This document shows, piece after piece, positions 1 through 57,647 of a DNA stretch of 57,647 nucleotides (position 1 is its first letter; every line of letters begins with the position of its first letter). The notes below the pieces were generated by a model. The model searched no databases. It saw only the letters and a program-made list of their open reading frames with translations, and was not told the DNA's origin. The stretch is from a virus. Location: IMG/VR virus record IMGVR_UViG_3300042514_000067, positions 1 through 57,647 of that record; one strand, written 5' to 3'. Position numbers and translations under genes: made by a program.

Positions 1-13
1 TAACAAATGTTAG
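1..13. repeat. 14-bp palindrome, site 1 (cut by window edge)
   Basis: TAACAAATGTTAG, the first copy of the CTAACAAATGTTAG family. Its central ATG at 7-9 is the start codon of the first gene. The left base of the element lies outside the window. Confidence 0.8.
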
Positions 14-228
14 GTGAATACTACGCAACAGGGTGGTGGGTGCTGTACCTAAACCACAGGAATCATGCAGATGTTACACGAGAGGATGACTTTGATTTTT
101 TGAAGCAATTCAAAGGATATACCTACGTTGCAGAAGGTACGTGTGGAGATATGGAAGCAATGGCAAAACTATTGAATTGCCAAGGGACAAACTTTTTTAA
201 CTATGGAGGTCTAACAAATGTTAGCTAG
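7..228 (+). CDS. small protein of unknown function, paralogue of the next gene
   Basis: A 73-residue protein that I do not recognise. The start codon is the ATG inside a 14-bp palindrome, and the last five codons (LTNVS) are encoded by the next copy of the same palindrome. The N-terminus MLGEYYATGW resembles MLARYYVTGW of the following gene, so the two are likely a tandem duplication that diverged. It lies upstream of the promoter at 389, so it belongs to an earlier transcript whose promoter is outside the window. No membrane segment or known motif is visible. Confidence 0.6.
   Translation: MLGEYYATGWWVLYLNHRNHADVTREDDFDFLKQFKGYTYVAEGTCGDMEAMAKLLNCQGTNFFNYGGLTNVS
211..224. repeat. 14-bp palindrome, site 2
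   Basis: Exact CTAACAAATGTTAG. It follows a strong GGAGGT Shine-Dalgarno (205-210) and contains the ATG (218-220) of the next gene, so it sits between ribosome-binding site and start codon. It also encodes the last residues of the upstream gene. Confidence 0.85.
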
Positions 229-379
229 GTACTACGTGACAGGGTGGAGTGGGAGGTTTGGCATGTGGATTGCCGAGAGCCTCGAAGCCAAGAGTAAGGT
301 GGCGGCAAGGGAAAGGTTCACGACCAAGTACCCAACGCTTAAGACTATCAAAGCATACAAACTAAGGGGAGAAGCATAA
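218..379 (+). CDS. small protein of unknown function (53 aa)
   Basis: A 53-residue protein starting MLARYYVTGWSGRFGMW and ending KAYKLRGEA. The start ATG lies in a palindrome and is preceded by GGAGGT with a 7-base gap, a good initiation site. It overlaps the preceding gene by 11 bases in another frame. The first ten residues match the neighbour at 7 (ML..YY.TGW). The C-terminal half is basic and resembles small phage proteins of the type 'A..rF...yP....i.ay', but I cannot assign a function. Confidence 0.65.
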   Translation: MLARYYVTGWSGRFGMWIAESLEAKSKVAARERFTTKYPTLKTIKAYKLRGEA

Positions 380-388
380 GGAATTCAC

Positions 389-417
389 TTGACATACCTA
401 CTTAAATGTGGTATAAT
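389..417 (+). promoter_or_regulatory. sigma-70 promoter, perfect consensus
   Basis: TTGACA at 389-394 and TATAAT at 412-417, separated by exactly 17 bases, a perfect match to the consensus of the bacterial housekeeping sigma factor. Transcription should start near 424 and run through the MoxR-VWA block, leaving an untranslated leader of about 107 bases. Confidence 0.92.
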
Positions 418-452
418 ATAAGTTACTTTGGATAATAATGTCCATAGTAGCG

Positions 453-492
453 TAGGCTTAGCTCTAAATAAATGCAGAGTTAACGAAACCTA
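453..492 (+). promoter_or_regulatory. leader hairpin before the MoxR gene
   Basis: In the 424-530 leader, TTAGCTCT (458-465) pairs with AGAGTTAA (476-483) allowing one G-U pair, with a 10-base loop. An outer TAGG (453-456) can pair with CCTA (489-492) across an internal loop. The outer pairing uses the first bases of palindrome site 3, so this hairpin and the palindrome hairpin exclude each other. A smaller hairpin (GGATA-AUAA-TGTCC, from about 430) precedes it. A regulatory role is inference. Confidence 0.4.
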
Positions 493-503
493 ACAAATGT
501 TAG
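490..503. repeat. 14-bp palindrome, site 3
   Basis: Exact CTAACAAATGTTAG in the leader of the MoxR gene, downstream of the promoter at 389. Its ATG (497) opens only a 7-codon reading frame (MLELSAY) that stops before the MoxR start at 531, so it could be a leader peptide or simply a binding site. Confidence 0.8.
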
Positions 504-530
504 AACTATCAGCGTATTAGAAAGAACATC

Positions 531-1598
531 ATGGCAGAAATCAATTTCGGTAAATCAATTACCTTGAAGCAAGCGGCAAACCTTATCCGCACAAACCCAA
601 CGACTCGGTTCTTGTTGCAAGGCGAGCCCGGGATAGGGAAGTCCTCCCTACTAGAGAATATCGCCGACTCCCTCGGCTATGAGTATGCCTATATTGACGT
701 ACCCAATATGGACTTGGGTGACATCGCAATGCCTGTGATTGACCACGATACCAAGACTACTAGGTATTACCCCAATGCTAGGTTCGGTGTACACACTGGC
801 AAGCCGATGGTAATCATGCTCGATGAGTTCACGAAGGGTGCTGACCCTGTGAAGAACATGCTTCACCCTATGCTTGAGAAGGCGAACCCACGACTAGGTG
901 ATATATCGCTAGACCCCAACAAGTATGTTGTTTTCTTGACGGGTAATCTTACAACAGACGGAGTAGGTGACTCCCTTAAAGCGCATAGTCGCAACAGATT
1001 GGTTCCAGTGACAATTAGTAAACCTGATGCCGAGCAGTGGATTGAGTGGGCTATTGGTAAGGGACTCGAAGCCGAGGTGATTGCTTGGGTGAATCGTTTC
1101 CCTCACGTACTCGCAAGCTATACCGATGCCGCGCAAGGTGACAACCCATACATCTACAACCCACGCAAAGCTCAGCATGCGTTCGTATCACCACGCTCAT
1201 TGGAGACAGCATCGAACATTGTCCGGACTCGCAAAGAGAACGACCCTGATTCGGTGATTGCCGCTTTGACTGGTGCGATTGGTGAATCGGGTGCGCGTGA
1301 TATGCAAGCGTACATTGAGTTCTCAGATCAACTCCCTACATGGGAGGCGACGATCAAAGAGCCAAAGACTACGACTGTACCCACAAGTCCAGGGGCATGT
1401 GCCATTGTGGTGTTCGGTGCTATCGCTCGCATTACGAAAGACACCATTAGTCCATTCATGGATTACTTGTCTCGATTCGATGCCGAGTGGCAAGCCGTGT
1501 TCGCAATCAACATTGCCAAGAACCCTGCGAAGCAGAGCATTGCGTTCTCAAGCAGTGCGTTCAAGGACTGGGTCGTTAAGAACCAAGACCTACTCTAA
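531..1598 (+). CDS. MoxR-type AAA+ ATPase
   Basis: A 355-residue AAA+ ATPase of the MoxR type. Walker A GEPGIGKSS is at residues 31-39, Walker B MLDEF at 96-100, sensor-1 Asn near 138 (FLTGN), and arginines at 154/156 (SRNR) fit an arginine finger. MoxR ATPases work as hexameric chaperone-like machines with a partner that carries a VWA domain; the partner gene here is at 1832. It is the first large gene behind the promoter at 389. In phage the substrate is unknown; remodelling of a host or phage complex early in infection is an inference. The start is the first ATG after the leader; GAAAGAACATC upstream gives only a weak Shine-Dalgarno. Confidence 0.88.
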   Translation: MAEINFGKSITLKQAANLIRTNPTTRFLLQGEPGIGKSSLLENIADSLGYEYAYIDVPNMDLGDIAMPVIDHDTKTTRYYPNARFGVHTGKPMVIMLDEFTKGADPVKNMLHPMLEKANPRLGDISLDPNKYVVFLTGNLTTDGVGDSLKAHSRNRLVPVTISKPDAEQWIEWAIGKGLEAEVIAWVNRFPHVLASYTDAAQGDNPYIYNPRKAQHAFVSPRSLETASNIVRTRKENDPDSVIAALTGAIGESGARDMQAYIEFSDQLPTWEATIKEPKTTTVPTSPGACAIVVFGAIARITKDTISPFMDYLSRFDAEWQAVFAINIAKNPAKQSIAFSSSAFKDWVVKNQDLL

Positions 1599-1603
1599 GA
1601 GTT

Positions 1604-1617
1604 CTAACAAATGTTAG
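1604..1617. repeat. 14-bp palindrome, site 4
   Basis: Exact CTAACAAATGTTAG between the MoxR gene and the next gene; its ATG (1611) is the start codon of the next gene. Confidence 0.85.
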
Positions 1618-1838
1618 GAATGAACGGCACTAAGGCAACCGACTTCAGGCGATATTTCGTCAGATGGGTAGTTGAGTACGTTAAGAACGAGAGTGGTACT
1701 GACCAAATACAGGTACTTGGGTACTGTGTATATGACGGAGAGACATGCACGACTCTGTTTGAGCATGCCGACAAGAAAGTGTGTGAGAAGGTATTAGCAA
1801 TGATGTTAAACGATGAAACGAAAGGTAACAAATGTTAG
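1611..1838 (+). CDS. small protein of unknown function (75 aa)
   Basis: A 75-residue protein between the MoxR and VWA genes. It starts at the ATG of palindrome site 4 and has only a weak Shine-Dalgarno (AAGAG). An in-frame ATG four codons in is an alternative start. The sequence (RRYFVRWVVEYVKN, then VLGYCVYDGETC) is mixed alpha/beta without a motif I know, with a C-terminal Cys. It overlaps the VWA gene by 7 bases. The position suggests an accessory of the MoxR-VWA pair. Confidence 0.6.
   Translation: MLGMNGTKATDFRRYFVRWVVEYVKNESGTDQIQVLGYCVYDGETCTTLFEHADKKVCEKVLAMMLNDETKGNKC
1825..1838. repeat. 14-bp palindrome, site 5
   Basis: GTAACAAATGTTAG, one base from the consensus at the first position. 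Its ATG (1832) starts the VWA gene; AAAGG lies just upstream, so again the palindrome fills the space between Shine-Dalgarno and start. Confidence 0.82.
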
Positions 1839-3094
1839 AAGAACGTAAGGTACAGAAGGCGAAGATTACATTGATGCGTGACCCGAGGTTTGCCCTTTGG
1901 TCTGGTATCTTGATGGTTGGACGTACGAGTGTAGTGGATAACATCCCAACTGCATGCACCAACGGCAGAGACGAGAGGTACGGGCGCAAGTTCGTGGCTA
2001 TGCTCAAAGAGCCTGAGTTGAATTTCGTGGTACTCCATGAGAATCTGCACAAGGCTTTTCGTCACTTGACTACATGGCGTAAGTTGCATGACGAGAATCA
2101 TTCGCTGGCAAATGCGGCTTGTGACTACGTGATTAACCTCAAGCTCAAAGACCTCGATCCGAGCGAGCGCACTATATCCATGCCACGTTGGGCGGATGGT
2201 GAGTTGAAGGGTAAGCCGATGGGGTTGGTTGACGAGAAGTATCGTGGACTCAATGCCAAGCAAGTGTTCGACCTACTCAAAGAGGAGCAGAAGGGTGGTG
2301 GATCTGGCGAAGGCGATGACGAGGGCGACGGCGCAGGGAAGGGTTCGGGCGGTACAGGTACGAGCCAAGGTCAAGGTCAGGGTGGGTTCGATGACCACGA
2401 TTGGGATGGTGCGAAGGAGATGACCGAGGAGGAGAAGAAGGTTCTCGAGCGTGAGATAGATCAGGCTATTCGCCAAGGAGTAATGGCGCATCAGAAGATC
2501 GCGGGAACTGGTGGTGGTGATCTCGATCGGGACTTGCTTGAGTTGCTCGAGCCGAAGGTTGACTGGCGTGAAATGTTGCGTGAGTTCGTGAAGGCTACGT
2601 GTAGCGCAAAAGATACATCGTCATGGCGCAAGGTTAATCGTAGGTTCTTATCTACTGGTACGTACATGCCTAGCTTGGTCGGTGAGAAGGTTGGTCACAT
2701 GGTTATCGCTGTGGATACGTCAGGGTCAGTAGGTCAGGAAGAGCTGTCTGGATTCCTAACAGAAGTTAAGGGCATCGCAGAAGAAGTTAAGCCGAGCCAA
2801 GTGGACTTGATCTATTGGGATAGCCGAGTAGCCGGACACGAAGAGTACACCGAGAACGATGTGTCCAACATCATCAACTCTACTAAACCTAGAGGTGGTG
2901 GAGGTACGTCACCCTCATGTGTATCTGAGTATCTGAAAGAGAAACGCATCGTGCCTGAGTGCGTAATCATGCTGACCGATGGGTACGTGGGTAACGACTG
3001 GGGTCGGGATTGGACTGCGCCTGTACTGTGGGCGATCGTAGGAGGAAACGATTGTGTTGCAGACAACGGCAAAACGATTCTTGTCAAGGATTAA
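1832..3094 (+). CDS. VWA-domain protein with metallopeptidase-like N-terminus (DUF2201-like), MoxR partner
   Basis: A 420-residue protein. The N-terminal part has HENLH at residues 69-73, an HExxH zinc-binding signature, in a setting (HENLHKAFRH) typical of the putative metallopeptidases of the DUF2201 type. A low-complexity Gly/Asp-rich linker spans about 154-190. The C-terminal von Willebrand factor A domain has the metal-binding MIDAS motif DTSGS at 295-299, GGGGTS at 355-360 and LTDGY at 381-385. Such proteins pair with MoxR ATPases, and the ATPase gene is just upstream, so the two should act as one machine. Whether the HExxH is a working protease cannot be told from sequence. Confidence 0.85.
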   Translation: MLEERKVQKAKITLMRDPRFALWSGILMVGRTSVVDNIPTACTNGRDERYGRKFVAMLKEPELNFVVLHENLHKAFRHLTTWRKLHDENHSLANAACDYVINLKLKDLDPSERTISMPRWADGELKGKPMGLVDEKYRGLNAKQVFDLLKEEQKGGGSGEGDDEGDGAGKGSGGTGTSQGQGQGGFDDHDWDGAKEMTEEEKKVLEREIDQAIRQGVMAHQKIAGTGGGDLDRDLLELLEPKVDWREMLREFVKATCSAKDTSSWRKVNRRFLSTGTYMPSLVGEKVGHMVIAVDTSGSVGQEELSGFLTEVKGIAEEVKPSQVDLIYWDSRVAGHEEYTENDVSNIINSTKPRGGGGTSPSCVSEYLKEKRIVPECVIMLTDGYVGNDWGRDWTAPVLWAIVGGNDCVADNGKTILVKD

Positions 3095-3107
3095 ATGGTG
3101 GTGGTTC

Positions 3108-3121
3108 ATAACAAATGTTAG
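3108..3121. repeat. 14-bp palindrome, site 6
   Basis: ATAACAAATGTTAG, one mismatch at the first base. It abuts the GGAGG Shine-Dalgarno of the gene starting at 3132, so here it flanks the ribosome-binding site instead of containing the start codon used. Confidence 0.8.
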
Positions 3122-3131
3122 GAGGTATCAG

Positions 3132-3383
3132 ATGGTAGTAGTCGATATAGGTTATCGCAAGCTCGTGATGACCAAAGAGAAAGCAATGATGTTGGTCGAG
3201 TGCCTTGAGGGTGCTGACGTATACGAAGAGAAGTGGTGGAGTGATGACGTGCGCAAAGAGAAAGGAATGGACAGTACTTACACCTACCACGTGTATCCGA
3301 ATGAAGCCCACTTTGGGATGAGGATTGTTAGTGACACACATTATCAAATGGCTAGATTAGCCGGTAAACCACAGGAGAAATGA
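3132..3383 (+). CDS. small protein of unknown function (83 aa)
   Basis: An 83-residue protein starting MVVVDIGYRKLVMTKEKAM. I chose the ATG at 3132 because AGGAGG ends six bases before it; a longer frame from 3054 would overlap the VWA gene and lacks a good site. The protein has an early beta strand, an acidic helix and an aromatic middle (EEKWWSDD). Function unknown; it lies in the MoxR-VWA operon. Confidence 0.65.
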   Translation: MVVVDIGYRKLVMTKEKAMMLVECLEGADVYEEKWWSDDVRKEKGMDSTYTYHVYPNEAHFGMRIVSDTHYQMARLAGKPQEK

Positions 3384-3384
3384 A

Positions 3385-4233
3385 ATGAGTATTAGTGCAT
3401 CAGCAGTATTAGTAGAGTTGAACATCAGCGTATGGCCTGCCGCAAAGATCGATCGTGAAATCACGAGCCAAGTCAATGCAAGCGCATCAGCACACAAAGA
3501 TGCGTCACAGACCAAGAAGAATCTGTTTGCGGGTACAAGCCTACGAGCAGACATCGAGAAGTTCGCGGCCCGAGTACGTCTATACAACAACCAACACACC
3601 TTACCTTGGGCAGACAAGGGTGAGCGCATGTTGCCGACCAAGTTGTTCATGGACTACAAGCAGACCATGAATGGGTACGAGCGTACGTTCAACATGTTGT
3701 GCGATAACTTCTTTGATGAGTACGAGCGACTGGTTGAGGAAGCGAAGGTTAACTTGGGTTCTATGTACAAGGCAGAGGACTACCCCGACCTAACATCTGT
3801 TAGGACTAAGTTCAGCTTCAAGCGCAGTGTGAAACCTTTGCCCGAGGCTGGCGACTTTCGCTTGGACATTCCCGCGCATGACTTAGCGGAAATGAGATCG
3901 GCTTATGAAACACAATATTCGGAGAAGCTGGCCGAAGCAATGCGCACACCATGGGAACGCCTGCACGAAGTTCTCTTGGGTATGTCCAAGAAGTTGGAAG
4001 GTTCAGGCGATGAGAAGAAGCGGTATCACGACTCATTGATTACCAACCCATTGGAGTTGTGTGAGTTGTTGACGAAGCTGAACGTGACTAACGACCCTAA
4101 GTTGGAGGATGCACGTAGGCAAGTAGAACTAGCGATGCTCGGAGCTGACATTGAAGAGGTCAAGGATAGCCCGTTGGTTCGTGAGAATCTGAAGTCCAAG
4201 GTGGATGCTATTCTTGGTAAGTTCGAGTGGTAA
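3385..4233 (+). CDS. MoxR/VWA-associated protein of unknown function (DUF3150-like)
   Basis: A 282-residue, mostly helical protein. Features such as VWPAAKIDRE near the N-terminus, TLPWADKGERMLP in the middle and the DYPDL segment resemble, from memory, the DUF3150 proteins that often accompany MoxR and VWA genes in phages. It starts with ATGAGT behind an AGGAGA site, one base after the preceding stop. A degenerate palindrome (CTAACATCTGTTAG, 3790-3803) lies inside the gene. I expect it to act with the ATPase pair, but the family call is tentative. Confidence 0.6.
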   Translation: MSISASAVLVELNISVWPAAKIDREITSQVNASASAHKDASQTKKNLFAGTSLRADIEKFAARVRLYNNQHTLPWADKGERMLPTKLFMDYKQTMNGYERTFNMLCDNFFDEYERLVEEAKVNLGSMYKAEDYPDLTSVRTKFSFKRSVKPLPEAGDFRLDIPAHDLAEMRSAYETQYSEKLAEAMRTPWERLHEVLLGMSKKLEGSGDEKKRYHDSLITNPLELCELLTKLNVTNDPKLEDARRQVELAMLGADIEEVKDSPLVRENLKSKVDAILGKFEW

Positions 4234-4246
4234 TAACATTTGTTAG
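4233..4246. repeat. 14-bp palindrome, site 7 (opposite orientation)
   Basis: ATAACATTTGTTAG, the reverse orientation of the core (CATTTG instead of CAAATG), beginning at the last base of the upstream stop codon and running into the AGGAG Shine-Dalgarno of the gene at 4259. In this orientation it contains no ATG, which favours a site read as double-stranded DNA or as a hairpin over a mere start-codon context. Confidence 0.82.
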
Positions 4247-4258
4247 GAGTAACTGAAT

Positions 4259-5152
4259 ATGAGTATGAATACATTGAGTTTGAGCAACATAGTTGTAAGT
4301 GAAGACTTGCAGAAGTCTTTGGATAAAGAAGGGTTGAAGTTGACTGGCGTGTTCGGCATGCTAGACCCTGTGATTAGCCGACTGGCTTCATTGAATCCAC
4401 TGTGGACTTTCGTTATTGTTAACAGTGGTCATAGTATGGGTAATGATCGAGTGGCTTGCGGGTTCTCGGTCAAGCTAGATGGTGAAGAGCTAGGTCAGAT
4501 TGGCTTGTCGTACATGGGTCAGCGCGGGCGTGTGATCTCTATCTCCAACGATCGTATTGGTAAGGGCAGACAACGCTCGGACTCGTACCGCACAGTGGAT
4601 GCCGACAAAGCTATTCTCACAGCGAAGAAGATGTTCAGCAAGATGAACCCATCCGAGCGTATACAGAAGGCTAAGGATGCGGCAGAACGTGTAGTGTCTC
4701 GAGCGAGCTGGAACAAAGAGCGTGAGCGTACTCAACACCAAAGCCTTGTCAAGAATGAGATGTTGGCGTGGGTTGAGACCAAAGGACTTGCTACGTTCAT
4801 GGAGTTTATAAAAGCAGAAGCGATACCCTCGCTCAAGCACAAAGTTACTACGTCTATGGAAAAGGTAGTGCTACTCGATACCGAGATGCAGACTATCGAG
4901 AAAGTGCAACAGGACTTTAGTGCTAATAAGACTGCGCTAGTAGTCAAAGACTTGGGTAAATACCTAGTCAAGATAGGTGACAACGTAGAGCTATACGATG
5001 ATAATACGCTCCCTTTGGATATGCGTATGAAGATAGGCATGCTTAAACTTGTAGAGGACGAGCAGTATCTCACCAATGTAGGTTGCAAGGTATCGAGTGA
5101 GATATTTGTTTTGTTGGTCGATGAGCTAACAAATGTTAGCGAAGGAGTATGA
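4259..5152 (+). CDS. protein of unknown function in the MoxR-VWA operon (297 aa)
   Basis: A 297-residue protein with no motif I recognise. The N-terminal half is mixed (VFGMLDPVISRLASLNPLW, then GFSVKLDGEELGQIGLSY), followed by a charged helical segment around residues 135-230. AGGAG lies upstream of 4259; a second in-frame ATG at 4265 is an alternative. Its last codons (LTNVSEGV) are encoded by palindrome site 8, as in the first gene of the window. Co-transcribed with the MoxR-VWA genes. Confidence 0.65.
   Translation: MSMNTLSLSNIVVSEDLQKSLDKEGLKLTGVFGMLDPVISRLASLNPLWTFVIVNSGHSMGNDRVACGFSVKLDGEELGQIGLSYMGQRGRVISISNDRIGKGRQRSDSYRTVDADKAILTAKKMFSKMNPSERIQKAKDAAERVVSRASWNKERERTQHQSLVKNEMLAWVETKGLATFMEFIKAEAIPSLKHKVTTSMEKVVLLDTEMQTIEKVQQDFSANKTALVVKDLGKYLVKIGDNVELYDDNTLPLDMRMKIGMLKLVEDEQYLTNVGCKVSSEIFVLLVDELTNVSEGV
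5126..5139. repeat. 14-bp palindrome, site 8
   Basis: Exact CTAACAAATGTTAG, extended by flanking G and C to a 16-base palindrome (5125-5140). It overlaps the end of the upstream gene and lies directly before the GAAGGAG Shine-Dalgarno of the gene at 5154. Confidence 0.85.
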
Positions 5153-5153
5153 G

Positions 5154-5321
5154 ATGAAAGAAGAAATTAAATATAGTTCGAAAGCTATACCCCTGCGGGG
5201 GTGTAACGACCCCAAGTTCAAATGGATAGATGCGGCACACACCGACATACGTAGAACATTCCGTAAGGCACGCTTGCTTATCCGTATCACCAAGGGAGCA
5301 GCGTATGAAAGCCGTACTTGA
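5154..5321 (+). CDS. small basic protein of unknown function (55 aa)
   Basis: A 55-residue basic protein (MKEEIKYSSKAIPLRGCND...). I take the ATG at 5154 because GAAGGAG lies six bases upstream; the ATG at 5133 in the palindrome would add seven residues but lacks its own site. A GC hairpin (5189-5202, ACCCC-TGC-GGGGGT) lies within the gene. Function unknown. Confidence 0.5.
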   Translation: MKEEIKYSSKAIPLRGCNDPKFKWIDAAHTDIRRTFRKARLLIRITKGAAYESRT

Positions 5322-5484
5322 GTTCACGTATCCACAAGACGAGACCAAGCTCAGGCATGCGTTGAAAGGTGAGGAGTATTACTTAGCGTTGATAGAGATC
5401 GATCGGGTGTTCAACATAGGCGGGCATCCCGAACAAATGTTAGACAGGATTGCAGATTTAGTTCAGAAAGGATTAGAAGAATGA
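5305..5484 (+). CDS. small phage protein of unknown function (59 aa)
   Basis: A 59-residue protein, MKAVLEFTYPQDETKLRHAL..., acidic C-terminus. The start at 5305 has GGGAGCA upstream; it overlaps the preceding gene by 17 bases. The N-terminal pattern (strand, then DE..L..AL.G..YY.AL) resembles short proteins common in phages of Proteobacteria. A one-mismatch palindrome copy (CGAACAAATGTTAG, 5430-5443) lies within it. Confidence 0.6.
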   Translation: MKAVLEFTYPQDETKLRHALKGEEYYLALIEIDRVFNIGGHPEQMLDRIADLVQKGLEE

Positions 5485-5759
5485 GCATTAAAAGTTGGAT
5501 TAGAAATTGGTTGAATAGCAATAGCACTACGGTGTTGAGAGGTGCGGATGTAGAAGCTTCGCCATCAGACCAAACAAGTATCTCAATCATGACCGCAATC
5601 AACGGCAAGGTGTTAACACTACGCACGTATCAGCCAAACAAGACAAGCAATAGCAGAAACATGCAATCGGATTGGGTTACTGAGTTATACCTAGTACCCG
5701 AGGGCGAGTCATTGACCGAAGCATTGACGATGCTATTGATGATGAGGGGTATTAAATGA
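5481..5759 (+). CDS. small protein of unknown function (92 aa)
   Basis: A 92-residue protein starting MSIKSWIRNWLNSNSTT. It overlaps the previous gene by four bases (ATGA), which implies translational coupling. Segments ISIMTAINGKVLTLRTY and VTELYLVPEGESLTEALTMLL look like paired strands and a helix. No known motif. Confidence 0.6.
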   Translation: MSIKSWIRNWLNSNSTTVLRGADVEASPSDQTSISIMTAINGKVLTLRTYQPNKTSNSRNMQSDWVTELYLVPEGESLTEALTMLLMMRGIK

Positions 5760-5947
5760 ATGGATTTGTAAATCGGCAACTTCAACTTGGAAGCAAGCAA
5801 CCCGTACACAAGTATAAGCTATGCAACAGGTGCGAAGAGCTTAAGCCCCCCGAGGGGGGGATTGAGTTGTCCCCACAAAGATGGTCGTGTGCTAGATGTT
5901 GGGCTAACAGAGTAATCACAAGGAGTTTATTAAATGCCAAGACCTAA
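5756..5947 (+). CDS. small zinc-ribbon-like protein (63 aa)
   Basis: A 63-residue basic protein with two Cys pairs, CNRC at about residues 23-26 and CARC at 45-48, a spacing that fits a small zinc ribbon. Overlaps its upstream neighbour by four bases. A GC hairpin (5846-5860) lies between the Cys pairs and encodes part of KPPEGGI. Nucleic-acid binding is likely but unproven. Confidence 0.6.
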   Translation: MNGFVNRQLQLGSKQPVHKYKLCNRCEELKPPEGGIELSPQRWSCARCWANRVITRSLLNAKT

Positions 5948-6110
5948 ACCGCCTGAGAAACTATTAGGTAGACAGGTACGAATGTCAGACAGACATTGGT
6001 TAATACTAAACCAGCTAGGTGGTGCGCAATGGCTACGTGAGTTATTGGATAAGAAAGCACCAATGCCTAAAAAATATTACGAGGGATTATTAAATGACAA
6101 CAGGAATTGA
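5934..6110 (+). CDS. small DNA-binding-like protein (58 aa)
   Basis: A 58-residue basic protein, MPRPKPPEKLLGRQVRMSDR..., followed by HWLILNQLGGAQWLRELL. The second part resembles the short phage proteins with the pattern 'W..f..LGG..WLR..i', thought to be small helix-turn-helix or ribbon-helix-helix regulators. AAGGAG lies before the start. It overlaps both neighbours by 14-17 bases. Confidence 0.6.
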   Translation: MPRPKPPEKLLGRQVRMSDRHWLILNQLGGAQWLRELLDKKAPMPKKYYEGLLNDNRN

Positions 6111-6300
6111 AGAGTTAAAGTTAGAAAAAAAACGCAAGGGGCGAGGGGTTGGTAAGAAACCCGCGCTGTCCTGCACGAGCCTGCGTCTACCAAAGGATGT
6201 GATGGATTATTTCAACACAAACTTTGCGTATACAAAGCAAGCCAAGATGAGAGAAGTTCTTACCGAGTACGTTAACAACCAAACTAAGGAAACATCATGA
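6094..6300 (+). CDS. ribbon-helix-helix-like small DNA-binding protein (68 aa)
   Basis: A 68-residue basic protein. A Lys/Arg-rich N-terminus (KKRKGRGVGKK) precedes SLRLPKDVMDYF, then AKMREVLTEYV, the strand-helix-helix pattern of ribbon-helix-helix repressors. Such proteins bind short palindromes as dimers, so this is one candidate for reading the 14-bp palindrome family in the same operon; that link is inference. Confidence 0.6.
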   Translation: MTTGIEELKLEKKRKGRGVGKKPALSCTSLRLPKDVMDYFNTNFAYTKQAKMREVLTEYVNNQTKETS

Positions 6301-6929
6301 TCGAATTAGCAACTGAAGCAGTAAATGAAGCAGTAAATGAAGCAGTAAATGAGAAGCCCGTAACCCAAGCTGAGAGAATCCGTCAGTTTGTAGCTGAGCA
6401 TCCGTTCACTAAAGCTACTACCATAGCAAAGAAGATGGGCGTAGATCGTCAGTACGTGTACACAGTTATGTGGAACATGAAAAATAAAACTAAGCTGGCA
6501 AAGAAGGCGAAGGGTCTCGATAAGCCAATGACGTTGAAAGAAATTAAAGCCGCAACTAAGCGCGTACAGGATAAGTTCTTTCCTGAACCTAATTGGAAGA
6601 CGATCGGTTTTTCTTCATCGGAGATTCCGTTTTATGCAGACTCAGTTACGGATACAACACCTAGCCGCATGGCAGAACTTGCGTATGAAGCGGGTATAGA
6701 AATGGCAAAGTTGCGCATAGAAGGCGACCAAGGCGACGCGGTGAATCACCCTGCTCATTACAAGGTAGGTGGAATAGAGACGATCGACTTCATTGAAGCT
6801 AAGAAGTTGAACTACAACATCGGCAACGTAATAAAATATCTGACACGTGCCGACCACAAGGGCAACCGCAAGCAAGACTTAGAGAAAGCCAAGTGGTACT
6901 TGGAACGTGAGTTAAGCACCATGTCCTAA
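6297..6929 (+). CDS. winged-helix plus DUF3310 (SaV-like) protein
   Basis: A 210-residue two-part protein. Residues about 20-65 (ERIRQFVAEHPFTKATTIAK, then KMGVDRQYVYTVMWNMK) look like a winged helix. The C-terminal part from about 148 (VNHPAHYKVGGIETIDFIE, later GNVIKYLTRADHKG) is the DUF3310 domain, common in phages and sometimes annotated as a SaV-like nucleotide kinase, with no proven function. The N-terminus holds three exact 12-base repeats. It is the last gene before the terminator at 6950 and is followed directly by palindrome site 9. Confidence 0.8.
   Translation: MIELATEAVNEAVNEAVNEKPVTQAERIRQFVAEHPFTKATTIAKKMGVDRQYVYTVMWNMKNKTKLAKKAKGLDKPMTLKEIKAATKRVQDKFFPEPNWKTIGFSSSEIPFYADSVTDTTPSRMAELAYEAGIEMAKLRIEGDQGDAVNHPAHYKVGGIETIDFIEAKKLNYNIGNVIKYLTRADHKGNRKQDLEKAKWYLERELSTMS
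6315..6350 (+). repeat. three perfect 12-bp tandem repeats inside a gene
   Basis: GAAGCAGTAAAT occurs three times in a row (6315, 6327, 6339), coding EAVN three times in the N-terminus of the DUF3310 protein. The unit is a multiple of three, so slippage would lengthen or shorten the protein without a frameshift. Confidence 0.95.
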
Positions 6930-6939
6930 CATTTGTTAG
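6926..6939. repeat. 14-bp palindrome, site 9 (opposite orientation)
   Basis: Exact CTAACATTTGTTAG, extended to 16 bases by flanking C and G (6925-6940). It overlaps the stop codon of the DUF3310 gene and lies ten bases before the terminator hairpin. It is the last full copy in the window; nothing downstream starts from it. Confidence 0.85.
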
Positions 6940-6949
6940 GGAAACCACT

Positions 6950-6972
6950 AGCCACCTTCGGGTGGCTTTTTT
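6950..6972 (+). terminator. intrinsic terminator ending the MoxR-VWA operon
   Basis: AGCCACC (6950-6956), loop TTCG, GGTGGCT (6961-6967), then a run of six T. A compact 7-bp stem with the stable UUCG tetraloop and a T tract is a classical rho-independent terminator. Confidence 0.92.
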
Positions 6973-6984
6973 ACGTCTGTACTA

Positions 6985-7012
6985 TTGACAAAGTAAAAAG
7001 TTATGATACTAT
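6985..7012 (+). promoter_or_regulatory. sigma-70 promoter for the replication block
   Basis: TTGACA (6985-6990) and TACTAT (7007-7012) with a 16-base spacer, directly behind the terminator at 6950. The stretch TTGACAAAGTAAAAAGTTA is nearly the same as at the promoter at 14834, so the spacer is conserved as well as the hexamers. Start of transcription is expected near 7019. Confidence 0.8.
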
Positions 7013-7041
7013 CAAGACTTGAAAATAAATTGGAGTTAGTC

Positions 7042-7374
7042 ATGAGGTATGAAGACGCAAGATTAGAAGACAACATATTACTTTGCCCCCAATGTGGCGG
7101 CAACAACTTACATCAACGTACAGTCACAGTCTTCAACCGCAATGAAGACGGCAAGCATACAGAGGTTACGTGTGTTCAAGCACACACTGACACATCGACT
7201 GTAATAGTTACTGACGAGACCACAAGCAACCCAAGCCCTAGGCGTCACGGCATGCTGATTGATTTTGAGTGTGAGATATGTTACGAGGTTCAAGAGGGCG
7301 AACCCGTACACGACAGATTAGTCCTAGCTGTGTATCAGCACAAAGGATTAACGCTGATCGAGTGGGTGAAGTAA
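7042..7374 (+). CDS. zinc-ribbon-like protein of unknown function (110 aa)
   Basis: A 110-residue protein, MRYEDARLEDNILLCPQCGG. CPQC near residues 15-18 and CEIC near 77-80 make a plausible zinc ribbon with a beta-rich insert between. I chose 7042 because TGGAG lies upstream and because the upstream ATG at 7003 would fall within the promoter. First gene of the second + strand transcript. Function unknown. Confidence 0.68.
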   Translation: MRYEDARLEDNILLCPQCGGNNLHQRTVTVFNRNEDGKHTEVTCVQAHTDTSTVIVTDETTSNPSPRRHGMLIDFECEICYEVQEGEPVHDRLVLAVYQHKGLTLIEWVK

Positions 7375-7673
7375 TGGCAACCACACCTGAAGCCAAGGTC
7401 AAGGCAAAGATCAAGGCAATCCTCAAATCATATAGAGCCTACTACGTTATGCCTATCGGTACTGGCTACGGCAACAGTGGCGTCCCCGACTTTTTAGTTT
7501 GCCTCAACGGAGAGTTCTTGGCGATTGAAGCCAAGGCGGGCAGGGGCGTGCCGACTGCGTTACAAGAAAAGAACATGCGTGAGATCAAAGAAGCAGGGGG
7601 CAGGGCTTTGGTCATCAACGAAGAGAGCCTTGAGTTAAACATACTTGAAGCCGTACTGGACAACATGCTATGA
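7374..7673 (+). CDS. VRR-NUC domain nuclease
   Basis: A 99-residue protein that is essentially a stand-alone VRR-NUC domain, a branch of the PD-(D/E)XK nucleases. The catalytic pattern is visible: GVPDF (D39), IEAKAG (E52, K54) and LQEKN (Q64), with GG following. Phage VRR-NUC proteins are thought to cut branched DNA such as recombination or replication intermediates. The start overlaps the previous stop (TAATG). It sits in front of the polymerase gene, in keeping with a role in DNA metabolism. Confidence 0.85.
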   Translation: MATTPEAKVKAKIKAILKSYRAYYVMPIGTGYGNSGVPDFLVCLNGEFLAIEAKAGRGVPTALQEKNMREIKEAGGRALVINEESLELNILEAVLDNML

Positions 7674-7909
7674 CAGCCATTAGTCGTGCCGACCTACTCA
7701 AAGAATTGTTGCCCGGGTTGAATAAGTTATTCGGAGTAGCGTATGCAGAACGTAACCGCATCGAGTACCGCATGAAGTCAAACTATGGCAAATACAGTAT
7801 CTACAAGTGGAACTACGTTGACGACAAGCGAACAAGCACAACCCTAGCCAAAGGCTTAGACAAAGAGACTGCCACAGGCATGATGAAACTATTAAAGGAA
7901 CCAACATGA
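7670..7909 (+). CDS. small early protein carrying the capsid-protein N-terminal arm
   Basis: A 79-residue protein. Residues 3-26 (AISRADLLKELLPGLNKLFG plus VAYA) match residues 2-25 of the major capsid protein at 51047-51958 at 20 of 24 positions, but 14 of the 20 shared residues use different codons, so this is not a recent copy. After that the two diverge; the rest (GKYSIYKWNYVDDKR, AKGLDKETATGMMKLL) is a short strand-helix module. It is coupled to both neighbours by 4-base overlaps. A capsid-targeting tag, a cargo protein or a regulator of assembly are possible; none is shown. Confidence 0.75.
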   Translation: MTAISRADLLKELLPGLNKLFGVAYAERNRIEYRMKSNYGKYSIYKWNYVDDKRTSTTLAKGLDKETATGMMKLLKEPT

Positions 7910-8334
7910 AACTGATTGAAAAGTTTATGCTCAAGCGTTGCTCTACCGAAGTACAGGTAATGCTCACACGCATGAAGGAACGACCCGAGGATTTCGACTA
8001 CGGCTCAGCTTGGAAGAAGCTCGTTGAGATTGCCGACGATACACGTAGCCCGTACACAAAGATTGAGCGCAAGCTAATACTCAAGTACTGGAAAGAATGT
8101 CAGTTGCAGCGGGATCGTAAAAAGTTACTCGCTCAGATCATGCAACAGACAATCAACCCAACTACTCGAGAAGATATAGAGGATGGGTTAATTAGCAAGC
8201 GGTACGCTCAAGCACTAGCCGCATCAATGCAAGCCACAAAGCAAACATTACAAAGCAACATAACCACAGGACACACCGATTCACGTGGAATGTACACGAC
8301 CCACGTTTACCCCACACAAGGCAGAGTAGTATGA
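7906..8334 (+). CDS. helical protein of unknown function (142 aa)
   Basis: A 142-residue, mostly helical and charged protein (KMRERPEDFDYG-like segment, then KIERKLILKYWKECQLQRD). No motif that I can name. It overlaps both the preceding gene and the polymerase gene by 4 bases, so it is translated with them; a role close to replication is only suggested by position. Confidence 0.6.
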   Translation: MKLIEKFMLKRCSTEVQVMLTRMKERPEDFDYGSAWKKLVEIADDTRSPYTKIERKLILKYWKECQLQRDRKKLLAQIMQQTINPTTREDIEDGLISKRYAQALAASMQATKQTLQSNITTGHTDSRGMYTTHVYPTQGRVV

Positions 8335-10148
8335 ACATATTAACGATTGACTTCGAGACATATTATTCTCGGGAGTTCTCGCTAACAAAAGTTACCACAG
8401 AGGAATACATTCGTAGCCCGCAGTTTGAAGCTATTGGCGTAGCCGTACAGGTAGACGATGGTGAGCCCGAGTGGTTCAGCGGTGATGGTGAAGCCATGCA
8501 CCAGTTCCTCAAGAAGTTTGATTGGGCGAACTCTTTGGCGTTAGCGCACAACGCCCCGTTCGATGGAGCGATTTTGAAGTGGGTCTACGGACTCAGCCCC
8601 AAAGGTTGGCTTGATACTTTATCTATGGGTAGAGCCTTGCATGGTACGCAAGTAGGCGGAAGCTTAAAGGTGCTGGCAAGTTATTACAACATTGGCGAGA
8701 AGGGTACAGAAGTTGGTGACGCATTAGGTTTACGTCGTGCCGACTTCAGCCCCGAGCAGTTAGCAAGCTATGGTGAGTATTGCAAGAATGACGTAACCCT
8801 CACGTGGAATTTGTTTGGGCAGATGAGCAAAGGCTTTCCCGCAGTTGAGTTGCGCCTGATTGATTTGACTGTACGCATGTTCACCGAGCCAGTCTTGCAG
8901 TTAGATGCAAACAAACTTAGGATTCATTTGGATACAGAGCGAACCCGCAAGGAAGAGCTACTCGAAAACTTTGCAAGAGAAGACTTGATGAGCAACCCAA
9001 AGTTTGCGGCTACGTTGGTTGCGTTTGGTGTTGAGCCCCCAATGAAAGTCAGCCCCGCAACAGGTAAGCAGACTTATGCGTTCTCTAAAACAGACGAAGA
9101 GTTCAAGGCTTTACTCGAGCATGAGAACCCCGCAGTTCAATCTTTAGTGGCAGCGAGATTTGGTACTAAGTCTACGATAGAAGAAACAAGGACTGAGAGG
9201 TTTCTTGGTATTGCCAATCGTGGTGCTTTACCTATACCACTACGCTACTATGCCGCGCATACAGGGCGGTGGGGTGGTGATGACAAGTTGAACTTGCAGA
9301 ACCTACCAAGGAACTCAATGCTCAAGGAGGCGATCATTGCCCCGAACGGCTACATGATGATTGATTCAGACTCATCACAAATTGAAGCCCGTACGCTCGC
9401 ATGGCTTGCGGAACAGGACGACTTAGTTGACGCATTTGATCGGGGCGAAGATGTATACAAAATCATGGCATCTGCTATCTATGGCAAAGACGTCACGGAG
9501 ATTACGAAGGACGAGAGATTCGTTGGTAAGACCACTATCCTTGGTTGTGGGTACGGTATGGGTGCGAAGAAGTTCCAAGCTCAACTCAAAAACTTTAATG
9601 TGGCGATTGACTTGGATGAAGCAACACGGATTATCGACACGTACCGCGCAACGTATCCGAAGATTACTGAGCTATGGAAGTCTGCGGCGTCAGCCCTCAA
9701 AGCTGTATTACAGAACCAACAGACTACGTTAGGCCGAGGCGGTGTCTTAAAGATAGATGGTAGCAGTGGCGTGCTACTACCAAATGGTTTGTACCTACGC
9801 TATCCCAACCTACGCATACTTCAGAACGACGAAGGTAAGTCTGAGCTGGTGTACGACACCAAGAAGGGCAAAGCAATTATCCCAACACGCATTTATGGTG
9901 GCAAGGTAATTGAGAATGTATGTCAAGCCTTAGCTCGCATCGTGATCGGTGAGCAGATGCTCTTGGTTGCAAAGAAGTACCGAGTCGTGATGACCGTACA
10001 TGATGCCATCGCTTGTATTGTTCCGTACGAACAAGTTAAAACCGCTTTGGAGTACGTTGAGATGTGCATGCGCACCCGCCCGGATTGGGGCATGGAGTTA
10101 CCACTAAACTGCGAAGCAGGATATGGGACAGATTATGGAGCATGCTAA
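8331..10148 (+). CDS. family A DNA polymerase with 3'-5' exonuclease
   Basis: A 605-residue replicative polymerase of the Pol I family. The exonuclease domain begins at once (DFET, residues 7-10). Polymerase motif A is DSDSSQIEAR (345-354) after GRWGGDDKLNLQNLPR; motif B is R396...GKTTILGCGYG (399-409); motif C is VHDA (556-559). In most family A enzymes motif C is HDE; here the catalytic Asp is kept but Glu is Ala, a variant also known in phage relatives as far as I recall. There is no 5'-3' exonuclease domain, and the enzyme is shorter than T7 gp5. It should copy the phage genome with the primase-helicase at 16561. Confidence 0.93.
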   Translation: MNILTIDFETYYSREFSLTKVTTEEYIRSPQFEAIGVAVQVDDGEPEWFSGDGEAMHQFLKKFDWANSLALAHNAPFDGAILKWVYGLSPKGWLDTLSMGRALHGTQVGGSLKVLASYYNIGEKGTEVGDALGLRRADFSPEQLASYGEYCKNDVTLTWNLFGQMSKGFPAVELRLIDLTVRMFTEPVLQLDANKLRIHLDTERTRKEELLENFAREDLMSNPKFAATLVAFGVEPPMKVSPATGKQTYAFSKTDEEFKALLEHENPAVQSLVAARFGTKSTIEETRTERFLGIANRGALPIPLRYYAAHTGRWGGDDKLNLQNLPRNSMLKEAIIAPNGYMMIDSDSSQIEARTLAWLAEQDDLVDAFDRGEDVYKIMASAIYGKDVTEITKDERFVGKTTILGCGYGMGAKKFQAQLKNFNVAIDLDEATRIIDTYRATYPKITELWKSAASALKAVLQNQQTTLGRGGVLKIDGSSGVLLPNGLYLRYPNLRILQNDEGKSELVYDTKKGKAIIPTRIYGGKVIENVCQALARIVIGEQMLLVAKKYRVVMTVHDAIACIVPYEQVKTALEYVEMCMRTRPDWGMELPLNCEAGYGTDYGAC

Positions 10149-10359
10149 AAAAGAGCCAAAAGTGCGGCTTGGTCAAGTTATTTCGTTTGCTATGTTGGCG
10201 GGATTACTTCCACACGACCAAGAAAATAAGTCGATTGATGAAATGGAAGTTCGCGGCGACTTTACCAGTCTGATGCAGTTTGCGGAACTAATATATCAAG
10301 ACATAAAGGCTGACGAAGACTTTGAAGAGTTGTTAAAGAAAGGACTAGACGACCTATGA
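10123..10359 (+). CDS. small protein of unknown function (78 aa)
   Basis: A 78-residue acidic-tailed protein overlapping the polymerase 3' end by 26 bases. The ATG at 10135 (MEHAKKEPKVRLGQ) is an alternative start. Sequence VRLGQVISFAMLAGLLPHDQ suggests one amphipathic helix; the C-terminus is EDFEELLKKGLDDL. No known family. First of a run of small coupled genes. Confidence 0.55.
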   Translation: MGQIMEHAKKEPKVRLGQVISFAMLAGLLPHDQENKSIDEMEVRGDFTSLMQFAELIYQDIKADEDFEELLKKGLDDL

Positions 10360-10559
10360 CAGATGAAGAAAGAGAAATGGATTTGAACATTGCCGATTTG
10401 GAAGTTGAGAATCGGCTGATGAGAGCGCGTATAGATAGGTTGGAACGTGTTGAGTCTGCGGCTAAGGCCGTGGTGAATTCGTTTAGCAACAGCATTGATT
10501 ACAACAGTTGGGATAAAGCACTTGATAGATTAGAAACCATATTAAAGGAAAAACCATGA
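10356..10559 (+). CDS. small coiled-coil protein (67 aa)
   Basis: A 67-residue protein with heptad-like leucines and charged residues (MDLNIADLEVENRLMRARID), consistent with a short coiled coil, followed by a helix ending ETILKEKP. 4-base overlaps with both neighbours. Function unknown. Confidence 0.6.
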   Translation: MTDEEREMDLNIADLEVENRLMRARIDRLERVESAAKAVVNSFSNSIDYNSWDKALDRLETILKEKP

Positions 10560-10741
10560 AAGATAGCACCGAAATCCAAGCGTTCCCCGATGAAAGAAAC
10601 TTTGGTATCAGCATACGCGATTATTTTGCGGCAAGAGCTTTGCAAAGTTTTCTAGCTGGGGATTACGATTTGTATCCACATGAAGCGGCACAAAAAGCGT
10701 ACGCAATTGCGGACGAAATGATAAAAGCGAGAGAGGAATGA
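10556..10741 (+). CDS. small phage protein of unknown function (61 aa)
   Basis: A 61-residue protein containing GISIRDYFAARALQSFLAG and then YPHEAAQKAYAIADEMI. This pattern (MSLRDYFAAAAL followed by AYAIADAM) recurs in many small phage proteins of unknown function. 4-base overlaps at both ends. Confidence 0.65.
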   Translation: MKDSTEIQAFPDERNFGISIRDYFAARALQSFLAGDYDLYPHEAAQKAYAIADEMIKAREE

Positions 10742-10833
10742 CTTGGCCTTTCCCACCATTTCCAAACCCCAAGGACACGGGCAACCGAGTCCCTAAGTTC
10801 AACCCTGACAACCATGAGGACGCACCGCGATGA
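10738..10833 (+). CDS. very small proline-rich protein (31 aa)
   Basis: A 31-residue frame starting MTWPFPPFPNPKDTGNRVPK, with ATGA overlaps to both neighbours and GAGAGG as Shine-Dalgarno. It exactly fills the space between two real genes in the same coupled series, which is the main argument that it is translated. Function unknown. Confidence 0.5.
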   Translation: MTWPFPPFPNPKDTGNRVPKFNPDNHEDAPR

Positions 10834-11057
10834 ACAGAAAAGAGATTCTTGAAATTGCAAACGAAACCGGCATACAAGCAGAGCGTCAATACAACATCAT
10901 AGATTTTGCTTCGCGTATAGCTGAAGCCGAACGCAAGGTGATGCAAGCCAAGATTGAAACCATATACGCCATGTACGAACTAGCAGTCAAGCAACGAGAT
11001 TATCTGATGGATGAACAACGGGCGCAGGTTGCGGCTATGCGGGGAAGGATGCAATGA
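10830..11057 (+). CDS. small helical protein, partial paralogue of the next gene (75 aa)
   Basis: A 75-residue helical protein. The first 40 residues (MNRKEILEIANETGI, then F.SRIAEAERKVM) share a plan with the next protein (MKQEDIIRMAREAGL, then IERFAALVASAERE). The C-terminus is coiled-coil-like. Function unknown. Confidence 0.6.
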   Translation: MNRKEILEIANETGIQAERQYNIIDFASRIAEAERKVMQAKIETIYAMYELAVKQRDYLMDEQRAQVAAMRGRMQ

Positions 11058-11302
11058 AACAAGAAGACATTATTCGCATGGCAAGAGAGGCGGGACTGCA
11101 CTACTCCGGTAGGTGCACCCTTACAGGTATGGAAAGCCATATTGAACGCTTTGCCGCCCTTGTCGCCTCTGCCGAGCGTGAGGCGTGTGCAAAGGATTTA
11201 GATGATGCATCAGAAGCGGCAAAAGATGTTGACCCACAAGGGTTTGTCTGGAGAGCCGTTAAAGATTGTGCTGATGCCATCCGAGCAAGGGGACAAGCAT
11301 GA
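11054..11302 (+). CDS. conserved small phage protein (82 aa)
   Basis: An 82-residue protein, MKQEDIIRMAREAG..., RFAALVASAEREACAKDL..., ending CADAIRARGQA. This arrangement is a very common small protein of unknown function in phages and prophages of Proteobacteria. 4-base overlaps with both neighbours. Confidence 0.7.
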   Translation: MKQEDIIRMAREAGLHYSGRCTLTGMESHIERFAALVASAEREACAKDLDDASEAAKDVDPQGFVWRAVKDCADAIRARGQA

Positions 11303-11406
11303 CTGACCTATTAGTTGACATGACCATTGAGATCTTGTTTGTTGTTGTACTGTCATTTCTGTTTGGTTTTATTTCAGCTTGGGTAAAGGATAAAAATAAT
11401 GGATGA
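11299..11406 (+). CDS. 35-aa single-span membrane protein, paralogue of the one in the lysis region
   Basis: A 35-residue protein with a short acidic N-terminus (MTDLLVDMTIE), one hydrophobic span (about residues 10-28, ending LSFLFGFISAW) and a charged tail KDKNNG. It shares MTD, LSFL.G.ISAW and D.NNG-like ends with the 36-residue protein at 34389-34499. It overlaps its upstream neighbour by 4 bases and the downstream gene by 8. A small inner-membrane protein; role unknown. Too short for most gene callers. Confidence 0.7.
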   Translation: MTDLLVDMTIEILFVVVLSFLFGFISAWVKDKNNG

Positions 11407-11611
11407 CTGTCCAAACTGTGAGTACCATAGGAAACGAGCACAACTATGGCGCGAGGAAGCTTACAAGCTATCAGGGCATCCGTTGCCTGATTATTTACCC
11501 ACTGTACGTAACGACGTACTAGAAGAGGTAGCTAAGGAGTTTGAAAAGATGAAGCCATTTGGCGACACCGCCGCATCGTTTGCTGTATTTGTACGGAGCA
11601 TGAAGCGATGA
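11399..11611 (+). CDS. small protein of unknown function (70 aa)
   Basis: A 70-residue protein with an N-terminal CPNCEYHRKRAQLWREE segment, where CxxC plus a His may bind metal. The C-terminal half is helical (VLEEVAKEFEKM). Conserved in style with small phage proteins; function unknown. Confidence 0.6.
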   Translation: MDDCPNCEYHRKRAQLWREEAYKLSGHPLPDYLPTVRNDVLEEVAKEFEKMKPFGDTAASFAVFVRSMKR

Positions 11612-11844
11612 TTAAATACGACGGCTACGACGAAGCGATCATTGGGCCCGCAAGCATTTGGCGTGACAGTACGCAAGTATCTGTATTAGTATATGACGCG
11701 GAGAAAATACGGGAAGTCCTTATGCGAGACGGCATGGATGCCGAGGAAGCACGGGAGTTCATTGAGTTCAACATTGAAGGCGGCTACTTAGGAATTGAAA
11801 CCCCTGTGCTAGTTTGGCCTAACGATATATGGGATGAAGAATGA
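11608..11844 (+). CDS. conserved phage protein of unknown function (78 aa)
   Basis: A 78-residue acidic protein. The pattern YDGYDEAIIG, then VLVYDAEKI, DGMDAEEAREFIEFNIEG and TPVLVW is one I recognise from a widespread small phage protein whose role is not known. Overlaps both neighbours by 4 bases. Confidence 0.7.
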   Translation: MIKYDGYDEAIIGPASIWRDSTQVSVLVYDAEKIREVLMRDGMDAEEAREFIEFNIEGGYLGIETPVLVWPNDIWDEE

Positions 11845-12503
11845 GTATTGTTTGGTCATTCAGTAGCCTGAAAACATTTCAGCAGTGCCCTAAGAAGTAC
11901 TACCACACCAAGATAGCCAAGGATATTGTTGAACCCGATACACAGGCAACACTGTATGGAAAGACAGCGCATACTGTAGCCGAGGAATATATTAGGGACG
12001 GAACCCCGATCCCTGAACAGTTTGCGTATATGCAAGCTACCTTAGATGTTTTAAAAAGTATCCCGGGGGATAAGTTATGCGAAGTAAAACTTGGGTTGAC
12101 GAAGAACTTAGAGTCGTGCGACTTCGATGCTCCGGATGTATGGTGGCATGGGGTAGCGGATTTGGTGATTATCAATCGGACGACAGGGACAGCACACTCC
12201 ATAGACTACAAGACAAGCAAGAGTGCGAGATATGCGGACGTGAAGCAACTCGATCTTGTCGCTTGTGGATTATTCGCCAAGTTTCCGGAGATCAAAAGGG
12301 TGAAGTCGGCTCTATTGTTTGTAGTCAGCAAGGAATTCGTGAGGGCGATTCACCACTCGGAGATGATGCCAAAGTACATAGAACCCGCCGCCCGAGACGT
12401 AGCAAGAATTGAGGCGGCATTAGACAACGGGGTATGGAACCCCATCCAAGGCCCACTGTGCAAGTTCTGCTCAGTGCGGGAATGTGAATACAACAGGAAC
12501 TAA
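11841..12503 (+). CDS. RecB/Cas4-like PD-(D/E)XK nuclease with Fe-S cluster cysteines
   Basis: A 220-residue nuclease of the RecB/Cas4/AddB branch. The start SSLKTFQQCPKKY is typical for the family. The active site residues are visible as E81 (EVKLG), D107 (GVADLV) and D122/K124 (SIDYKTSKS). Cys16 together with Cys207, Cys210 and Cys215 (CKFC.VREC) fits the usual 4Fe-4S cluster, one Cys before and three after the nuclease core. Such phage enzymes are single-strand exonucleases that process ends for recombination or replication. It lies in the replication block. Confidence 0.87.
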   Translation: MSIVWSFSSLKTFQQCPKKYYHTKIAKDIVEPDTQATLYGKTAHTVAEEYIRDGTPIPEQFAYMQATLDVLKSIPGDKLCEVKLGLTKNLESCDFDAPDVWWHGVADLVIINRTTGTAHSIDYKTSKSARYADVKQLDLVACGLFAKFPEIKRVKSALLFVVSKEFVRAIHHSEMMPKYIEPAARDVARIEAALDNGVWNPIQGPLCKFCSVRECEYNRN

Positions 12504-12506
12504 AGT

Positions 12507-12842
12507 ATGGCTAACGAGTTCGAAGATAAAGTTGCAGAGGTGAAAGCCAACTACCCCGACCTGACCCAGTTTGGTTTTGGTGGGGAAGGTGAGATTCGCA
12601 TGGAAGCCGTAAACCTCTGCGCCGAGTGGTTGCTTGAGCATGATGGGCTTGACCGACGCAAGACTATAAACATGGGTTTCAGCAGTTACGCACTAAAGCA
12701 TGCTGTGGAACGTGACAAGGATACGTATATAGCTAACGGCGAGTTCATTTGCGCGGCTCTAGCACTTGGTTACAAGATGCGGAGACCAAAACACAAAACC
12801 GCTAACGCGTTCTTTAACACTAAAAACTTTTTAAGGAACTAA
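12507..12842 (+). CDS. conserved protein of unknown function (111 aa)
   Basis: A 111-residue protein. The C-terminal half (FSSYALKHAVERDKDTYIAN, GEFICAALALGYKM) has a pattern I have seen in small proteins of phages and mobile elements, but I cannot name a function. Three bases separate it from the nuclease gene. Confidence 0.6.
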   Translation: MANEFEDKVAEVKANYPDLTQFGFGGEGEIRMEAVNLCAEWLLEHDGLDRRKTINMGFSSYALKHAVERDKDTYIANGEFICAALALGYKMRRPKHKTANAFFNTKNFLRN

Positions 12843-12843
12843 T

Positions 12844-13170
12844 ATGACACAAATGCCCAATGACGAAATAGACACAGCCCTGATTCTTGAAAATGAACTT
12901 AAACGCAGGGTGCGAGAGGTTGCAATTAAGATTGTGAACGAAGAAGTAGCTAGGCAAATGGGGGTGATTTTTGCCGAGCAGAAAGCTAAAATGATGATGG
13001 AGATCAGTATTAGCATCGGGCAGATGTTAAACCTGATACAGAAAGAAGACCGCAAGCCTTTATGGGAAGCTAGCCCCGAAGACTTTGGCTTAACCCGCGA
13101 AGAGCTTAACCGCTCACACATAGAAAAGGATACTGACCATGCCCTACGTAAACAAACCCCGACCATATAA
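12844..13170 (+). CDS. coiled-coil protein of unknown function (108 aa)
   Basis: A 108-residue helical protein with long charged and hydrophobic heptads (residues about 15-70) and a polar tail. AAGGA precedes the start. The 3' end overlaps the next gene by 32 bases. No known motif. Confidence 0.55.
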   Translation: MTQMPNDEIDTALILENELKRRVREVAIKIVNEEVARQMGVIFAEQKAKMMMEISISIGQMLNLIQKEDRKPLWEASPEDFGLTREELNRSHIEKDTDHALRKQTPTI

Positions 13171-13453
13171 AAAAGAATATCAGCAGCAGATTGCTCGTGG
13201 TGAAAGCCCAGATCGTTTAGAGCGTCAGCGTGCTAGAGAAGGTATAGATAAAAAGAATGCAGACAAAAACAAAGATGGACGTGCTGACGTCCGCGAAGGA
13301 AAAGATGTTGCTCACATCAAAGCACTATCTAAGGGTGGCACAAACGGGAACGGAGTCAAACTTCAAACCCCATCAGCCAATCGCTCGTTCAAACGTGGCT
13401 CAAACCACAAAGTCGTATCAGAAATAAGCACCAAGGAACGTAAGAAAAAATGA
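13139..13453 (+). CDS. HNH-like endonuclease-fold protein (104 aa)
   Basis: A 104-residue, strongly basic protein. The middle, EGKDVAHIKALSKGGTNGNG, and the later ANRSFKRGSNH follow the layout of HNH nucleases (DH..PLS.GG....N.....NRSK), as in small phage HNH-like proteins starting MPYVNKPRPYKKEY. The usual Asp before the first His is Ala here (VAHI), and no zinc Cys are present, so activity is uncertain. It overlaps both neighbours. Confidence 0.65.
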   Translation: MPYVNKPRPYKKEYQQQIARGESPDRLERQRAREGIDKKNADKNKDGRADVREGKDVAHIKALSKGGTNGNGVKLQTPSANRSFKRGSNHKVVSEISTKERKKK

Positions 13454-14853
13454 ACCTATCAGAATATACGTGGCCTCGTCCCCCGGGGTTCACGCCGTTC
13501 GAACATCAGAAGACAACAGCAGAGTTCCTTACAACAAACCGCAAGGCGTTCTGCTTTAACGAGCAAGGTACAGGTAAGACAGCATCAGTAATTTGGGCAG
13601 TCGACTACCTCATGACCCTTGGATTAGTGAAGCGTGTATTAGTGATCTGCCCTCTGTCGATCATGAAGTCGGCTTGGCAGAATGATTTGTTTAAGTTTGC
13701 AATACACCGTACCGTATCAGTCGCTTATGGAGCCGCACGTAAGCGCAAAGAGATTGTGAGTCTTGGTGCCGAGTTCGTTGTCATTAACTTTGATGGTGTT
13801 GGCATCGTTAAAAAAGAAATTATGGCGGGTGGGTTTGATCTCATCGTAGTAGATGAAGCGTCAGCCTATAAGAATGCGCAGACCGAGCGTTGGAAAGACC
13901 TGCGTGACCTAACAAAAGTTATCAAAGGTCTGTGGATGCTGACTGGTACGCCTGCCGCGCAATCGCCTGTGGATGCTTACGGATTGGCAAAGCTTGTGAA
14001 CCCCAAGGGCGTGTCGCCTTTCTTTGGTCAGTTCCGAGACACAGTGATGATGAAGCTCACTATGTACAAGTGGATACCTAAGCCGACGTCACAACTCATT
14101 GTGCATAAAGCACTGCAACCCGCCATTCGGTTTGAGAAAGCCGACTGCCTTGATTTGCCGCCCGTTACATTTGTTGAGCGAGATGCACCATTAACACCGC
14201 AGCAGTTAAAGTTCTACAACATACTGAAGAAGCAGATGCTGATTGAGGCCGCTGGTGAAGAGGTATCAGCAGTTAATGCTGCCGTACAAATTAACAAACT
14301 CTTGCAAATAGCTGGAGGTGCGGTGTATACGGATACGCACGAAGTAGTTGAGTTTGATGTGAGTAGTCGGCTCAACGTGGTGCAAGAGGTTATTGAAGAG
14401 TCAAGCCACAAGGTGCTTGTGTTCGTTCCGTTTACGCATACGATTGAATTACTCGAGAAGCATTTAGTAAAGCACAACATTACATGCGAAGTAATTAACG
14501 GCTCGGTCTCTGTAAACAAACGCTCCGATATTGTCAAGCAGTTTCAAGAGCAACCAGAACCAAAAGTATTAATCATTCAACCGAAGGCGGCATCACACGG
14601 GTTAACACTAACCGCCGCTAACACAATCATTTGGTATGCTCCATGCACAAGTGTTGAAACGTACTTGCAAGCCAACGCACGTATCGACCGCCCCGGGCAA
14701 GTCAACAACATGACTGTGGTACACATCAAGGGTAGCCCTATTGAGGCCAAGATGTACACGATGCTTCAGGGCAACATAAACAACCACCAAAAAGTAATTG
14801 ATCTGTACAAGCAAGAAATTTCTTCGGAAACTCTTGACAATGTAAAAAGTTAG
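13450..14853 (+). CDS. SNF2-family DNA helicase/translocase
   Basis: A 467-residue superfamily 2 helicase of the SNF2 type. Motifs in order: Q-like FTPFEHQ (14-20), Walker A NEQGTGKT (37-44), DEAS (135-138), LTGTPA (164-169), and in the second lobe ASHGLTLTAAN (381-391) and QANARIDRPGQ (407-417). Phages often carry one such gene near the polymerase; it may remodel protein-DNA complexes or help replication restart. The 3' end of the gene contains the -35 and part of the spacer of the promoter at 14834. Confidence 0.9.
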   Translation: MNLSEYTWPRPPGFTPFEHQKTTAEFLTTNRKAFCFNEQGTGKTASVIWAVDYLMTLGLVKRVLVICPLSIMKSAWQNDLFKFAIHRTVSVAYGAARKRKEIVSLGAEFVVINFDGVGIVKKEIMAGGFDLIVVDEASAYKNAQTERWKDLRDLTKVIKGLWMLTGTPAAQSPVDAYGLAKLVNPKGVSPFFGQFRDTVMMKLTMYKWIPKPTSQLIVHKALQPAIRFEKADCLDLPPVTFVERDAPLTPQQLKFYNILKKQMLIEAAGEEVSAVNAAVQINKLLQIAGGAVYTDTHEVVEFDVSSRLNVVQEVIEESSHKVLVFVPFTHTIELLEKHLVKHNITCEVINGSVSVNKRSDIVKQFQEQPEPKVLIIQPKAASHGLTLTAANTIIWYAPCTSVETYLQANARIDRPGQVNNMTVVHIKGSPIEAKMYTMLQGNINNHQKVIDLYKQEISSETLDNVKS

Positions 14854-14861
14854 AGTACACT
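14834..14861 (+). promoter_or_regulatory. sigma-70 promoter before the leader RNA
   Basis: TTGACA (14834-14839) and TACACT (14856-14861), spacer 16 bases. The -35 and spacer (TTGACAATGTAAAAAGTTA) match the promoter at 6985 at 18 of 19 bases. The expected start of transcription, about 14868, coincides with the first base of the long stem described next. Confidence 0.82.
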
Positions 14862-14868
14862 TGTATTT

Positions 14869-14962
14869 GTGTGGCAGTGGTGGGTATCGGGTTAGCGCCG
14901 ATACATGCGCTCCATTGTTGTTAGGACGAAACACTGCTTCATGTGAACTGCTACTGTCACAC
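14869..14962 (+). ncRNA. structured 5' leader RNA (new candidate)
   Basis: GTGTGGCAGTGG (14869-14880) pairs with CTACTGTCACAC (14951-14962) along all 12 positions, ten Watson-Crick and two G-U, closing a 94-base domain. Inside it GTATCGG (14884-14890) and CCGATAC (14898-14904) form a perfect 7-bp hairpin. The remaining ~46 bases could form a further arm. The domain begins where the upstream promoter should start transcription and ends 22 bases before the next start codon. A local alternative (TGTGA/TCACA, 14942-14961) would open the main stem. I do not recognise a known riboswitch class. Confidence 0.55.
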
Positions 14963-14984
14963 ACTTAACCATTAGGAGAATTAG

Positions 14985-15410
14985 ATGGACGAAGAAGTCA
15001 AGGATAGAGTTACCCCCTTAGATTTGGACAAGCTGACCACAATCTATATCAAGATCAGAGACAAACGTGCCGACAACAAACGCATGTTCGAAGCTGAAGA
15101 CAACGATCTCAAAGAGCAGATGGAAGTGTTAGAAGCACAGATGCTCGATGTATGCAAAGACATGAATGCTGATAGCATTCGCACCCCACACGGCACAATT
15201 ATTCGCTCGGTAAAGTCACGGTACTGGACGAATGATTGGGATTCAATGTACGACTTCATAGAGGAGCACGGTGCATTTGGCCTGTTAGAGAAGAGACTTC
15301 ATCAAACAAACATGAAGGAGTTTTTATCTGAGAATCCCGAAGTTCTACCACTTGGTCTCAATGTGGAGAATTCTTATTCCGTGGTAGTTAGACGTTCAAA
15401 GGAAAAATGA
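14985..15410 (+). CDS. Gp157-like phage protein (141 aa)
   Basis: A 141-residue protein: an N-terminal coiled coil (about residues 15-60), then SIRTPHGTIIRSV, a DWD..Y.FI.E segment and a C-terminus ENSYSVVVRRSK. The layout resembles Siphovirus Gp157-type proteins, which sit next to single-strand-binding and recombination genes; the role is unsettled. It is the first gene behind the structured leader, with TAGGAG as ribosome site, so it is the most likely target of any control by that RNA. Confidence 0.6.
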   Translation: MDEEVKDRVTPLDLDKLTTIYIKIRDKRADNKRMFEAEDNDLKEQMEVLEAQMLDVCKDMNADSIRTPHGTIIRSVKSRYWTNDWDSMYDFIEEHGAFGLLEKRLHQTNMKEFLSENPEVLPLGLNVENSYSVVVRRSKEK

Positions 15411-15411
15411 A

Positions 15412-16302
15412 ATGAGTAATCTCACAATCATCAACGAAGACTTGCCCGACTTCCTGCAATCAGCAGGTGTCAGCGCACTTACAAAACAACTCGCCGGTAA
15501 GACTGGCGTTAAGCGCATTGTGCCCAAAAACGGAATCTTCCGTAAGACGGTTGGTGGTGAAGAGATGGGGAAGGTCAAGGGTAGCCTAGACGTCATCATC
15601 GTTAACGCATCCCCTGCTGTGGGTCGTATCTTCTATGCAAAAGCATGGAGTCCCGATGCTGAGCCAACTGCGCCCGACTGCTTCTCTAACGACGGACGCA
15701 CACCTGATGCCGGAGCCGAGAACCCACAGTCTGAGCGTTGCGACAACTGCCAACAGAACATCAAAGGTTCAGGCATGGGCAACTCTAAGTCTTGCCGGTA
15801 CTCACGCCGTATTGCTATGGTGTTGAAAGAGGATTTCGGTACTTCACTTGAAGGCGAAGTCTATCAAATGAACTTGGCTTCTAAGTCATTGTTCGGTGAA
15901 GGCGCGGGTGAAAACACTCACACCTTTGAAAACTACTCTAAGTACTTGTCCAACAACGGCAAGAGCTTGGACTACGTTGTTACGCAGATCAGCTTCAACG
16001 AAGAGAACGACAACCAATCTGTGTTGTTCACGCCGACTGGCTACATTAACAAAGCGCAGTACGCTGTGACTAGCGAAGTAGCTAAGAAGCCTGACGTGCT
16101 GAAGATGGTCGTTATGACACCATACCAAGCTGATATGGCGGGCAAGCAAGCTAAGTTAGAAGCACCAGCCCCTAAAGCCGCCGCGCCTAAAGTTGAGTCT
16201 CCGATTGAAGAGCCGACTAAGCGTGAAAAGAAAGCTGAACCTAAACCCACAGTTAAGAAAGACCTTGACTCTGTGGTGAAGGCTTGGAGCGACGAGGAGT
16301 AA
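15412..16302 (+). CDS. probable ssDNA-binding protein with zinc motif and acidic tail
   Basis: A 296-residue protein. The middle has CDNC and a further Cys (SKSCRYSRRIAMVL), a plausible zinc site. The last 60 residues are a low-complexity Ala/Pro/Lys linker ending in AWSDEE; a flexible linker with an acidic, aromatic tip is characteristic of phage single-strand-binding proteins such as T7 gp2.5 and T4 gp32, where it recruits partners. Its place before the primase-helicase fits. No clear OB-fold motif can be read by eye, so another role is possible. Confidence 0.55.
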   Translation: MSNLTIINEDLPDFLQSAGVSALTKQLAGKTGVKRIVPKNGIFRKTVGGEEMGKVKGSLDVIIVNASPAVGRIFYAKAWSPDAEPTAPDCFSNDGRTPDAGAENPQSERCDNCQQNIKGSGMGNSKSCRYSRRIAMVLKEDFGTSLEGEVYQMNLASKSLFGEGAGENTHTFENYSKYLSNNGKSLDYVVTQISFNEENDNQSVLFTPTGYINKAQYAVTSEVAKKPDVLKMVVMTPYQADMAGKQAKLEAPAPKAAAPKVESPIEEPTKREKKAEPKPTVKKDLDSVVKAWSDEE

Positions 16303-16304
16303 AT

Positions 16305-16574
16305 ATGTCCTATGGTTACAGCCAACGCTTAGTTGACTTCATTAAAAACGATAATTCTAAGTCGTTGGATGTGGCTTTAGGAAAGTTCATACTCCGTAAC
16401 AATATTCCGGTCGCCGAAGTATCAGAAGCTCTAGGGGTAAGTCGAATGACGATTTACAACTGGCTGACCAAAGATACCCACCCCTCAAGAGAAAACGGTG
16501 TTCGGATTATTGGATGGATGAGAACCTACAAAAAAGCCCAAAGAAAAGCAAAAGAAAAAAATGTCCCACTTTGA
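16305..16574 (+). CDS. helix-turn-helix DNA-binding protein (89 aa)
   Basis: An 89-residue basic protein. VALGKFILRNNIPVAEVSEA followed by LGVSRMTIYNWL is a clear helix-turn-helix. I chose 16305 because GAGGAG lies at the right distance; a frame start at 16284 would run into the previous gene. The gene overlaps the primase-helicase start by 14 bases. With no integrase or divergent promoter around it, a transcription regulator or replication accessory is likelier than a lysogeny repressor. It is another candidate for reading the repeated palindrome. Confidence 0.72.
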   Translation: MSYGYSQRLVDFIKNDNSKSLDVALGKFILRNNIPVAEVSEALGVSRMTIYNWLTKDTHPSRENGVRIIGWMRTYKKAQRKAKEKNVPL

Positions 16575-19413
16575 TCTACTTAACACAGTACTGCCACCGG
16601 AAGGGCGCTACTGTGTGATGGGGATTGGTAAGTATCCTGACCAGAATTTTGTAGATACTAAGGAAGAGGTTGAAGAGCTAGCGCAGCGATTTGTTTCACG
16701 AAAGATTGACGTATTCTTTGGATGCGCCAAGTATGGTTCGTTAGATAACCGCACCCATGAAAATGCTAAATACTTCCGTGCTCTGTGGATGGACATTGAC
16801 TGTGGCCCAACCAAAGGTGTACCCGATAAAAAAGGCATTATCAAAGGCTATCTCGATCAGCAAACCGGACTCGATGAGTTCAAGAAGTTCTGCATTGCGG
16901 TCGGCTTACCAAGACCAATACTAGTAAGTTCTGGTTACGGCATACATGCGTACTGGCTACTAGAAGAAACAGTGTCTCGCCGAGAGTGGGAGCCACTAGC
17001 CAATCGGCTTCGTGAGTTGTGCGTTGAGCAAGGGTTGATTGTGGACTCCTCAGTATTTGAGGCTTCACGTATCCTGCGCATCCCCGGCACATTTAATTTC
17101 AAGCAGGAAGAGCCCAAAGAGGTAACAGTACTAAATGAACTGACGCCTCGCATGACATACCAAGAAGTTAAAGACTTGCTTGGTGCGCCTGAACCAAAGG
17201 ACGATGTACCCGATTTCATTCCGCGCTCAATGAGCCCGATGATGGAAGCACTCATGGGTAACAAGGTCAAGCGGTTTAAGACGATCATGATGAAGGGTGA
17301 AGGTGGGTGCGCCCAACTTAATCACTGCTTTGAAAACCAAAACGACATTGAAGAACCACTGTGGCGCTCCGCTCTTTCTATTGCAGCTTTTTGCGTAGAT
17401 GGAGACAAGGCCGCACATAAACTGTCGAACAAGCATGAGAGCTACGATGCCGTAGAAGTTGACAACAAAGTTAACAACCTACGTAGTAAAGGTGGCCCAC
17501 ATCACTGCGCGACATTTGCAAAACTCAATCCGCAAGGTTGTGAGGGTTGCATCCATAGAGGCAAAATTAAATCGCCCATCATGCTCGGTGTTGAGATTGA
17601 ACAAGCCGAAGCAGAAGATAACGAATATGCCGTCGAAGATTCAGACGGTGAGGTTGAGATACAACATATACCAGAGTACCCATTTCCATTCTTTCGTGGG
17701 AAGAAGGGTGGTGTCTACATTCGCCCTGAGAGCGAAGATGACGAAGCCGAGCCAAAACTTGTGTACGAGCATGACTTGTACGTGGTCAAACGCATGCGTG
17801 ACCCTGAGCTTGGCGAGATAGCTTTGTTTCGTTTGCACTTACCGCACGATGGTGTCAGAGAGTTCAGTATCCCCACGATGGGTATCTCTTCACCTGATGA
17901 GTTGCGCAAACAGTTGGCACACAACGGAGTTGTAGCCCACAAGTCACAGTACGAATTGCTTGCAAGGTATGTTGTTTTCTTTATTAAAAATTTGCAATAC
18001 ATTAAAAAGGCAGAGACCATGAGAACTCAGTTTGGTTGGGTCGAGGGGAACAGCAAGTTCATCCTTGGCGATCGGGAGATTACAAAAGACGGAGTGTTTT
18101 ACAGCCCACCGTCAAGCGTTACAAAAGATATTGCCGGAAAGTTAGTTACCAAAGGCTCGATGGAGAAGTGGAAAGAAGCGTTCAATATGTACGCTAGGCC
18201 GGGGCTTGAACCCCATGCGTTTGCCGCACTCACGGCATTCGGCTCACCACTGTTGAAATTTACAGGTCTTGAAGGCGCGATCATTAACGTGATTCACCCT
18301 GAGTCTGGTTCGGGGAAGTCGACAGCATTGTTTATGTGCAACAGTGTGTATGGTGAACCCAAAGGGTTGACCTCTATGTACAAGGATACGATGAACGCAA
18401 AGATGCACCAGCTCGGCGTAATGAACAACTTGCCCAATACCATTGACGAGATTACCAACCTTAGTGGCATGGAGTTCTCTGACTTGGCGTACAGCATCAG
18501 CCAAGGCCGGGGCAAAAACAAAATGAACGGGCAGACTAACACGTTGCGTATTAACAATACTAGCTGGCAGGGCATGACTTTATGCTCGGCAAACGCCAGC
18601 TTCTATGAAAAGCTAGGTGTGGCAAAGAGTACGCCCGATGGTGAGTCCATGCGTCTGCTTGAGTACAAGATTGAACCCAACAGCATCATTGATGTGCAAG
18701 AGGGTAAACAGATGTTTGACCACCAACTGCGCGAGAACTTTGGGCATGCGGGCGAAATCTACATCCAGTGGCTTGTCAATAACTTGGAAGAAGCAATAGC
18801 TTTGATGCGCAAGATTCAGGCTAGGCTTGATAAGGAAGTTCAGTTCAATCAGAAGGAGCGTTTTTGGTCAGCTGTTTCTGCGTGCAACATAGCTGGTGGT
18901 TTGATTGCGTCTCAGTTGGAACTGCACAACTACGACATGAAGGCGGTATACGAATGGCTCAAGGGCATGCTTGGGGAGATGCGGTTTGAGATTCAAGCAC
19001 CAAACTCAACACCCGTAACAATCCTTGGTGAGTTTGTTAACGCCCACATTATTAATGCTTTAGTTGTAAACGGTGAGGTCGATGCTCGTAGTAACCTGCA
19101 GTCCATGCCCATGCTCGAGCCCCGTGGAGAGCTACTCATACGCTACGAGCCAGATACCAAAGAACTCTTCATTGCGGCCAAACAATTTAAAGATTTTTGC
19201 GTGAAACAGCAAATCAACTACAAGACCACCTTGAAAGAATTGGGTAACGCCAAAATCTATTTAGAGGGTGTGAACAAACGAATGTCCAAGGGCATGAAGG
19301 TTGTATCTCCCGCAGTACGGGTGTTGAAGTTTGACGCATCTGCCGCCGAGTTCTTACAGATGGATGCCTTTGTAGCTAAAGATGAAAATCGAGACGGTGA
19401 CGTATCAGATTGA
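16561..19413 (+). CDS. primase-helicase (PrimPol-type N-terminus, DUF927/D5-like ATPase)
   Basis: A 950-residue fusion. The N-terminus is an archaeo-eukaryotic primase/PrimPol-like domain with metal site LWMDIDCG (D78, D80), SSGYGIHAYW (123-132) and VFEASRILRIPGT (165-177). A Cys cluster follows at C316, C327 and C330. The C-terminal half is a helicase-type ATPase with Walker A ESGSGKS (581-587) and TIDEIT later, in a DUF927-like setting. Together with the polymerase, the SSB-like protein and nucleases this gives a full replication set; the enzyme should unwind the fork and lay down primers. Its 3' end overlaps a small gene. Confidence 0.87.
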   Translation: MSHFDLLNTVLPPEGRYCVMGIGKYPDQNFVDTKEEVEELAQRFVSRKIDVFFGCAKYGSLDNRTHENAKYFRALWMDIDCGPTKGVPDKKGIIKGYLDQQTGLDEFKKFCIAVGLPRPILVSSGYGIHAYWLLEETVSRREWEPLANRLRELCVEQGLIVDSSVFEASRILRIPGTFNFKQEEPKEVTVLNELTPRMTYQEVKDLLGAPEPKDDVPDFIPRSMSPMMEALMGNKVKRFKTIMMKGEGGCAQLNHCFENQNDIEEPLWRSALSIAAFCVDGDKAAHKLSNKHESYDAVEVDNKVNNLRSKGGPHHCATFAKLNPQGCEGCIHRGKIKSPIMLGVEIEQAEAEDNEYAVEDSDGEVEIQHIPEYPFPFFRGKKGGVYIRPESEDDEAEPKLVYEHDLYVVKRMRDPELGEIALFRLHLPHDGVREFSIPTMGISSPDELRKQLAHNGVVAHKSQYELLARYVVFFIKNLQYIKKAETMRTQFGWVEGNSKFILGDREITKDGVFYSPPSSVTKDIAGKLVTKGSMEKWKEAFNMYARPGLEPHAFAALTAFGSPLLKFTGLEGAIINVIHPESGSGKSTALFMCNSVYGEPKGLTSMYKDTMNAKMHQLGVMNNLPNTIDEITNLSGMEFSDLAYSISQGRGKNKMNGQTNTLRINNTSWQGMTLCSANASFYEKLGVAKSTPDGESMRLLEYKIEPNSIIDVQEGKQMFDHQLRENFGHAGEIYIQWLVNNLEEAIALMRKIQARLDKEVQFNQKERFWSAVSACNIAGGLIASQLELHNYDMKAVYEWLKGMLGEMRFEIQAPNSTPVTILGEFVNAHIINALVVNGEVDARSNLQSMPMLEPRGELLIRYEPDTKELFIAAKQFKDFCVKQQINYKTTLKELGNAKIYLEGVNKRMSKGMKVVSPAVRVLKFDASAAEFLQMDAFVAKDENRDGDVSD

Positions 19414-19576
19414 CTGGTCTAAATTCCGGCGCGGTTATTCTTTCTTTGTACCTTGCATTGACGAGAAAGCCGCCCGGGAAACAATTGCGGCAATAAGTAA
19501 ACGGCTAAAGATGGCTACTGTTACGAAAGTAGTTATAGAAGAGGGCATAAAAGGTTTGCGGGTGTGGCGAGTTTAG
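19382..19576 (+). CDS. small protein of unknown function (64 aa)
   Basis: A 64-residue basic protein, MKIETVTYQIDWSKFRRGYS. FFVPCIDEKAARETI then a basic helix and VVIEEGIKGLRVWRV suggest a small alpha/beta fold. It begins inside the end of the primase-helicase gene (32-base overlap) and is the last + strand gene before the terminator. Similar short proteins follow replication genes in other phages, function unknown. Confidence 0.6.
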   Translation: MKIETVTYQIDWSKFRRGYSFFVPCIDEKAARETIAAISKRLKMATVTKVVIEEGIKGLRVWRV

Positions 19577-19631
19577 GCTACACTGAAACCACTGTCATGA
19601 AGTCCTTGGTTGAGTTTTCCACTCTCCTCTT

Positions 19632-19660
19632 ATCCCCAGCTAATCACTGGGGATTTTTTT
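19632..19660 (+). terminator. intrinsic terminator at the meeting point of the two arms
   Basis: ATCCCCAG (19632-19639), loop CTAATCA, CTGGGGAT (19647-19654) and a run of seven T. It ends the + strand transcripts. The last codons and stop of the - strand gene (19644) lie in its loop and stem; on the - strand no T tract follows, so it acts mainly in one direction. Confidence 0.9.
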
Positions 19661-22600
19661 CGGCCTTACGTTTAGCCGCCATCTCTTCGGCTCGGCGATC
19701 TAAGCGGTCTCGCAATTTATCTGCAGGTTCCCCAATAATTGAAACATTTTTTTCTGTAATAGCTACACCGGCGCGAGAACTTGCACGTTGTTCAGCTCTT
19801 GCAAGAAGTGAATCATAGATTGCATCGGCATCAAGCCCAAACGCTGGGTACTTCTTATTAAACTTGGCCACTTCGTTTTCAATGATGTCTTGGAACTTAT
19901 CGTCCCCTGCATCAGTTTCTTTACGGCGTTCAAAATCAAGTCTGTTCAACAACAAGTTGCGTTGGTTATTAATTTTTTGTTCGATACCAGAATATTTAAA
20001 CGCTGGCCCTTGAGTAGCCGCAAGGATGTCAGGACGGAAGCCAATGGCTTGACCAATTATTTCACCCGTCTTTACATCGTCTTTACCGACTAGCTCAACA
20101 CCACGACCGGTCTTCATGCCTTCATCTGCGTATTTGTTAGCAACCACAAGATTACGGACTACAGCGGGAAGCATGCGCTCCATCATCTTCTGATAGTCAC
20201 CCATTGCGTAGGCATCGTAGGCGTCGGCAAAACCAAGTAACAGACTTGCGGTTGGGCCACCAAAGTGGTCTAGCATAAAAGCAATTGCGCTTTCCCTAGA
20301 AGTCTTAGTCTCTTTACTATCTCGGCCCCATAGATCGGCTAGTCCAACACGCGAAGCAATATCTTCTCCAGTGATTGCATTTAACGGGCCACGAGCAATT
20401 AGGTCGCTTACGGGTACACCACCAAGCTTGACGTCACCTAAGTTCTCAGGAAGGAATACTTCAAAGAACCAAGTTTTAAAGTCAATGTCTTTAAGTTCTT
20501 CAGGCCAATCTTCATCAAGCTCTAATTGACCCCAAGCCCACCCAGCGAGTCCCATAATAGGATTGATTAGGGCCATGTTTGCCGCACCCGCAAGGAGGAA
20601 AGAAGTGCCCATCATGCCGAACAACTTAGTGGCTGCTTCTTTTTTGCCTTCTTTATTAAGGAAGGGGAGCATCTTCTTAAAGTTAGTTAGCATCAGCAAA
20701 GACATCTGCAATGGATACGTCTTAAACTGGAACGCAATCTTACCAATACCCTGTTGCATAAACCGTGGACGGTTTGTAATGTCGTAGTTACCAAGTGCTT
20801 CGTTAGTAGAGTCAACAGCTTTCTGGACAGCAGTGTCGTAGTCAAGCCCTTGCTTCTTACCTAATCTATACGCAGCGAGGTAGACGGCCTCACGACTTAA
20901 GCGCTCAGTGTTGTGCATCAAAGCGCCGACCATCAAGTTTGCAAGACGCTTACCTTTACCTACGACACCTTCAAACTGCTCGGTGGACATGCTCTTGTAG
21001 CCCCACACCAAGGAGGCATAGGTTGACTCAGATACACCGCGTGACGTCATCTCACTAATTGCTTTGCGCTCATCAGCAGGGAGGGTTTTATTATTTGCAA
21101 TACTTGGCGCAGAGATAGAGGTTGTGCCGTCTGGGTTAGGGCGGAACACGCTGTACTGATTGACTAACGTAGCCATCTTTGCAAGTTCAGTAGCCGCACC
21201 GGTAACGTTGTTGTAGTTACCACCAAGCACAGGTAAGCCGGAAATGAATACGCTAGAAGGCTGAATCAAAGCCGACGCAGCAGAAGACAGGTACCAGAAG
21301 TAAGACGCTTTGTTTGCTATACCAGCAACGGATTCACTTAGTGAACCGTGAGCGCCAGATAGCGCCATGTTGACACGCTTCTCAGCTTCTTGCACAAACG
21401 GAGACAACTCTTCACGTTCCCCAATTGAGTCACGCGCCTCTGATAATGCAAGGCGAAGTTGTGGCGCATACTTTAGGCGTGCCAACTGAATGGATTGCTT
21501 AGAAGCAGTAGTTGCAATGTTTTGCTGTAAGTCTGTGCTAAAACCAGCCCGACCCTTACGATGGGTAAACTGCCTACGGAAAGATTGCTCAGGCATTGTG
21601 GTCAGATAGATTTGGTAAACCGCATCTTTTAAACCTTCTTTAGCTTCGGGCGAGCCCATGTCTTTGGCATCAATTGCCGCAAAAACTTCCTTGAGCATTG
21701 TGCTAGCGTCCTGTGATGCGGCGCGTAACTCTTTCAAGTCATTACCTTGCACAAACTCTTTATCGGCTACTAGCTCAGCTAGGGATTTACCTCGCTCTGC
21801 CGCCATTTGTTTAGCCGCTTCGTTGCGCTCTGCGCGGGTCTCAAACAAATAAAATTGACGGTTGTCACCAGAACCAATAGCTAAGAAGAAATCACCACGG
21901 CGCACCAACGGGAAGAAAGGCCTAATCCGTGACTCGGCTTCAAACGTCTTACGCAAGACAGCCATCAAGTTTTTCTTTTCCTCGGGGGACATGCCCTGCA
22001 TGTTGCCTATTTGCTCATCTAATATGTCGGAGTACAACTCAATGATTGACTCATAGTAATCCCGCAACTGCTTGTACATGCGTTGACCAACAGAGCCGAG
22101 TGCTTTGTAGTCGGCATCAAGTTGCTTGCTACGTATACGGGTGTTGGTATCAGACGGGTCTACCTCTGCTAACGTAGTGCCGTACACAAAATCTGCAAAC
22201 TGCTTGCGGCTAAGCTTAGGGTCTTCTTTGAACCCGCGATTCATAGAATCAATAACTCGTTCAGCGCCAACCAAGAATTGCTGAGACATACCCAACATAC
22301 GCTGCAGTTGAGTGTTAGCTTTGTTTAGCGCAGGTATACCCGCATCAGCGGCCCACTTAGCCAAGAAATCAAACGTGGGAAGGCGCACAGTAGCTTCTAG
22401 TCTTGTATATCCTAGGTCGCTAGTTACGTTAGCCAAGATTTGGCGTACCGCTTTGGGGTCACGTGCCAACTGCATTAGCTCAACATTCTTAGCCGCGTCG
22501 CCCTCATTAGACAAGCGCACTTTTTCTTTTGCGATCTTTACGTCTCTGGCAAGCTGAAGCGCAGAACGCTGCACTTTACTGTCGGCTTCTTCGTTGAACT

Positions 22601-25600
22601 CGGGAGGAGTGAACTTGCCCTTTTGTTGGAGCGAAGTTCTTTTCATTTCAATTGCTGTAAGCCGTGTGCCAAGCATCTTGTCAGTAATGTCGACCAGATC
22701 AGAGAACGCAGTAGCATCACCTTGCTTGATACCAAACAAGTCACGAATGCTATTAACAAATGTAGAGAACAGGGTCGGCTCTTTGCGCGTGCCCTTTACG
22801 CGCATCAAGAACTTTTGGAACTCGGGGCTAGACATGCCGTAAGCCAAGAACTCGTAGGGGTTCTTAAATATGTCGTAGCTGTCTGTTTTGGGGTCGTAAG
22901 TTCTACTGACAATATCGTTAACGTCTTCGTCAACCATATCAAGATACGCCAAGTCTTTGTACTCTTGCTCGGCACGCTTCATTATGTCGCCCATCTCACG
23001 GATGAACTTCTGAAGACTGGCGTTTCTAAAACCTTTTAGTAGACCTGCTTGAATACGACTAGCTGTAGCTGCGTGCAACAATTCGTGTAGCACTGTTATG
23101 TTATTTATGCCTTGTAGGTCTCCGAAGCTACTACCACGCACGTATACAGTACGTTCTTTCTGGCCCGGCGTATAAACAAAAAGTCCACGCGCTTCTTTTA
23201 GCTCTTCAAGAATATTGGCCGGGGTTGCATCACCCTTTTCAACAACCACAAACTTAACACCAACCATAAAGTTGCGGATGCGCTGCGCAACAAAACGTTG
23301 GAACAAATTGCCAGTCTTAATGATTTGCGCAATTGCCTGTGAGCCGGTGGTTAAATTGTTAAATCCTGTGTCGGGCTTATCTACTCTACCTGCGGCAGAA
23401 CGTAGCTTTTTGGGGATGTCCTTTGGATCAACGTCGTCCTCAAGCATCTGCTTGGCACGTTTACGCACTGCTTCGGGCGCAGTTTTATCATTGGCAGCGT
23501 CATTAATATATTCTGCTGCACCTTGGATTTTGTCTCTACTACCGGGTGAGTTGTACGCCTCAAGCGCCGACTCTAAAGCGTTAAGCTCTACTTTAGTTTC
23601 TTGGTCTAAATCAACAGCGCCATCTTCTGACACAGCTTTAGCTGGTCGGCCTCGACCCGTAGATGCAAGTGCTTTATCAAGCTCAGCTTGGAACTTAGCA
23701 ACTTTTACAGGATCGTTTTTATCCTGTGCTTTAGCCAGATTGACAGCCGCAGTTGCTTGCTTCTGGGTATCGTAAGTTTCAGTTACTTCGCCATCGGTAA
23801 CGTGCTCGTGTTTACCCTCGGAGTTTTTAACAACTACGTGCCTTTGCTGGACAGGTGGCCGACCACGAGTCTTACCGGTTACTGCTCCGGCTGGTGATGC
23901 TTCTTGTCCTTCTTGCGTTGTTTTGATGGCTTCAATGGTTTCAGTGCCAAGTTGGGCTCCTTCAGTTTCAGTGGGTGGGTTAAGTCTGTTAAGTTCTTCG
24001 TCCGTTATCGTTACGGTTTTAGTATTTACTCTATCCCCGTTGTCATCAACACCATCAGGGTGGTTACTTACATCGACTTCAAGTTTATAAAGCGTTGGTT
24101 GCCCACGTTTTTCTTCTACACCAACTACTTTTGCAGGCGCTCCGGCAAAAGCTGATTGAACTACTTCCGCGCCGGGGTAAAAATACGTCCAAGGTTTACC
24201 ATCCTGTGTGGTAACAAGCCTGTCCTTTGGTGTTTCTTCTACTGCGGCTGGTGCAACTACTTCTGCTGCCTGCTCAACGGGTGTTTCAGCGGGTGTTTCC
24301 GCAGGTGCTACTTCTAATGTAGTCGGCTCAACTGCTTCTCCAACAGGAGCTCCTGCAACATCCTGTCCAGTAGATACCACTCCACTTGGCTCAGTGACTC
24401 CAACTCCTGCGGCGGGGGGCTCTGCACTGGGCTGTCCAGCCACCTCAACGCTTTCTCCACTTGGAGTACTGATAGGCTCAGCAATATCTGCTGTTCCTCT
24501 TGTTTCGTTCTGCGCAAGCTCATCTGATTGTGACTCCTCTTGGGCTAGCCTTTGTGCGTCAAGTACCGCCTGTTGTGGGTCAACACCAGCGGCAATTAAA
24601 TCTTGTGTGATCTGCTCAACACGACCTTCAGGTATCTTAATAGATGCAGTTTTAGCTTCGGCCTTTAACTCTGCATCAACTTTACGCGCAGCAATATTCC
24701 CCGCGTTGGGTTCGGGTATACCCTGCTGTAGATTAATTTCGGTAAGCGCGGCAATCCGCTCGGCACGAACCTGTTCAGGTGTAGTTGCTGTTGTTTGCGT
24801 AGCAGGTGGAGGGGGAGGCGCTGCCTCAAACAACTCAGAGCTTAGGTCTTTGCCCTTGGTGGTTTTAGCATCGGCCTTAGTTTCTTTGCCAAATAACTCA
24901 GAGCTTAGGTCTTTACCTTTAGCGCCACGGTTACGCGCACCTGTAGCTACTTCCGCAAGGCCACCGGGGAGGTCTGCTAAACCTTCAACAATTATGTCTA
25001 GGGGTTTGTTCTCGCCTGTCAGTACTTGACCGCCAGCCTCGCCAGCCATACCGGAGCCAACCTGAACGCCAGCTTCTTTTGCGCCAGCCGTGACCGCCGC
25101 TTTGCGTGATATACCAGTTCCCGCTGTTTTAAGTGCGCGAATAAACCGACCAGCAAAACCAGCCGACAACGCATCAAAAGCAGCAACGGGAATGCCTCGC
25201 TTTACGCCATACTCACGGGCTTCAGAAATAAACTTAGGGTCTTCTAAAAGTTTTTGTACAGCAGCTACGTTTGAGGTATCTACTTTTCTTTTCTCTAAAA
25301 GTTCACCAATTGCCGAACCAAACTCAGTGGCAAAAGAAGTTGCACCAGAGGCAACCGCAAGACCCGGGGGCCCCGCTGCAATACCTGCGCCTACGATAAC
25401 AGGCACAGTTTGTAAGGTAGCAACGGCAGACTCACCAATTAGAGAAGCTAGGGCTTTCCAGTTCTTTGGCTTGATAACTTCTTTAGCTACGTCACCAAAA
25501 CTTCCAGTTTCGTTAGCTTCTTGCAAGCGCTCCAGCCCTGCAGCTACATTACCAGAGGGTTTAATTTGCTTCTGTCGGCGAGCTAGGTCACTAATGCTCT

Positions 25601-25805
25601 CAGCATATTCTTTAGCGGTAATTGCCCCAGACTGAAATTTTAAAGCCTCTCGGGTTCCTTCCGCCTGAAGCAAGCCACGTTTGCCTACGTTTGCAACTTC
25701 ATCAGTGGCTGACGGTTCAGCAAATAAGTCCGCGCTTAAATCCCGACCCTGTTTAGAAGGTGCCGGTGTGGGAAATAACTCAGCGCTTAAATCACGACCG
25801 GCCAT
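19644..25805 (-). CDS. giant virion/ejection protein with HExxH motif (2053 aa)
   Basis: A 2053-residue protein, the largest in the window and last in the late operon. Four copies of G[RK]DLS[AS][ED]LF lie in two pairs (residues 3-11, 20-28, 297-305, 318-326). Hydrophobic Gly/Ala-rich stretches occur near 115-160, then a Pro/Val/Glu-rich low-complexity region (about 330-520). HELLHAA at 907-913 is a zinc-protease-like HExxH. The C-terminal third has hydrophobic segments (FWYLSSAASALIQP). It resembles the giant 'polyvalent' proteins that phages carry in the capsid and inject with DNA. An ejection role is inference from size, place and composition. Confidence 0.72.
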   Translation of the reverse strand: MAGRDLSAELFPTPAPSKQGRDLSADLFAEPSATDEVANVGKRGLLQAEGTREALKFQSGAITAKEYAESISDLARRQKQIKPSGNVAAGLERLQEANETGSFGDVAKEVIKPKNWKALASLIGESAVATLQTVPVIVGAGIAAGPPGLAVASGATSFATEFGSAIGELLEKRKVDTSNVAAVQKLLEDPKFISEAREYGVKRGIPVAAFDALSAGFAGRFIRALKTAGTGISRKAAVTAGAKEAGVQVGSGMAGEAGGQVLTGENKPLDIIVEGLADLPGGLAEVATGARNRGAKGKDLSSELFGKETKADAKTTKGKDLSSELFEAAPPPPPATQTTATTPEQVRAERIAALTEINLQQGIPEPNAGNIAARKVDAELKAEAKTASIKIPEGRVEQITQDLIAAGVDPQQAVLDAQRLAQEESQSDELAQNETRGTADIAEPISTPSGESVEVAGQPSAEPPAAGVGVTEPSGVVSTGQDVAGAPVGEAVEPTTLEVAPAETPAETPVEQAAEVVAPAAVEETPKDRLVTTQDGKPWTYFYPGAEVVQSAFAGAPAKVVGVEEKRGQPTLYKLEVDVSNHPDGVDDNGDRVNTKTVTITDEELNRLNPPTETEGAQLGTETIEAIKTTQEGQEASPAGAVTGKTRGRPPVQQRHVVVKNSEGKHEHVTDGEVTETYDTQKQATAAVNLAKAQDKNDPVKVAKFQAELDKALASTGRGRPAKAVSEDGAVDLDQETKVELNALESALEAYNSPGSRDKIQGAAEYINDAANDKTAPEAVRKRAKQMLEDDVDPKDIPKKLRSAAGRVDKPDTGFNNLTTGSQAIAQIIKTGNLFQRFVAQRIRNFMVGVKFVVVEKGDATPANILEELKEARGLFVYTPGQKERTVYVRGSSFGDLQGINNITVLHELLHAATASRIQAGLLKGFRNASLQKFIREMGDIMKRAEQEYKDLAYLDMVDEDVNDIVSRTYDPKTDSYDIFKNPYEFLAYGMSSPEFQKFLMRVKGTRKEPTLFSTFVNSIRDLFGIKQGDATAFSDLVDITDKMLGTRLTAIEMKRTSLQQKGKFTPPEFNEEADSKVQRSALQLARDVKIAKEKVRLSNEGDAAKNVELMQLARDPKAVRQILANVTSDLGYTRLEATVRLPTFDFLAKWAADAGIPALNKANTQLQRMLGMSQQFLVGAERVIDSMNRGFKEDPKLSRKQFADFVYGTTLAEVDPSDTNTRIRSKQLDADYKALGSVGQRMYKQLRDYYESIIELYSDILDEQIGNMQGMSPEEKKNLMAVLRKTFEAESRIRPFFPLVRRGDFFLAIGSGDNRQFYLFETRAERNEAAKQMAAERGKSLAELVADKEFVQGNDLKELRAASQDASTMLKEVFAAIDAKDMGSPEAKEGLKDAVYQIYLTTMPEQSFRRQFTHRKGRAGFSTDLQQNIATTASKQSIQLARLKYAPQLRLALSEARDSIGEREELSPFVQEAEKRVNMALSGAHGSLSESVAGIANKASYFWYLSSAASALIQPSSVFISGLPVLGGNYNNVTGAATELAKMATLVNQYSVFRPNPDGTTSISAPSIANNKTLPADERKAISEMTSRGVSESTYASLVWGYKSMSTEQFEGVVGKGKRLANLMVGALMHNTERLSREAVYLAAYRLGKKQGLDYDTAVQKAVDSTNEALGNYDITNRPRFMQQGIGKIAFQFKTYPLQMSLLMLTNFKKMLPFLNKEGKKEAATKLFGMMGTSFLLAGAANMALINPIMGLAGWAWGQLELDEDWPEELKDIDFKTWFFEVFLPENLGDVKLGGVPVSDLIARGPLNAITGEDIASRVGLADLWGRDSKETKTSRESAIAFMLDHFGGPTASLLLGFADAYDAYAMGDYQKMMERMLPAVVRNLVVANKYADEGMKTGRGVELVGKDDVKTGEIIGQAIGFRPDILAATQGPAFKYSGIEQKINNQRNLLLNRLDFERRKETDAGDDKFQDIIENEVAKFNKKYPAFGLDADAIYDSLLARAEQRASSRAGVAITEKNVSIIGEPADKLRDRLDRRAEEMAAKRKAEKNPQ

Positions 25806-25816
25806 AAATTACCTCT

Positions 25817-27382
25817 TTATTTGACAGTGTAGCCTTTGGCCTTTAATGCGTCCATGACTTCTTGTCTTGTTTTTCCGCTTGCCGTTACAGTAGCATCAAC
25901 GTCTGCCATAGATATTACCTTACTTGTGGCAGTTGGTTTTGCGGCGGCGGCAGGTGCTGCGCTTGATTTTGCGGGGGTAGCTTCAGCAGCTTGAGGGTTG
26001 TTTGTAATCCATTTTCTCTTAAATTGATTTTCCGCTGCTTCTACACCGCCCGCAGCTTCAACAGCTTTTTTCCACTCGCGGTTATTCATAAGCTTATGTT
26101 TATCAAGCGCTTTGTTGGCCTCAATATTTTCTTTAGATGTAAGCGCTTCTTGTTGTGCGCCAAGTTTATTGGAGCCGCTTTCACTAGTAGAGAACGAAGT
26201 TCTTGTCTTTGCCGCAGCGCGGGTTAGTGCGTCCACGTCTGCTTTGTTCTCTTTGGTCGGGTTTTTGGCGTATGCAAGTTCCGCCGCAGCCAATTGTTCA
26301 GCCAATTTAGGGCCACTACCAGCACCTTTGTTTACGGGGCGGTTAGCAGCCCGATATACATCAGAATCCAGCTTAGCCAGAGCTTGAGCTTTGTTCAGTT
26401 TAAATCTATTAGCATCGGCTTTTTCTTTACGCGCAGTTTCGGCTGCGGCTTGAGCACCACGAATGTCACCCATGCGTTCTTTGCGCTGTGCGTCGGCGAG
26501 AGAGAACTGCATACTCTCAATAGATCGTTGCTCGGCTAAGCCAGCACGTTTTACCTCACCCATTTGTTGCGCAAATACAGGGAAAGCTTTTGCTGCGCCA
26601 CGGGCTAGGGTGTTACCTTCAAGAATAGCTCCAGCGGCAGCTAGCAAAGCTAGACCTTCCCCTTGACTGTTATTCTTGCTCTGTGCGTCTTCTCGTTCTT
26701 TAAGACGTCTATTAGCAGGTGCGTAAATGTCGGGCCCAGCGTTTCTCTTAGCAAAATCAAGGGAGTCTTGACGAATTTTATTAAATTCATCTTGGCTTAA
26801 ACCTTCATCTTTCATACCCATAAGTTCTGCACGTGACTGCTGAACGTTTCTAGACGCTAAACTTCTCTGGTCGTCTGTACCACCGTCATCTTCCATAAGA
26901 TTGCCTTCAGCATCGGTCTTACGGCCTTGTGAGTCAGAGTAGCCAGTGTCTGAGGTTTCGCGCTGGTACTCTTCCTCGGTCTCGCCACCTAAATTAAACG
27001 CAACAATACCGCCCGCAGCGTAGTTTTCTTCGGGGGTGTACATACCAGCTAAACCGCCAGAGGCTGCTTGCATAGGGGGAGCTTGTGGGGCACGTTGTTG
27101 TGGCATCTGACCTGCGGGTGCGCCCATAGGAATCATTCCAGCCAAACCTTGTGGGGGTGCGGGGGGAGCCAAGTTTTGGGCGAGGATAGAAGGGGCGGAA
27201 GTTGGCTGTTGTGCTTTACCCGCCATGTCCATCATGTCGGCTTCTTTAACCAAGCGCAATGCGTTTAATGCAGTGTAAGAGTCTAACTTGGGGTCAGGAC
27301 TTTGACCCATTACCGCAGCGCGAAGCATGTCGGGTTGTTTTCTATACCGTGCGGCATAGACAGATGCCATATCAATTGCCAT
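25817..27382 (-). CDS. probable internal virion/ejection protein (521 aa)
   Basis: A 521-residue protein with a Pro/Gln/Met-rich N-terminal third, the motif YAAGGIVAFNLGG near residue 128-140, an Ala/Lys/Arg-rich helical middle and a short C-terminal ISMADVDATVTASGKTRQEV domain. The YAxGGI motif recurs in several other late proteins here. It lies between the 2053- and 361-residue proteins, all packed with ~10-base gaps. I assign it to the ejection apparatus by position and composition only. Confidence 0.55.
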   Translation of the reverse strand: MAIDMASVYAARYRKQPDMLRAAVMGQSPDPKLDSYTALNALRLVKEADMMDMAGKAQQPTSAPSILAQNLAPPAPPQGLAGMIPMGAPAGQMPQQRAPQAPPMQAASGGLAGMYTPEENYAAGGIVAFNLGGETEEEYQRETSDTGYSDSQGRKTDAEGNLMEDDGGTDDQRSLASRNVQQSRAELMGMKDEGLSQDEFNKIRQDSLDFAKRNAGPDIYAPANRRLKEREDAQSKNNSQGEGLALLAAAGAILEGNTLARGAAKAFPVFAQQMGEVKRAGLAEQRSIESMQFSLADAQRKERMGDIRGAQAAAETARKEKADANRFKLNKAQALAKLDSDVYRAANRPVNKGAGSGPKLAEQLAAAELAYAKNPTKENKADVDALTRAAAKTRTSFSTSESGSNKLGAQQEALTSKENIEANKALDKHKLMNNREWKKAVEAAGGVEAAENQFKRKWITNNPQAAEATPAKSSAAPAAAAKPTATSKVISMADVDATVTASGKTRQEVMDALKAKGYTVK

Positions 27383-27391
27383 GATATTTCC

Positions 27392-28477
27392 TTAGACCAA
27401 GTTGTTCAAAGCAAGTGCGCCAAGACCGCCACCGTTAGACATAGCCACACCGCCATTAGCACCGCCCCAAAGCTTGCTAACACCCGCCGCGCCAAGACCC
27501 AGAGCAGTAATATTCTGTGCTGTAGAAGGAGGAGCTTGGTACACGGAAGCGCCGGTCTGAGTCAATGGTACGCCACGGATAATATCGGACATAAACGACA
27601 GATTTTTGTACGGGTAGTTTTGGGCGTTGGTAAAGTCTTGATATTTTGTATCAATATCTTTTTGCATCTGCGCTTGTTGTTGCAAGCCGTATTGGTTTTG
27701 CAGTGCGTTAATGCCCATGTTCTGCTGGTACTGCTGTTGGCCTAATTGACCCAAGCCTTGAGCACCGGACAAAGCCGTCTGTAAACCTTGCAAGCCTAGA
27801 CCCGCACCAAACTGTTGCTGTTGGGCGTTAAGTTGTTGGGCCGCTTGGTTCTGCGCTTGAGATTGATTGAACTGTTGCTGAGCCTGTTGATACGCAGCTT
27901 GTAGGCCTTGGGCAGAAATGTCGCCTTTTTGACGGGCTAAATTACCGGCTGCTTGAGAACGCATTAAGTAATCACCGCTGCCACCAAACGCACCTGATTT
28001 AGCAGCTTGGGCACCCTGAACTTGTTGGGCAATTCCAGCTTGGCGTTGAGCGTCCGCTTGTTGGCGTGCAACAACTGTGTCCATATAAGGAGACATGTAC
28101 TGACCGACTGCGCCTGTACCAGCTTGAAATTTACCTTGCGCGTCGTAACTCGGCGCTGCATTTGTACCGCTTGTAAATTGCTGTGCTTCGTATGGGTTAA
28201 ACGTGTACTGTGTATTAAGTGCGCCAAGACCAGCTTGGCCAGCCATGGCAGTTGCATCTTGCAATTGACCTTGAGGTTGCATTAACGCCGCATTCTCATA
28301 AGACATCTGCTGCAGTGGAGAGAACTGCGCATTACGCTCACCCTGATACTGCATGTATGGGTTGTACTCAACATCAGTCAACGCTTGGGCTTGACCTAAT
28401 AAAGTTTCCGCATACGGTGCAATTTGGGACGCAAAGCCCGTTTGATATTCTGTTACTGAAGATGGAGTTGTAGCCAT
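27392..28477 (-). CDS. Gln/Ala-rich probable internal virion protein (361 aa)
   Basis: A 361-residue protein, very rich in Gln, Ala and Gly (for example AYQQAQQQFNQSQAQNQAAQ), largely predicted helical, with a Gly-rich C-terminus (GGANGGVAMSNGGGLGALAL). Composition and place resemble short ejection proteins such as those of P22-like and related podoviruses. No enzymatic motif. Confidence 0.6.
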   Translation of the reverse strand: MATTPSSVTEYQTGFASQIAPYAETLLGQAQALTDVEYNPYMQYQGERNAQFSPLQQMSYENAALMQPQGQLQDATAMAGQAGLGALNTQYTFNPYEAQQFTSGTNAAPSYDAQGKFQAGTGAVGQYMSPYMDTVVARQQADAQRQAGIAQQVQGAQAAKSGAFGGSGDYLMRSQAAGNLARQKGDISAQGLQAAYQQAQQQFNQSQAQNQAAQQLNAQQQQFGAGLGLQGLQTALSGAQGLGQLGQQQYQQNMGINALQNQYGLQQQAQMQKDIDTKYQDFTNAQNYPYKNLSFMSDIIRGVPLTQTGASVYQAPPSTAQNITALGLGAAGVSKLWGGANGGVAMSNGGGLGALALNNLV

Positions 28478-28486
28478 GTCTATTCC

Positions 28487-31066
28487 TTATGCGGGAAGAT
28501 GTTTGTCGGCACGGCTGTTCTTAGCCACTTTGCCTTTACCGATTGAACCTTTGCGGGCAGCTTGAACTCTGTCCATCATTGCGTATAGCTTGCGTGCGCC
28601 AGCTTCGGTTGAGCCATTACCCAACTCAGACACAATACGTGCAGGCACTACAAATTCACCGTCGGCCAAACGTGCGGGGCGCTTGTTACCAATCGTTGCG
28701 GGGATAGAGTCAGATACGCCATCACCGGGGCCGCGCAAAAGTCTACCGCCGTCAGAGTAACCACCAAGGTTAAACTGGCTAGACATACCACCACCAGCCA
28801 TAGTCAGAGCAGCTAGGCCACCACCTGCGGCAACTTGAGCACCTTTTTCGTCAAACTTATTACCGCCAGAGGTGTAGTAGAAGCCGTCGTCACGCAAGTA
28901 TGCTGACTCATTATTCCCTTGATTATCAAGAACGGTAATTGATTTACCAGCAGTCGCAGCAGCTTTAGTTGTTTCTTTGTCCGCTGCAGCTTTTTTAGCA
29001 GCTAGTACATAAGATGGTTCTACGAAGTCAGGGTTAAGCTCGTACTTACCATTCTTAAACAAGTACTTTTTGTTTTTATTTTTCTCTTGCGCTGGGAACC
29101 GACCGACAGACTCCCAATATGGTTTTTGGATTTCACCAGTAGGTGTATATGGAGTTGGGTCGTATGGTGTTTTACCCATCAAGTAATCAAGCGCAGCTTT
29201 AGAACCGCCAGTGTTCTTGTACCTTGCATTTAATTCATCAAGTGTTTTAGGAACAAAAAGGTTTTTATTAACACCTAGGCTACCACCACCAGCGGTGTAT
29301 GCGCTTTTTACTGCGTCTGCGCCAGTAAACCCACCGTATGGACGACCGGGAATGTTTGGCGTTACTGTGCGTGTGTCATCAGGATTTGTAATGATGTCGC
29401 CGGGGGTGGCAGTAGAAACCGTACGGCCAAGGTAATCAACCCCCGTAGCAGGGCCAGAGCCGTAGTTGCCAAACGCACCGTTGTCGTAAACAGTAGCGTT
29501 AGAAAGTTGTGTGGCTCCGGGAACTACACTAATTGGAGCTTGGACAACAGGGGGTTTTACTGCTGTATCAGGAAACAATTCGGCCAAAGTCTTACCTGTA
29601 GCCGCTTTTAAATCGCCAGCGCTCAAGCCAATACGGTTCATTTCAGCCACCGCAGCTCTACGAGCTTCTTGCCCAGTCATATCTCCAGAAGCTATCTGGC
29701 CTTGCAGACCTTGGGCAGCGTAGTTAATGTTGGAATATAAACCTTCTAAACCACCCTTATCACCGGGTTGTGCGCCGGGAGTGTAGCCAATGTCTGTATA
29801 AAAGTCTGTACCTTTGATACCACCAACGTCGTTTAAATTATGAGTAAGCGCATACTGCGCAGCTTGCGACATGCCTGTATTTTGGAGTGCGCTAGCTAAC
29901 CCTTGATTTTGCAACCCAACATCTTTGGTTGCTGCTAAGAACTCACTAGCATCGGTAGTTGGAGTGCTAACGGCTGTAGTAAAACGACGTTCATAGTCTG
30001 CTAGTTGATTTTGCGTACCTGTAGCCTTTGCAACATCTGCAAGGCTGTAGTTTCTATCTTGTAAGGCTTGAGCAATAGCAGCGTCGTTACCTGACTTTAA
30101 AAGTGCTTGTGTAGCAGGGTCTGCAAAGTATTTATAGATTGGGTTATTTACATCTAAAGGGCCACCATCAGCGTACCCCGCAATACCACCTTCGGCCATA
30201 CGCATAACAGGTTCACTCTGCTGAGTGAAGTCCAACTGGCCGGGGCTATAGCCTCCGTTGTTCATACCCATCAAACCACCATCCGCTGCCTTAGTAGGAG
30301 CAGTTTCGTAAGGAGTCCCGGCTGTGTATGTACCGCCGTAAGGGTCGTAAGAATAGGGGCGAATCATGCCGGGTTTAGTAACAGTTTGTGGGCCTTTAGC
30401 TTGTACATTTGCACCAGCCATAATTGCTGGGCCAGCGGCGGCGGCTAAATACTTTAAATTGTCTTTGGTGGCGTAGCCCATTGGGTTTTCAGCAACAGAT
30501 TTTGCACCCGCAGATAACTTGTCAAAGGGAGACGCCGCAGCTACGCGTTCTGCTACCTGTTGTTGTAGCGCCTGATTAGTTGCCTCTACGTTTCCTAGGC
30601 TTTGAATACCAGCATCCGTCACGCCAGCATCCGCTAGGTTAAACGCCATATCACCGGTAAGTCCAGCCCCAGCCTTAGCAGCTTCACTACCAATAGTTCC
30701 TGCGCCAGCAGTAGTTAAACCAGCAGTTAAACCGGCACCGCCATAAGCACCAAGACCTGCGGAGATACCTTTACCAATATCACCCGTGCGTACCGTTTGA
30801 ACACCACCAACAATACCGGCAGCCATCATAGGATTAATTGCGCCACCAGAGAAAAAGGTTAAACCCGCGCCAATAATAGTTGGCAACAATTTATCCAAGA
30901 AGCCAGCTTCGGGTAAACCCGTATCAGGGTTAATAGTCAGTGAGCCGCCATTCTTCATAGCCAAAGCTTGTAGCCCCTGCACTTCACGTGGGGACATGTG
31001 GATAAGCATCGAGTCAGGGCCGCGACCCTTTGATGCCATGTGGTCGGCTAGTACAGCAAGGCTCAT
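28487..31066 (-). CDS. Gly-rich virion protein with conserved C-terminus (859 aa)
   Basis: An 859-residue protein. An N-terminal basic segment is followed by hydrophobic Gly/Ala stretches (IIGAGLTFFSGGAINPMMAA) and by GG motifs (MAEGGIAGYADGG). The C-terminal end GPGDGVSDSIPATIGNKRPA, then LADGEFVVPA, a GNGST segment and YAMMDRVQAARKG is a pattern I know from structural proteins of many aquatic podoviruses. Likely ejected or internal virion protein; mechanism unknown. Confidence 0.65.
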   Translation of the reverse strand: MSLAVLADHMASKGRGPDSMLIHMSPREVQGLQALAMKNGGSLTINPDTGLPEAGFLDKLLPTIIGAGLTFFSGGAINPMMAAGIVGGVQTVRTGDIGKGISAGLGAYGGAGLTAGLTTAGAGTIGSEAAKAGAGLTGDMAFNLADAGVTDAGIQSLGNVEATNQALQQQVAERVAAASPFDKLSAGAKSVAENPMGYATKDNLKYLAAAAGPAIMAGANVQAKGPQTVTKPGMIRPYSYDPYGGTYTAGTPYETAPTKAADGGLMGMNNGGYSPGQLDFTQQSEPVMRMAEGGIAGYADGGPLDVNNPIYKYFADPATQALLKSGNDAAIAQALQDRNYSLADVAKATGTQNQLADYERRFTTAVSTPTTDASEFLAATKDVGLQNQGLASALQNTGMSQAAQYALTHNLNDVGGIKGTDFYTDIGYTPGAQPGDKGGLEGLYSNINYAAQGLQGQIASGDMTGQEARRAAVAEMNRIGLSAGDLKAATGKTLAELFPDTAVKPPVVQAPISVVPGATQLSNATVYDNGAFGNYGSGPATGVDYLGRTVSTATPGDIITNPDDTRTVTPNIPGRPYGGFTGADAVKSAYTAGGGSLGVNKNLFVPKTLDELNARYKNTGGSKAALDYLMGKTPYDPTPYTPTGEIQKPYWESVGRFPAQEKNKNKKYLFKNGKYELNPDFVEPSYVLAAKKAAADKETTKAAATAGKSITVLDNQGNNESAYLRDDGFYYTSGGNKFDEKGAQVAAGGGLAALTMAGGGMSSQFNLGGYSDGGRLLRGPGDGVSDSIPATIGNKRPARLADGEFVVPARIVSELGNGSTEAGARKLYAMMDRVQAARKGSIGKGKVAKNSRADKHLPA

Positions 31067-31100
31067 AGTTGCCTCTCAAAATGGGGGTTGTTTGATAATA

Positions 31101-31364
31101 TCATGCTTTAATTCTTAGGGGGTAACTTGTTGCAGTTCCGCCTGAAATGTCGTAGTACACATCGCCCGATCTAAGGGTGTCAAAGTCAGCGCTTGTTGGC
31201 AGGGTGTTGGTGTTTAGATTTAACGTTGCACCGCCAATATCACCGGGGTTGTTCAGTTGGTTAAAGTACAGGCGTAAAACATTGTTTAGCTGAGCAAAAT
31301 AACGGCTATCGTATTCCGCTGGAGCCAGAGGCAAGTTAGGTGGGGATGCGTTTAACTCAGCCAT
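31101..31364 (-). CDS. small virion protein of unknown function (87 aa)
   Basis: An 87-residue protein, NASPPNLPLAPAEYDSRYFA then LNNVLRLYFNQLNNPGD. The pattern 'Y...fl..L..vL+lyF..l.n' is frequent in small proteins next to tail genes of environmental phages. Its start overlaps the stop of the gp10-like gene by one base. Confidence 0.6.
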   Translation of the reverse strand: MAELNASPPNLPLAPAEYDSRYFAQLNNVLRLYFNQLNNPGDIGGATLNLNTNTLPTSADFDTLRSGDVYYDISGGTATSYPLRIKA

Positions 31365-33442
31365 TAGCGCCTGCCATCCGGTCTAATGTCAATACGCGGT
31401 GCACCCAGTTGCCAAGCAGTGTTAATCTGATTGGAGCTAATCTTAAAGATCATCTGACGACCGCGCATGCGTGTGTAAATCTGCCCTGTAAACTGTTCTG
31501 TGATGACGTATGTATTGCTTTTAGATACAGGTTGCGAAGCAGTGCTTGTAACCCCCGAGCCAGAGTTAGCCAACCCTTGCAGCGTCATCGACACTGAAGG
31601 CACAGCGCCAGTGGGCGAGTTTGTGGAATCCTCAAACGTCAAGTCTGGAAGCACGCGCCAGACGAAACCAAAGTTATGGCCATCGCCAATATCAAACTCA
31701 GACGAAGAAATATAAGCGTCAAGCGGCAGAGTTGTAGCAGTTGCGCTGTCATTCAGACCACTTTCGTGATACACCGTTAGCCCCGTACCAGCAGTGCTGT
31801 CGTAGGTTGTAGCCATTGGAAAGTCACGCAGGCCCGAGTCCAACCAAGCCGTGCGGCTCATTGTGCCGTAATACCAGATTTTTTCAAGATAGTTGTACAC
31901 CACATAGCGGTCAACTTGCGTACTGCCAGATGAGCAATAGAACCACCAGATTTCGTTGAAGCCTTCGTTGGTTCCTGCAAATACTTGAGACGATTGGCTT
32001 GTGTTGAAGTCTTGGAACACGTATCGGCGTAGGTCACAATTAAGTGTTTGCACACGGCCATCGTACATGTAGAACTTATCTACACCCATCCAGTACACAA
32101 TACCCGAAGCAATGATGATGGCGTTCTGACCCTGAATTGAGACGTTATCGCCCATCAGTTGCGTTGCCCAAACGTAAGGGGGGCCAAGGTATTGCAAAGA
32201 ATACGCAGCCGAATCGGTTAACACAAAGATCTCTTGACGGGTTTGTACAGCGCAAATGATCTCGGAGCCGTGCGACAGCCGTGTAAAGCCTGCTTGGTTT
32301 GTTGGGTCAGGTGTCCAGTTGTGAATGTCGTTTTGACCTGACCAACGGATTAGCATTGGATCAATCTCTGTAGAGCCGTAATCGTTTGTGCCGAACACAA
32401 TAATAAAACGCGAAGAGTCAGATACTGTCAATGTGTTCTGAACAACAGGGCAGTCAACAATGTTAGACACTGCGCCCGTGCCCGCAGAAGTTGTGTTGAC
32501 CGCAGCACCTCCAGCCGTAAGAAGCTTGAACGTCAAACCGTTAACTTCAAAGACATAGTATGTAGTACCCGCAGTGATGCCCGTCGGCAAAGAGCCACCA
32601 GAGAATTGAAGCGCTGCGCCCTCTGTAAACAGAACGGTAGAAGTCACCACCGTTGGCGAAGCGTTTGTAAAGCTTACTGTACCGCCAAGAGAACTGAGTA
32701 AAACACCACGAGTGTTCACCCCAGTGTTTGCATCCCAATAGTAGAGGCCGCCACCACGGGGGCCAAACACTAAATCTTGGCCGTAGTTAATCTGACTCCA
32801 CAAACGGATTGGGAACAACGTACTTGCGCCCGTACCCCAAGGCCCAGAACCCCAAGGGCCAGCGCCCCAACCTGTGATCGGAACCGCGTACTCTGCGCCA
32901 ACGTTAATTTGGTAAGCAGCTACAACAGAAGCACCGCCCGTAGAACCTGCTGGGATAACCGTTGGCGCAGTAGATATGGTGTACGTATTCGCACTGGTAA
33001 TTGTGATCTGAAACTGTGCGTTGTACGTAGTTGCGTACGTGCCTGTAGCGCCACTGAAGGTCACAAAATCCCCAGTAACACCGCCGTGTGCAGTGTCGGT
33101 TACGGTCACAGTAGTTGTGCCGTCGCCTGTAAACGGGTTGTTGTTGATTGTGCTGCTTGCCCTGATTGGCGTGATGTCGTTATAGGCACCACCCTTTTCA
33201 ATGTAGAACTTAAGGTTTGTACCAACACCAAGAAGATTTGGGCCATTAAGCGTGATCCAATTCCAAAGCGAACGGCATACGCCTAGGAACGTATTTGTAG
33301 AAAGCCTTGTCCACCCACCAATAACTTCTGGGTTGCCTTGACGGAAGCGAACTTTGTCGCACTCGTACCAACCGCCTTCAGTTGTGTATCGCGTGTTTTC
33401 TTTATTCACGCCGGGCTTGAACAGTATTTTCTGTAATGGCAT
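31364..33442 (-). CDS. P22 gp10-like tail/stabilisation protein (692 aa)
   Basis: A 692-residue beta-rich protein beginning MPLQKILFKPGVNKENTRYT, then GGWYECDKVRFRQGNPEVIGGW. This opening is typical of packaged-DNA stabilisation proteins of the P22 gp10 kind and of their relatives in environmental podoviruses, which form part of the tail hub. A Gly/Thr-rich insert spans about 100-170. It is longer than P22 gp10, with the insert accounting for part of the difference. A tail-tube or head-closure role is inferred. Confidence 0.6.
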   Translation of the reverse strand: MPLQKILFKPGVNKENTRYTTEGGWYECDKVRFRQGNPEVIGGWTRLSTNTFLGVCRSLWNWITLNGPNLLGVGTNLKFYIEKGGAYNDITPIRASSTINNNPFTGDGTTTVTVTDTAHGGVTGDFVTFSGATGTYATTYNAQFQITITSANTYTISTAPTVIPAGSTGGASVVAAYQINVGAEYAVPITGWGAGPWGSGPWGTGASTLFPIRLWSQINYGQDLVFGPRGGGLYYWDANTGVNTRGVLLSSLGGTVSFTNASPTVVTSTVLFTEGAALQFSGGSLPTGITAGTTYYVFEVNGLTFKLLTAGGAAVNTTSAGTGAVSNIVDCPVVQNTLTVSDSSRFIIVFGTNDYGSTEIDPMLIRWSGQNDIHNWTPDPTNQAGFTRLSHGSEIICAVQTRQEIFVLTDSAAYSLQYLGPPYVWATQLMGDNVSIQGQNAIIIASGIVYWMGVDKFYMYDGRVQTLNCDLRRYVFQDFNTSQSSQVFAGTNEGFNEIWWFYCSSGSTQVDRYVVYNYLEKIWYYGTMSRTAWLDSGLRDFPMATTYDSTAGTGLTVYHESGLNDSATATTLPLDAYISSSEFDIGDGHNFGFVWRVLPDLTFEDSTNSPTGAVPSVSMTLQGLANSGSGVTSTASQPVSKSNTYVITEQFTGQIYTRMRGRQMIFKISSNQINTAWQLGAPRIDIRPDGRR

Positions 33443-33452
33443 GGGCTACCTT

Positions 33453-33890
33453 TTATTTACTGGCAACGCCTTTGGTCTTCTCAAAAGAACGCATACCGGC
33501 AATGCCCAAGATGCCTGATAATATCACCCAAAGCTGGTCTGCGTCTAGTACCGGCGGGGGATCCATTCCAACAGGAACCCAGCCCATAGCTTGCAAGTAT
33601 TTCCATGCCCACTGAAATAGCGGATACAGCAAAAACTGATAAGCCATAGCCGCTACACCGATCCAACCGATGGCCGGTCGCCAGCCGCTGACAAACACGC
33701 TACTAGAGGCAGCTTCAATTTTGTTGACCTCAATCTGCGCTAGGTCTGTGGCTTGGTCAATACGCTTTTCTTCAAGATCAAGCTTACGCTGCTCAATCTC
33801 CATCTCCATCTTTTCTTTGTCAGTGGTAATCAGGTCGCCTGCAACCTTGCCCACGGCTTCGATGATTGATCCAACGGCTAGTAAGCTCAT
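33453..33890 (-). CDS. holin, three-TM GTA type
   Basis: A 145-residue protein. An amphipathic N-terminus with a charged helix (residues 23-58) precedes FVSGWRPAIGWIGVAAMAYQ (66-85), a second hydrophobic part to about 97 and a third span LWVILSGILGIAGMRSFEK (120-138). This is the layout of the 3-TM holins of gene transfer agents and phages (PF11351-like). It would open the inner membrane for the endolysin, whose gene overlaps by 4 bases upstream. Confidence 0.85.
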   Translation of the reverse strand: MSLLAVGSIIEAVGKVAGDLITTDKEKMEMEIEQRKLDLEEKRIDQATDLAQIEVNKIEAASSSVFVSGWRPAIGWIGVAAMAYQFLLYPLFQWAWKYLQAMGWVPVGMDPPPVLDADQLWVILSGILGIAGMRSFEKTKGVASK

Positions 33891-34402
33891 TTCAAACCTT
33901 TCAATGTGCGGTTCAGCCAGCCCTTGAGGAACTTAACCTGCACGGGGTTCTTGTTGCATATCTCAACGTAGCGGGCTATTTTTGCCAAGGCATACTGCTC
34001 CTTAAACCGCTGGCCGTCTGGAATCTGATTGAGTCGCTCGATAGTCTTTGCACCAATACCACCGTCAGGGGTAGCCCCTACTACAAGTTGCGCCAGCTTC
34101 ACAGCCATGCCCATGCCAGCATTCACACCAAAGTTAAAGATGGTGTTAGCCACGTCTTGGTTGGAAATCTCGTTGCCGCGCATCTTGTCCCAGAACTCAA
34201 CACGGTAGAACTCCCGCACCATAGGGGTCAAAGAGCCACCAAATTCTTTCTTGTCCACAAGCGCCCAGCCATTCCACTGAGGGTTCTTGTTACGGGCGAT
34301 GCCTGCATAGGTCATGCCCCCTGTGTCGCCGGGGACTTCATGGAGGACGTAGCCGCCCTCGTCTTGCATCATCAATTCAAAGGCTGGTTCAAACTGTGCC
34401 AT
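33887..34402 (-). CDS. endolysin, glycosyl hydrolase 108 (N-acetylmuramidase)
   Basis: A 171-residue lysozyme of the GH108 family. The catalytic Glu is E15 in DEGGY, followed by GDTGGMTYAGI (residues 25-35), the family signature. The C-terminal part (TPDGGIGAKTIERLN..., FLKGWLNRTLK) matches the peptidoglycan-binding region usually fused to it. It cleaves the glycan backbone of the host cell wall at lysis. No signal peptide is seen, so it needs a holin; two holin candidates are in the window. Confidence 0.92.
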   Translation of the reverse strand: MAQFEPAFELMMQDEGGYVLHEVPGDTGGMTYAGIARNKNPQWNGWALVDKKEFGGSLTPMVREFYRVEFWDKMRGNEISNQDVANTIFNFGVNAGMGMAVKLAQLVVGATPDGGIGAKTIERLNQIPDGQRFKEQYALAKIARYVEICNKNPVQVKFLKGWLNRTLKGLK

Positions 34403-34499
34403 TGTTATCCCTTATCCAAGCTGAAATTAAGCCGTACAAAAATGACAGCGTGGCAACAAGCAAGACTCCAAACGCAACGCCAATAAACGTGTCAGTCAT
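34389..34499 (-). CDS. 36-aa single-span membrane protein in the lysis region
   Basis: A 36-residue protein: MTDTFIGVAFGVLLVATLSF, then LYGLISAWIRDNNGTV. One hydrophobic span (about 5-27) and a polar tail. It overlaps the endolysin start by 14 bases. It is clearly related to the 35-residue protein at 11299-11406 (MTD..., LSFL.G.ISAW, D.NNG). Its place suggests a lysis accessory such as an antiholin or pinholin-like protein; this is inference. TTACTTTTCC-side sequence gives a Shine-Dalgarno AAGGAAAAGTA upstream. Confidence 0.72.
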   Translation of the reverse strand: MTDTFIGVAFGVLLVATLSFLYGLISAWIRDNNGTV

Positions 34500-34509
34500 T
34501 ACTTTTCCT

Positions 34510-35121
34510 TTACTGTTTGTTCTTACTTAACATGGTTGCCGCAATATCCATCATGGTTCTTGCCACCTGAATGTCGGCGGGTTCATTATCCCACCCCACA
34601 GTAATTTGACCTACAAATCTGCTTGGATCAGGTGGCACACTGATTCGGCAAGTGTAGGTAACGCCCTTGGCGATGTACCACAAACCCATCTCAGACTGCG
34701 CTGACTTGTATTCTCCGCAAGGTATCTCACTAGCCATCAGCTTCACCACATCTGCGTTGTTAGCAGAGTTCTGTGTAAACAGACCTACATCCAAACCGTC
34801 GTTAACTTTGTCTCGACCCTCTTTGGTGTAAGCGCGGTACAGCACTCTGGTTCCAAACATAGGGTTGACTTTAAACACGGCAACAATCGTAGCGTTGGTG
34901 GTCTTGAACAAGTGCGCCGCAGCGTCTTCCACCCTGTCCTCAACAATGCTCGGCATCTTCTTAGACTCTTTATATGCGCCCATCAGCAGTTCTTGGTTCT
35001 GCCAAACAAAGTAACCAGAGAACGCAAAGATCGCCATGAGTATCAGCGCAAACAGTTTAAACGGGCTATCCACATAGGACAGCACCTTGCTTAGTACATC
35101 TGCTGGTTTCTCGTCACTCAT
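34510..35121 (-). CDS. membrane-anchored protein conserved in environmental phages (203 aa)
   Basis: A 203-residue protein with one N-terminal membrane span (FKLFALILMAIFAFSGYFVW, about residues 21-40) and a soluble domain containing VNPMFGTRVLYRAYTKEGRD and MASEIPCGEYKSAQSEMGLW. This combination is familiar from proteins of unknown function in T4-like and aquatic phages. The position in the lysis region and the single span suggest a role at the inner membrane during lysis or superinfection exclusion, unproven. Confidence 0.65.
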   Translation of the reverse strand: MSDEKPADVLSKVLSYVDSPFKLFALILMAIFAFSGYFVWQNQELLMGAYKESKKMPSIVEDRVEDAAAHLFKTTNATIVAVFKVNPMFGTRVLYRAYTKEGRDKVNDGLDVGLFTQNSANNADVVKLMASEIPCGEYKSAQSEMGLWYIAKGVTYTCRISVPPDPSRFVGQITVGWDNEPADIQVARTMMDIAATMLSKNKQ

Positions 35122-35255
35122 ATTCCAAACATCCCCAATACTTTTTTAGCAACCTCGTCTGGCAGGAAGCGGAGCAGGCCAAGCACCCACCACGCAATAC
35201 ACAGCCTGACAAAGACTTTACAGAAGAGGTCAAACTGCTTTTGGTATTCATTCAC
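35118..35255 (-). CDS. small membrane protein with GTG start (45 aa)
   Basis: A 45-residue protein starting with GTG (read as Met): NEYQKQFDLFCKVFVRL, then CIAWWVLGLLRFLP and a polar end KKVLGMFGI. One hydrophobic span. Its GTG overlaps the upstream stop (GTGA) and its TGA overlaps the downstream ATG (ATGA), so both junctions are coupled and fill an otherwise empty 130-base gap. Function unknown; lysis region. Confidence 0.62.
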   Translation of the reverse strand: MNEYQKQFDLFCKVFVRLCIAWWVLGLLRFLPDEVAKKVLGMFGI

Positions 35256-35746
35256 CGACCACACCTTCTGCCGGTTGCACAAAACTCCATCAACTCATAG
35301 ATTCCGATGGCAACCAAAAACAAAACAAACGCACAGCCGCCAATAATCATGGCAAGCTCGTTCATCTGCTCTTCTTTCTCTTTGGCTTTTTTCTCAGCCC
35401 GCTCTAATGCACGGAGTTCTCTTGCATCATCTATGTCCATCTGGGCTTGGCGGTCTTTAATCTTATTCCAAACGTCAACTTTGCCTGTGGTCATAAAGAG
35501 CATCTTTAACTCTTCTTCAAACACTCTGGCCTGCTCAAGCGCCATCTCAATTTGTAGCGCGGTTCCCATGTTGGAACCCTTGGTTTTCTTCGCCTCAATC
35601 AACGCTTTTGTCGCGGTGCTCTTGGCATCAAACATCTTGCCAATCATTGGGGCAAGACTTCCTAAGTCATTGGCAACCTTGCTGGCCTTCTTGACCATGC
35701 TGATTGCGTTCTGTATGCCAGCTAGGGCTAACATCGGATCAATCAT
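35252..35746 (-). CDS. conserved protein with C-terminal membrane span (164 aa)
   Basis: A 164-residue protein. The N-terminus (MIDPMLALAGIQNAISMVKK) and middle (GSNMGTALQIEMALEQ, ELKMLFMTTGKVDVWNKI) are of a type common in T4-like and other environmental phages. A charged coiled coil (about 95-127) leads into one membrane span (MIIGGCAFVLFLVAIGIYEL, about 132-151). Spanin-like architecture is possible but there is no lipoprotein partner with a lipobox. Function unknown. Confidence 0.65.
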   Translation of the reverse strand: MIDPMLALAGIQNAISMVKKASKVANDLGSLAPMIGKMFDAKSTATKALIEAKKTKGSNMGTALQIEMALEQARVFEEELKMLFMTTGKVDVWNKIKDRQAQMDIDDARELRALERAEKKAKEKEEQMNELAMIIGGCAFVLFLVAIGIYELMEFCATGRRCGR

Positions 35747-35898
35747 TTTCGCTCAACCTTTTCCCACTGTAGGCAAACAACTTTGCGGTTATAAACATCA
35801 CCCGTCCACGCCCACCGCACACAGCGGTATTCAGTCTTCCTATCTTGGCTGGCTGCTCCCGGTAGAAACACCAAAAAGAGCATCAGTAACCAGCGCAT
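35743..35898 (-). CDS. small secreted protein with signal peptide (51 aa)
   Basis: A 51-residue protein with a clear signal-peptide-like start, MRWLLMLFLVFLPGAASQ, followed by a basic 33-residue tail with two Cys (TEYRCVRWAWTGDVYNRKVVC). It overlaps the next gene by 4 bases (ATGA). The two Cys may form a disulfide in the periplasm. No lipobox Cys is present, so it is not a standard o-spanin. Missed by length-limited gene calling. Confidence 0.65.
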   Translation of the reverse strand: MRWLLMLFLVFLPGAASQDRKTEYRCVRWAWTGDVYNRKVVCLQWEKVERK

Positions 35899-35994
35899 TC
35901 ACCATGTCCCAGCCCATGCAATTATGTACGTGCCAAAGATCACGAAGGCCACAAGAAGGGCCGCCGCAATAAAAGCTTCAGCCCAATCCCACAT
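35899..35994 (-). CDS. 31-aa membrane protein
   Basis: A 31-residue protein, MWDWAEAFIAAALLVAFVIF followed by GTYIIAWAGTW. It is almost one hydrophobic span with an acidic N-terminus. The stop abuts the start region of the secreted protein downstream. Small holin-like or lysis-accessory proteins look like this, but so do many phage membrane peptides; role unknown. Confidence 0.6.
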   Translation of the reverse strand: MWDWAEAFIAAALLVAFVIFGTYIIAWAGTW

Positions 35995-35996
35995 GA

Positions 35997-36272
35997 TTAT
36001 GTTGGTGGCACAGGCCAGTCGATAGCATCAGGGAAACCTTGTTGCGCAGGTACATCGCGTAAAGCTTGACGGTACGTTGCCCACGCCTGTTTGTCTACAG
36101 GGCTATCAGACACCTGCGTCCAATCCGATACAGCAAGTAATTGGTTTCTTTCACGACGTGCTAACTCAGCGTCATACGAAGTGTCTGCGCGGCGGCGCAA
36201 GACTTCTTCAATTTCTGCTGCTGTTAAATCAACACGCTCGCCTTCTACTATTTTAAAAAATTCGCTTGTCAT
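35997..36272 (-). CDS. tail fibre assembly/chaperone-like protein (91 aa)
   Basis: A 91-residue protein whose C-terminal half, RRERNQLLAVSDWTQVSDSP then VDKQAWATYRQALRDVP and a WP..P end, matches the phage tail assembly chaperone pattern (PF16778-like). Such genes sit next to the tail fibre gene they serve; here it follows the 194-residue tail protein, which makes that protein the probable client. Confidence 0.8.
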   Translation of the reverse strand: MTSEFFKIVEGERVDLTAAEIEEVLRRRADTSYDAELARRERNQLLAVSDWTQVSDSPVDKQAWATYRQALRDVPAQQGFPDAIDWPVPPT

Positions 36273-36283
36273 TTTTAGAGCCT

Positions 36284-36340
36284 TTAAGTTGGAATGCCGT
36301 ATAAATAAAAATTACCACTCATTGCAACAGAAGTATTCAT
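36284..36340 (-). pseudogene. remnant copy of a tail-protein 3' end
   Basis: Directly behind the stop of the gene at 36340, an 18-codon frame reads MNTSVAMSGNFYLYGIPT. The last residues of that gene read MNTSVGMFGNFSLYGISNV, so the end of the gene is present twice in tandem, diverged and in another frame (TGATG junction). It looks like an older C-terminal end left behind when the tail gene tip was replaced, or a trace of a duplication. Translation of the remnant itself is doubtful. Confidence 0.7.
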
Positions 36341-36924
36341 CAAACATTACTAATACCGTACAAAGAGAAATTACCGAACATTCCGACACTAGTATTCATT
36401 ATAAATTTAATACGGTTAATTGTTGTGTTTGTGGCCAATGTAACTCCTGCAAAAAACGGAACTCGCCCACCGTTAAAGGGAACTGAAAATCCGCCAAGTG
36501 TAGGGCGGTTAAAATCCGTTGAATTTCCGGGATATATAGTTAATTCGCCATATACGCCCGTAGATGGTTGATTACCGCTATTGATATTGCCTTCGCAAAT
36601 TCGCCCCGACGCTTGGCCAGAAGTTGATTGCGCAGTTACAGGATTGCCACCTATTGTGCCCCATTGATACCCCGTAGTATAGTAACTAGCGCCGCTATCG
36701 GCTGAAAATTGGCATTCAAGCGCGCCGTTAGAGTTTGTGTAAAACCCGGTGTAAAATATTTTATATACCAGATAGCTACTCGATAATTGAATTTCTACCG
36801 CAGTACCCCCCGACGCTGCTGAATTACTTATAAATATCCATTTTGGCGAACTACCAGTAGCCGCAGTGGTCTGAATAGTTGAGTCGGGAAATTGAATTCC
36901 CGTTGATACAAGAGAGACTGCCAT
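36340..36924 (-). CDS. tail fibre tip / receptor-binding-like protein (194 aa)
   Basis: A 194-residue beta-rich protein. The opening VSTGIQFPDSTIQTTAATG is a common lead into phage fibre tips, and the C-terminal segment INRIKFIMNTSVGMFGNFSL with a final LYGI resembles the closing strands of lectin-like tail proteins. Next to an assembly chaperone gene. It is likely a host-recognition module; its 3' end is duplicated just downstream. Confidence 0.65.
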   Translation of the reverse strand: MAVSLVSTGIQFPDSTIQTTAATGSSPKWIFISNSAASGGTAVEIQLSSSYLVYKIFYTGFYTNSNGALECQFSADSGASYYTTGYQWGTIGGNPVTAQSTSGQASGRICEGNINSGNQPSTGVYGELTIYPGNSTDFNRPTLGGFSVPFNGGRVPFFAGVTLATNTTINRIKFIMNTSVGMFGNFSLYGISNV

Positions 36925-36937
36925 TTAAATGCTCCTA

Positions 36938-38461
36938 TTAAGGTGTGCCGTTGCCGGTGATGTCGCTGATAGTTGTAAATACACCAGCACTTGTCATGCT
37001 TGCAATTGTAGTTGCGCCGTATTTAAAAACAAGTTTACCGCCGACCTCAGAGATGCTGAAGTTTGTTGTTTGAAGCAGGGGCGTGCTATTAGCAGTGGTC
37101 GCTGTTGTAGCCGTGGTCGCTGTTGTAGCCGTGGTCGCGGTGGTCGCTGTTGTAGCAGTAGCCGCATTACCTGTTGTGTTTTGGTTAAACGTAGGCCAAG
37201 TAAATGTGCCGGTGCTGAAATTGCCAGACTGCGGTGTACCAAGGATAGGTGTTCCCAACGTTGGCGAAGTTGCCAACACTACAGCGCCGGAGCCAGTTGA
37301 AGTCGAACCCCCCGTACCACCATTTGCTACAGCTAGTGTACCGCTTAATGTGACTGCGCCTGAAGTTGCCGTTGCGGGAGTTAACCCAGTTGTGCCAGCA
37401 CTGAAAGAAACTACGCCAGAAGCAATAGCGCCAATCTGGTTCTGGACAAACGCTGTGGTTGCAATCTGAGTTGTGTTTGTGCCTGTAGTAGCAGTGGGCG
37501 CAAGTGGTGTACCGCTAAGCGTAGGGCTTGCAGAAAGAACCACGCTTCCTGTGCCGGTTGACGTTGTAGTTCCAGTACCACCACTACCGACCACTAACGT
37601 TGCAGACAATCCCGCAGCAGTGCCCGTTGTGTTTTGGTTAAACGTCGGCCAAGTAAATGTGCCTGAACTGAAATTACCAGAAGCAGGGGTGCCAAGAACA
37701 GGGGTTACGAGTACAGGACTTGTAAGTGTTGGTGCAGTTGACAACACCACATTGCCTGTACCCGTGGAAGTAGTCACGCCCGTACCGCCGTTGGCCACTG
37801 GAAGAGTGCCGGTTACGTTGGTTGTCAGGTTGGCAAAAGTTGTAGATGTTGTGCCTGTACCGCCGTTGGCAATCGGCAATGTGCCCGTGACTTGAGATGT
37901 CAGGTTTACGTTGGCTAACGTGCCGCCAAGGGTCAAACTGCCTGTGCTTGTGACTGTGCCTGTAAGGGTTATCCCGTTGACTGTGCCTGTACCGCTGACG
38001 CTTGTAACGCCGTCGGCTACGCTTGAAGCCACTTTAACAAAGTCTGTGCCGTTGAAATACACAACACACTTCTCGCCTACAGCTACGGAGATACCCGTCT
38101 GGCCATAAGCTTTGAAAGTTACCACACCGCCAGTAGCGGCATTGTCCACCACGTAGATTTTACTTACAGCGGGGGAACTAACCGTACCGACTGTGATGAT
38201 CTTGGTTGTGGTCAGCGTACCTGCCACCTTGATGATGGCGTACTGCCCAGAGTTTGCTGTGATGTTTGAAACTGTGTCATCACCGGCAGTGTTATCAAGC
38301 GTGACTGCGCCGTCACCCGTAAAAGTGGACGTACCTGCGATTGCAATGTCCAAGTAGTTGGTCAGCGCGTTGTTAACCAGATCGCCCCATGAGCCATCAA
38401 AGTAGCCTTCAACTGGAAGGGGAAGATCCAGTAGGGCTGTGTTGCTAAGTCCGGCGGGCAT
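36938..38461 (-). CDS. repetitive tail fibre protein (507 aa)
   Basis: A 507-residue Thr/Gly/Val-rich fibre. Internal repeats include LPVANGGTG-type blocks (four or five), GTGxVVLSxxPTL blocks and two copies of GTFTWPTFNQNTTG. Near residue 440-465 runs an ATT tripeptide repeat. The N-terminus (MPAGLSNTALLDLPLPVEG, YFDGSWGDLVN) is probably the virion-attachment part. The C-terminus ends VGGKLVFKYGATTIASMTSA, a usual fibre ending. Function: tail fibre shaft. Confidence 0.78.
   Translation of the reverse strand: MPAGLSNTALLDLPLPVEGYFDGSWGDLVNNALTNYLDIAIAGTSTFTGDGAVTLDNTAGDDTVSNITANSGQYAIIKVAGTLTTTKIITVGTVSSPAVSKIYVVDNAATGGVVTFKAYGQTGISVAVGEKCVVYFNGTDFVKVASSVADGVTSVSGTGTVNGITLTGTVTSTGSLTLGGTLANVNLTSQVTGTLPIANGGTGTTSTTFANLTTNVTGTLPVANGGTGVTTSTGTGNVVLSTAPTLTSPVLVTPVLGTPASGNFSSGTFTWPTFNQNTTGTAAGLSATLVVGSGGTGTTTSTGTGSVVLSASPTLSGTPLAPTATTGTNTTQIATTAFVQNQIGAIASGVVSFSAGTTGLTPATATSGAVTLSGTLAVANGGTGGSTSTGSGAVVLATSPTLGTPILGTPQSGNFSTGTFTWPTFNQNTTGNAATATTATTATTATTATTATTATTANSTPLLQTTNFSISEVGGKLVFKYGATTIASMTSAGVFTTISDITGNGTP
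37095..37157 (-). repeat. short tandem repeat in the fibre gene
   Basis: On the + strand GTGGTCGCTGTTGTAGCC occurs twice in tandem (37095, 37113), followed by a 9-base partial unit and a further 17-of-18 copy (37140-37157). On the coding strand this gives the Ala-Thr-Thr run. Units of 9/18 bases keep the frame, so copy number could change the fibre length. Confidence 0.9.
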
Positions 38462-38479
38462 AGGGAATCCTTTAAGCTT

Positions 38480-38674
38480 TTATTTTGCTAATTCAGCGGC
38501 GCTTGGTGGGGGTGGGCGAATACCGTTTTGTTGAGCGGCTTGGAAGTCTTGTCCCATCTTGCTCAGTCGCATAAACAGATCAATGCACTCACCCAATTGT
38601 CCGGAAGACAACTGTTTCATGATGATGTTGAAATCTTGTACGGTTACTTCGCCAATGTTGATTTTGTCGTTCAT
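38480..38674 (-). CDS. small protein of unknown function (64 aa)
   Basis: A 64-residue protein, MNDKINIGEVTVQDFNIIMK, then helical and a Pro-rich end (IRPPPPSAAELAK). It lies among tail genes, so a small tail accessory or chaperone is conceivable. No motif known to me. Confidence 0.55.
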   Translation of the reverse strand: MNDKINIGEVTVQDFNIIMKQLSSGQLGECIDLFMRLSKMGQDFQAAQQNGIRPPPPSAAELAK

Positions 38675-38685
38675 GCAGGTTCCTA

Positions 38686-39039
38686 TTAAGGTGTTGGTGG
38701 AGTTGGTGTGGGTTCAGCCCAAGGTAAATCAGGCTGAGTCACGGGGTCAATTTTAAGAGCAATTTGCTCTGCAATCACGCCATTTACGTGTTCTTCGTAG
38801 CTGCCTGTAACAAAAGGCTGAATCCAACCAATCACAATTTCTTGCGTCAGTTGGTCATAAGGGATGAAGTTTGGCTGCGCTGGATCGGGATCCAAGGGCG
38901 TAGCACCGCTGAATGTGCCGGTGTTGCCGTTCTCGTCCGTGCCAATTTTATTCCAATAGGTCTGAACAACGTAGTCGGACTCAGTGCCGACTGTGGTTAC
39001 TTTCATGCCGGTGACGGCCCATGTGTATGTGATTGCCAT
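38686..39039 (-). CDS. small conserved tail-region protein (DUF7936-like, 117 aa)
   Basis: A 117-residue protein starting MAITYTWAVTGMKVTTVGTE and containing FIPYDQLTQEIVIGWIQPF. This pattern occurs beside tail fibre genes of T4-like and aquatic phages (I recall it as DUF7936). The C-terminus is Pro/Thr-rich. Function unknown; starts three bases from the S74 fibre stop. Confidence 0.65.
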   Translation of the reverse strand: MAITYTWAVTGMKVTTVGTESDYVVQTYWNKIGTDENGNTGTFSGATPLDPDPAQPNFIPYDQLTQEIVIGWIQPFVTGSYEEHVNGVIAEQIALKIDPVTQPDLPWAEPTPTPPTP

Positions 39040-39041
39040 TT

Positions 39042-42000
39042 TTAGATCCTTGCTTCAAGAGATTTAACACGAGTTGATAATTCGGCCACTGCCGCAAAAG
39101 CCAGCGCACTGAGCTTTTCGTAGTCTACCGCGAGAGAGCCGTCTGGTCTAGTGCGAACTGCAACTGGGAACACTGCTTGGACGTCTTGGGCAATTACGCC
39201 AAAGTCTTCTTTTTGGACGAAGTAACCGTCTTCACCGCCGTGTTCTTCAATGTATTCGTCGTTCCAATCAAACAACTTGCCACCAATGCTTTCAACGGTT
39301 TCTATGGCATTGGGAATCGTGCGCACGTTTGTCTTAAACTTGATGTCTGAAGAATAATAAGCCGTGACGTTAGCCGTTGCGCGAATTTCACCTGTTGTAC
39401 CGGAACCTGCTGTACCCACGCCAAGCGTTACGATCTGCACATTGTTTAAGTTTGAAGTACTGGCAGGATCTAAGTAGTAAGCGGTGTTGTCGTAGTCGTA
39501 GAAAAGCGATGCGCGGAACGAACCTGTTGCGTAACCAACACCGGCATCGGAATCTAAGAAAATACGTGCTACGCCATTGGAAGCAACGTAAAAACCCCAA
39601 TTACCAATTATGCCAATACCCGATATGTTTCCAACTGTGTAGCCAACACCGTACATGTTACCAAGCGATGTAGTGCCGGGAACATATGAGCCGCCAATAC
39701 TGTAAATAGCGCCTGATGTACTACCGTTTTCGTAAGTTGGATACTGCCCGTTTAAATAACCTTTGCTAGCAGCCTGACGATAGTATGGCCCTGCAGTTTC
39801 AACATACGAAGAAGCAATTACGGAAGTTGCGCTAACCGTGCCGCCTGACTGATTGGTGGCTGTTGTGGCTGTTGCAGCGTTGCCTGTACAAGAAGCGGAA
39901 GAGCCTGTTACGTTACCGCCGGATGTAATGTTTGTACCAGCAACAGTACTTGCCATTGTCAAAGCACCGGCCATTGTTATCTGCAAAAGGTTTGCAGGGG
40001 CAGACCAACCGCCAAGACGGAATATGTTATCCGAATCAAGGCCCATGTTGATGGCGTAGTAGCCGCCACGGTGGAAGGCCATGATTGCACCGCTAGCATT
40101 GTTTGAGTAAGCCTGTAATGGTGGGTTAGATCCTGAAGTGTTTTGGTTAGAATAAAAATAGTTACTTGCATAATAATTACTGCTTCCGTTAACAGTAATA
40201 GTGTTTAAATTTGACGTGCTTGCAGGGTCTACGTAGTAGCCGGTATTGCTATAGTCGTAGAAAAGCGTGCCGCGCACATCCGAGGGGGTTCTTAAACTAC
40301 CGCCGCCCCAAGCACCTTGAAACCCACCGTTCTCAAGCATGAGTATGCCGTGGGAAGCAAGGTTTGCCGCAGCGCCGCCAGCATTTGGGTGTGACCAAGC
40401 AATACCGTACAAGTTACCTGTGGTCGTTCCGTTGGCGGGGAGAATATAGGCTTCCCCCATTGAAAACACGGCTTGGTATTTAGTTGAATCGTAAAGGCCA
40501 ACTTGTCCAATGCCATAGTTCCTAGAAACCATGTTGGAGTTGTAGTAGACCTTGTTTAACTCTGATGTGCTTGCAGGGTCTAAGTAGTAAGCGGTGTTGT
40601 CGCTGTCGTAGAAGATGGGGGCACGCCAATCGGACGTTGCGTAACCTGTCCCCGCCAAGTGAATGTTGTACGCGGGATTTGTGACGTTGTTAAACCCTGC
40701 GTTAGCCCCCAAAAAAGTTAGTCCGTGGATACCTGCGAGGTTGTTGTATGCGGCATAAAAATGGCCGTCTCCCACGCCCATTGAATAATACGCAGGGGTT
40801 CCTGCAGTGCCTTGTATATTCAATACACCGTAGTTGGCGCCCTGAATACCTATTTGTTTGGTGGTAGACGCAGTGCCAAAAGCAGTATTTACGGGGGACA
40901 AAGATCCAACACCGACACTACCCGCAAGAATTGCTGAAGTAGTTGAATTGGGGTCTAAGTAGTATGTGGTGTCGTTGCTGTCGTAGAAGATGGGGGCGCG
41001 GTAGTCACCGCTGGTTGTGTACGTTCCTGTGCCGCTTGCTTTGTTTGTCAGGTTGGCAAAATCAACTGATCCCGCTGAGCCGCTTGTGCTGTCTGAAATA
41101 CGTGCAGAGTCAACACGAACACCATAAGTGTTAGCTCCGTTCCATCCCATCAATGTGGGATATGTGGAAGACCAAGCCGCCGCTGAATTAGTGTTATTTA
41201 CTGCACCGCCACTTGGGGATGTGCCTGCGGAAGCATCAAAAATAACGTGGGAGTTACCGTAGTTTTTCCACGCCAGCATACCAACGACATTGTTGATAAC
41301 CCCTGTACCAACCCAATTGGATTGACCGCTTGACAGCGCAGTTGCTGTCGCCGCGTTACCCGAAGTAGATCCTGAAGACCCCGTAATGTTAATACCCCAA
41401 GTACCCGAAGCGCCTGTACCTGTCAGTGTGGGGGCGTAGCTGTTGTAGTTTGCAGCGGTGAGGACTTGACTGCCACCTTGTTGCAACGCTCCGGTAACAT
41501 TGGCAACAGACCCAGATAGTTGAAGCGCAGCACTTCCGCCGTTCAAGTTAAGCGTGCTTGAGGTACTAATATTTAGTATGCCATAGGTATTAGTGTTACG
41601 GTCGTAAGGAATAATGTACCCTTGACCGCCTGACACGCCAACTTCAACAGCAAATCCTGTTGCGGCGTTTCCTGAATACCAGCCCGTAAACCTACCTTGC
41701 CCGGTGGTGCTGATGTCATCAGAGAATGCGCGTTGAGAAGTGGTAGTTGAATTAGTGGCCGAAGTTGCGTTACCACTCAGAGTCGCAGTAATCGTACCGG
41801 CAGAGAAGTTACCAGAAGCATCCCGTGCCACTACTTTGGAAGCTGTGTTTGCAGATGTGGCGTCCACTGTCCACGTCTGTGCAGCCGAGCCGTTGTATGC
41901 TGTGCCGGTCAGGTATGTGCCTGCCGTTAAGCTATTCAAGTTAGAGCCAAGCGGTACGCCAGAGATTGTTCCAGCAGACCATGTAAACGCAGAGCCGTTG

Positions 42001-43373
42001 AAGCTCAGAACCGTATTTGTGCCAGAGGCTGCAGTGATGAACGCTGTTGCGCCTGAACCTGTTTGGTAGGGAATCTGATTGGCTGCGCCGCCTGCAAGGT
42101 TTGTTGCAGATGTTGTGTTACCAGAGAAAGTCGCTGTAATTGTCCCAGCCGAGAAGTTACCAGACGCATCACGAGCAACAACCTTAGAAGCCGTGTTAGC
42201 AGAGGTCGCATCCACTGTGGCCGTCACAGCCCCAGAGCCGTTGTATGTACCGCCCGTCAAATATGTACCGAGCGTCAATGCGTTAGCGACCGAGCCAGCA
42301 GAGCCAGAAATGTTGCCCGACACCGCAGAGCCGTTAATTGCAATCGCTGTATTGGTTACAGATGTGACCTGACCTTGCGCGTTGGTGACGAACACCGGCA
42401 CAAAAGAAGATGAGCCGTATGTGCCCGCAGTGCCGGTGTTGGCAATGTTAAATGTGTATGTTGGAGACTCGCTCAGTCCTGTGCCAGCCGTATAGGTGAT
42501 GGGCGCAGAGAACTGCTGAAACACAAGTGCGGTTGTGCCAATCGTTATGGGGGGAGGAGTCTGCTGTACCCAAGCGGTATTGACGTTGGCCGTGCCGCTA
42601 GTCACCAAGAAGAAGTCGCCTTCGTCGATCTCGTTAACGCCGGTTCCAACGGAATCAAAGTCTGTGGCGCGGGTCAAGATGTAGGGTGTTCCAGCGGAGC
42701 CAACTTGCGTCACGGTGTACACACCGTTATTTGCACCGGCTGCTTCGTTCTTGACTAAGATTCTTTCTGAAACAACAGTAAGCGTTGAATCCACAGACAG
42801 AGCGCCGTTGGCGTTTCCTGTAAGCGTTGCCCCTACCCCAGAAGTTCCGTTGTTGTATGTGTTGGCTGGCAGTGCTGCGGTAGTCGCCAAGTTCACCGCT
42901 TCGTGGAAGTGGATGCCAGATGCAATCGCGTCAGCGTACTGTTTGTTAACAATGTCTGTGTTGTTAACAGGAGCCGTGGTAATTGTGCCTGTAGTCAGTG
43001 CAGCAGAGGTAGCTGTAATCGCGCCAAAAGACTGTTGAACTACTTGCGTTCCTGCTTCGTTTTGATACGCCGACCGTGAGGATGGGTATGTAACAAACAC
43101 ATCTACTGCGCCAGTGAAATTGACTAGTGCTCCACCAGCCGAAGAAGACAACGGCGTAGCGTTACGAGTCAGCGTTGTACCGGAAGACGTGTAAGTGCCA
43201 TAGTTAACTTCCCAATCACCCGAGACTGGGTCAACAATTGCAAAGTAAGTTGTGTTGGCGTTGCCAACCGAAGCAAAAGATTGAAAACCTGTAGCTGTAG
43301 CACCCAACGTAATGGTGCCAGTGCCCGGTGCGGCAGCCGCTTGTTTGACCCGGTCTTTTAGTACTAAAGCCAT
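39042..43373 (-). CDS. large tail fibre with C-terminal S74 chaperone domain (1443 aa)
   Basis: A 1443-residue fibre. The N-terminus (MALVLKDRVKQAAAAPGTGT, later WEVNYGTYTSSG) is a usual virion-binding start. The shaft is Gly/Ser/Thr/Ala-rich and carries four FYDxxNTxYYxDPxSTS repeats in its second half. The C-terminus from about 1339 is an intramolecular chaperone (peptidase S74): SSDIKFKTNV (Ser1341/1342, Asp1343), LFDWNDEY and FGVIAQDVQAVFP. In this family the domain trimerises the fibre and then cuts itself off. So the mature fibre should lack roughly the last 105 residues. Confidence 0.87.
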   Translation of the reverse strand: MALVLKDRVKQAAAAPGTGTITLGATATGFQSFASVGNANTTYFAIVDPVSGDWEVNYGTYTSSGTTLTRNATPLSSSAGGALVNFTGAVDVFVTYPSSRSAYQNEAGTQVVQQSFGAITATSAALTTGTITTAPVNNTDIVNKQYADAIASGIHFHEAVNLATTAALPANTYNNGTSGVGATLTGNANGALSVDSTLTVVSERILVKNEAAGANNGVYTVTQVGSAGTPYILTRATDFDSVGTGVNEIDEGDFFLVTSGTANVNTAWVQQTPPPITIGTTALVFQQFSAPITYTAGTGLSESPTYTFNIANTGTAGTYGSSSFVPVFVTNAQGQVTSVTNTAIAINGSAVSGNISGSAGSVANALTLGTYLTGGTYNGSGAVTATVDATSANTASKVVARDASGNFSAGTITATFSGNTTSATNLAGGAANQIPYQTGSGATAFITAASGTNTVLSFNGSAFTWSAGTISGVPLGSNLNSLTAGTYLTGTAYNGSAAQTWTVDATSANTASKVVARDASGNFSAGTITATLSGNATSATNSTTTSQRAFSDDISTTGQGRFTGWYSGNAATGFAVEVGVSGGQGYIIPYDRNTNTYGILNISTSSTLNLNGGSAALQLSGSVANVTGALQQGGSQVLTAANYNSYAPTLTGTGASGTWGINITGSSGSTSGNAATATALSSGQSNWVGTGVINNVVGMLAWKNYGNSHVIFDASAGTSPSGGAVNNTNSAAAWSSTYPTLMGWNGANTYGVRVDSARISDSTSGSAGSVDFANLTNKASGTGTYTTSGDYRAPIFYDSNDTTYYLDPNSTTSAILAGSVGVGSLSPVNTAFGTASTTKQIGIQGANYGVLNIQGTAGTPAYYSMGVGDGHFYAAYNNLAGIHGLTFLGANAGFNNVTNPAYNIHLAGTGYATSDWRAPIFYDSDNTAYYLDPASTSELNKVYYNSNMVSRNYGIGQVGLYDSTKYQAVFSMGEAYILPANGTTTGNLYGIAWSHPNAGGAAANLASHGILMLENGGFQGAWGGGSLRTPSDVRGTLFYDYSNTGYYVDPASTSNLNTITVNGSSNYYASNYFYSNQNTSGSNPPLQAYSNNASGAIMAFHRGGYYAINMGLDSDNIFRLGGWSAPANLLQITMAGALTMASTVAGTNITSGGNVTGSSASCTGNAATATTATNQSGGTVSATSVIASSYVETAGPYYRQAASKGYLNGQYPTYENGSTSGAIYSIGGSYVPGTTSLGNMYGVGYTVGNISGIGIIGNWGFYVASNGVARIFLDSDAGVGYATGSFRASLFYDYDNTAYYLDPASTSNLNNVQIVTLGVGTAGSGTTGEIRATANVTAYYSSDIKFKTNVRTIPNAIETVESIGGKLFDWNDEYIEEHGGEDGYFVQKEDFGVIAQDVQAVFPVAVRTRPDGSLAVDYEKLSALAFAAVAELSTRVKSLEARI

Positions 43374-43382
43374 TTTTTATCC

Positions 43383-44336
43383 TTACGATGGTAGGTCATT
43401 CCACCCGGGGGTAGAGGGGTTGGAAATCAACACCCAACCTGCGCTTTGCGCACTATTGATATTTTGCCAGTTTGCGTTCTGGCTGTCATCTATTACAGCC
43501 CAAACAAGTACGTCGCCAATAGAAACAATCAACTGAATCCCGTCTGGGCGAGCGTTTACGGTTTTTAAGACAGTGAGGTTATCAACAGCGGTGGCGAACT
43601 CAGCAATACTACCAAGGAATTGAACCTGAACCGTCTGTGAATTAGATGCAGTTGCACCTTCGGCAACCGCCACAAAGTACCCAGCACTTGTCGTTATCCT
43701 ATCCAATGCAGTGGCGGACTCGTTCAACGCGGCAAAGAATGCCGCTTGTGCGGCTTGAGTGTTAGATGCCCTAGCTGATTCAGAAAGAGCCGCCAACACA
43801 TCCGACCTAGCTGTGACTATCGCAGATGCCGTAGCCTGTTCTGTAATAGCCGCTAAAAATGCGCCAACTGCTGTTTGAGAAGCTGTAGCCGTACAAGTCT
43901 CCGCCACTGCCGCAAAAAATCCAGCGGCGCTAGCGTACGAATCCGCGCCCGAGGCCAACTCACTGATTGCGCCTTGCAAAGCACCGACCGCAGTAACCGT
44001 ATCAGAAGCTGAGGCACTGGCAGTAATTGCCGCTAGGAATGCGCCTGCCGCTGTCTGACTATCTGACGCCGTAGCCGTTTCTGCTTGGGTTGCGAGCATT
44101 GCGCCAGATGCGCTTTGCGTAGCTGATGTCTGAGATGTCTCTGCCTGCGTAGCAGTCATGTTGCCCAAAACAGAGAAGGTATTAGCAACGGTGGAACTCT
44201 CGTTTATAAGCCCACCATAATTGGTAAGGGCGTCGACTACTGCCGATGCGGAAGCCGCCTCTGATAAAGAGACAAAAACGGCATTGCCGCCTAAAGCGGC
44301 AAAGGGTGTCTGAGCAAAAGCAACATCTCCAAACAC
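43383..44336 (-). CDS. Ala-rich 20-residue repeat protein of the tail (317 aa)
   Basis: A 317-residue protein in which residues about 53-252 are ten units of exactly 20 residues, consensus near SQTAxGAFLAAIxExATASD, with weaker units before. The C-terminus (RPDGIQLIVSIGDVLVWAVI, then two W-containing segments NANWQNIN and SAGWVLISNP) is a separate small domain. The regular repeat suggests an alpha- or beta-solenoid or fibrous spacer. It lies between two tail-region genes. Function unknown beyond a likely structural role. Confidence 0.65.
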   Translation of the reverse strand: MFGDVAFAQTPFAALGGNAVFVSLSEAASASAVVDALTNYGGLINESSTVANTFSVLGNMTATQAETSQTSATQSASGAMLATQAETATASDSQTAAGAFLAAITASASASDTVTAVGALQGAISELASGADSYASAAGFFAAVAETCTATASQTAVGAFLAAITEQATASAIVTARSDVLAALSESARASNTQAAQAAFFAALNESATALDRITTSAGYFVAVAEGATASNSQTVQVQFLGSIAEFATAVDNLTVLKTVNARPDGIQLIVSIGDVLVWAVIDDSQNANWQNINSAQSAGWVLISNPSTPGWNDLPS

Positions 44337-44348
44337 CGCATTACCTGA

Positions 44349-44936
44349 TTAAACAGCGTCGAGAGAGAATTCGTATGTAACAGTTAATGTATCGCCACTG
44401 TCCACAGTCTTGTTACCGCCGGTAAAGTTCCCTACAGAGAACAAAATGCCAGATGTGCCAGAAGATACAGAGCACAAAAACGCACCTGCAATATTCTGAG
44501 CATTTGCGTTCATTGTGAATACGGCGGGTGTTCCGCCGGTGGCTACAGCGTTGTTAATGACCGAAGGGTCTGCCGTAGTTGCTGTGCCAAACGTAGCCGC
44601 CTTGCGGTTGCCTGTGTAAGCTGTGTTTTCTGTCCAGCCTGCATGAGAAGCAAGTGTATTAGCAGGGAGATAAGTGTTACCAGAACCGGGGCCAGTCACC
44701 AGACCCAAGTACCAAGCAGCCGTGTAACCGGAGCCGCTGAAATACTTAGAGTTCATGTCTTGCAAGCCTTGGTTGACAACCAAGTTATGGAAGCTGTCAG
44801 ACCACTTCATATTGCCACTTGCATCGTGGCAAACAACTGTGTAAACACCGCCAGCACCAACGCCTTCAGCGCTACGGGGGCGAACTGCTATGCCAGCAGA
44901 CACGGTGTCTTGGGCGGTGCTTTTTTCTGTATGCAT
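44349..44936 (-). CDS. conserved tail/structural protein (195 aa)
   Basis: A 195-residue protein with KWSDSFHNLVVNQGLQDMN, YTAAWYLGLVTGPGSG, a TENTAYTGNRKAATFG segment and a beta-rich end. The series is familiar from minor virion proteins of many environmental phages, probably a fibre- or baseplate-associated component. Single late-operon gene with a short gap on each side. Confidence 0.65.
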   Translation of the reverse strand: MHTEKSTAQDTVSAGIAVRPRSAEGVGAGGVYTVVCHDASGNMKWSDSFHNLVVNQGLQDMNSKYFSGSGYTAAWYLGLVTGPGSGNTYLPANTLASHAGWTENTAYTGNRKAATFGTATTADPSVINNAVATGGTPAVFTMNANAQNIAGAFLCSVSSGTSGILFSVGNFTGGNKTVDSGDTLTVTYEFSLDAV

Positions 44937-44945
44937 GATTAATCC

Positions 44946-45404
44946 TTAAGAGATGCGCACAATGGCGCTGTTGGCATCGGGGGTTGGGAAGATGATTTGG
45001 AAAGTATCGTTGTTTACTGTCTTGTCTGAACCAAAGTCCAGCACAGCAACAGACGGGTCACCTGCAACAGAGTCGTTGTAAATCAATGCACCACGCGCTG
45101 TAAATGTGGCGTTTGTCCAACTTGTATTACTGAACGAAATAAACGCTGTAGGAACACTACTAGAATTGTTGCCAGAAGTTGGTGATATTGAAATTACCAG
45201 TGTGTTTCCACCGGTTGTGTAACCGCCGCCACTAGCCACTTCACCCGTCATTCCTACTGTGTATGCAGTAGTAGTTGCACTGAGATTTGCTGCGGCTGTA
45301 AACAGCGCCACTTTAAAAGTGTTGGGCGATGTTGGGCCAAAGTTATGAACCGCTTGAAGCAGTTCAACTTTAAAGCTAGTGGTTGCTGTTTGCGAAATTG
45401 CCAT
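44946..45404 (-). CDS. conserved structural protein (152 aa)
   Basis: A 152-residue beta-rich protein: SFKVELLQAVHNFGPTSPNT, FKVALFTAAANLS, later NATFTARGALIYNDS. This order (strand-rich core with 'y.vAL..s.a.l.a.T..Y') recurs in virion proteins found next to the preceding gene family in aquatic phages. Role in the tail is inferred. Confidence 0.65.
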   Translation of the reverse strand: MAISQTATTSFKVELLQAVHNFGPTSPNTFKVALFTAAANLSATTTAYTVGMTGEVASGGGYTTGGNTLVISISPTSGNNSSSVPTAFISFSNTSWTNATFTARGALIYNDSVAGDPSVAVLDFGSDKTVNNDTFQIIFPTPDANSAIVRIS

Positions 45405-45405
45405 A

Positions 45406-46062
45406 TCAAGTCACCTTTTGTCGGAACTGTCCAGAACGATACGCGTCTTGACGCTCCATACCATCGGCCAAACGTTTTGCTAGAGCAACGGCTTCTTGAT
45501 ATTTGCCGTTATACAACGCCATCATATCTTGCTCGCCCTTCATGTAGGTATAAGCTTCAACCAATGAGCCGTACAACAGTACAGAGTCAAAGTTATCGCC
45601 AAGCCATGTAGTACTTGCAGTCACAATAGACGGTGGGTAGTAGTAATAGTGAAGCTCCACAACGTATGTAGCATCTGGTGTTGGGCCAACAATAAACGTT
45701 AACTCGTTAACGTCATTACTCTGGGGGCCAAACAGTGCATAGTATCGTGGTAAGCCTGTGTCTGTAGGAACGGGATACGCTTGGCGAATAAAGTTAACGT
45801 CTTTATTTAGCAAGTACTCATACGCACCCGTACCATCCACAACTGCCATTGAGTACACAGCCAAGAAGTCGCTTGGGCAACCCAAATATTTGTTGTTAGT
45901 TGATACTGAGCCCGTCACGTTCTTACGAATGGACGGGAACTGCATAGAGTTGTAAATACGCTGCTCAGCCTGCTCAACAAACACGGGGATATTAGCCACG
46001 AAATCTGCTTCCGTGTTCTCCGTGTACGCTTGAATAGCAGCGCTGAGTTCAGCGTAATTCAT
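45406..46062 (-). CDS. head-tail adaptor protein (SU10-adaptor-like, 218 aa)
   Basis: A 218-residue protein starting MNYAELSAAIQAYTENTEAD, then IPVFVEQAEQRIYNSMQFPS. This opening matches adaptor proteins that sit below the portal in SU10-like podoviruses. The C-terminal part (VLLYGSLVEAYTYMKGEQDM...) is helical. It should join portal and tail. The gene overlaps its upstream neighbour by 4 bases. Confidence 0.68.
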   Translation of the reverse strand: MNYAELSAAIQAYTENTEADFVANIPVFVEQAEQRIYNSMQFPSIRKNVTGSVSTNNKYLGCPSDFLAVYSMAVVDGTGAYEYLLNKDVNFIRQAYPVPTDTGLPRYYALFGPQSNDVNELTFIVGPTPDATYVVELHYYYYPPSIVTASTTWLGDNFDSVLLYGSLVEAYTYMKGEQDMMALYNGKYQEAVALAKRLADGMERQDAYRSGQFRQKVT

Positions 46063-46319
46063 GCCATTGGGCCTCTGGCCATCAAGCCTTTAGTCGCAGC
46101 ACCTGTACCGCGAACTTTAATGCCTGAAGTTTTAGTTTCATTCTGGCCGTTGTTGTAGTTACCAACACTCATCTTCATGGTGCTAAGGCTGCTAATGCTG
46201 GAATCCTTGCCGGGGTTAGTCGACATTACCAGAGGCTTGCCATTCATTTTGTGCGGTGCAGCATAAGTGGCGGCATCGCCAACTTCTTTACCCATTACTT
46301 TTTTACTAAATTTAGCCAT
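46059..46319 (-). CDS. small basic late protein (86 aa)
   Basis: An 86-residue basic protein: MAKFSKKVMGKEVGDAATYA, Met/Ser/Gly-rich, ending GLMARGPMA. No known domain. It belongs to a cluster of small basic late proteins between connector and capsid genes; a virion component is likely. Confidence 0.55.
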   Translation of the reverse strand: MAKFSKKVMGKEVGDAATYAAPHKMNGKPLVMSTNPGKDSSISSLSTMKMSVGNYNNGQNETKTSGIKVRGTGAATKGLMARGPMA

Positions 46320-46321
46320 GA

Positions 46322-46498
46322 TTATTTCCCTTGATTTGCGGCGCGGGACAGGTTACGTCCTAAGCGCATGCGGTCATCGGTTGTAGGGCCACCAGCTTTA
46401 AGCTTTGTAGGCTTCTTGCCGGGATGCATGTTTTTCTCGTGCTTACCGACAGCAGACTTAATCATCTTTTTGTCTTGAGCTAAATCTTTCTTGTCCAT
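46322..46498 (-). CDS. small basic late protein (58 aa)
   Basis: A 58-residue protein, MDKKDLAQDKKMIKSAVGKH, then EKNMHPGKKPTKLKAGGPTT and RMRLGRNLSRAANQGK. The pattern 'D.KqDK..i..AVhKHE..mHpGk..TKLk.GG' is one I know from small proteins in T4-like and podovirus genomes from water samples. It fills the gap between two larger genes, two bases apart. Probably a virion-associated basic protein; function unknown. Confidence 0.68.
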   Translation of the reverse strand: MDKKDLAQDKKMIKSAVGKHEKNMHPGKKPTKLKAGGPTTDDRMRLGRNLSRAANQGK

Positions 46499-46499
46499 A

Positions 46500-46931
46500 T
46501 TAGACTCCTATTTGTATCGTTACTGTACCAATTTGTACGCCTAATGCCAAGTAGTTTGGTGTTAACACACTATCAAAATTCCTTGACCCACCAACCGGAT
46601 TCCAGCCCCACTGAATATCCCGAGAACCACCTGTTGTAAACCCAGCCGCGTTTTGATCGGTGCTATTTGAGTTTACTATCTGCAGACCGTTTGTACCAGC
46701 CGTATAGTAGGTTGTATCCCTACGCGGATTGCGTACTGCTTGCGGATCATCCACCGGGTACATACCCAATTGCAACTGCGGCTGATCTGGATCCCAGCAC
46801 TCAGGACACACAAGCAAATTATAAATCTTGGTCTTTTTAATTTCTTTACGAAGCTTTGTAAGTTTGAACTGGAATCCACAGCGATCGCACATAGCGATAC
46901 TGTTCTTACCGGAAGCAAACCTGCTGCCCAT
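46500..46931 (-). CDS. zinc-ribbon virion protein (143 aa)
   Basis: A 143-residue protein. The first half has a zinc ribbon, CDRCGFQFKLTKLRK (CxxC) and CPECWDPDQPQ (CxxC), followed by DDPQAVRNPRRDTTY and a Gly/Thr-rich tail. This protein is common in environmental podovirus late operons near the connector genes. It probably is a minor structural or assembly protein. Confidence 0.65.
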   Translation of the reverse strand: MGSRFASGKNSIAMCDRCGFQFKLTKLRKEIKKTKIYNLLVCPECWDPDQPQLQLGMYPVDDPQAVRNPRRDTTYYTAGTNGLQIVNSNSTDQNAAGFTTGGSRDIQWGWNPVGGSRNFDSVLTPNYLALGVQIGTVTIQIGV

Positions 46932-47861
46932 TTACGAACCACCACCAATATACATTTGACGCGGAACAAATCGCAAGGAGGCGTGTTCCTGATCTTCACC
47001 CGCAGCTAACTGCCAAGCTTCATCGTATTGAGCTTTAAGGACTTCCAAGCGCTGAGCGCCGTTCTCTACCTTAAGTGCAAGGTAATAGGCGAGTCCAGCA
47101 ACCAAGCAGGGCAAGAAACGGAAAGGTACATCCATAGTCCGAGTGCCATTGCCTGCGTCATCAATACGGCGCATGCGCCAATAAACGAATTGGTAGGTTT
47201 GTGATCCATCAGGAGTCGGCCAAACAGTTACGGATGGCAAGTTTTGTGAGTAAACAGCGACTGCGGTTGAGTGCGCCACTGCGGTTGTGTTGTTCTGTCC
47301 ACGGAAGCAATTCATCAACTGATTGCCGTCAATATACCCGTACTGCACTGTCTCGTTCTCAATCAGAACAAATCCATTTGTGGCTAGACCAGCAGTAGAA
47401 GTTAGCGTAATCGTAGTGGCTGTGGCAGAAATTCCACCATTTAATGTAGTCCCTATGGACGATGTTTGGCCATCTAAACGCTGGAACCACACCTGAATTG
47501 GGCGGGCTTGTTGTAGTTTGTTGGGGATCGTGGCATAAGTAGAAACACTAATACGTGTGATTGTTAAGTCAGACTGCGTAGAAACGTTACCTTCACCCGT
47601 ACGGATTACATGTTCTAGTAAGTCTACTGTATCAGTTGGTAGTGCGTAAGTAGCCAAACCTTGGGTTAAGGTAAGCGTACCCTGCTCAAACGTCCACATG
47701 TTAATGCCACGGTTTGCCCAGTCAGCAAACAGCAAGTTCAACGAACGGCGAGCTGTACGTAAGTCGTAGCCTGTACGAAGCTCTGAGCCCGCACGCTCAA
47801 ACGCTTCCTCAACAATCTCATTGAGGTCAAGATTAAACGCTGCAACTCCAGAAGTAGTCAT
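46932..47861 (-). CDS. head-tail connector / tail accessory protein (309 aa)
   Basis: A 309-residue protein. The N-terminus NLDLNEIVEEAFERAGSEL, then LRTARRSLNLLFADWANRGI and INMWTFEQGTLTLTQG, is typical of the P22 gp4-like/connector proteins (a helical start followed by an inserted beta domain). A beta-rich insert lies around 140-190, and the C-terminus returns to helices (AGLAYYLALKVENGAQRLEV). It should bind below the portal. It starts directly before the zinc-ribbon gene. Confidence 0.68.
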   Translation of the reverse strand: MTTSGVAAFNLDLNEIVEEAFERAGSELRTGYDLRTARRSLNLLFADWANRGINMWTFEQGTLTLTQGLATYALPTDTVDLLEHVIRTGEGNVSTQSDLTITRISVSTYATIPNKLQQARPIQVWFQRLDGQTSSIGTTLNGGISATATTITLTSTAGLATNGFVLIENETVQYGYIDGNQLMNCFRGQNNTTAVAHSTAVAVYSQNLPSVTVWPTPDGSQTYQFVYWRMRRIDDAGNGTRTMDVPFRFLPCLVAGLAYYLALKVENGAQRLEVLKAQYDEAWQLAAGEDQEHASLRFVPRQMYIGGGS

Positions 47862-48091
47862 CTAAATCCCGCCGTTTTCTTTGCAATTGTTTTGGGTTGG
47901 GCTACGAATTGTTTACCGGCGGCTTTTCCTGCTCGCTTGGCTTTGGTCGTCGCAGCGTACTCAGCAGGGCTGAGACTTTTGATCGCAGCTTTTGGAAGGT
48001 ATCTTTCACCAGTGTCAGAAGATTTTTTACCACTTTTGGTTCTCCATTTTTGGTCGCCCCAATCTTTAAGGGATTTTTGAGGCGCTTTCAA
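47858..48091 (-). CDS. DUF5872-like small basic protein, TTG start (77 aa)
   Basis: A 77-residue strongly basic protein: KAPQKSLKDWGDQKWRTKSG, then ERYLPKAAIKSLSPAEYAAT and KAKRAGKAAGKQF. This resembles the DUF5872 type found in phages and giant viruses. The only ATG in frame (48157) would add 22 residues unlike the family and overlap the upstream gene by 70 bases; a TTG at 48091 overlaps the upstream stop (TTGA) behind a GGGGG stretch and fits better. Unknown role, likely DNA- or RNA-binding in the virion. Confidence 0.62.
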   Translation of the reverse strand: MKAPQKSLKDWGDQKWRTKSGKKSSDTGERYLPKAAIKSLSPAEYAATTKAKRAGKAAGKQFVAQPKTIAKKTAGFR

Positions 48092-48363
48092 TCTCGATAA
48101 CCCCCGCCAGCCGCCTTGTACTTCTTGGCAACTAGCTGAGCTTTGCGGGCTGACCACTGACCTGCGCCGGTACCCTGCGTTGCTGCGGACTTTACTTGGG
48201 ACACGATCCTCTTGCGAAGACTGGGTTTAGTGTAATTACCAGCAGCGTTAACTTTACCACCTTCAGCATACTGCGTGAAATCAGTGTCATCCCGACGAGC
48301 TTTACGCTTGCCTTTGGGCATTTTGCTGGGGGAGATGGCTCCCATTCCACGGCTGGCTATCAT
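48088..48363 (-). CDS. small basic late protein (91 aa)
   Basis: A 91-residue basic protein with FTQYAEGGKVNAAGNYTKP, RIVSQVKSAATQGTGAGQWS and ARKAQLVAKKYKAAGGGYRD. The 'GG.vN.aGNYTKP...GQWSARKAQ..AK.YK..GGGY' sequence is extremely common in aquatic phage genomes, yet without a known function. The AEGG motif recurs in other late proteins here. Probably a virion component. Confidence 0.7.
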   Translation of the reverse strand: MIASRGMGAISPSKMPKGKRKARRDDTDFTQYAEGGKVNAAGNYTKPSLRKRIVSQVKSAATQGTGAGQWSARKAQLVAKKYKAAGGGYRD

Positions 48364-48365
48364 GA

Positions 48366-48698
48366 TTACATCATCTTTCCACGTGTCTTACCCTTGGTAC
48401 AGCAGCCATCAGCACGGCTAGAGGCGGTCATACCACCCTTAGCCATCTCACGGGGAGATGGTGGTTTACCTTTTTCCTTGGTATAAATACCAGCATCTTG
48501 TTTACGCTCATAGTCTGCTAGTTCTTTAGCTGTAGGGCCGCCTTGCTTACCACGACCGGCACCTGCAGACTCAGCCTGCCGTATACGTTCAGATAGATTT
48601 CTTAGGCGTGCTTTTGTCTCATTAGAACGCATCATTCCGCTATCTGACTGTTCTACTCTTTCTTGCATGTCCCGTAACTCTTTTGCGTAGTCAGCCAT
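48366..48698 (-). CDS. late protein with RADG/KGKTRGKM C-terminal tag (110 aa)
   Basis: A 110-residue, charged helical protein (LRDMQERVEQSDSGMMRSNE) with a basic Gly-rich end: MAKGGMTASSRADGCCTKGK plus TRGKMM. The ending is shared with three neighbours at 48708, 49182 and 49782. The body differs between the four, so the tag is modular. Function unknown; a targeting or packing signal is one idea. Confidence 0.68.
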   Translation of the reverse strand: MADYAKELRDMQERVEQSDSGMMRSNETKARLRNLSERIRQAESAGAGRGKQGGPTAKELADYERKQDAGIYTKEKGKPPSPREMAKGGMTASSRADGCCTKGKTRGKMM

Positions 48699-48707
48699 GA
48701 TATTTCC

Positions 48708-49166
48708 TTAACACATTTTGCCGCGAGTCTTACCTTTTACAGCAATACCGTCGGCGCGTTTAGAAGCTGAAGAAGTCATACCACCGGAAGCCATCTTAGT
48801 TGCACCACCGCTTTTCATGCCAAAAGCAGAGCGTAAACGTTGGCTAACTGAACGTGTATCAGTTGGGCCGCTGACGGATGGGTTTTCACGACTTAATTTT
48901 CTGCGTTCAGCCACAGAGAGCTTAGTCACATCAACAGGGGCTGCTTTAGCGGCGGGCTTAGACTCAGACTTAGCAACGGGCTTAGGGGCGGCTTTAGGGG
49001 CAGCCTTGGGGGTAGCTTTAGGCGTAGCTTTTGCTGTTTCAGAAGTACCGGCATCACCAAACTCTTTAGCGTTGGGGTTTGACAACATACCCTCTGTGCT
49101 TTTGTTAGCCGCTTCTTCAGGATCCATTTCAACTTTACTACCATCTTCACCGTTATAACGTTTCAT
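48708..49166 (-). CDS. late protein with RADG/KGKTRGKM C-terminal tag (152 aa)
   Basis: A 152-residue protein. An acidic N-terminus (YNGEDGSKVEMDPEEAANKS) leads into a Lys/Pro/Ala linker of KATPKAAPK-type repeats (about residues 45-78), a helical part (VAERRKLSRENPS) and the shared end MASGGMTSSASKRADGIAVK plus GKTRGKMC. No known domain. The final Cys is also found in the protein at 49182. Confidence 0.65.
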   Translation of the reverse strand: MKRYNGEDGSKVEMDPEEAANKSTEGMLSNPNAKEFGDAGTSETAKATPKATPKAAPKAAPKPVAKSESKPAAKAAPVDVTKLSVAERRKLSRENPSVSGPTDTRSVSQRLRSAFGMKSGGATKMASGGMTSSASKRADGIAVKGKTRGKMC

Positions 49167-49181
49167 GTTTAGCTCCTTAGA

Positions 49182-49607
49182 TTAGCAGGCTTTGCCGCCC
49201 TTAGACATCATCTTACCTTTGGTCTTGCCTTTAACAGCAACACCATCAGCGCGTTTAGAGGCGGAACCGCCAGCGGCCATCTTTTTCATCGGCATTTCTG
49301 CTTTGCCACCTGCTTTAGCTCCGGCTTTTTTCTTGGCTATCATTGCCATAAACCCGGGATTCATTTTGCTCGCCATAGTATCACCGCCTTCTTTCATGAT
49401 TGACATCTTGCCATGAAGTGTCTTAGGTTTGTTAACTTTTTGAAGATCGGGGCGGGACGTATTTGTGTCCTTACCAAACTTCATTCCTTTGCTCGCGCCG
49501 CTAAATTCTTTAGCAACCGATACCGGTACGCCCGCAGCCTTTGCAAACTTTGGGTTATGTGCAGCCGCGTCCATGAACTGCTTTTGTTTTTCACTCTTCG
49601 CTGGCAT
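49182..49607 (-). CDS. DUF3008-like protein with the C-terminal tag (141 aa)
   Basis: A 141-residue basic protein. The N-terminus MPAKSEKQKQFMDAAAHNPK, FAKAAGVPVSVAKEF is of the DUF3008-like type. The C-terminus carries MAAGGSASKRADGVAVKGKT plus KGKMMSKGGKAC, the shared tag with a short extension. It lies two genes before the holin at 49591 and overlaps its start. Function unknown. Confidence 0.68.
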   Translation of the reverse strand: MPAKSEKQKQFMDAAAHNPKFAKAAGVPVSVAKEFSGASKGMKFGKDTNTSRPDLQKVNKPKTLHGKMSIMKEGGDTMASKMNPGFMAMIAKKKAGAKAGGKAEMPMKKMAAGGSASKRADGVAVKGKTKGKMMSKGGKAC

Positions 49608-49785
49608 TTGTGGCCTTTTTGCGCTTGGTTACTTCACGAACAGTATCAGACTCCCAGATGCGAAGACCGAGGTAAATAATTGTGAACAGAGAAGCCAAAG
49701 GTGGTAGCCACGTAGCCATAACACCAACAGTCGTTAAGACTGCTGCGCCATCTGCGACTGCTTTAGCTGTGTCATGCTGGGTCAT
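49591..49785 (-). CDS. class II-type holin (64 aa)
   Basis: A 64-residue protein: MTQHDTAKAVADGAAVLTTV, then GVMATWLPPLASLFTIIYLG, then a charged tail (ESDTVREVTKRKK). Two closely spaced hydrophobic spans (about 12-27 and 28-43) and a basic C-terminus fit small class II holins of T7-like and related phages. It is far from the endolysin, which already has a 3-TM holin next to it, so the two may share the job or one acts as antiholin. Confidence 0.72.
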   Translation of the reverse strand: MTQHDTAKAVADGAAVLTTVGVMATWLPPLASLFTIIYLGLRIWESDTVREVTKRKKATNASEE

Positions 49786-50096
49786 ACCATCCGCCCTCTT
49801 GTCTTGCCTTGTGTAGCGCAGCCATCAGCCGCAGTTACATAGCCACCTTCCGCGCAGTTCCAAGCCCTCAAAGATTTATTGATCCGTGAATCCGGATCGT
49901 TCGCTGTCTTTGCGCTGGTCAGTTTCTTTTTCATTCCGCTCATCCTCGCACAGAAAGAGTCGCGCCGGGAGCCGCCTTCGGGCTGGGGACGTTTCAAATT
50001 CATGCCTTGCGCTTTGGCGGAGGCTCGTCCCTTGGCGTTCAAGCCACCCTCGGGGTTCTTGCCTTCTTTCCTCTGCCATGCTGCGCTCTTAGCCAT
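49782..50096 (-). CDS. DUF6321-like protein with the C-terminal tag (104 aa)
   Basis: A 104-residue basic protein: AWQRKEGKNPEGGLNAKGRA, SFCARMSGMKKKL, DPDSRINKSLRAWNC. I know this as a very common small phage protein (DUF6321 type). Its C-terminus is CAEGGYVTAADGCATQGKTR plus GRMV, a variant of the tag in the neighbours. It overlaps the holin start by 4 bases. Function unknown, probably a virion or assembly protein. Confidence 0.75.
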   Translation of the reverse strand: MAKSAAWQRKEGKNPEGGLNAKGRASAKAQGMNLKRPQPEGGSRRDSFCARMSGMKKKLTSAKTANDPDSRINKSLRAWNCAEGGYVTAADGCATQGKTRGRMV

Positions 50097-50370
50097 AAAA
50101 CACCGTGATTTTTGCGTTTGTAGGCAAAGTTATGTGGACATCTGTATAAAACAAAACGCCCTCGCCGGGTACCGTAAACGACAACGGATTTGTTGGCGTA
50201 GTAGCAATATTAAATTGCAAACGAATAGGGCCACCAGAACCACCGTCACGAAATTCAATATCGCCAGCAGTACCACCAGTCAAAAACTGATAGCCTTTAA
50301 TCCTAGTACGGCCAGAGACCGCCGTGCCAGTTGCCTCTAAATGAGAGGCTTTTACGTCTGTCTGCATCAT
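50089..50370 (-). CDS. conserved small structural protein (93 aa)
   Basis: A 93-residue beta-rich protein, MMQTDVKASHLEATGTAVSG, RTRIKGYQFLTGGTAGDIEF, ending LPTNAKITVFYG. The layout is common in small head proteins of environmental phages. Capsid decoration is possible, but not shown. Preceded by a hairpin terminator and its own AAGGAG site. Confidence 0.68.
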   Translation of the reverse strand: MMQTDVKASHLEATGTAVSGRTRIKGYQFLTGGTAGDIEFRDGGSGGPIRLQFNIATTPTNPLSFTVPGEGVLFYTDVHITLPTNAKITVFYG

Positions 50371-50390
50371 AATTAATCTCCTTTAAGAAA

Positions 50391-50404
50391 GGGGCCGAAG
50401 CCCC
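50391..50404 (-). terminator. UUCG hairpin between two late genes
   Basis: On the - strand GGGGC-TTCG-GCCCC followed by TTTCTT. A strong short hairpin with the stable tetraloop; the T tract is broken by a C, so termination is probably partial and would set lower expression of the genes downstream. Confidence 0.65.
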
Positions 50405-50413
50405 CTAGACTAA

Positions 50414-50899
50414 TTAGACTTGGCTGGGGTTAGCAGCGCCGTTAGATTCACGCACAACGTACACGCATGTAATCGTAGCAGCACCGCCGCTGGCTGTACC
50501 AGCACAAGCGTAGATTGCTTGAACGATTAAGTCAGTTGAGCCAACATTCAGGTATGTACCAATCTGTGCGCCTGTAACAGTCACAGTTGCGCGGCCAACA
50601 GCCAAAGGTGTAGTTGTAGCACCACCAACAGTAGCCAAAGAGTTACCAGCGGCGGTTTGAATAGTGATGGTGTTACCAGTAGTACCAGCGTAAGCGGTGG
50701 TAATGTCTACAAAAAATTCTATGATTTGTGCGCCAGCAGGCAAAACAAACTCTGTAGTAGCAGTTGTATCGCTAACAGTGGTCAGGCCAGTCTGTGTAAC
50801 AACAGTTGCGCCCATATTGCGGATCGTGCCAGCAGTAGTGCCAGTAGTGTTTTTAACAGTGCCGAGCAGCCAAGGGCCAAGGTGTGATGCGAATCCCAT
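50414..50899 (-). CDS. conserved head-region protein (161 aa)
   Basis: A 161-residue beta-rich, Thr/Gly/Ala-rich protein starting MGFASHLGPWLLGTVKNTTG. It follows the major capsid gene, and is bracketed by hairpins on both sides, which suggests expression tuned separately. It may be a capsid decoration or stabilising protein; the opening MGFASHLGPWLLGTVK is one I recall from other aquatic phage head regions. Confidence 0.65.
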   Translation of the reverse strand: MGFASHLGPWLLGTVKNTTGTTAGTIRNMGATVVTQTGLTTVSDTTATTEFVLPAGAQIIEFFVDITTAYAGTTGNTITIQTAAGNSLATVGGATTTPLAVGRATVTVTGAQIGTYLNVGSTDLIVQAIYACAGTASGGAATITCVYVVRESNGAANPSQV

Positions 50900-50923
50900 G
50901 ATTTTTCCTTACATACAAGTTAA

Positions 50924-50966
50924 GTGCATCAATCTGTATGTCGTCAGCCGGGACTGTTTGATGCAC
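50924..50966 (-). promoter_or_regulatory. inverted repeat in the leader after the capsid gene
   Basis: GTGCATCAA (50924-50932) and TTGATGCAC (50958-50966) form a perfect 9-base inverted repeat with a 25-base loop. A second pair, CCGGG (50948-50952) and CCCGG (50974-50978), overlaps its arms, so the two folds exclude each other. The 147-base region 50900-51046 has no gene; it holds this structure and the capsid terminator. Either a regulated leader or a processing signal; unproven. Confidence 0.45.
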
Positions 50967-51004
50967 CGGAAAGCCCGGATTAAAGTCAATATACACCAAA
51001 AGAA

Positions 51005-51048
51005 AAGGGGGCACAAGGCCCCCCTTCAAATATTTCCTAAGAAATATT
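51005..51048 (-). terminator. double hairpin terminator after the major capsid gene
   Basis: Reading on the - strand after the capsid stop: an 8-bp hairpin AATATTTC-TTAG-GAAATATT (51048 to 51029), then AAGGGGG with CCCCCTT (51026 to 51005) followed by TTCTTTT. The second is a good rho-independent terminator; the first may protect the message 3' end. Such a pair fits the most highly expressed late gene. Confidence 0.78.
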
Positions 51049-51958
51049 AGGCTGAACCGGGTGAACCGAAGGTACCCAATGGATCAGACCAGCCGAAGCT
51101 ATAACGCTCGCGGGCTTTGTAACGAACGTTACCTGTGTCAAAGTCACCGTCCATCTTGTTCTCCAAAGGAGAGCGGATGAAATGCTTCAGACCGTTAGGC
51201 ACATCAGTAGTCAAATACCAGCCGTTTGTGTCGGTCAGGTAGTGGTTAATGGTGTAGCCTTCAGGGATTGAACCGTTGTTCTTCAACGCATTGATATCGT
51301 TGTCAGTTGTACCAACGCGGAGGCTGGTTTCCAACAAACGAGTAGCAACGAATTGCAGAGCTGGGGGAACAATCAATTTCTTAGGCTTAGCAGCGATCAA
51401 AAGACCACGCTCGTCTGTCCAAGCAGCGATTTGAATAACGGCGGCTTCCAAAGAAGTCTCGTTCAAGTCAGCGGCTGTAGAAGGACGATTGCTGTTAGTG
51501 CCACCAGAAATCAGGGGGTGAGCAGTGCTGAACAAAGGTACACCATCACCACCAACATAGGCTGAGCTAAAACCGTTGTTGATAACGGCGGCAGCTTTAA
51601 CCTGCTTGGTGTAAGCCATAGCGCGAGCCAATGCTTTGGTGTAACGAGCTGACAAAGAGTCATACAAGTTATCTTCCACAGCTTCTTCAGTGATGGAGAA
51701 GCCTAAAGCGATGGTTTCGTGGTTATAGCGAGTTGTCCATGCCTCTTGTGCATTGTCATAAGCGATGGCAGAGCCCTCGTTCTTAACAGGTGCAGCAGAG
51801 AAGCCAGACAGCTTGGTCTCTTCTTCGAAGGAACGCTCAGAGGTCTCTGTTTCGTAGAGTTCTTTGTGCTCTTCGCCGTAACGAGCATACTCCATACCGA
51901 ACAATGCGTTCAGGCCGGGGAGGAGTTCCTTAAGTAGTTGTGCGCGTGAAATTGCCAT
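51047..51958 (-). CDS. major capsid protein (HK97-fold, Mu gpT-like)
   Basis: A 303-residue protein: MAISRAQLLKELLPGLNALF, then YARYGEEHKELYETETSERS, and later GVPLFSTAHPLISGG and LIVPPALQFVATRLL. These are landmarks of the gpT-like major head proteins, which adopt the HK97 fold. The position between a scaffold gene and head accessory genes agrees. It is about the usual length (~300) and shows no prohead-protease delta domain; no protease gene was seen in the window. The N-terminal arm is repeated in the early protein at 7670. Confidence 0.87.
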   Translation of the reverse strand: MAISRAQLLKELLPGLNALFGMEYARYGEEHKELYETETSERSFEEETKLSGFSAAPVKNEGSAIAYDNAQEAWTTRYNHETIALGFSITEEAVEDNLYDSLSARYTKALARAMAYTKQVKAAAVINNGFSSAYVGGDGVPLFSTAHPLISGGTNSNRPSTAADLNETSLEAAVIQIAAWTDERGLLIAAKPKKLIVPPALQFVATRLLETSLRVGTTDNDINALKNNGSIPEGYTINHYLTDTNGWYLTTDVPNGLKHFIRSPLENKMDGDFDTGNVRYKARERYSFGWSDPLGTFGSPGSA

Positions 51959-51971
51959 TTTAAGTTACTCC

Positions 51972-52796
51972 TTAAGCAATGCTGGTACCAGCATAATACT
52001 GATGCTGACCAAAGTTGATCTTGACCAGAATTTCTGGGTACTGCATCAACACAATAGTAGTGTTCAATGTAGCAACAGGAGCTTGGTTCAAAATAAACGA
52101 TGTAGCACCGGCAGATGCGGCGGTGTCGACGAAAGAACCCGAAGAAACATAGTTTCCAGAAGAGTCCAACGAGCCAACGTCTGTACCAACGGGTAACGCA
52201 AACGGCAGAGCCGAGCAAGTTACAGTAGCGGTAGAAATGCTGGTGTAAGTCACAGTTCCAAGTGAAACAGCCGTATCAGGCACCAAACCAAGCACGCGGA
52301 CGGGCAAGGAAGAAGTGGTGGCAGGCGTATCGCTAGGTGCGAGAATGGCGTTCTTAGAATTGCCAGTTGTAGTGCTACCTGTGTTGTTAATCATGGCCAA
52401 GTTTTGACCAATCATAGCGCGAGCGCCAGAAGCAACAGCGGTAGTAGCAGAACAAACAACACCCTTGAACACTTGGTCAGGATCATCAGCAACAATAGCT
52501 ACTGCATCACCAGCCGCAGTTGATGCGGGCCAGTATTGCGAGAAAGTCAACTGTTTAGTGACGGGGTTTGTGTAACGGCATCCCAAGAAGATACCTGTTT
52601 GATTGCCTGCTGTGCCAGTAGACACAGACAGACGCACGATTTCACCACGAGACAATCCTACGTAATCGCCGTAGAAAATAGCCGTGCTGTAACCGTTAGT
52701 GATCGGGTAATCACGAGTAGAACCCGCAAATACCTGACCTCCGATCAGATTGATCGGTTTTAGCCCGTAAGGGGCATCAACAACCGGATAAGCCAT
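51972..52796 (-). CDS. head accessory protein (274 aa)
   Basis: A 274-residue beta-rich protein, MAYPVVDAPYGLKPINLIGG, QVFAGSTRDYPI, then Ser/Thr/Val-rich. This gene type lies next to gpT-like capsid genes in many environmental phages. A capsid cement or vertex protein is likely. Upstream GGAGTCC is the ribosome site. Confidence 0.62.
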   Translation of the reverse strand: MAYPVVDAPYGLKPINLIGGQVFAGSTRDYPITNGYSTAIFYGDYVGLSRGEIVRLSVSTGTAGNQTGIFLGCRYTNPVTKQLTFSQYWPASTAAGDAVAIVADDPDQVFKGVVCSATTAVASGARAMIGQNLAMINNTGSTTTGNSKNAILAPSDTPATTSSLPVRVLGLVPDTAVSLGTVTYTSISTATVTCSALPFALPVGTDVGSLDSSGNYVSSGSFVDTAASAGATSFILNQAPVATLNTTIVLMQYPEILVKINFGQHQYYAGTSIA

Positions 52797-52811
52797 AAAG
52801 GACTCCTAAAT

Positions 52812-53285
52812 TTAAGTACCAGAACCGAAAGTGACCTTGGTTCTCTTCTCGGAGAAAAGAGGCATCCTAGGATCATTTTCACGAAGGAAATTATTGTCCA
52901 CTGAATCCACCTGAGACTTGTTTAGGTTCTCGTAGTACTTGGATCGTTGATCCATGAACTCGGTTGGAATACGACAGAGCAATAAACCGCCCACTTCAAT
53001 GTTGCCTTTAAAGCGACCTTCAGTGGAAGCGTGCATCATGAGCTCGGGATAGTCTTCACCTTTGCAGGGTTCGTATCCTTCGCGTAACTTTGAAGAGATG
53101 TTACTTGGATCGGCAGTTCCCATGGTACTAATACGTACATACCTATGAGTCCAACCGGGACGGTCGTCAGGCATAGGCAGTGTCTCAGGAGGACGCCACG
53201 CCGCTGGGCGAGCGAACGTTTCCCGAGTGTCTAGTTCACGTGAAGCGCGATTTTGTGTCTTTCCAGACGTCAATACTTGATCCAT
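52812..53285 (-). CDS. conserved head-region protein of unknown function (157 aa)
   Basis: A 157-residue protein: AAWRPPETLPMPDDRPGWTH, YVRISTMGTADPSNI, EGGLLLC-like VGGLLLCRIP, RSKYYENLNKSQ and a C-terminal KVTFGSG. This pattern (PPe.LP.P....G..+rwVR..., R..YY...) is conserved in phage head regions between scaffold and capsid. Its role in assembly is not known to me. Confidence 0.62.
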   Translation of the reverse strand: MDQVLTSGKTQNRASRELDTRETFARPAAWRPPETLPMPDDRPGWTHRYVRISTMGTADPSNISSKLREGYEPCKGEDYPELMMHASTEGRFKGNIEVGGLLLCRIPTEFMDQRSKYYENLNKSQVDSVDNNFLRENDPRMPLFSEKRTKVTFGSGT

Positions 53286-53287
53286 TT

Positions 53288-54292
53288 TTAACCTCTTTTA
53301 AGTTGAGCAACCTGTTTAGCGTATTCTTCCAAAGGAACCCCAAGACGGCGAGCGATCGCTGCTTCAGATGCCTTCAGCCTAATACGATTAGGCGGAGTGC
53401 TACGTGAGGCCGGAGCCACAACAGTAGCGGGTTTTGTTGCACGGCGCGGAGGTTCATCCTCGTAAGCCGGTTCTGATGCCTTTTTAGAAGGGGCGTCATC
53501 TTCATAGCTCTGAGCATCTTCATAATACTCAGGAAATCGTCTACGCATTGTAGCGTCTACTCGTTTGTAGTAGTCATCAGACCCCACAAAGCCAGCACCG
53601 TGTTCCTTAGCCAACTTCTGATGCAACCCGAGGGCGGAAGCTGTCATTTCAGGATCGGTACCAAACCAAGTGTTTTTCTGCATCCAACTTTGATCTTTTG
53701 GGGTAACAGAAGGTTGATTTGTACTACGTTGTTGTATTTGTACTTCATTTTCTTCGACTTGTAAAGGCCTCATGTTCTGAACTTTGTCTAAATTCAGTGT
53801 TGCCCGTGAAACTTCTGCTTGTGCATCTACCACAGCATCGGAATCTCCGGACTCATAAGCCTCTTTGTATTTCTTTTTGGCGTTCTCAAATTCCATTTCA
53901 GCGGAACTCTTTGACTGCTCAATGTACGCTTTTGACCCAAGCAATACTTGTTCTTGCAACTTGCGGTTTTGCTCCCACAATTGCTTGGTCATATTCTCAG
54001 CCGCCTCGCGCTCGCGCAGTGCTTCTTCTTTGGCACGTCGCTCGTCGTGGTAGCCCTTACCTAATTTCTTGATACGGGCTTGGACTTTTTCGTCGTATTC
54101 GGATAGTTCATTCTCGGTAACATCTTCCACCTGCGCCTTCATGGGCCTGCGGCCACGGTCTTCTGGTGGGGTGTCATCCTCAATTTCTACTTCAAATCCG
54201 CCATCATCTTCTTCTACTTCGGGTTTACCCTTAGCTTCTTCATCTACTTCATGAGGAAACTTAAAGTCATCTTTAAACTCAGTTTGTGCCAT
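53288..54292 (-). CDS. capsid scaffolding protein (334 aa)
   Basis: A 334-residue, very acidic and helical protein. The N-terminus (about residues 15-75) is nearly all Asp/Glu. A long coiled coil runs through about 95-170 (KEEALREREAAENMTKQLWE). The basic C-terminus (PNRIRLKASEAAIARRLGVP, EEYAKQVAQL) would bind the capsid protein, as the C-terminus does in P22 scaffold. Its place before the capsid gene supports the call. Confidence 0.75.
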   Translation of the reverse strand: MAQTEFKDDFKFPHEVDEEAKGKPEVEEDDGGFEVEIEDDTPPEDRGRRPMKAQVEDVTENELSEYDEKVQARIKKLGKGYHDERRAKEEALREREAAENMTKQLWEQNRKLQEQVLLGSKAYIEQSKSSAEMEFENAKKKYKEAYESGDSDAVVDAQAEVSRATLNLDKVQNMRPLQVEENEVQIQQRSTNQPSVTPKDQSWMQKNTWFGTDPEMTASALGLHQKLAKEHGAGFVGSDDYYKRVDATMRRRFPEYYEDAQSYEDDAPSKKASEPAYEDEPPRRATKPATVVAPASRSTPPNRIRLKASEAAIARRLGVPLEEYAKQVAQLKRG

Positions 54293-54303
54293 GTGTTAGC
54301 TCC

Positions 54304-54714
54304 TTATGCTGCACGTGTAATACCACGGGGGTCTTCCACAACTGCTTCAACCGAATCATCATTGAGGATGCGGAATTCACGGCCATGAATCTTCAGACGG
54401 GTGCCTGAATTTGGTCGGACGATGATGAAATCACCTTCCTTGCAACTCGGGCCGCTAGGGAACCGAGTGGTGTCTTTGTAGCAGTCAGGCCCAAGCTTGA
54501 CGACAAATAGAACGGGGGTAAGTACTTCTTCAAAGTGCATAGATTGGCTAGATTTAATAATCCCAGCTTCGCTCTCTGCATACTCTTGCATAGCTTCAGG
54601 CACCACACACAAAATGTGAAATGTACGTGGGTCAGGCAACTGCTTAGCTTTGTCTTCAGAGGGCTTGTTAAGAATGCCAGACAGGTCTACGGCAGCGATG
54701 TTAAATTCAGTCAT
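54304..54714 (-). CDS. GroES-like co-chaperonin (136 aa)
   Basis: A 136-residue protein. The C-terminal half has FPSGPSCKEGDFIIVRPNSG, RLKIHGREFRILNDDSVEAV, a Cpn10 (GroES) fold pattern like T4 gp31 and phage CocO. These proteins replace GroES on host GroEL to fold the phage capsid protein. The N-terminal half is family-specific. I take the ATG at 54714, seven bases after GGAGAG; the ATG at 54744 would add ten residues but is inside the upstream gene. It lies in the head assembly region. Confidence 0.82.
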   Translation of the reverse strand: MTEFNIAAVDLSGILNKPSEDKAKQLPDPRTFHILCVVPEAMQEYAESEAGIIKSSQSMHFEEVLTPVLFVVKLGPDCYKDTTRFPSGPSCKEGDFIIVRPNSGTRLKIHGREFRILNDDSVEAVVEDPRGITRAA

Positions 54715-54904
54715 CAGATCTCTCCATTTTTTGCACGAGGTCATTAATAATGTTTTCTGCTAGGTTAAGGCCTCGGATCACCCCACAGATACTTCGATAC
54801 TCTTCTATGTCAGCGGCTCTGCCGTTGGCAAGATGAAAAGCTTGCTCTGCTCTAAGTCGCTCTATCTCATTAGCGATATGCGACAAAAGTTTGTAGTCGT
54901 TCAA
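54707..54904 (-). CDS. small helical protein (65 aa)
   Basis: A 65-residue protein, LLSHIANEIERLRAEQAFHL, then YRSICGVIRGLNLAENIIND. Overlaps the portal gene by 4 bases and the co-chaperonin gene by 8. This small helical protein after the portal is frequent in environmental podoviruses; function unknown. Confidence 0.62.
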   Translation of the reverse strand: MNDYKLLSHIANEIERLRAEQAFHLANGRAADIEEYRSICGVIRGLNLAENIINDLVQKMERSDD

Positions 54905-57396
54905 TCTCTCTCCCTCTTAGGTTTTTGGGACGTTCTTTGTGCCATTTGCATGGCCATCTGAGCGCGGTTCTTGGCAATATCAACGCCAATTTTGGTACCC
55001 TCAATAAGCTGTTGCTTCTCGAGTTTGTCTTTTGCAGCAGCTGCGCTTGCACCAACCTGCATAGCCGCGATTTCTTTCTGAGCCGCAATACGTGACTCTT
55101 CAATACGAAGCTGGTCAGCTTTAGCTGCTGCATCGATCTGTTGCTTCTGCGCTTTAAGTTGGAGCTCTTGCATCTTGATTTGCAACTCTTGCTGCTGCAT
55201 CTGAATCAGTGGGTCTTGAGCTTGCTGTTGGGCTTGCTGTTGCGCCGCTGCTGATTGAGCTTGTTGAGTCATGCGCATCGATGCTTGTGCAGAAAGTTGT
55301 GCAACTTGTGCGGCCACTTCGGGGGCCATATTCTTTTCTTGCTCCTCTGTTGGTAACAGGAGGCCCACAGTCTGCTCAATCTCTTTGCGGTATGCGTATG
55401 CCAAGTGCTCGTTGATGTGAGCCTGCATGCCAGCCATGATTGCTTGACCTTGTGGGGTCTGCTGGATCATGCCCATGATCTTAGGGTTCTGAAGCATGCT
55501 TGTGTGCACTGCAATATGAGCTTGATGATCTTGCTCAATAAACGCCTTAACAGGTTTGCCTGTCAACACGTTCTGGTTCTCTTGCACTGGGTCTGTAGCC
55601 GTTGCATCGTCCTCGATAGGAATTAACTTAGCTGCGTTCTTGATGCCCAACACCTCAATCATTTGGCGGTGCAGGAGTGGCAAGTTGTAGAGTTGTGGTG
55701 CTGTCTGTGCGAGTTGAAGTGCGGCTTGGTACTGCACAATTTTCTGCGCCATCGTCGCAGCGTTTGGATCGCTCACAGGAATCACAGCGACCATGTCGTA
55801 GTCAGACTTCTTAGCACGACGTGAACCATCGACTGGCTCGTAGTCATACTCTTCTGGTGTGTAGTCAGCAATGATGGCTTTCAACAGCCGGAACTCTTGA
55901 CGCATCGAATAGTGCATACGCGCTTGCACTGCACCCATCACCTTTAACGTACGCTCAAGAATAGCCAGTGTTGTACCCACGGGTGCTTGCGCACTCATGT
56001 CACTGACGTTCATGTCTCCTGCGGAAGCGAACTGTCTACCCTCTTGCACAATGTTCTGGAACAAGGCAAAGAGAACCTGACTGGGTTCCTTGTAAGGCAA
56101 CGGCAAGATGTTGTCTCTGATGGATCCACTCGGTACATCAACATCACGAAACTCTCCCGGTGCGATAGGGGTGTCGTCACCCTTGACTCTGAGGCCCCGT
56201 GATTTGAGTCCGCCCGGTAAGTTAGATAGCGTACCTGCATCAACGAGCTGCCTGATGAGCATGGTCGCGCTCTTCGCATATCCGCCGATAAGGTGAATGA
56301 GACCATATCCATAAAATCCAAACCCCGGTATATATTGGTAATGTACAAAGTGCTGGCGCTTAATGTGCAGCGTATCATCTTCGTACCAATTGCGGCGAAT
56401 GGCAAGAATCTTAGTTGTCGCTTTCTCAACAGTCACAACATACGGCAGCGCAATACCTGTGGGCTCACCATCTTTATCTTTGTGCTCGTAACCTTTTAAG
56501 TCGAGGTCAACGTGCATCTCAAGTATGCGATACCTATCGTCCTGCACCGCTGACATACCTGTCTCTTCGTTCTTCTGCTTCTCAATATCATCGAGTTCAT
56601 TCGACGGATCACCCAAGTCCACGTCGCTGTAGAACCCAGCTTCTTGCAACTTGATAATCTCATTCTCAGTCTTACGCATCACGTGCGTAACGCGCTCGGC
56701 ACGCTCTAAGTTAGATGCGCCGTATGGCACAACAATGTCTTCTGCTGGGATGAACATTGCAACTTGACGTCCAATGCTTGGGTCGTAGTAGACCTTCTTA
56801 AACGCTGAGCCAGACAACGGCAAATTCCACAGCAGCTTCTCATGCTCTGGGCGATACTCAACCATCACCTCAGTGAGTTGGTAGTTCATGTCTTCTCTTA
56901 CGCGAGCAGATGCTTCTTCTTTTACAGGAGTATCTTTCCCCAAGATTTGCGTCTTCACTGGGCCAGCGGCGGGGAACGTCTCCATAATTCCCTCGGACTG
57001 AAAGCGCACAACAGACTCAGTCAACATAGGGTGGAACACACCACAAGCACCAGCCCATGGCTCTGTTCTTTCCTCATACTTGAGTCCAAGCAATTTCAGA
57101 CCTTCAACGTAGGTTCTGATCCAATCTTTGCGGTCGTTAATGTCTTTATCAAAGTCAGAAACTAATTCACCACCGAGTGCATCAAGTGCACTGTCATCCA
57201 TGAAATCAGCAAGGTTGGCGTCAAACTCTTCATCGCCCTCTTCAGTATCAGGAGAGAGTTCAATCTCAATATCACCCATACCGATGCGCACGCTCTCTGG
57301 GTCTTCAATCTCAATCTCCAATGGAGCCATGCCCATCTCTTCTTCAAGACCGAGAGGGGCTGCGTACAAACCTTTGTCCATAGAACTCGTTGCCAT
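54901..57396 (-). CDS. portal protein (P22-like, 831 aa)
   Basis: An 831-residue protein, the first full late gene after terminase. Portal features: FRLLKAIIADYTPEEYDYEP, a central FGFYGYGLIHLIGGYAKSAT, then PGGLKSRGLRVKGDDTPIAP, with GDMNVSDMSAQAPVGTTLAI later. The N-terminus is acidic (about residues 16-75); the C-terminus (680-831) is a Gln/Ala/Lys-rich long helix, which in P22 forms the barrel. It is the dodecameric gate for DNA packaging and ejection. Confidence 0.85.
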   Translation of the reverse strand: MATSSMDKGLYAAPLGLEEEMGMAPLEIEIEDPESVRIGMGDIEIELSPDTEEGDEEFDANLADFMDDSALDALGGELVSDFDKDINDRKDWIRTYVEGLKLLGLKYEERTEPWAGACGVFHPMLTESVVRFQSEGIMETFPAAGPVKTQILGKDTPVKEEASARVREDMNYQLTEVMVEYRPEHEKLLWNLPLSGSAFKKVYYDPSIGRQVAMFIPAEDIVVPYGASNLERAERVTHVMRKTENEIIKLQEAGFYSDVDLGDPSNELDDIEKQKNEETGMSAVQDDRYRILEMHVDLDLKGYEHKDKDGEPTGIALPYVVTVEKATTKILAIRRNWYEDDTLHIKRQHFVHYQYIPGFGFYGYGLIHLIGGYAKSATMLIRQLVDAGTLSNLPGGLKSRGLRVKGDDTPIAPGEFRDVDVPSGSIRDNILPLPYKEPSQVLFALFQNIVQEGRQFASAGDMNVSDMSAQAPVGTTLAILERTLKVMGAVQARMHYSMRQEFRLLKAIIADYTPEEYDYEPVDGSRRAKKSDYDMVAVIPVSDPNAATMAQKIVQYQAALQLAQTAPQLYNLPLLHRQMIEVLGIKNAAKLIPIEDDATATDPVQENQNVLTGKPVKAFIEQDHQAHIAVHTSMLQNPKIMGMIQQTPQGQAIMAGMQAHINEHLAYAYRKEIEQTVGLLLPTEEQEKNMAPEVAAQVAQLSAQASMRMTQQAQSAAAQQQAQQQAQDPLIQMQQQELQIKMQELQLKAQKQQIDAAAKADQLRIEESRIAAQKEIAAMQVGASAAAAKDKLEKQQLIEGTKIGVDIAKNRAQMAMQMAQRTSQKPKRERD

Positions 57397-57405
57397 AATT
57401 TATCC

Positions 57406-57647
57406 TTAAACTGTATAGAACCGCTCGCGGCGGTGGCTCTTAAACCATTGAATCTCTTCAGGCTCATCGCTTGGTAAACGTAGGAACCCACCCTGACGGA
57501 AACGCATTAACGCTAGTGTCGTCGCGTCAACCAAGTCATCATGCTCCCCAGATGGGAACGCAGCAATCTCGTCAACTAACTCTTCTGCCCAGCGGGTCTG
57601 TGGAATCCATACTTTTCCACTCGCAATTATGTCTGAGACTGAGTTCA
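57406..57647 (-). CDS. terminase large subunit, C-terminal part (cut by window edge)
   Basis: The last 79 residues of a longer gene running off the window. They read IIASGKVWIPQTRWAEELVD, EIAAFPSGEHDDLVDATTLA, then RFRQGG. The HDDLVDA segment, with its catalytic Asp, is the end of the RNase H-like nuclease domain of TerL. Nine bases separate it from the portal start. The ATPase domain and the small terminase lie beyond the right edge. Confidence 0.85.
   Translation of the reverse strand, partial: NSVSDIIASGKVWIPQTRWAEELVDEIAAFPSGEHDDLVDATTLALMRFRQGGFLRLPSDEPEEIQWFKSHRRERFYTV

What the first reader, a model, noticed from the sequence alone, without database searches (positions are those of the whole stretch)
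14834..14984. Promoter followed directly by a 94-nt folded leader RNA
Seen: a 12-position stem (14869-14880 with 14951-14962, two G-U pairs, no mismatch) encloses a perfect 7-bp hairpin (14884-14904) and about 46 further bases. The -10 box ends at 14861, so transcription should begin at or one base before the stem. A competing local hairpin (TGTGA/TCACA) could break the main stem. The downstream gene starts 22 bases after the stem. This is the layout of a riboswitch or protein-binding leader, and I do not recognise the class. Inference: feedback control of the Gp157-like/SSB/primase block.
Basis: partly seen in the sequence, partly recalled or inferred. Interest (0 to 1): 0.72.

Follow-up and report, generated by a model that had tools for sequence, protein, structure and literature searches.

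The report
Reusable structured RNA module in phages
The folded leader is real: it is one copy of a previously uncatalogued RNA shape that many unrelated freshwater phages carry, usually once per genome and in different places, so it is probably a small RNA tool of the phage and not a switch for this one operon.

Summary
14868-14963 forms a 16-bp stem P1, whose 5' strand starts 7 nt after the -10 box. P1 encloses a 7-bp hairpin P2 (loop GTTAGCG), a variable linker, and a small hairpin P4, CAC[TGCTTCAT]GTG. Homologues prove the RNA: in 67 sequences 95% of cells pair, 18 of 22 pairs show two-sided changes, and 0 of 500 shuffles reach the covariation score. G-U far exceeds A-C in P1 (181:12), so selection acts on RNA of this strand. 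P1 varies freely, while both loops are nearly invariant even when a search did not ask for them. Rfam 15 has no match.

The cis reading fails to generalise. The module occurs in phages that share almost no genes: before Gp157-like, glutaredoxin, terminase or YdaS genes, before a second promoter, before a convergent gene, or inside noncoding arrays. It is single-copy per genome (or a tandem pair), and in about half of the contexts it sits flush with a -10 box. Relatives carry a bare hairpin or other recurrent modules in the same leader, so modules are swapped.

Best reading: an autonomous RNA domain acting mainly in trans through its two loops, here riding on the 5' end of the Gp157-like mRNA. 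Structure and family are solid; function is inferred.

The parts
14834..14861 (+). sigma-70-type promoter: -35 TTGACA 14834-14839, 16-nt spacer, -10 TACACT 14856-14861; the -35 box lies inside the end of the helicase gene
   Evidence: same layout in homologous leaders; TANNNT ends 2-9 nt before P1 in 30 of 57 non-redundant contexts
14868..14883 (+). P1, 5' strand (16 bp), at the expected transcription start
   Evidence: covariation
14884..14904 (+). P2 hairpin, 7 bp, loop GTTAGCG 14891-14897 (nearly invariant)
   Evidence: loop unchanged in almost all members although one search did not require it
14905..14931 (+). variable linker (10-45 nt in the family), weak local P3 in some members
14932..14945 (+). 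P4 mini-hairpin CAC[TGCTTCAT]GTG, almost invariant
   Evidence: invariant except loop position N in sequences selected without it
14946..14947 (+). junction AA between P4 and P1
   Evidence: AA in 79 of 101 members
14948..14963 (+). P1, 3' strand
   Evidence: covariation
14974..14978 (+). ribosome-binding site AGGAG, not sequestered by the P1-P4 fold
14985..15410 (+). first gene after the leader, 141 aa, weakly Gp157/Mu-Gam-like (PHROG 13900)

Best explanation
14868-14963 is one copy of a new family of phage structured RNA ('module A'): an autonomously folding domain made of a sequence-free stem P1 that begins at the transcript's 5' end and displays two sequence-fixed loops, P2 (GUUAGCG) and P4 (UGCUUYAU). 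Shown: fold, strand, family, horizontal spread, position at transcript starts, swapping between stems. Inferred: it works in trans as an RNA product whose two loops are recognised by one factor. That factor is probably host-encoded, because no phage protein is common to all carriers; binding would titrate or redirect it during infection. In the window the domain is attached to the 5' end of the Gp157-like mRNA, where P1 may also protect that mRNA; it may act while attached or after processing.
For: RNA level: covariation 0.585 against 0.154+-0.011 shuffled, 299 two-sided cells, slid controls 29-51% paired against 95% (independent seed); G-U 181 against A-C 12 in P1. Invariant loops; searches for compensated loop-loop changes returned none, so the letters themselves matter. 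Not tied to one gene; a related 63-kb record lacks it at this site but has a copy in the structural region behind a terminator and before another promoter (L071 = G026). Copy number: 43 of 49 carrying records have one copy, 6 a tandem pair within 0.9 kb (one further weak 19-bit match in G010 disregarded), as expected of an RNA gene and not of a per-operon cis signal. Transcript start. No shared protein in 19 carriers from several gene-content groups. Phage-only: one hit in 84,980 prokaryote genomes, on a contig with phage-like genes. Swapping.
Against: No transcript, binding or phenotype data exist. In 14 of 57 contexts, including the window's clade, an RBS and start codon lie within 45 nt of P1, and in the helicase/Gp157 clade the position has been kept through large divergence (including L177 and L193), which is what a cis leader would look like. 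The window copy has no terminator, so a free small RNA would need processing. Many records are fragments, so single copy is a lower bound. Most carriers share virion genes at a distance, so the contexts are not fully independent.
Confidence: 0.5

Rival explanations
1. Cis-regulatory leader (riboswitch or protein-binding leader) that controls the downstream Gp157-like/primase operon.
For: Promoter, aptamer-like fold with conserved loops, RBS and ATG 22 nt downstream; position kept across the helicase/Gp157 clade including diverged members L177 and L193.
Against: Downstream genes elsewhere are unrelated or absent; module missing in close relatives with the same operon; RBS not sequestered and competing hairpin not conserved.
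Confidence: 0.2
2. Processive-elongation or antitermination RNA in the manner of HK022 put: the nascent leader binds RNA polymerase and lets it pass downstream terminators.
For: Fixed position at transcript starts, diverse downstream genes, terminators close downstream of some copies (L213; L161 and L158).
Against: Usually one copy per genome; some copies precede a convergent gene or a fresh promoter, where antitermination has no use; put is two tandem hairpins (from memory), this is a closed junction.
Confidence: 0.12
3. 5'-end stabiliser of phage transcripts: P1 shields the mRNA from 5'-dependent decay, and the inner part is cargo without a specific partner.
For: P1 begins at the start site; relatives keep a plain hairpin in the same place (L035, L043, L047, L069, L133, L149).
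Against: Does not explain two nearly invariant loops and an invariant P4, nor single copy per genome.
Confidence: 0.13
4. A DNA element (mobile hairpin, origin or packaging signal) read only as duplex or single-stranded DNA.
For: Single copy, varied sites.
Against: G-U allowed, A-C not (181:12); promoter at fixed spacing.
Confidence: 0.02

Closest known systems
Riboswitch and leader RNAs (Rfam classes)
   Same: Promoter-proximal junction of helices with conserved loops before a gene in some copies.
   Different: No Rfam family matches; downstream genes unrelated; many copies lead no gene.
HK022 put antiterminator RNA (from memory)
   Same: Structured phage RNA at the start of the transcript, cis position, no common downstream gene.
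   Different: put is two tandem hairpins and occurs once per early operon; here one closed junction, usually once per genome, also before convergent genes or new promoters.
GOLLD and ROOL large phage RNAs (PMC12286853)
   Same: Structured noncoding RNA of phages; some array copies sit in long noncoding regions, L164/L215 near a tRNA-like gene.
   Different: About 90 nt, not over 800 as many GOLLD RNAs are; no Rfam match to either.
Racr, RNA anti-CRISPRs (PMC10651486)
   Same: Small phage RNA thought to act in trans on a host system; often a solitary unit.
   Different: Racrs mimic CRISPR repeats; no such mimicry was shown here and P1 is sequence-free.

Membership tests
Any described Rfam 15 family (riboswitches, leaders, GOLLD, ROOL and others) | covariance-model score at or above gathering threshold | tested here: not met
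   (window and 17 loci); lax threshold gave only a 12.8-bit chance hit
Metabolite or protein riboswitch controlling one pathway | consistent class of downstream genes | tested here: not met
   Gp157-like, glutaredoxin, YdaS-like, terminase region, promoters, convergent genes
Metabolite or protein riboswitch controlling one pathway | ligand-dependent change of expression | not testable with these tools
   needs in-line probing and reporter assays
HK022 put-type antiterminator | nascent RNA makes RNA polymerase read through terminators | not testable with these tools
   needs transcription assays; no put text found in the held library
HK022 put-type antiterminator | two adjacent hairpins near the start of early operons | tested here: not met
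   closed P1 enclosing P2 and P4; definition from memory
Structured RNA (as a kind) | compensatory base changes beyond shuffled and slid controls | tested here: met
Structured RNA (as a kind) | strand asymmetry: G-U tolerated, A-C not | tested here: met
   181 against 12
Trans-acting small RNA gene | own promoter flush with the RNA | tested here: met
   30 of 57 contexts against 2-4 per distant 4-nt bin; the rest mostly follow another structured unit
Trans-acting small RNA gene | defined 3' end (terminator or processing site) | tested here: inconclusive
   U-rich tracts follow P1 in some stand-alone copies; none in the window

The most novel reading that the evidence does not exclude
Freshwater phages carry a toolkit of interchangeable RNA domains (A plus the recurrent C, D and E cargoes) mounted on protective 5' stems. 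Each domain binds a particular host factor in trans, plausibly a defence or RNA-metabolism protein, and the domains are swapped between phages like counter-defence genes. The window's leader is one such mounted domain.
Probability: 0.27. Interest if true: 0.9.

Novelty: new variant of a known kind. Interest (0 to 1): 0.7.

Why it matters
A compact RNA with two nearly invariant loops, spread among phages with little shared gene content and absent from bacterial genomes, is a concrete handle on an unknown phage-host interaction: about 90 nt that can be expressed, mutated and used as bait. The module swapping also suggests that phage leaders can serve as mounts for exchangeable RNA domains, which makes 'which host factor does each domain bind?' directly testable. 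A published catalogue of candidate structured RNAs in viruses (Fremin and Kyrpides, from memory) could not be consulted and may already list the motif.

Tried and rejected
Kissing of the two loops (AGC/GCU complementarity): three searches for compensated changes found none, so it is neither shown nor excluded. A minimal AUG-UGA reading frame in P4: rejected, because the base after ATGTG is not conserved (C or G in some). Competing TGTGA/TCACA switch: not conserved. A phage-encoded partner: no protein shared by all carriers and absent from the four related non-carriers; the best such protein is in 10 of 19 carriers. blastn of the core against INPHARED phages and PLSDB plasmids: no relevant match; cultured relatives are only distant. 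Other matches to the two loop sequences in the window: chance level and never together; model R1 finds one copy in the window. One exact hit to P1+P2 (L432) lacks P4 and is chance, which shows the specificity of the rest. The literature search gave no description of the motif (one search was rejected for a disallowed term).

Full report
Observation. The stem is longer than claimed: P1 is 14868-14883 with 14948-14963, 16 bp. It starts 7 nt after the -10 box TACACT, exactly where transcription should begin. Folding energy gives z -3.3 for the chosen stretch and -2.2 with flanks: suggestive, not decisive. The promoter scan finds the TTGACA/TACACT pair, but about two such pairs per kb are expected by chance.

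Homologues at the same place. About 150 IMG/VR loci, in part overlapping records, carry the same helicase and Gp157-like genes. Their intergenic regions fall into two length classes. The long class keeps P1 with many compensated changes, P2 with the loop GTTAGCG, a linker of any sequence, and CACTGCTTYATGTGAAC. The short class, which includes relatives with 94-95% identical helicases (L035, L043, L047), has only a short hairpin after the same promoter. Two relatives hold other structured inserts (L123, L143).

The family. A DNA pattern of the two conserved pieces finds more than a hundred viral contigs, about a third of the distinct ones in other genomic contexts, and one contig among 84,980 prokaryote genomes; that contig carries phage-like genes. 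A seed alignment of 19 sequences gave 97.8% paired cells and a covariation score of 0.644 against 0.230 in shuffles. A covariance model (R1) recovered members from all contexts, including second copies that the pattern had missed. On 67 members chosen for diverse context, 95.1% of cells pair, against 29-51% when strands are slid; 18 of 22 pairs have two-sided changes and 299 cells do. This alignment was fitted to the model and leans towards it, but the size of the effect and the earlier seed agree. In the ten innermost P1 positions there are 181 G-U and 12 A-C combinations, so the RNA of this strand is what selection sees.

What is fixed and what is free. P1 can be any sequence. P4 is invariant, except for the letter N in its loop and one T-to-C change, in 56 matches selected only for P1 and P2. 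In 66 loci selected for P4 and P1', the P2 loop departs from GTTAGCG only slightly (GTTAGCT, TTTAGCT). Searches for covarying loop-loop pairs found none. Stems free and loops fixed is the signature of sequence-specific recognition of the loops.

Where it sits. Among 57 non-redundant contexts, a TANNNT hexamer ends 2-9 nt upstream of P1 in 30, against 2-4 in equally wide bins further away: P1 usually begins at the transcript's 5' end. Most other copies follow directly on the 3' strand of another conserved hairpin ('B'), as second units of an array. Downstream there is a gene with an RBS within 45 nt in 14 contexts, a new promoter within 110 nt in 9, and neither in 34. Downstream genes include Gp157-like proteins, glutaredoxin and a YdaS-like protein; terminase regions also follow. 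In L265 the downstream gene is convergent.

Copy number and carriers. Of 49 records with the element, 43 have one copy and 6 have two within 0.9 kb. G026, a relative of the window phage, lacks the leader module but carries the element between a terminator after its structural genes and the next promoter. Four related near-60-kb records (G027-G030) have none. Comparison of gene content puts 19 carriers into several groups that share few proteins, and no protein occurs in all carriers. A partner common to all carriers is therefore unlikely to be phage-encoded.

Modules are exchanged. The insert of L123 in the Gp157-like leader recurs as cargo of hairpin B in L308, and that of L143 recurs in L297. 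Module A itself occurs inside the B stem in L170, L207, L229, L239, L240, L253 and L254. Stems and inner domains thus recombine.

Mechanism. A per-operon cis signal (riboswitch, antiterminator, stabiliser) predicts attachment to particular genes or several copies per genome. The data show one copy, varied places, a promoter at its start, and fixed loops. I therefore favour an RNA that acts in trans through its loops on a host factor, carried here on the 5' end of the Gp157-like mRNA. This last step is inference. Confidence in the family and fold is about 0.97; in the trans mechanism about 0.5. A local role of P1 in protecting the mRNA is compatible with it.

Known kinds. No Rfam family matches. 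It resembles riboswitch leaders in layout, put RNA in position and Racrs in presumed mode, and is a member of none by the tests listed. GOLLD and ROOL are also phage RNAs of unknown function (PMC12286853), but are far larger.

Noticed in passing
e.g. L200 (- strand, about 750-840 of the reverse complement), L158, L169, L288, L293, L316: A second conserved hairpin, 'B' (ACCAACACGCATGGGGATTG..cargo..CAGTCCCCAGCCGTGTTGGT), with a fixed internal loop and wholly variable cargo; 41 distinct examples, often alternating with module A in noncoding arrays.
   Followed up: partly
L123:5442 and L308:2387; L143:1660 and L297:9954; L158, L169, L211, L295, L302, L309, L319: Recurrent inner domains C, D and E shared between the Gp157-like leader and unrelated arrays, evidence of RNA domain swapping.
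   Followed up: partly
L164:2098-2175 (-), L215:7257-7334 (+): ARAGORN calls a tRNA of undetermined type with a four-base anticodon (catc), i.e. an enlarged anticodon loop, in the two loci that carry the same module A variant; possibly a frameshifting tRNA or a decoy.
   Followed up: no
L158, L161, L200, L235 noncoding regions, e.g. L235:4200-4700: Long noncoding stretches with a large terminator-like hairpin and further conserved blocks (e.g. GTACTCCGCACGTTAGTAAG), no Rfam match; possibly another large phage RNA.
   Followed up: no
L265 (CAIRTT010000055.1): Contig in an Armatimonadetes MAG that carries phage-like genes (DNA polymerase, terminase small subunit-like by eye), probably misbinned or a prophage.
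   Followed up: partly
window 14985-15410: PHROGs labels this protein family 'minor head protein' (phrog_13900, E 1.8e-24), at odds with its place among replication genes; the label may be wrong.
   Followed up: no
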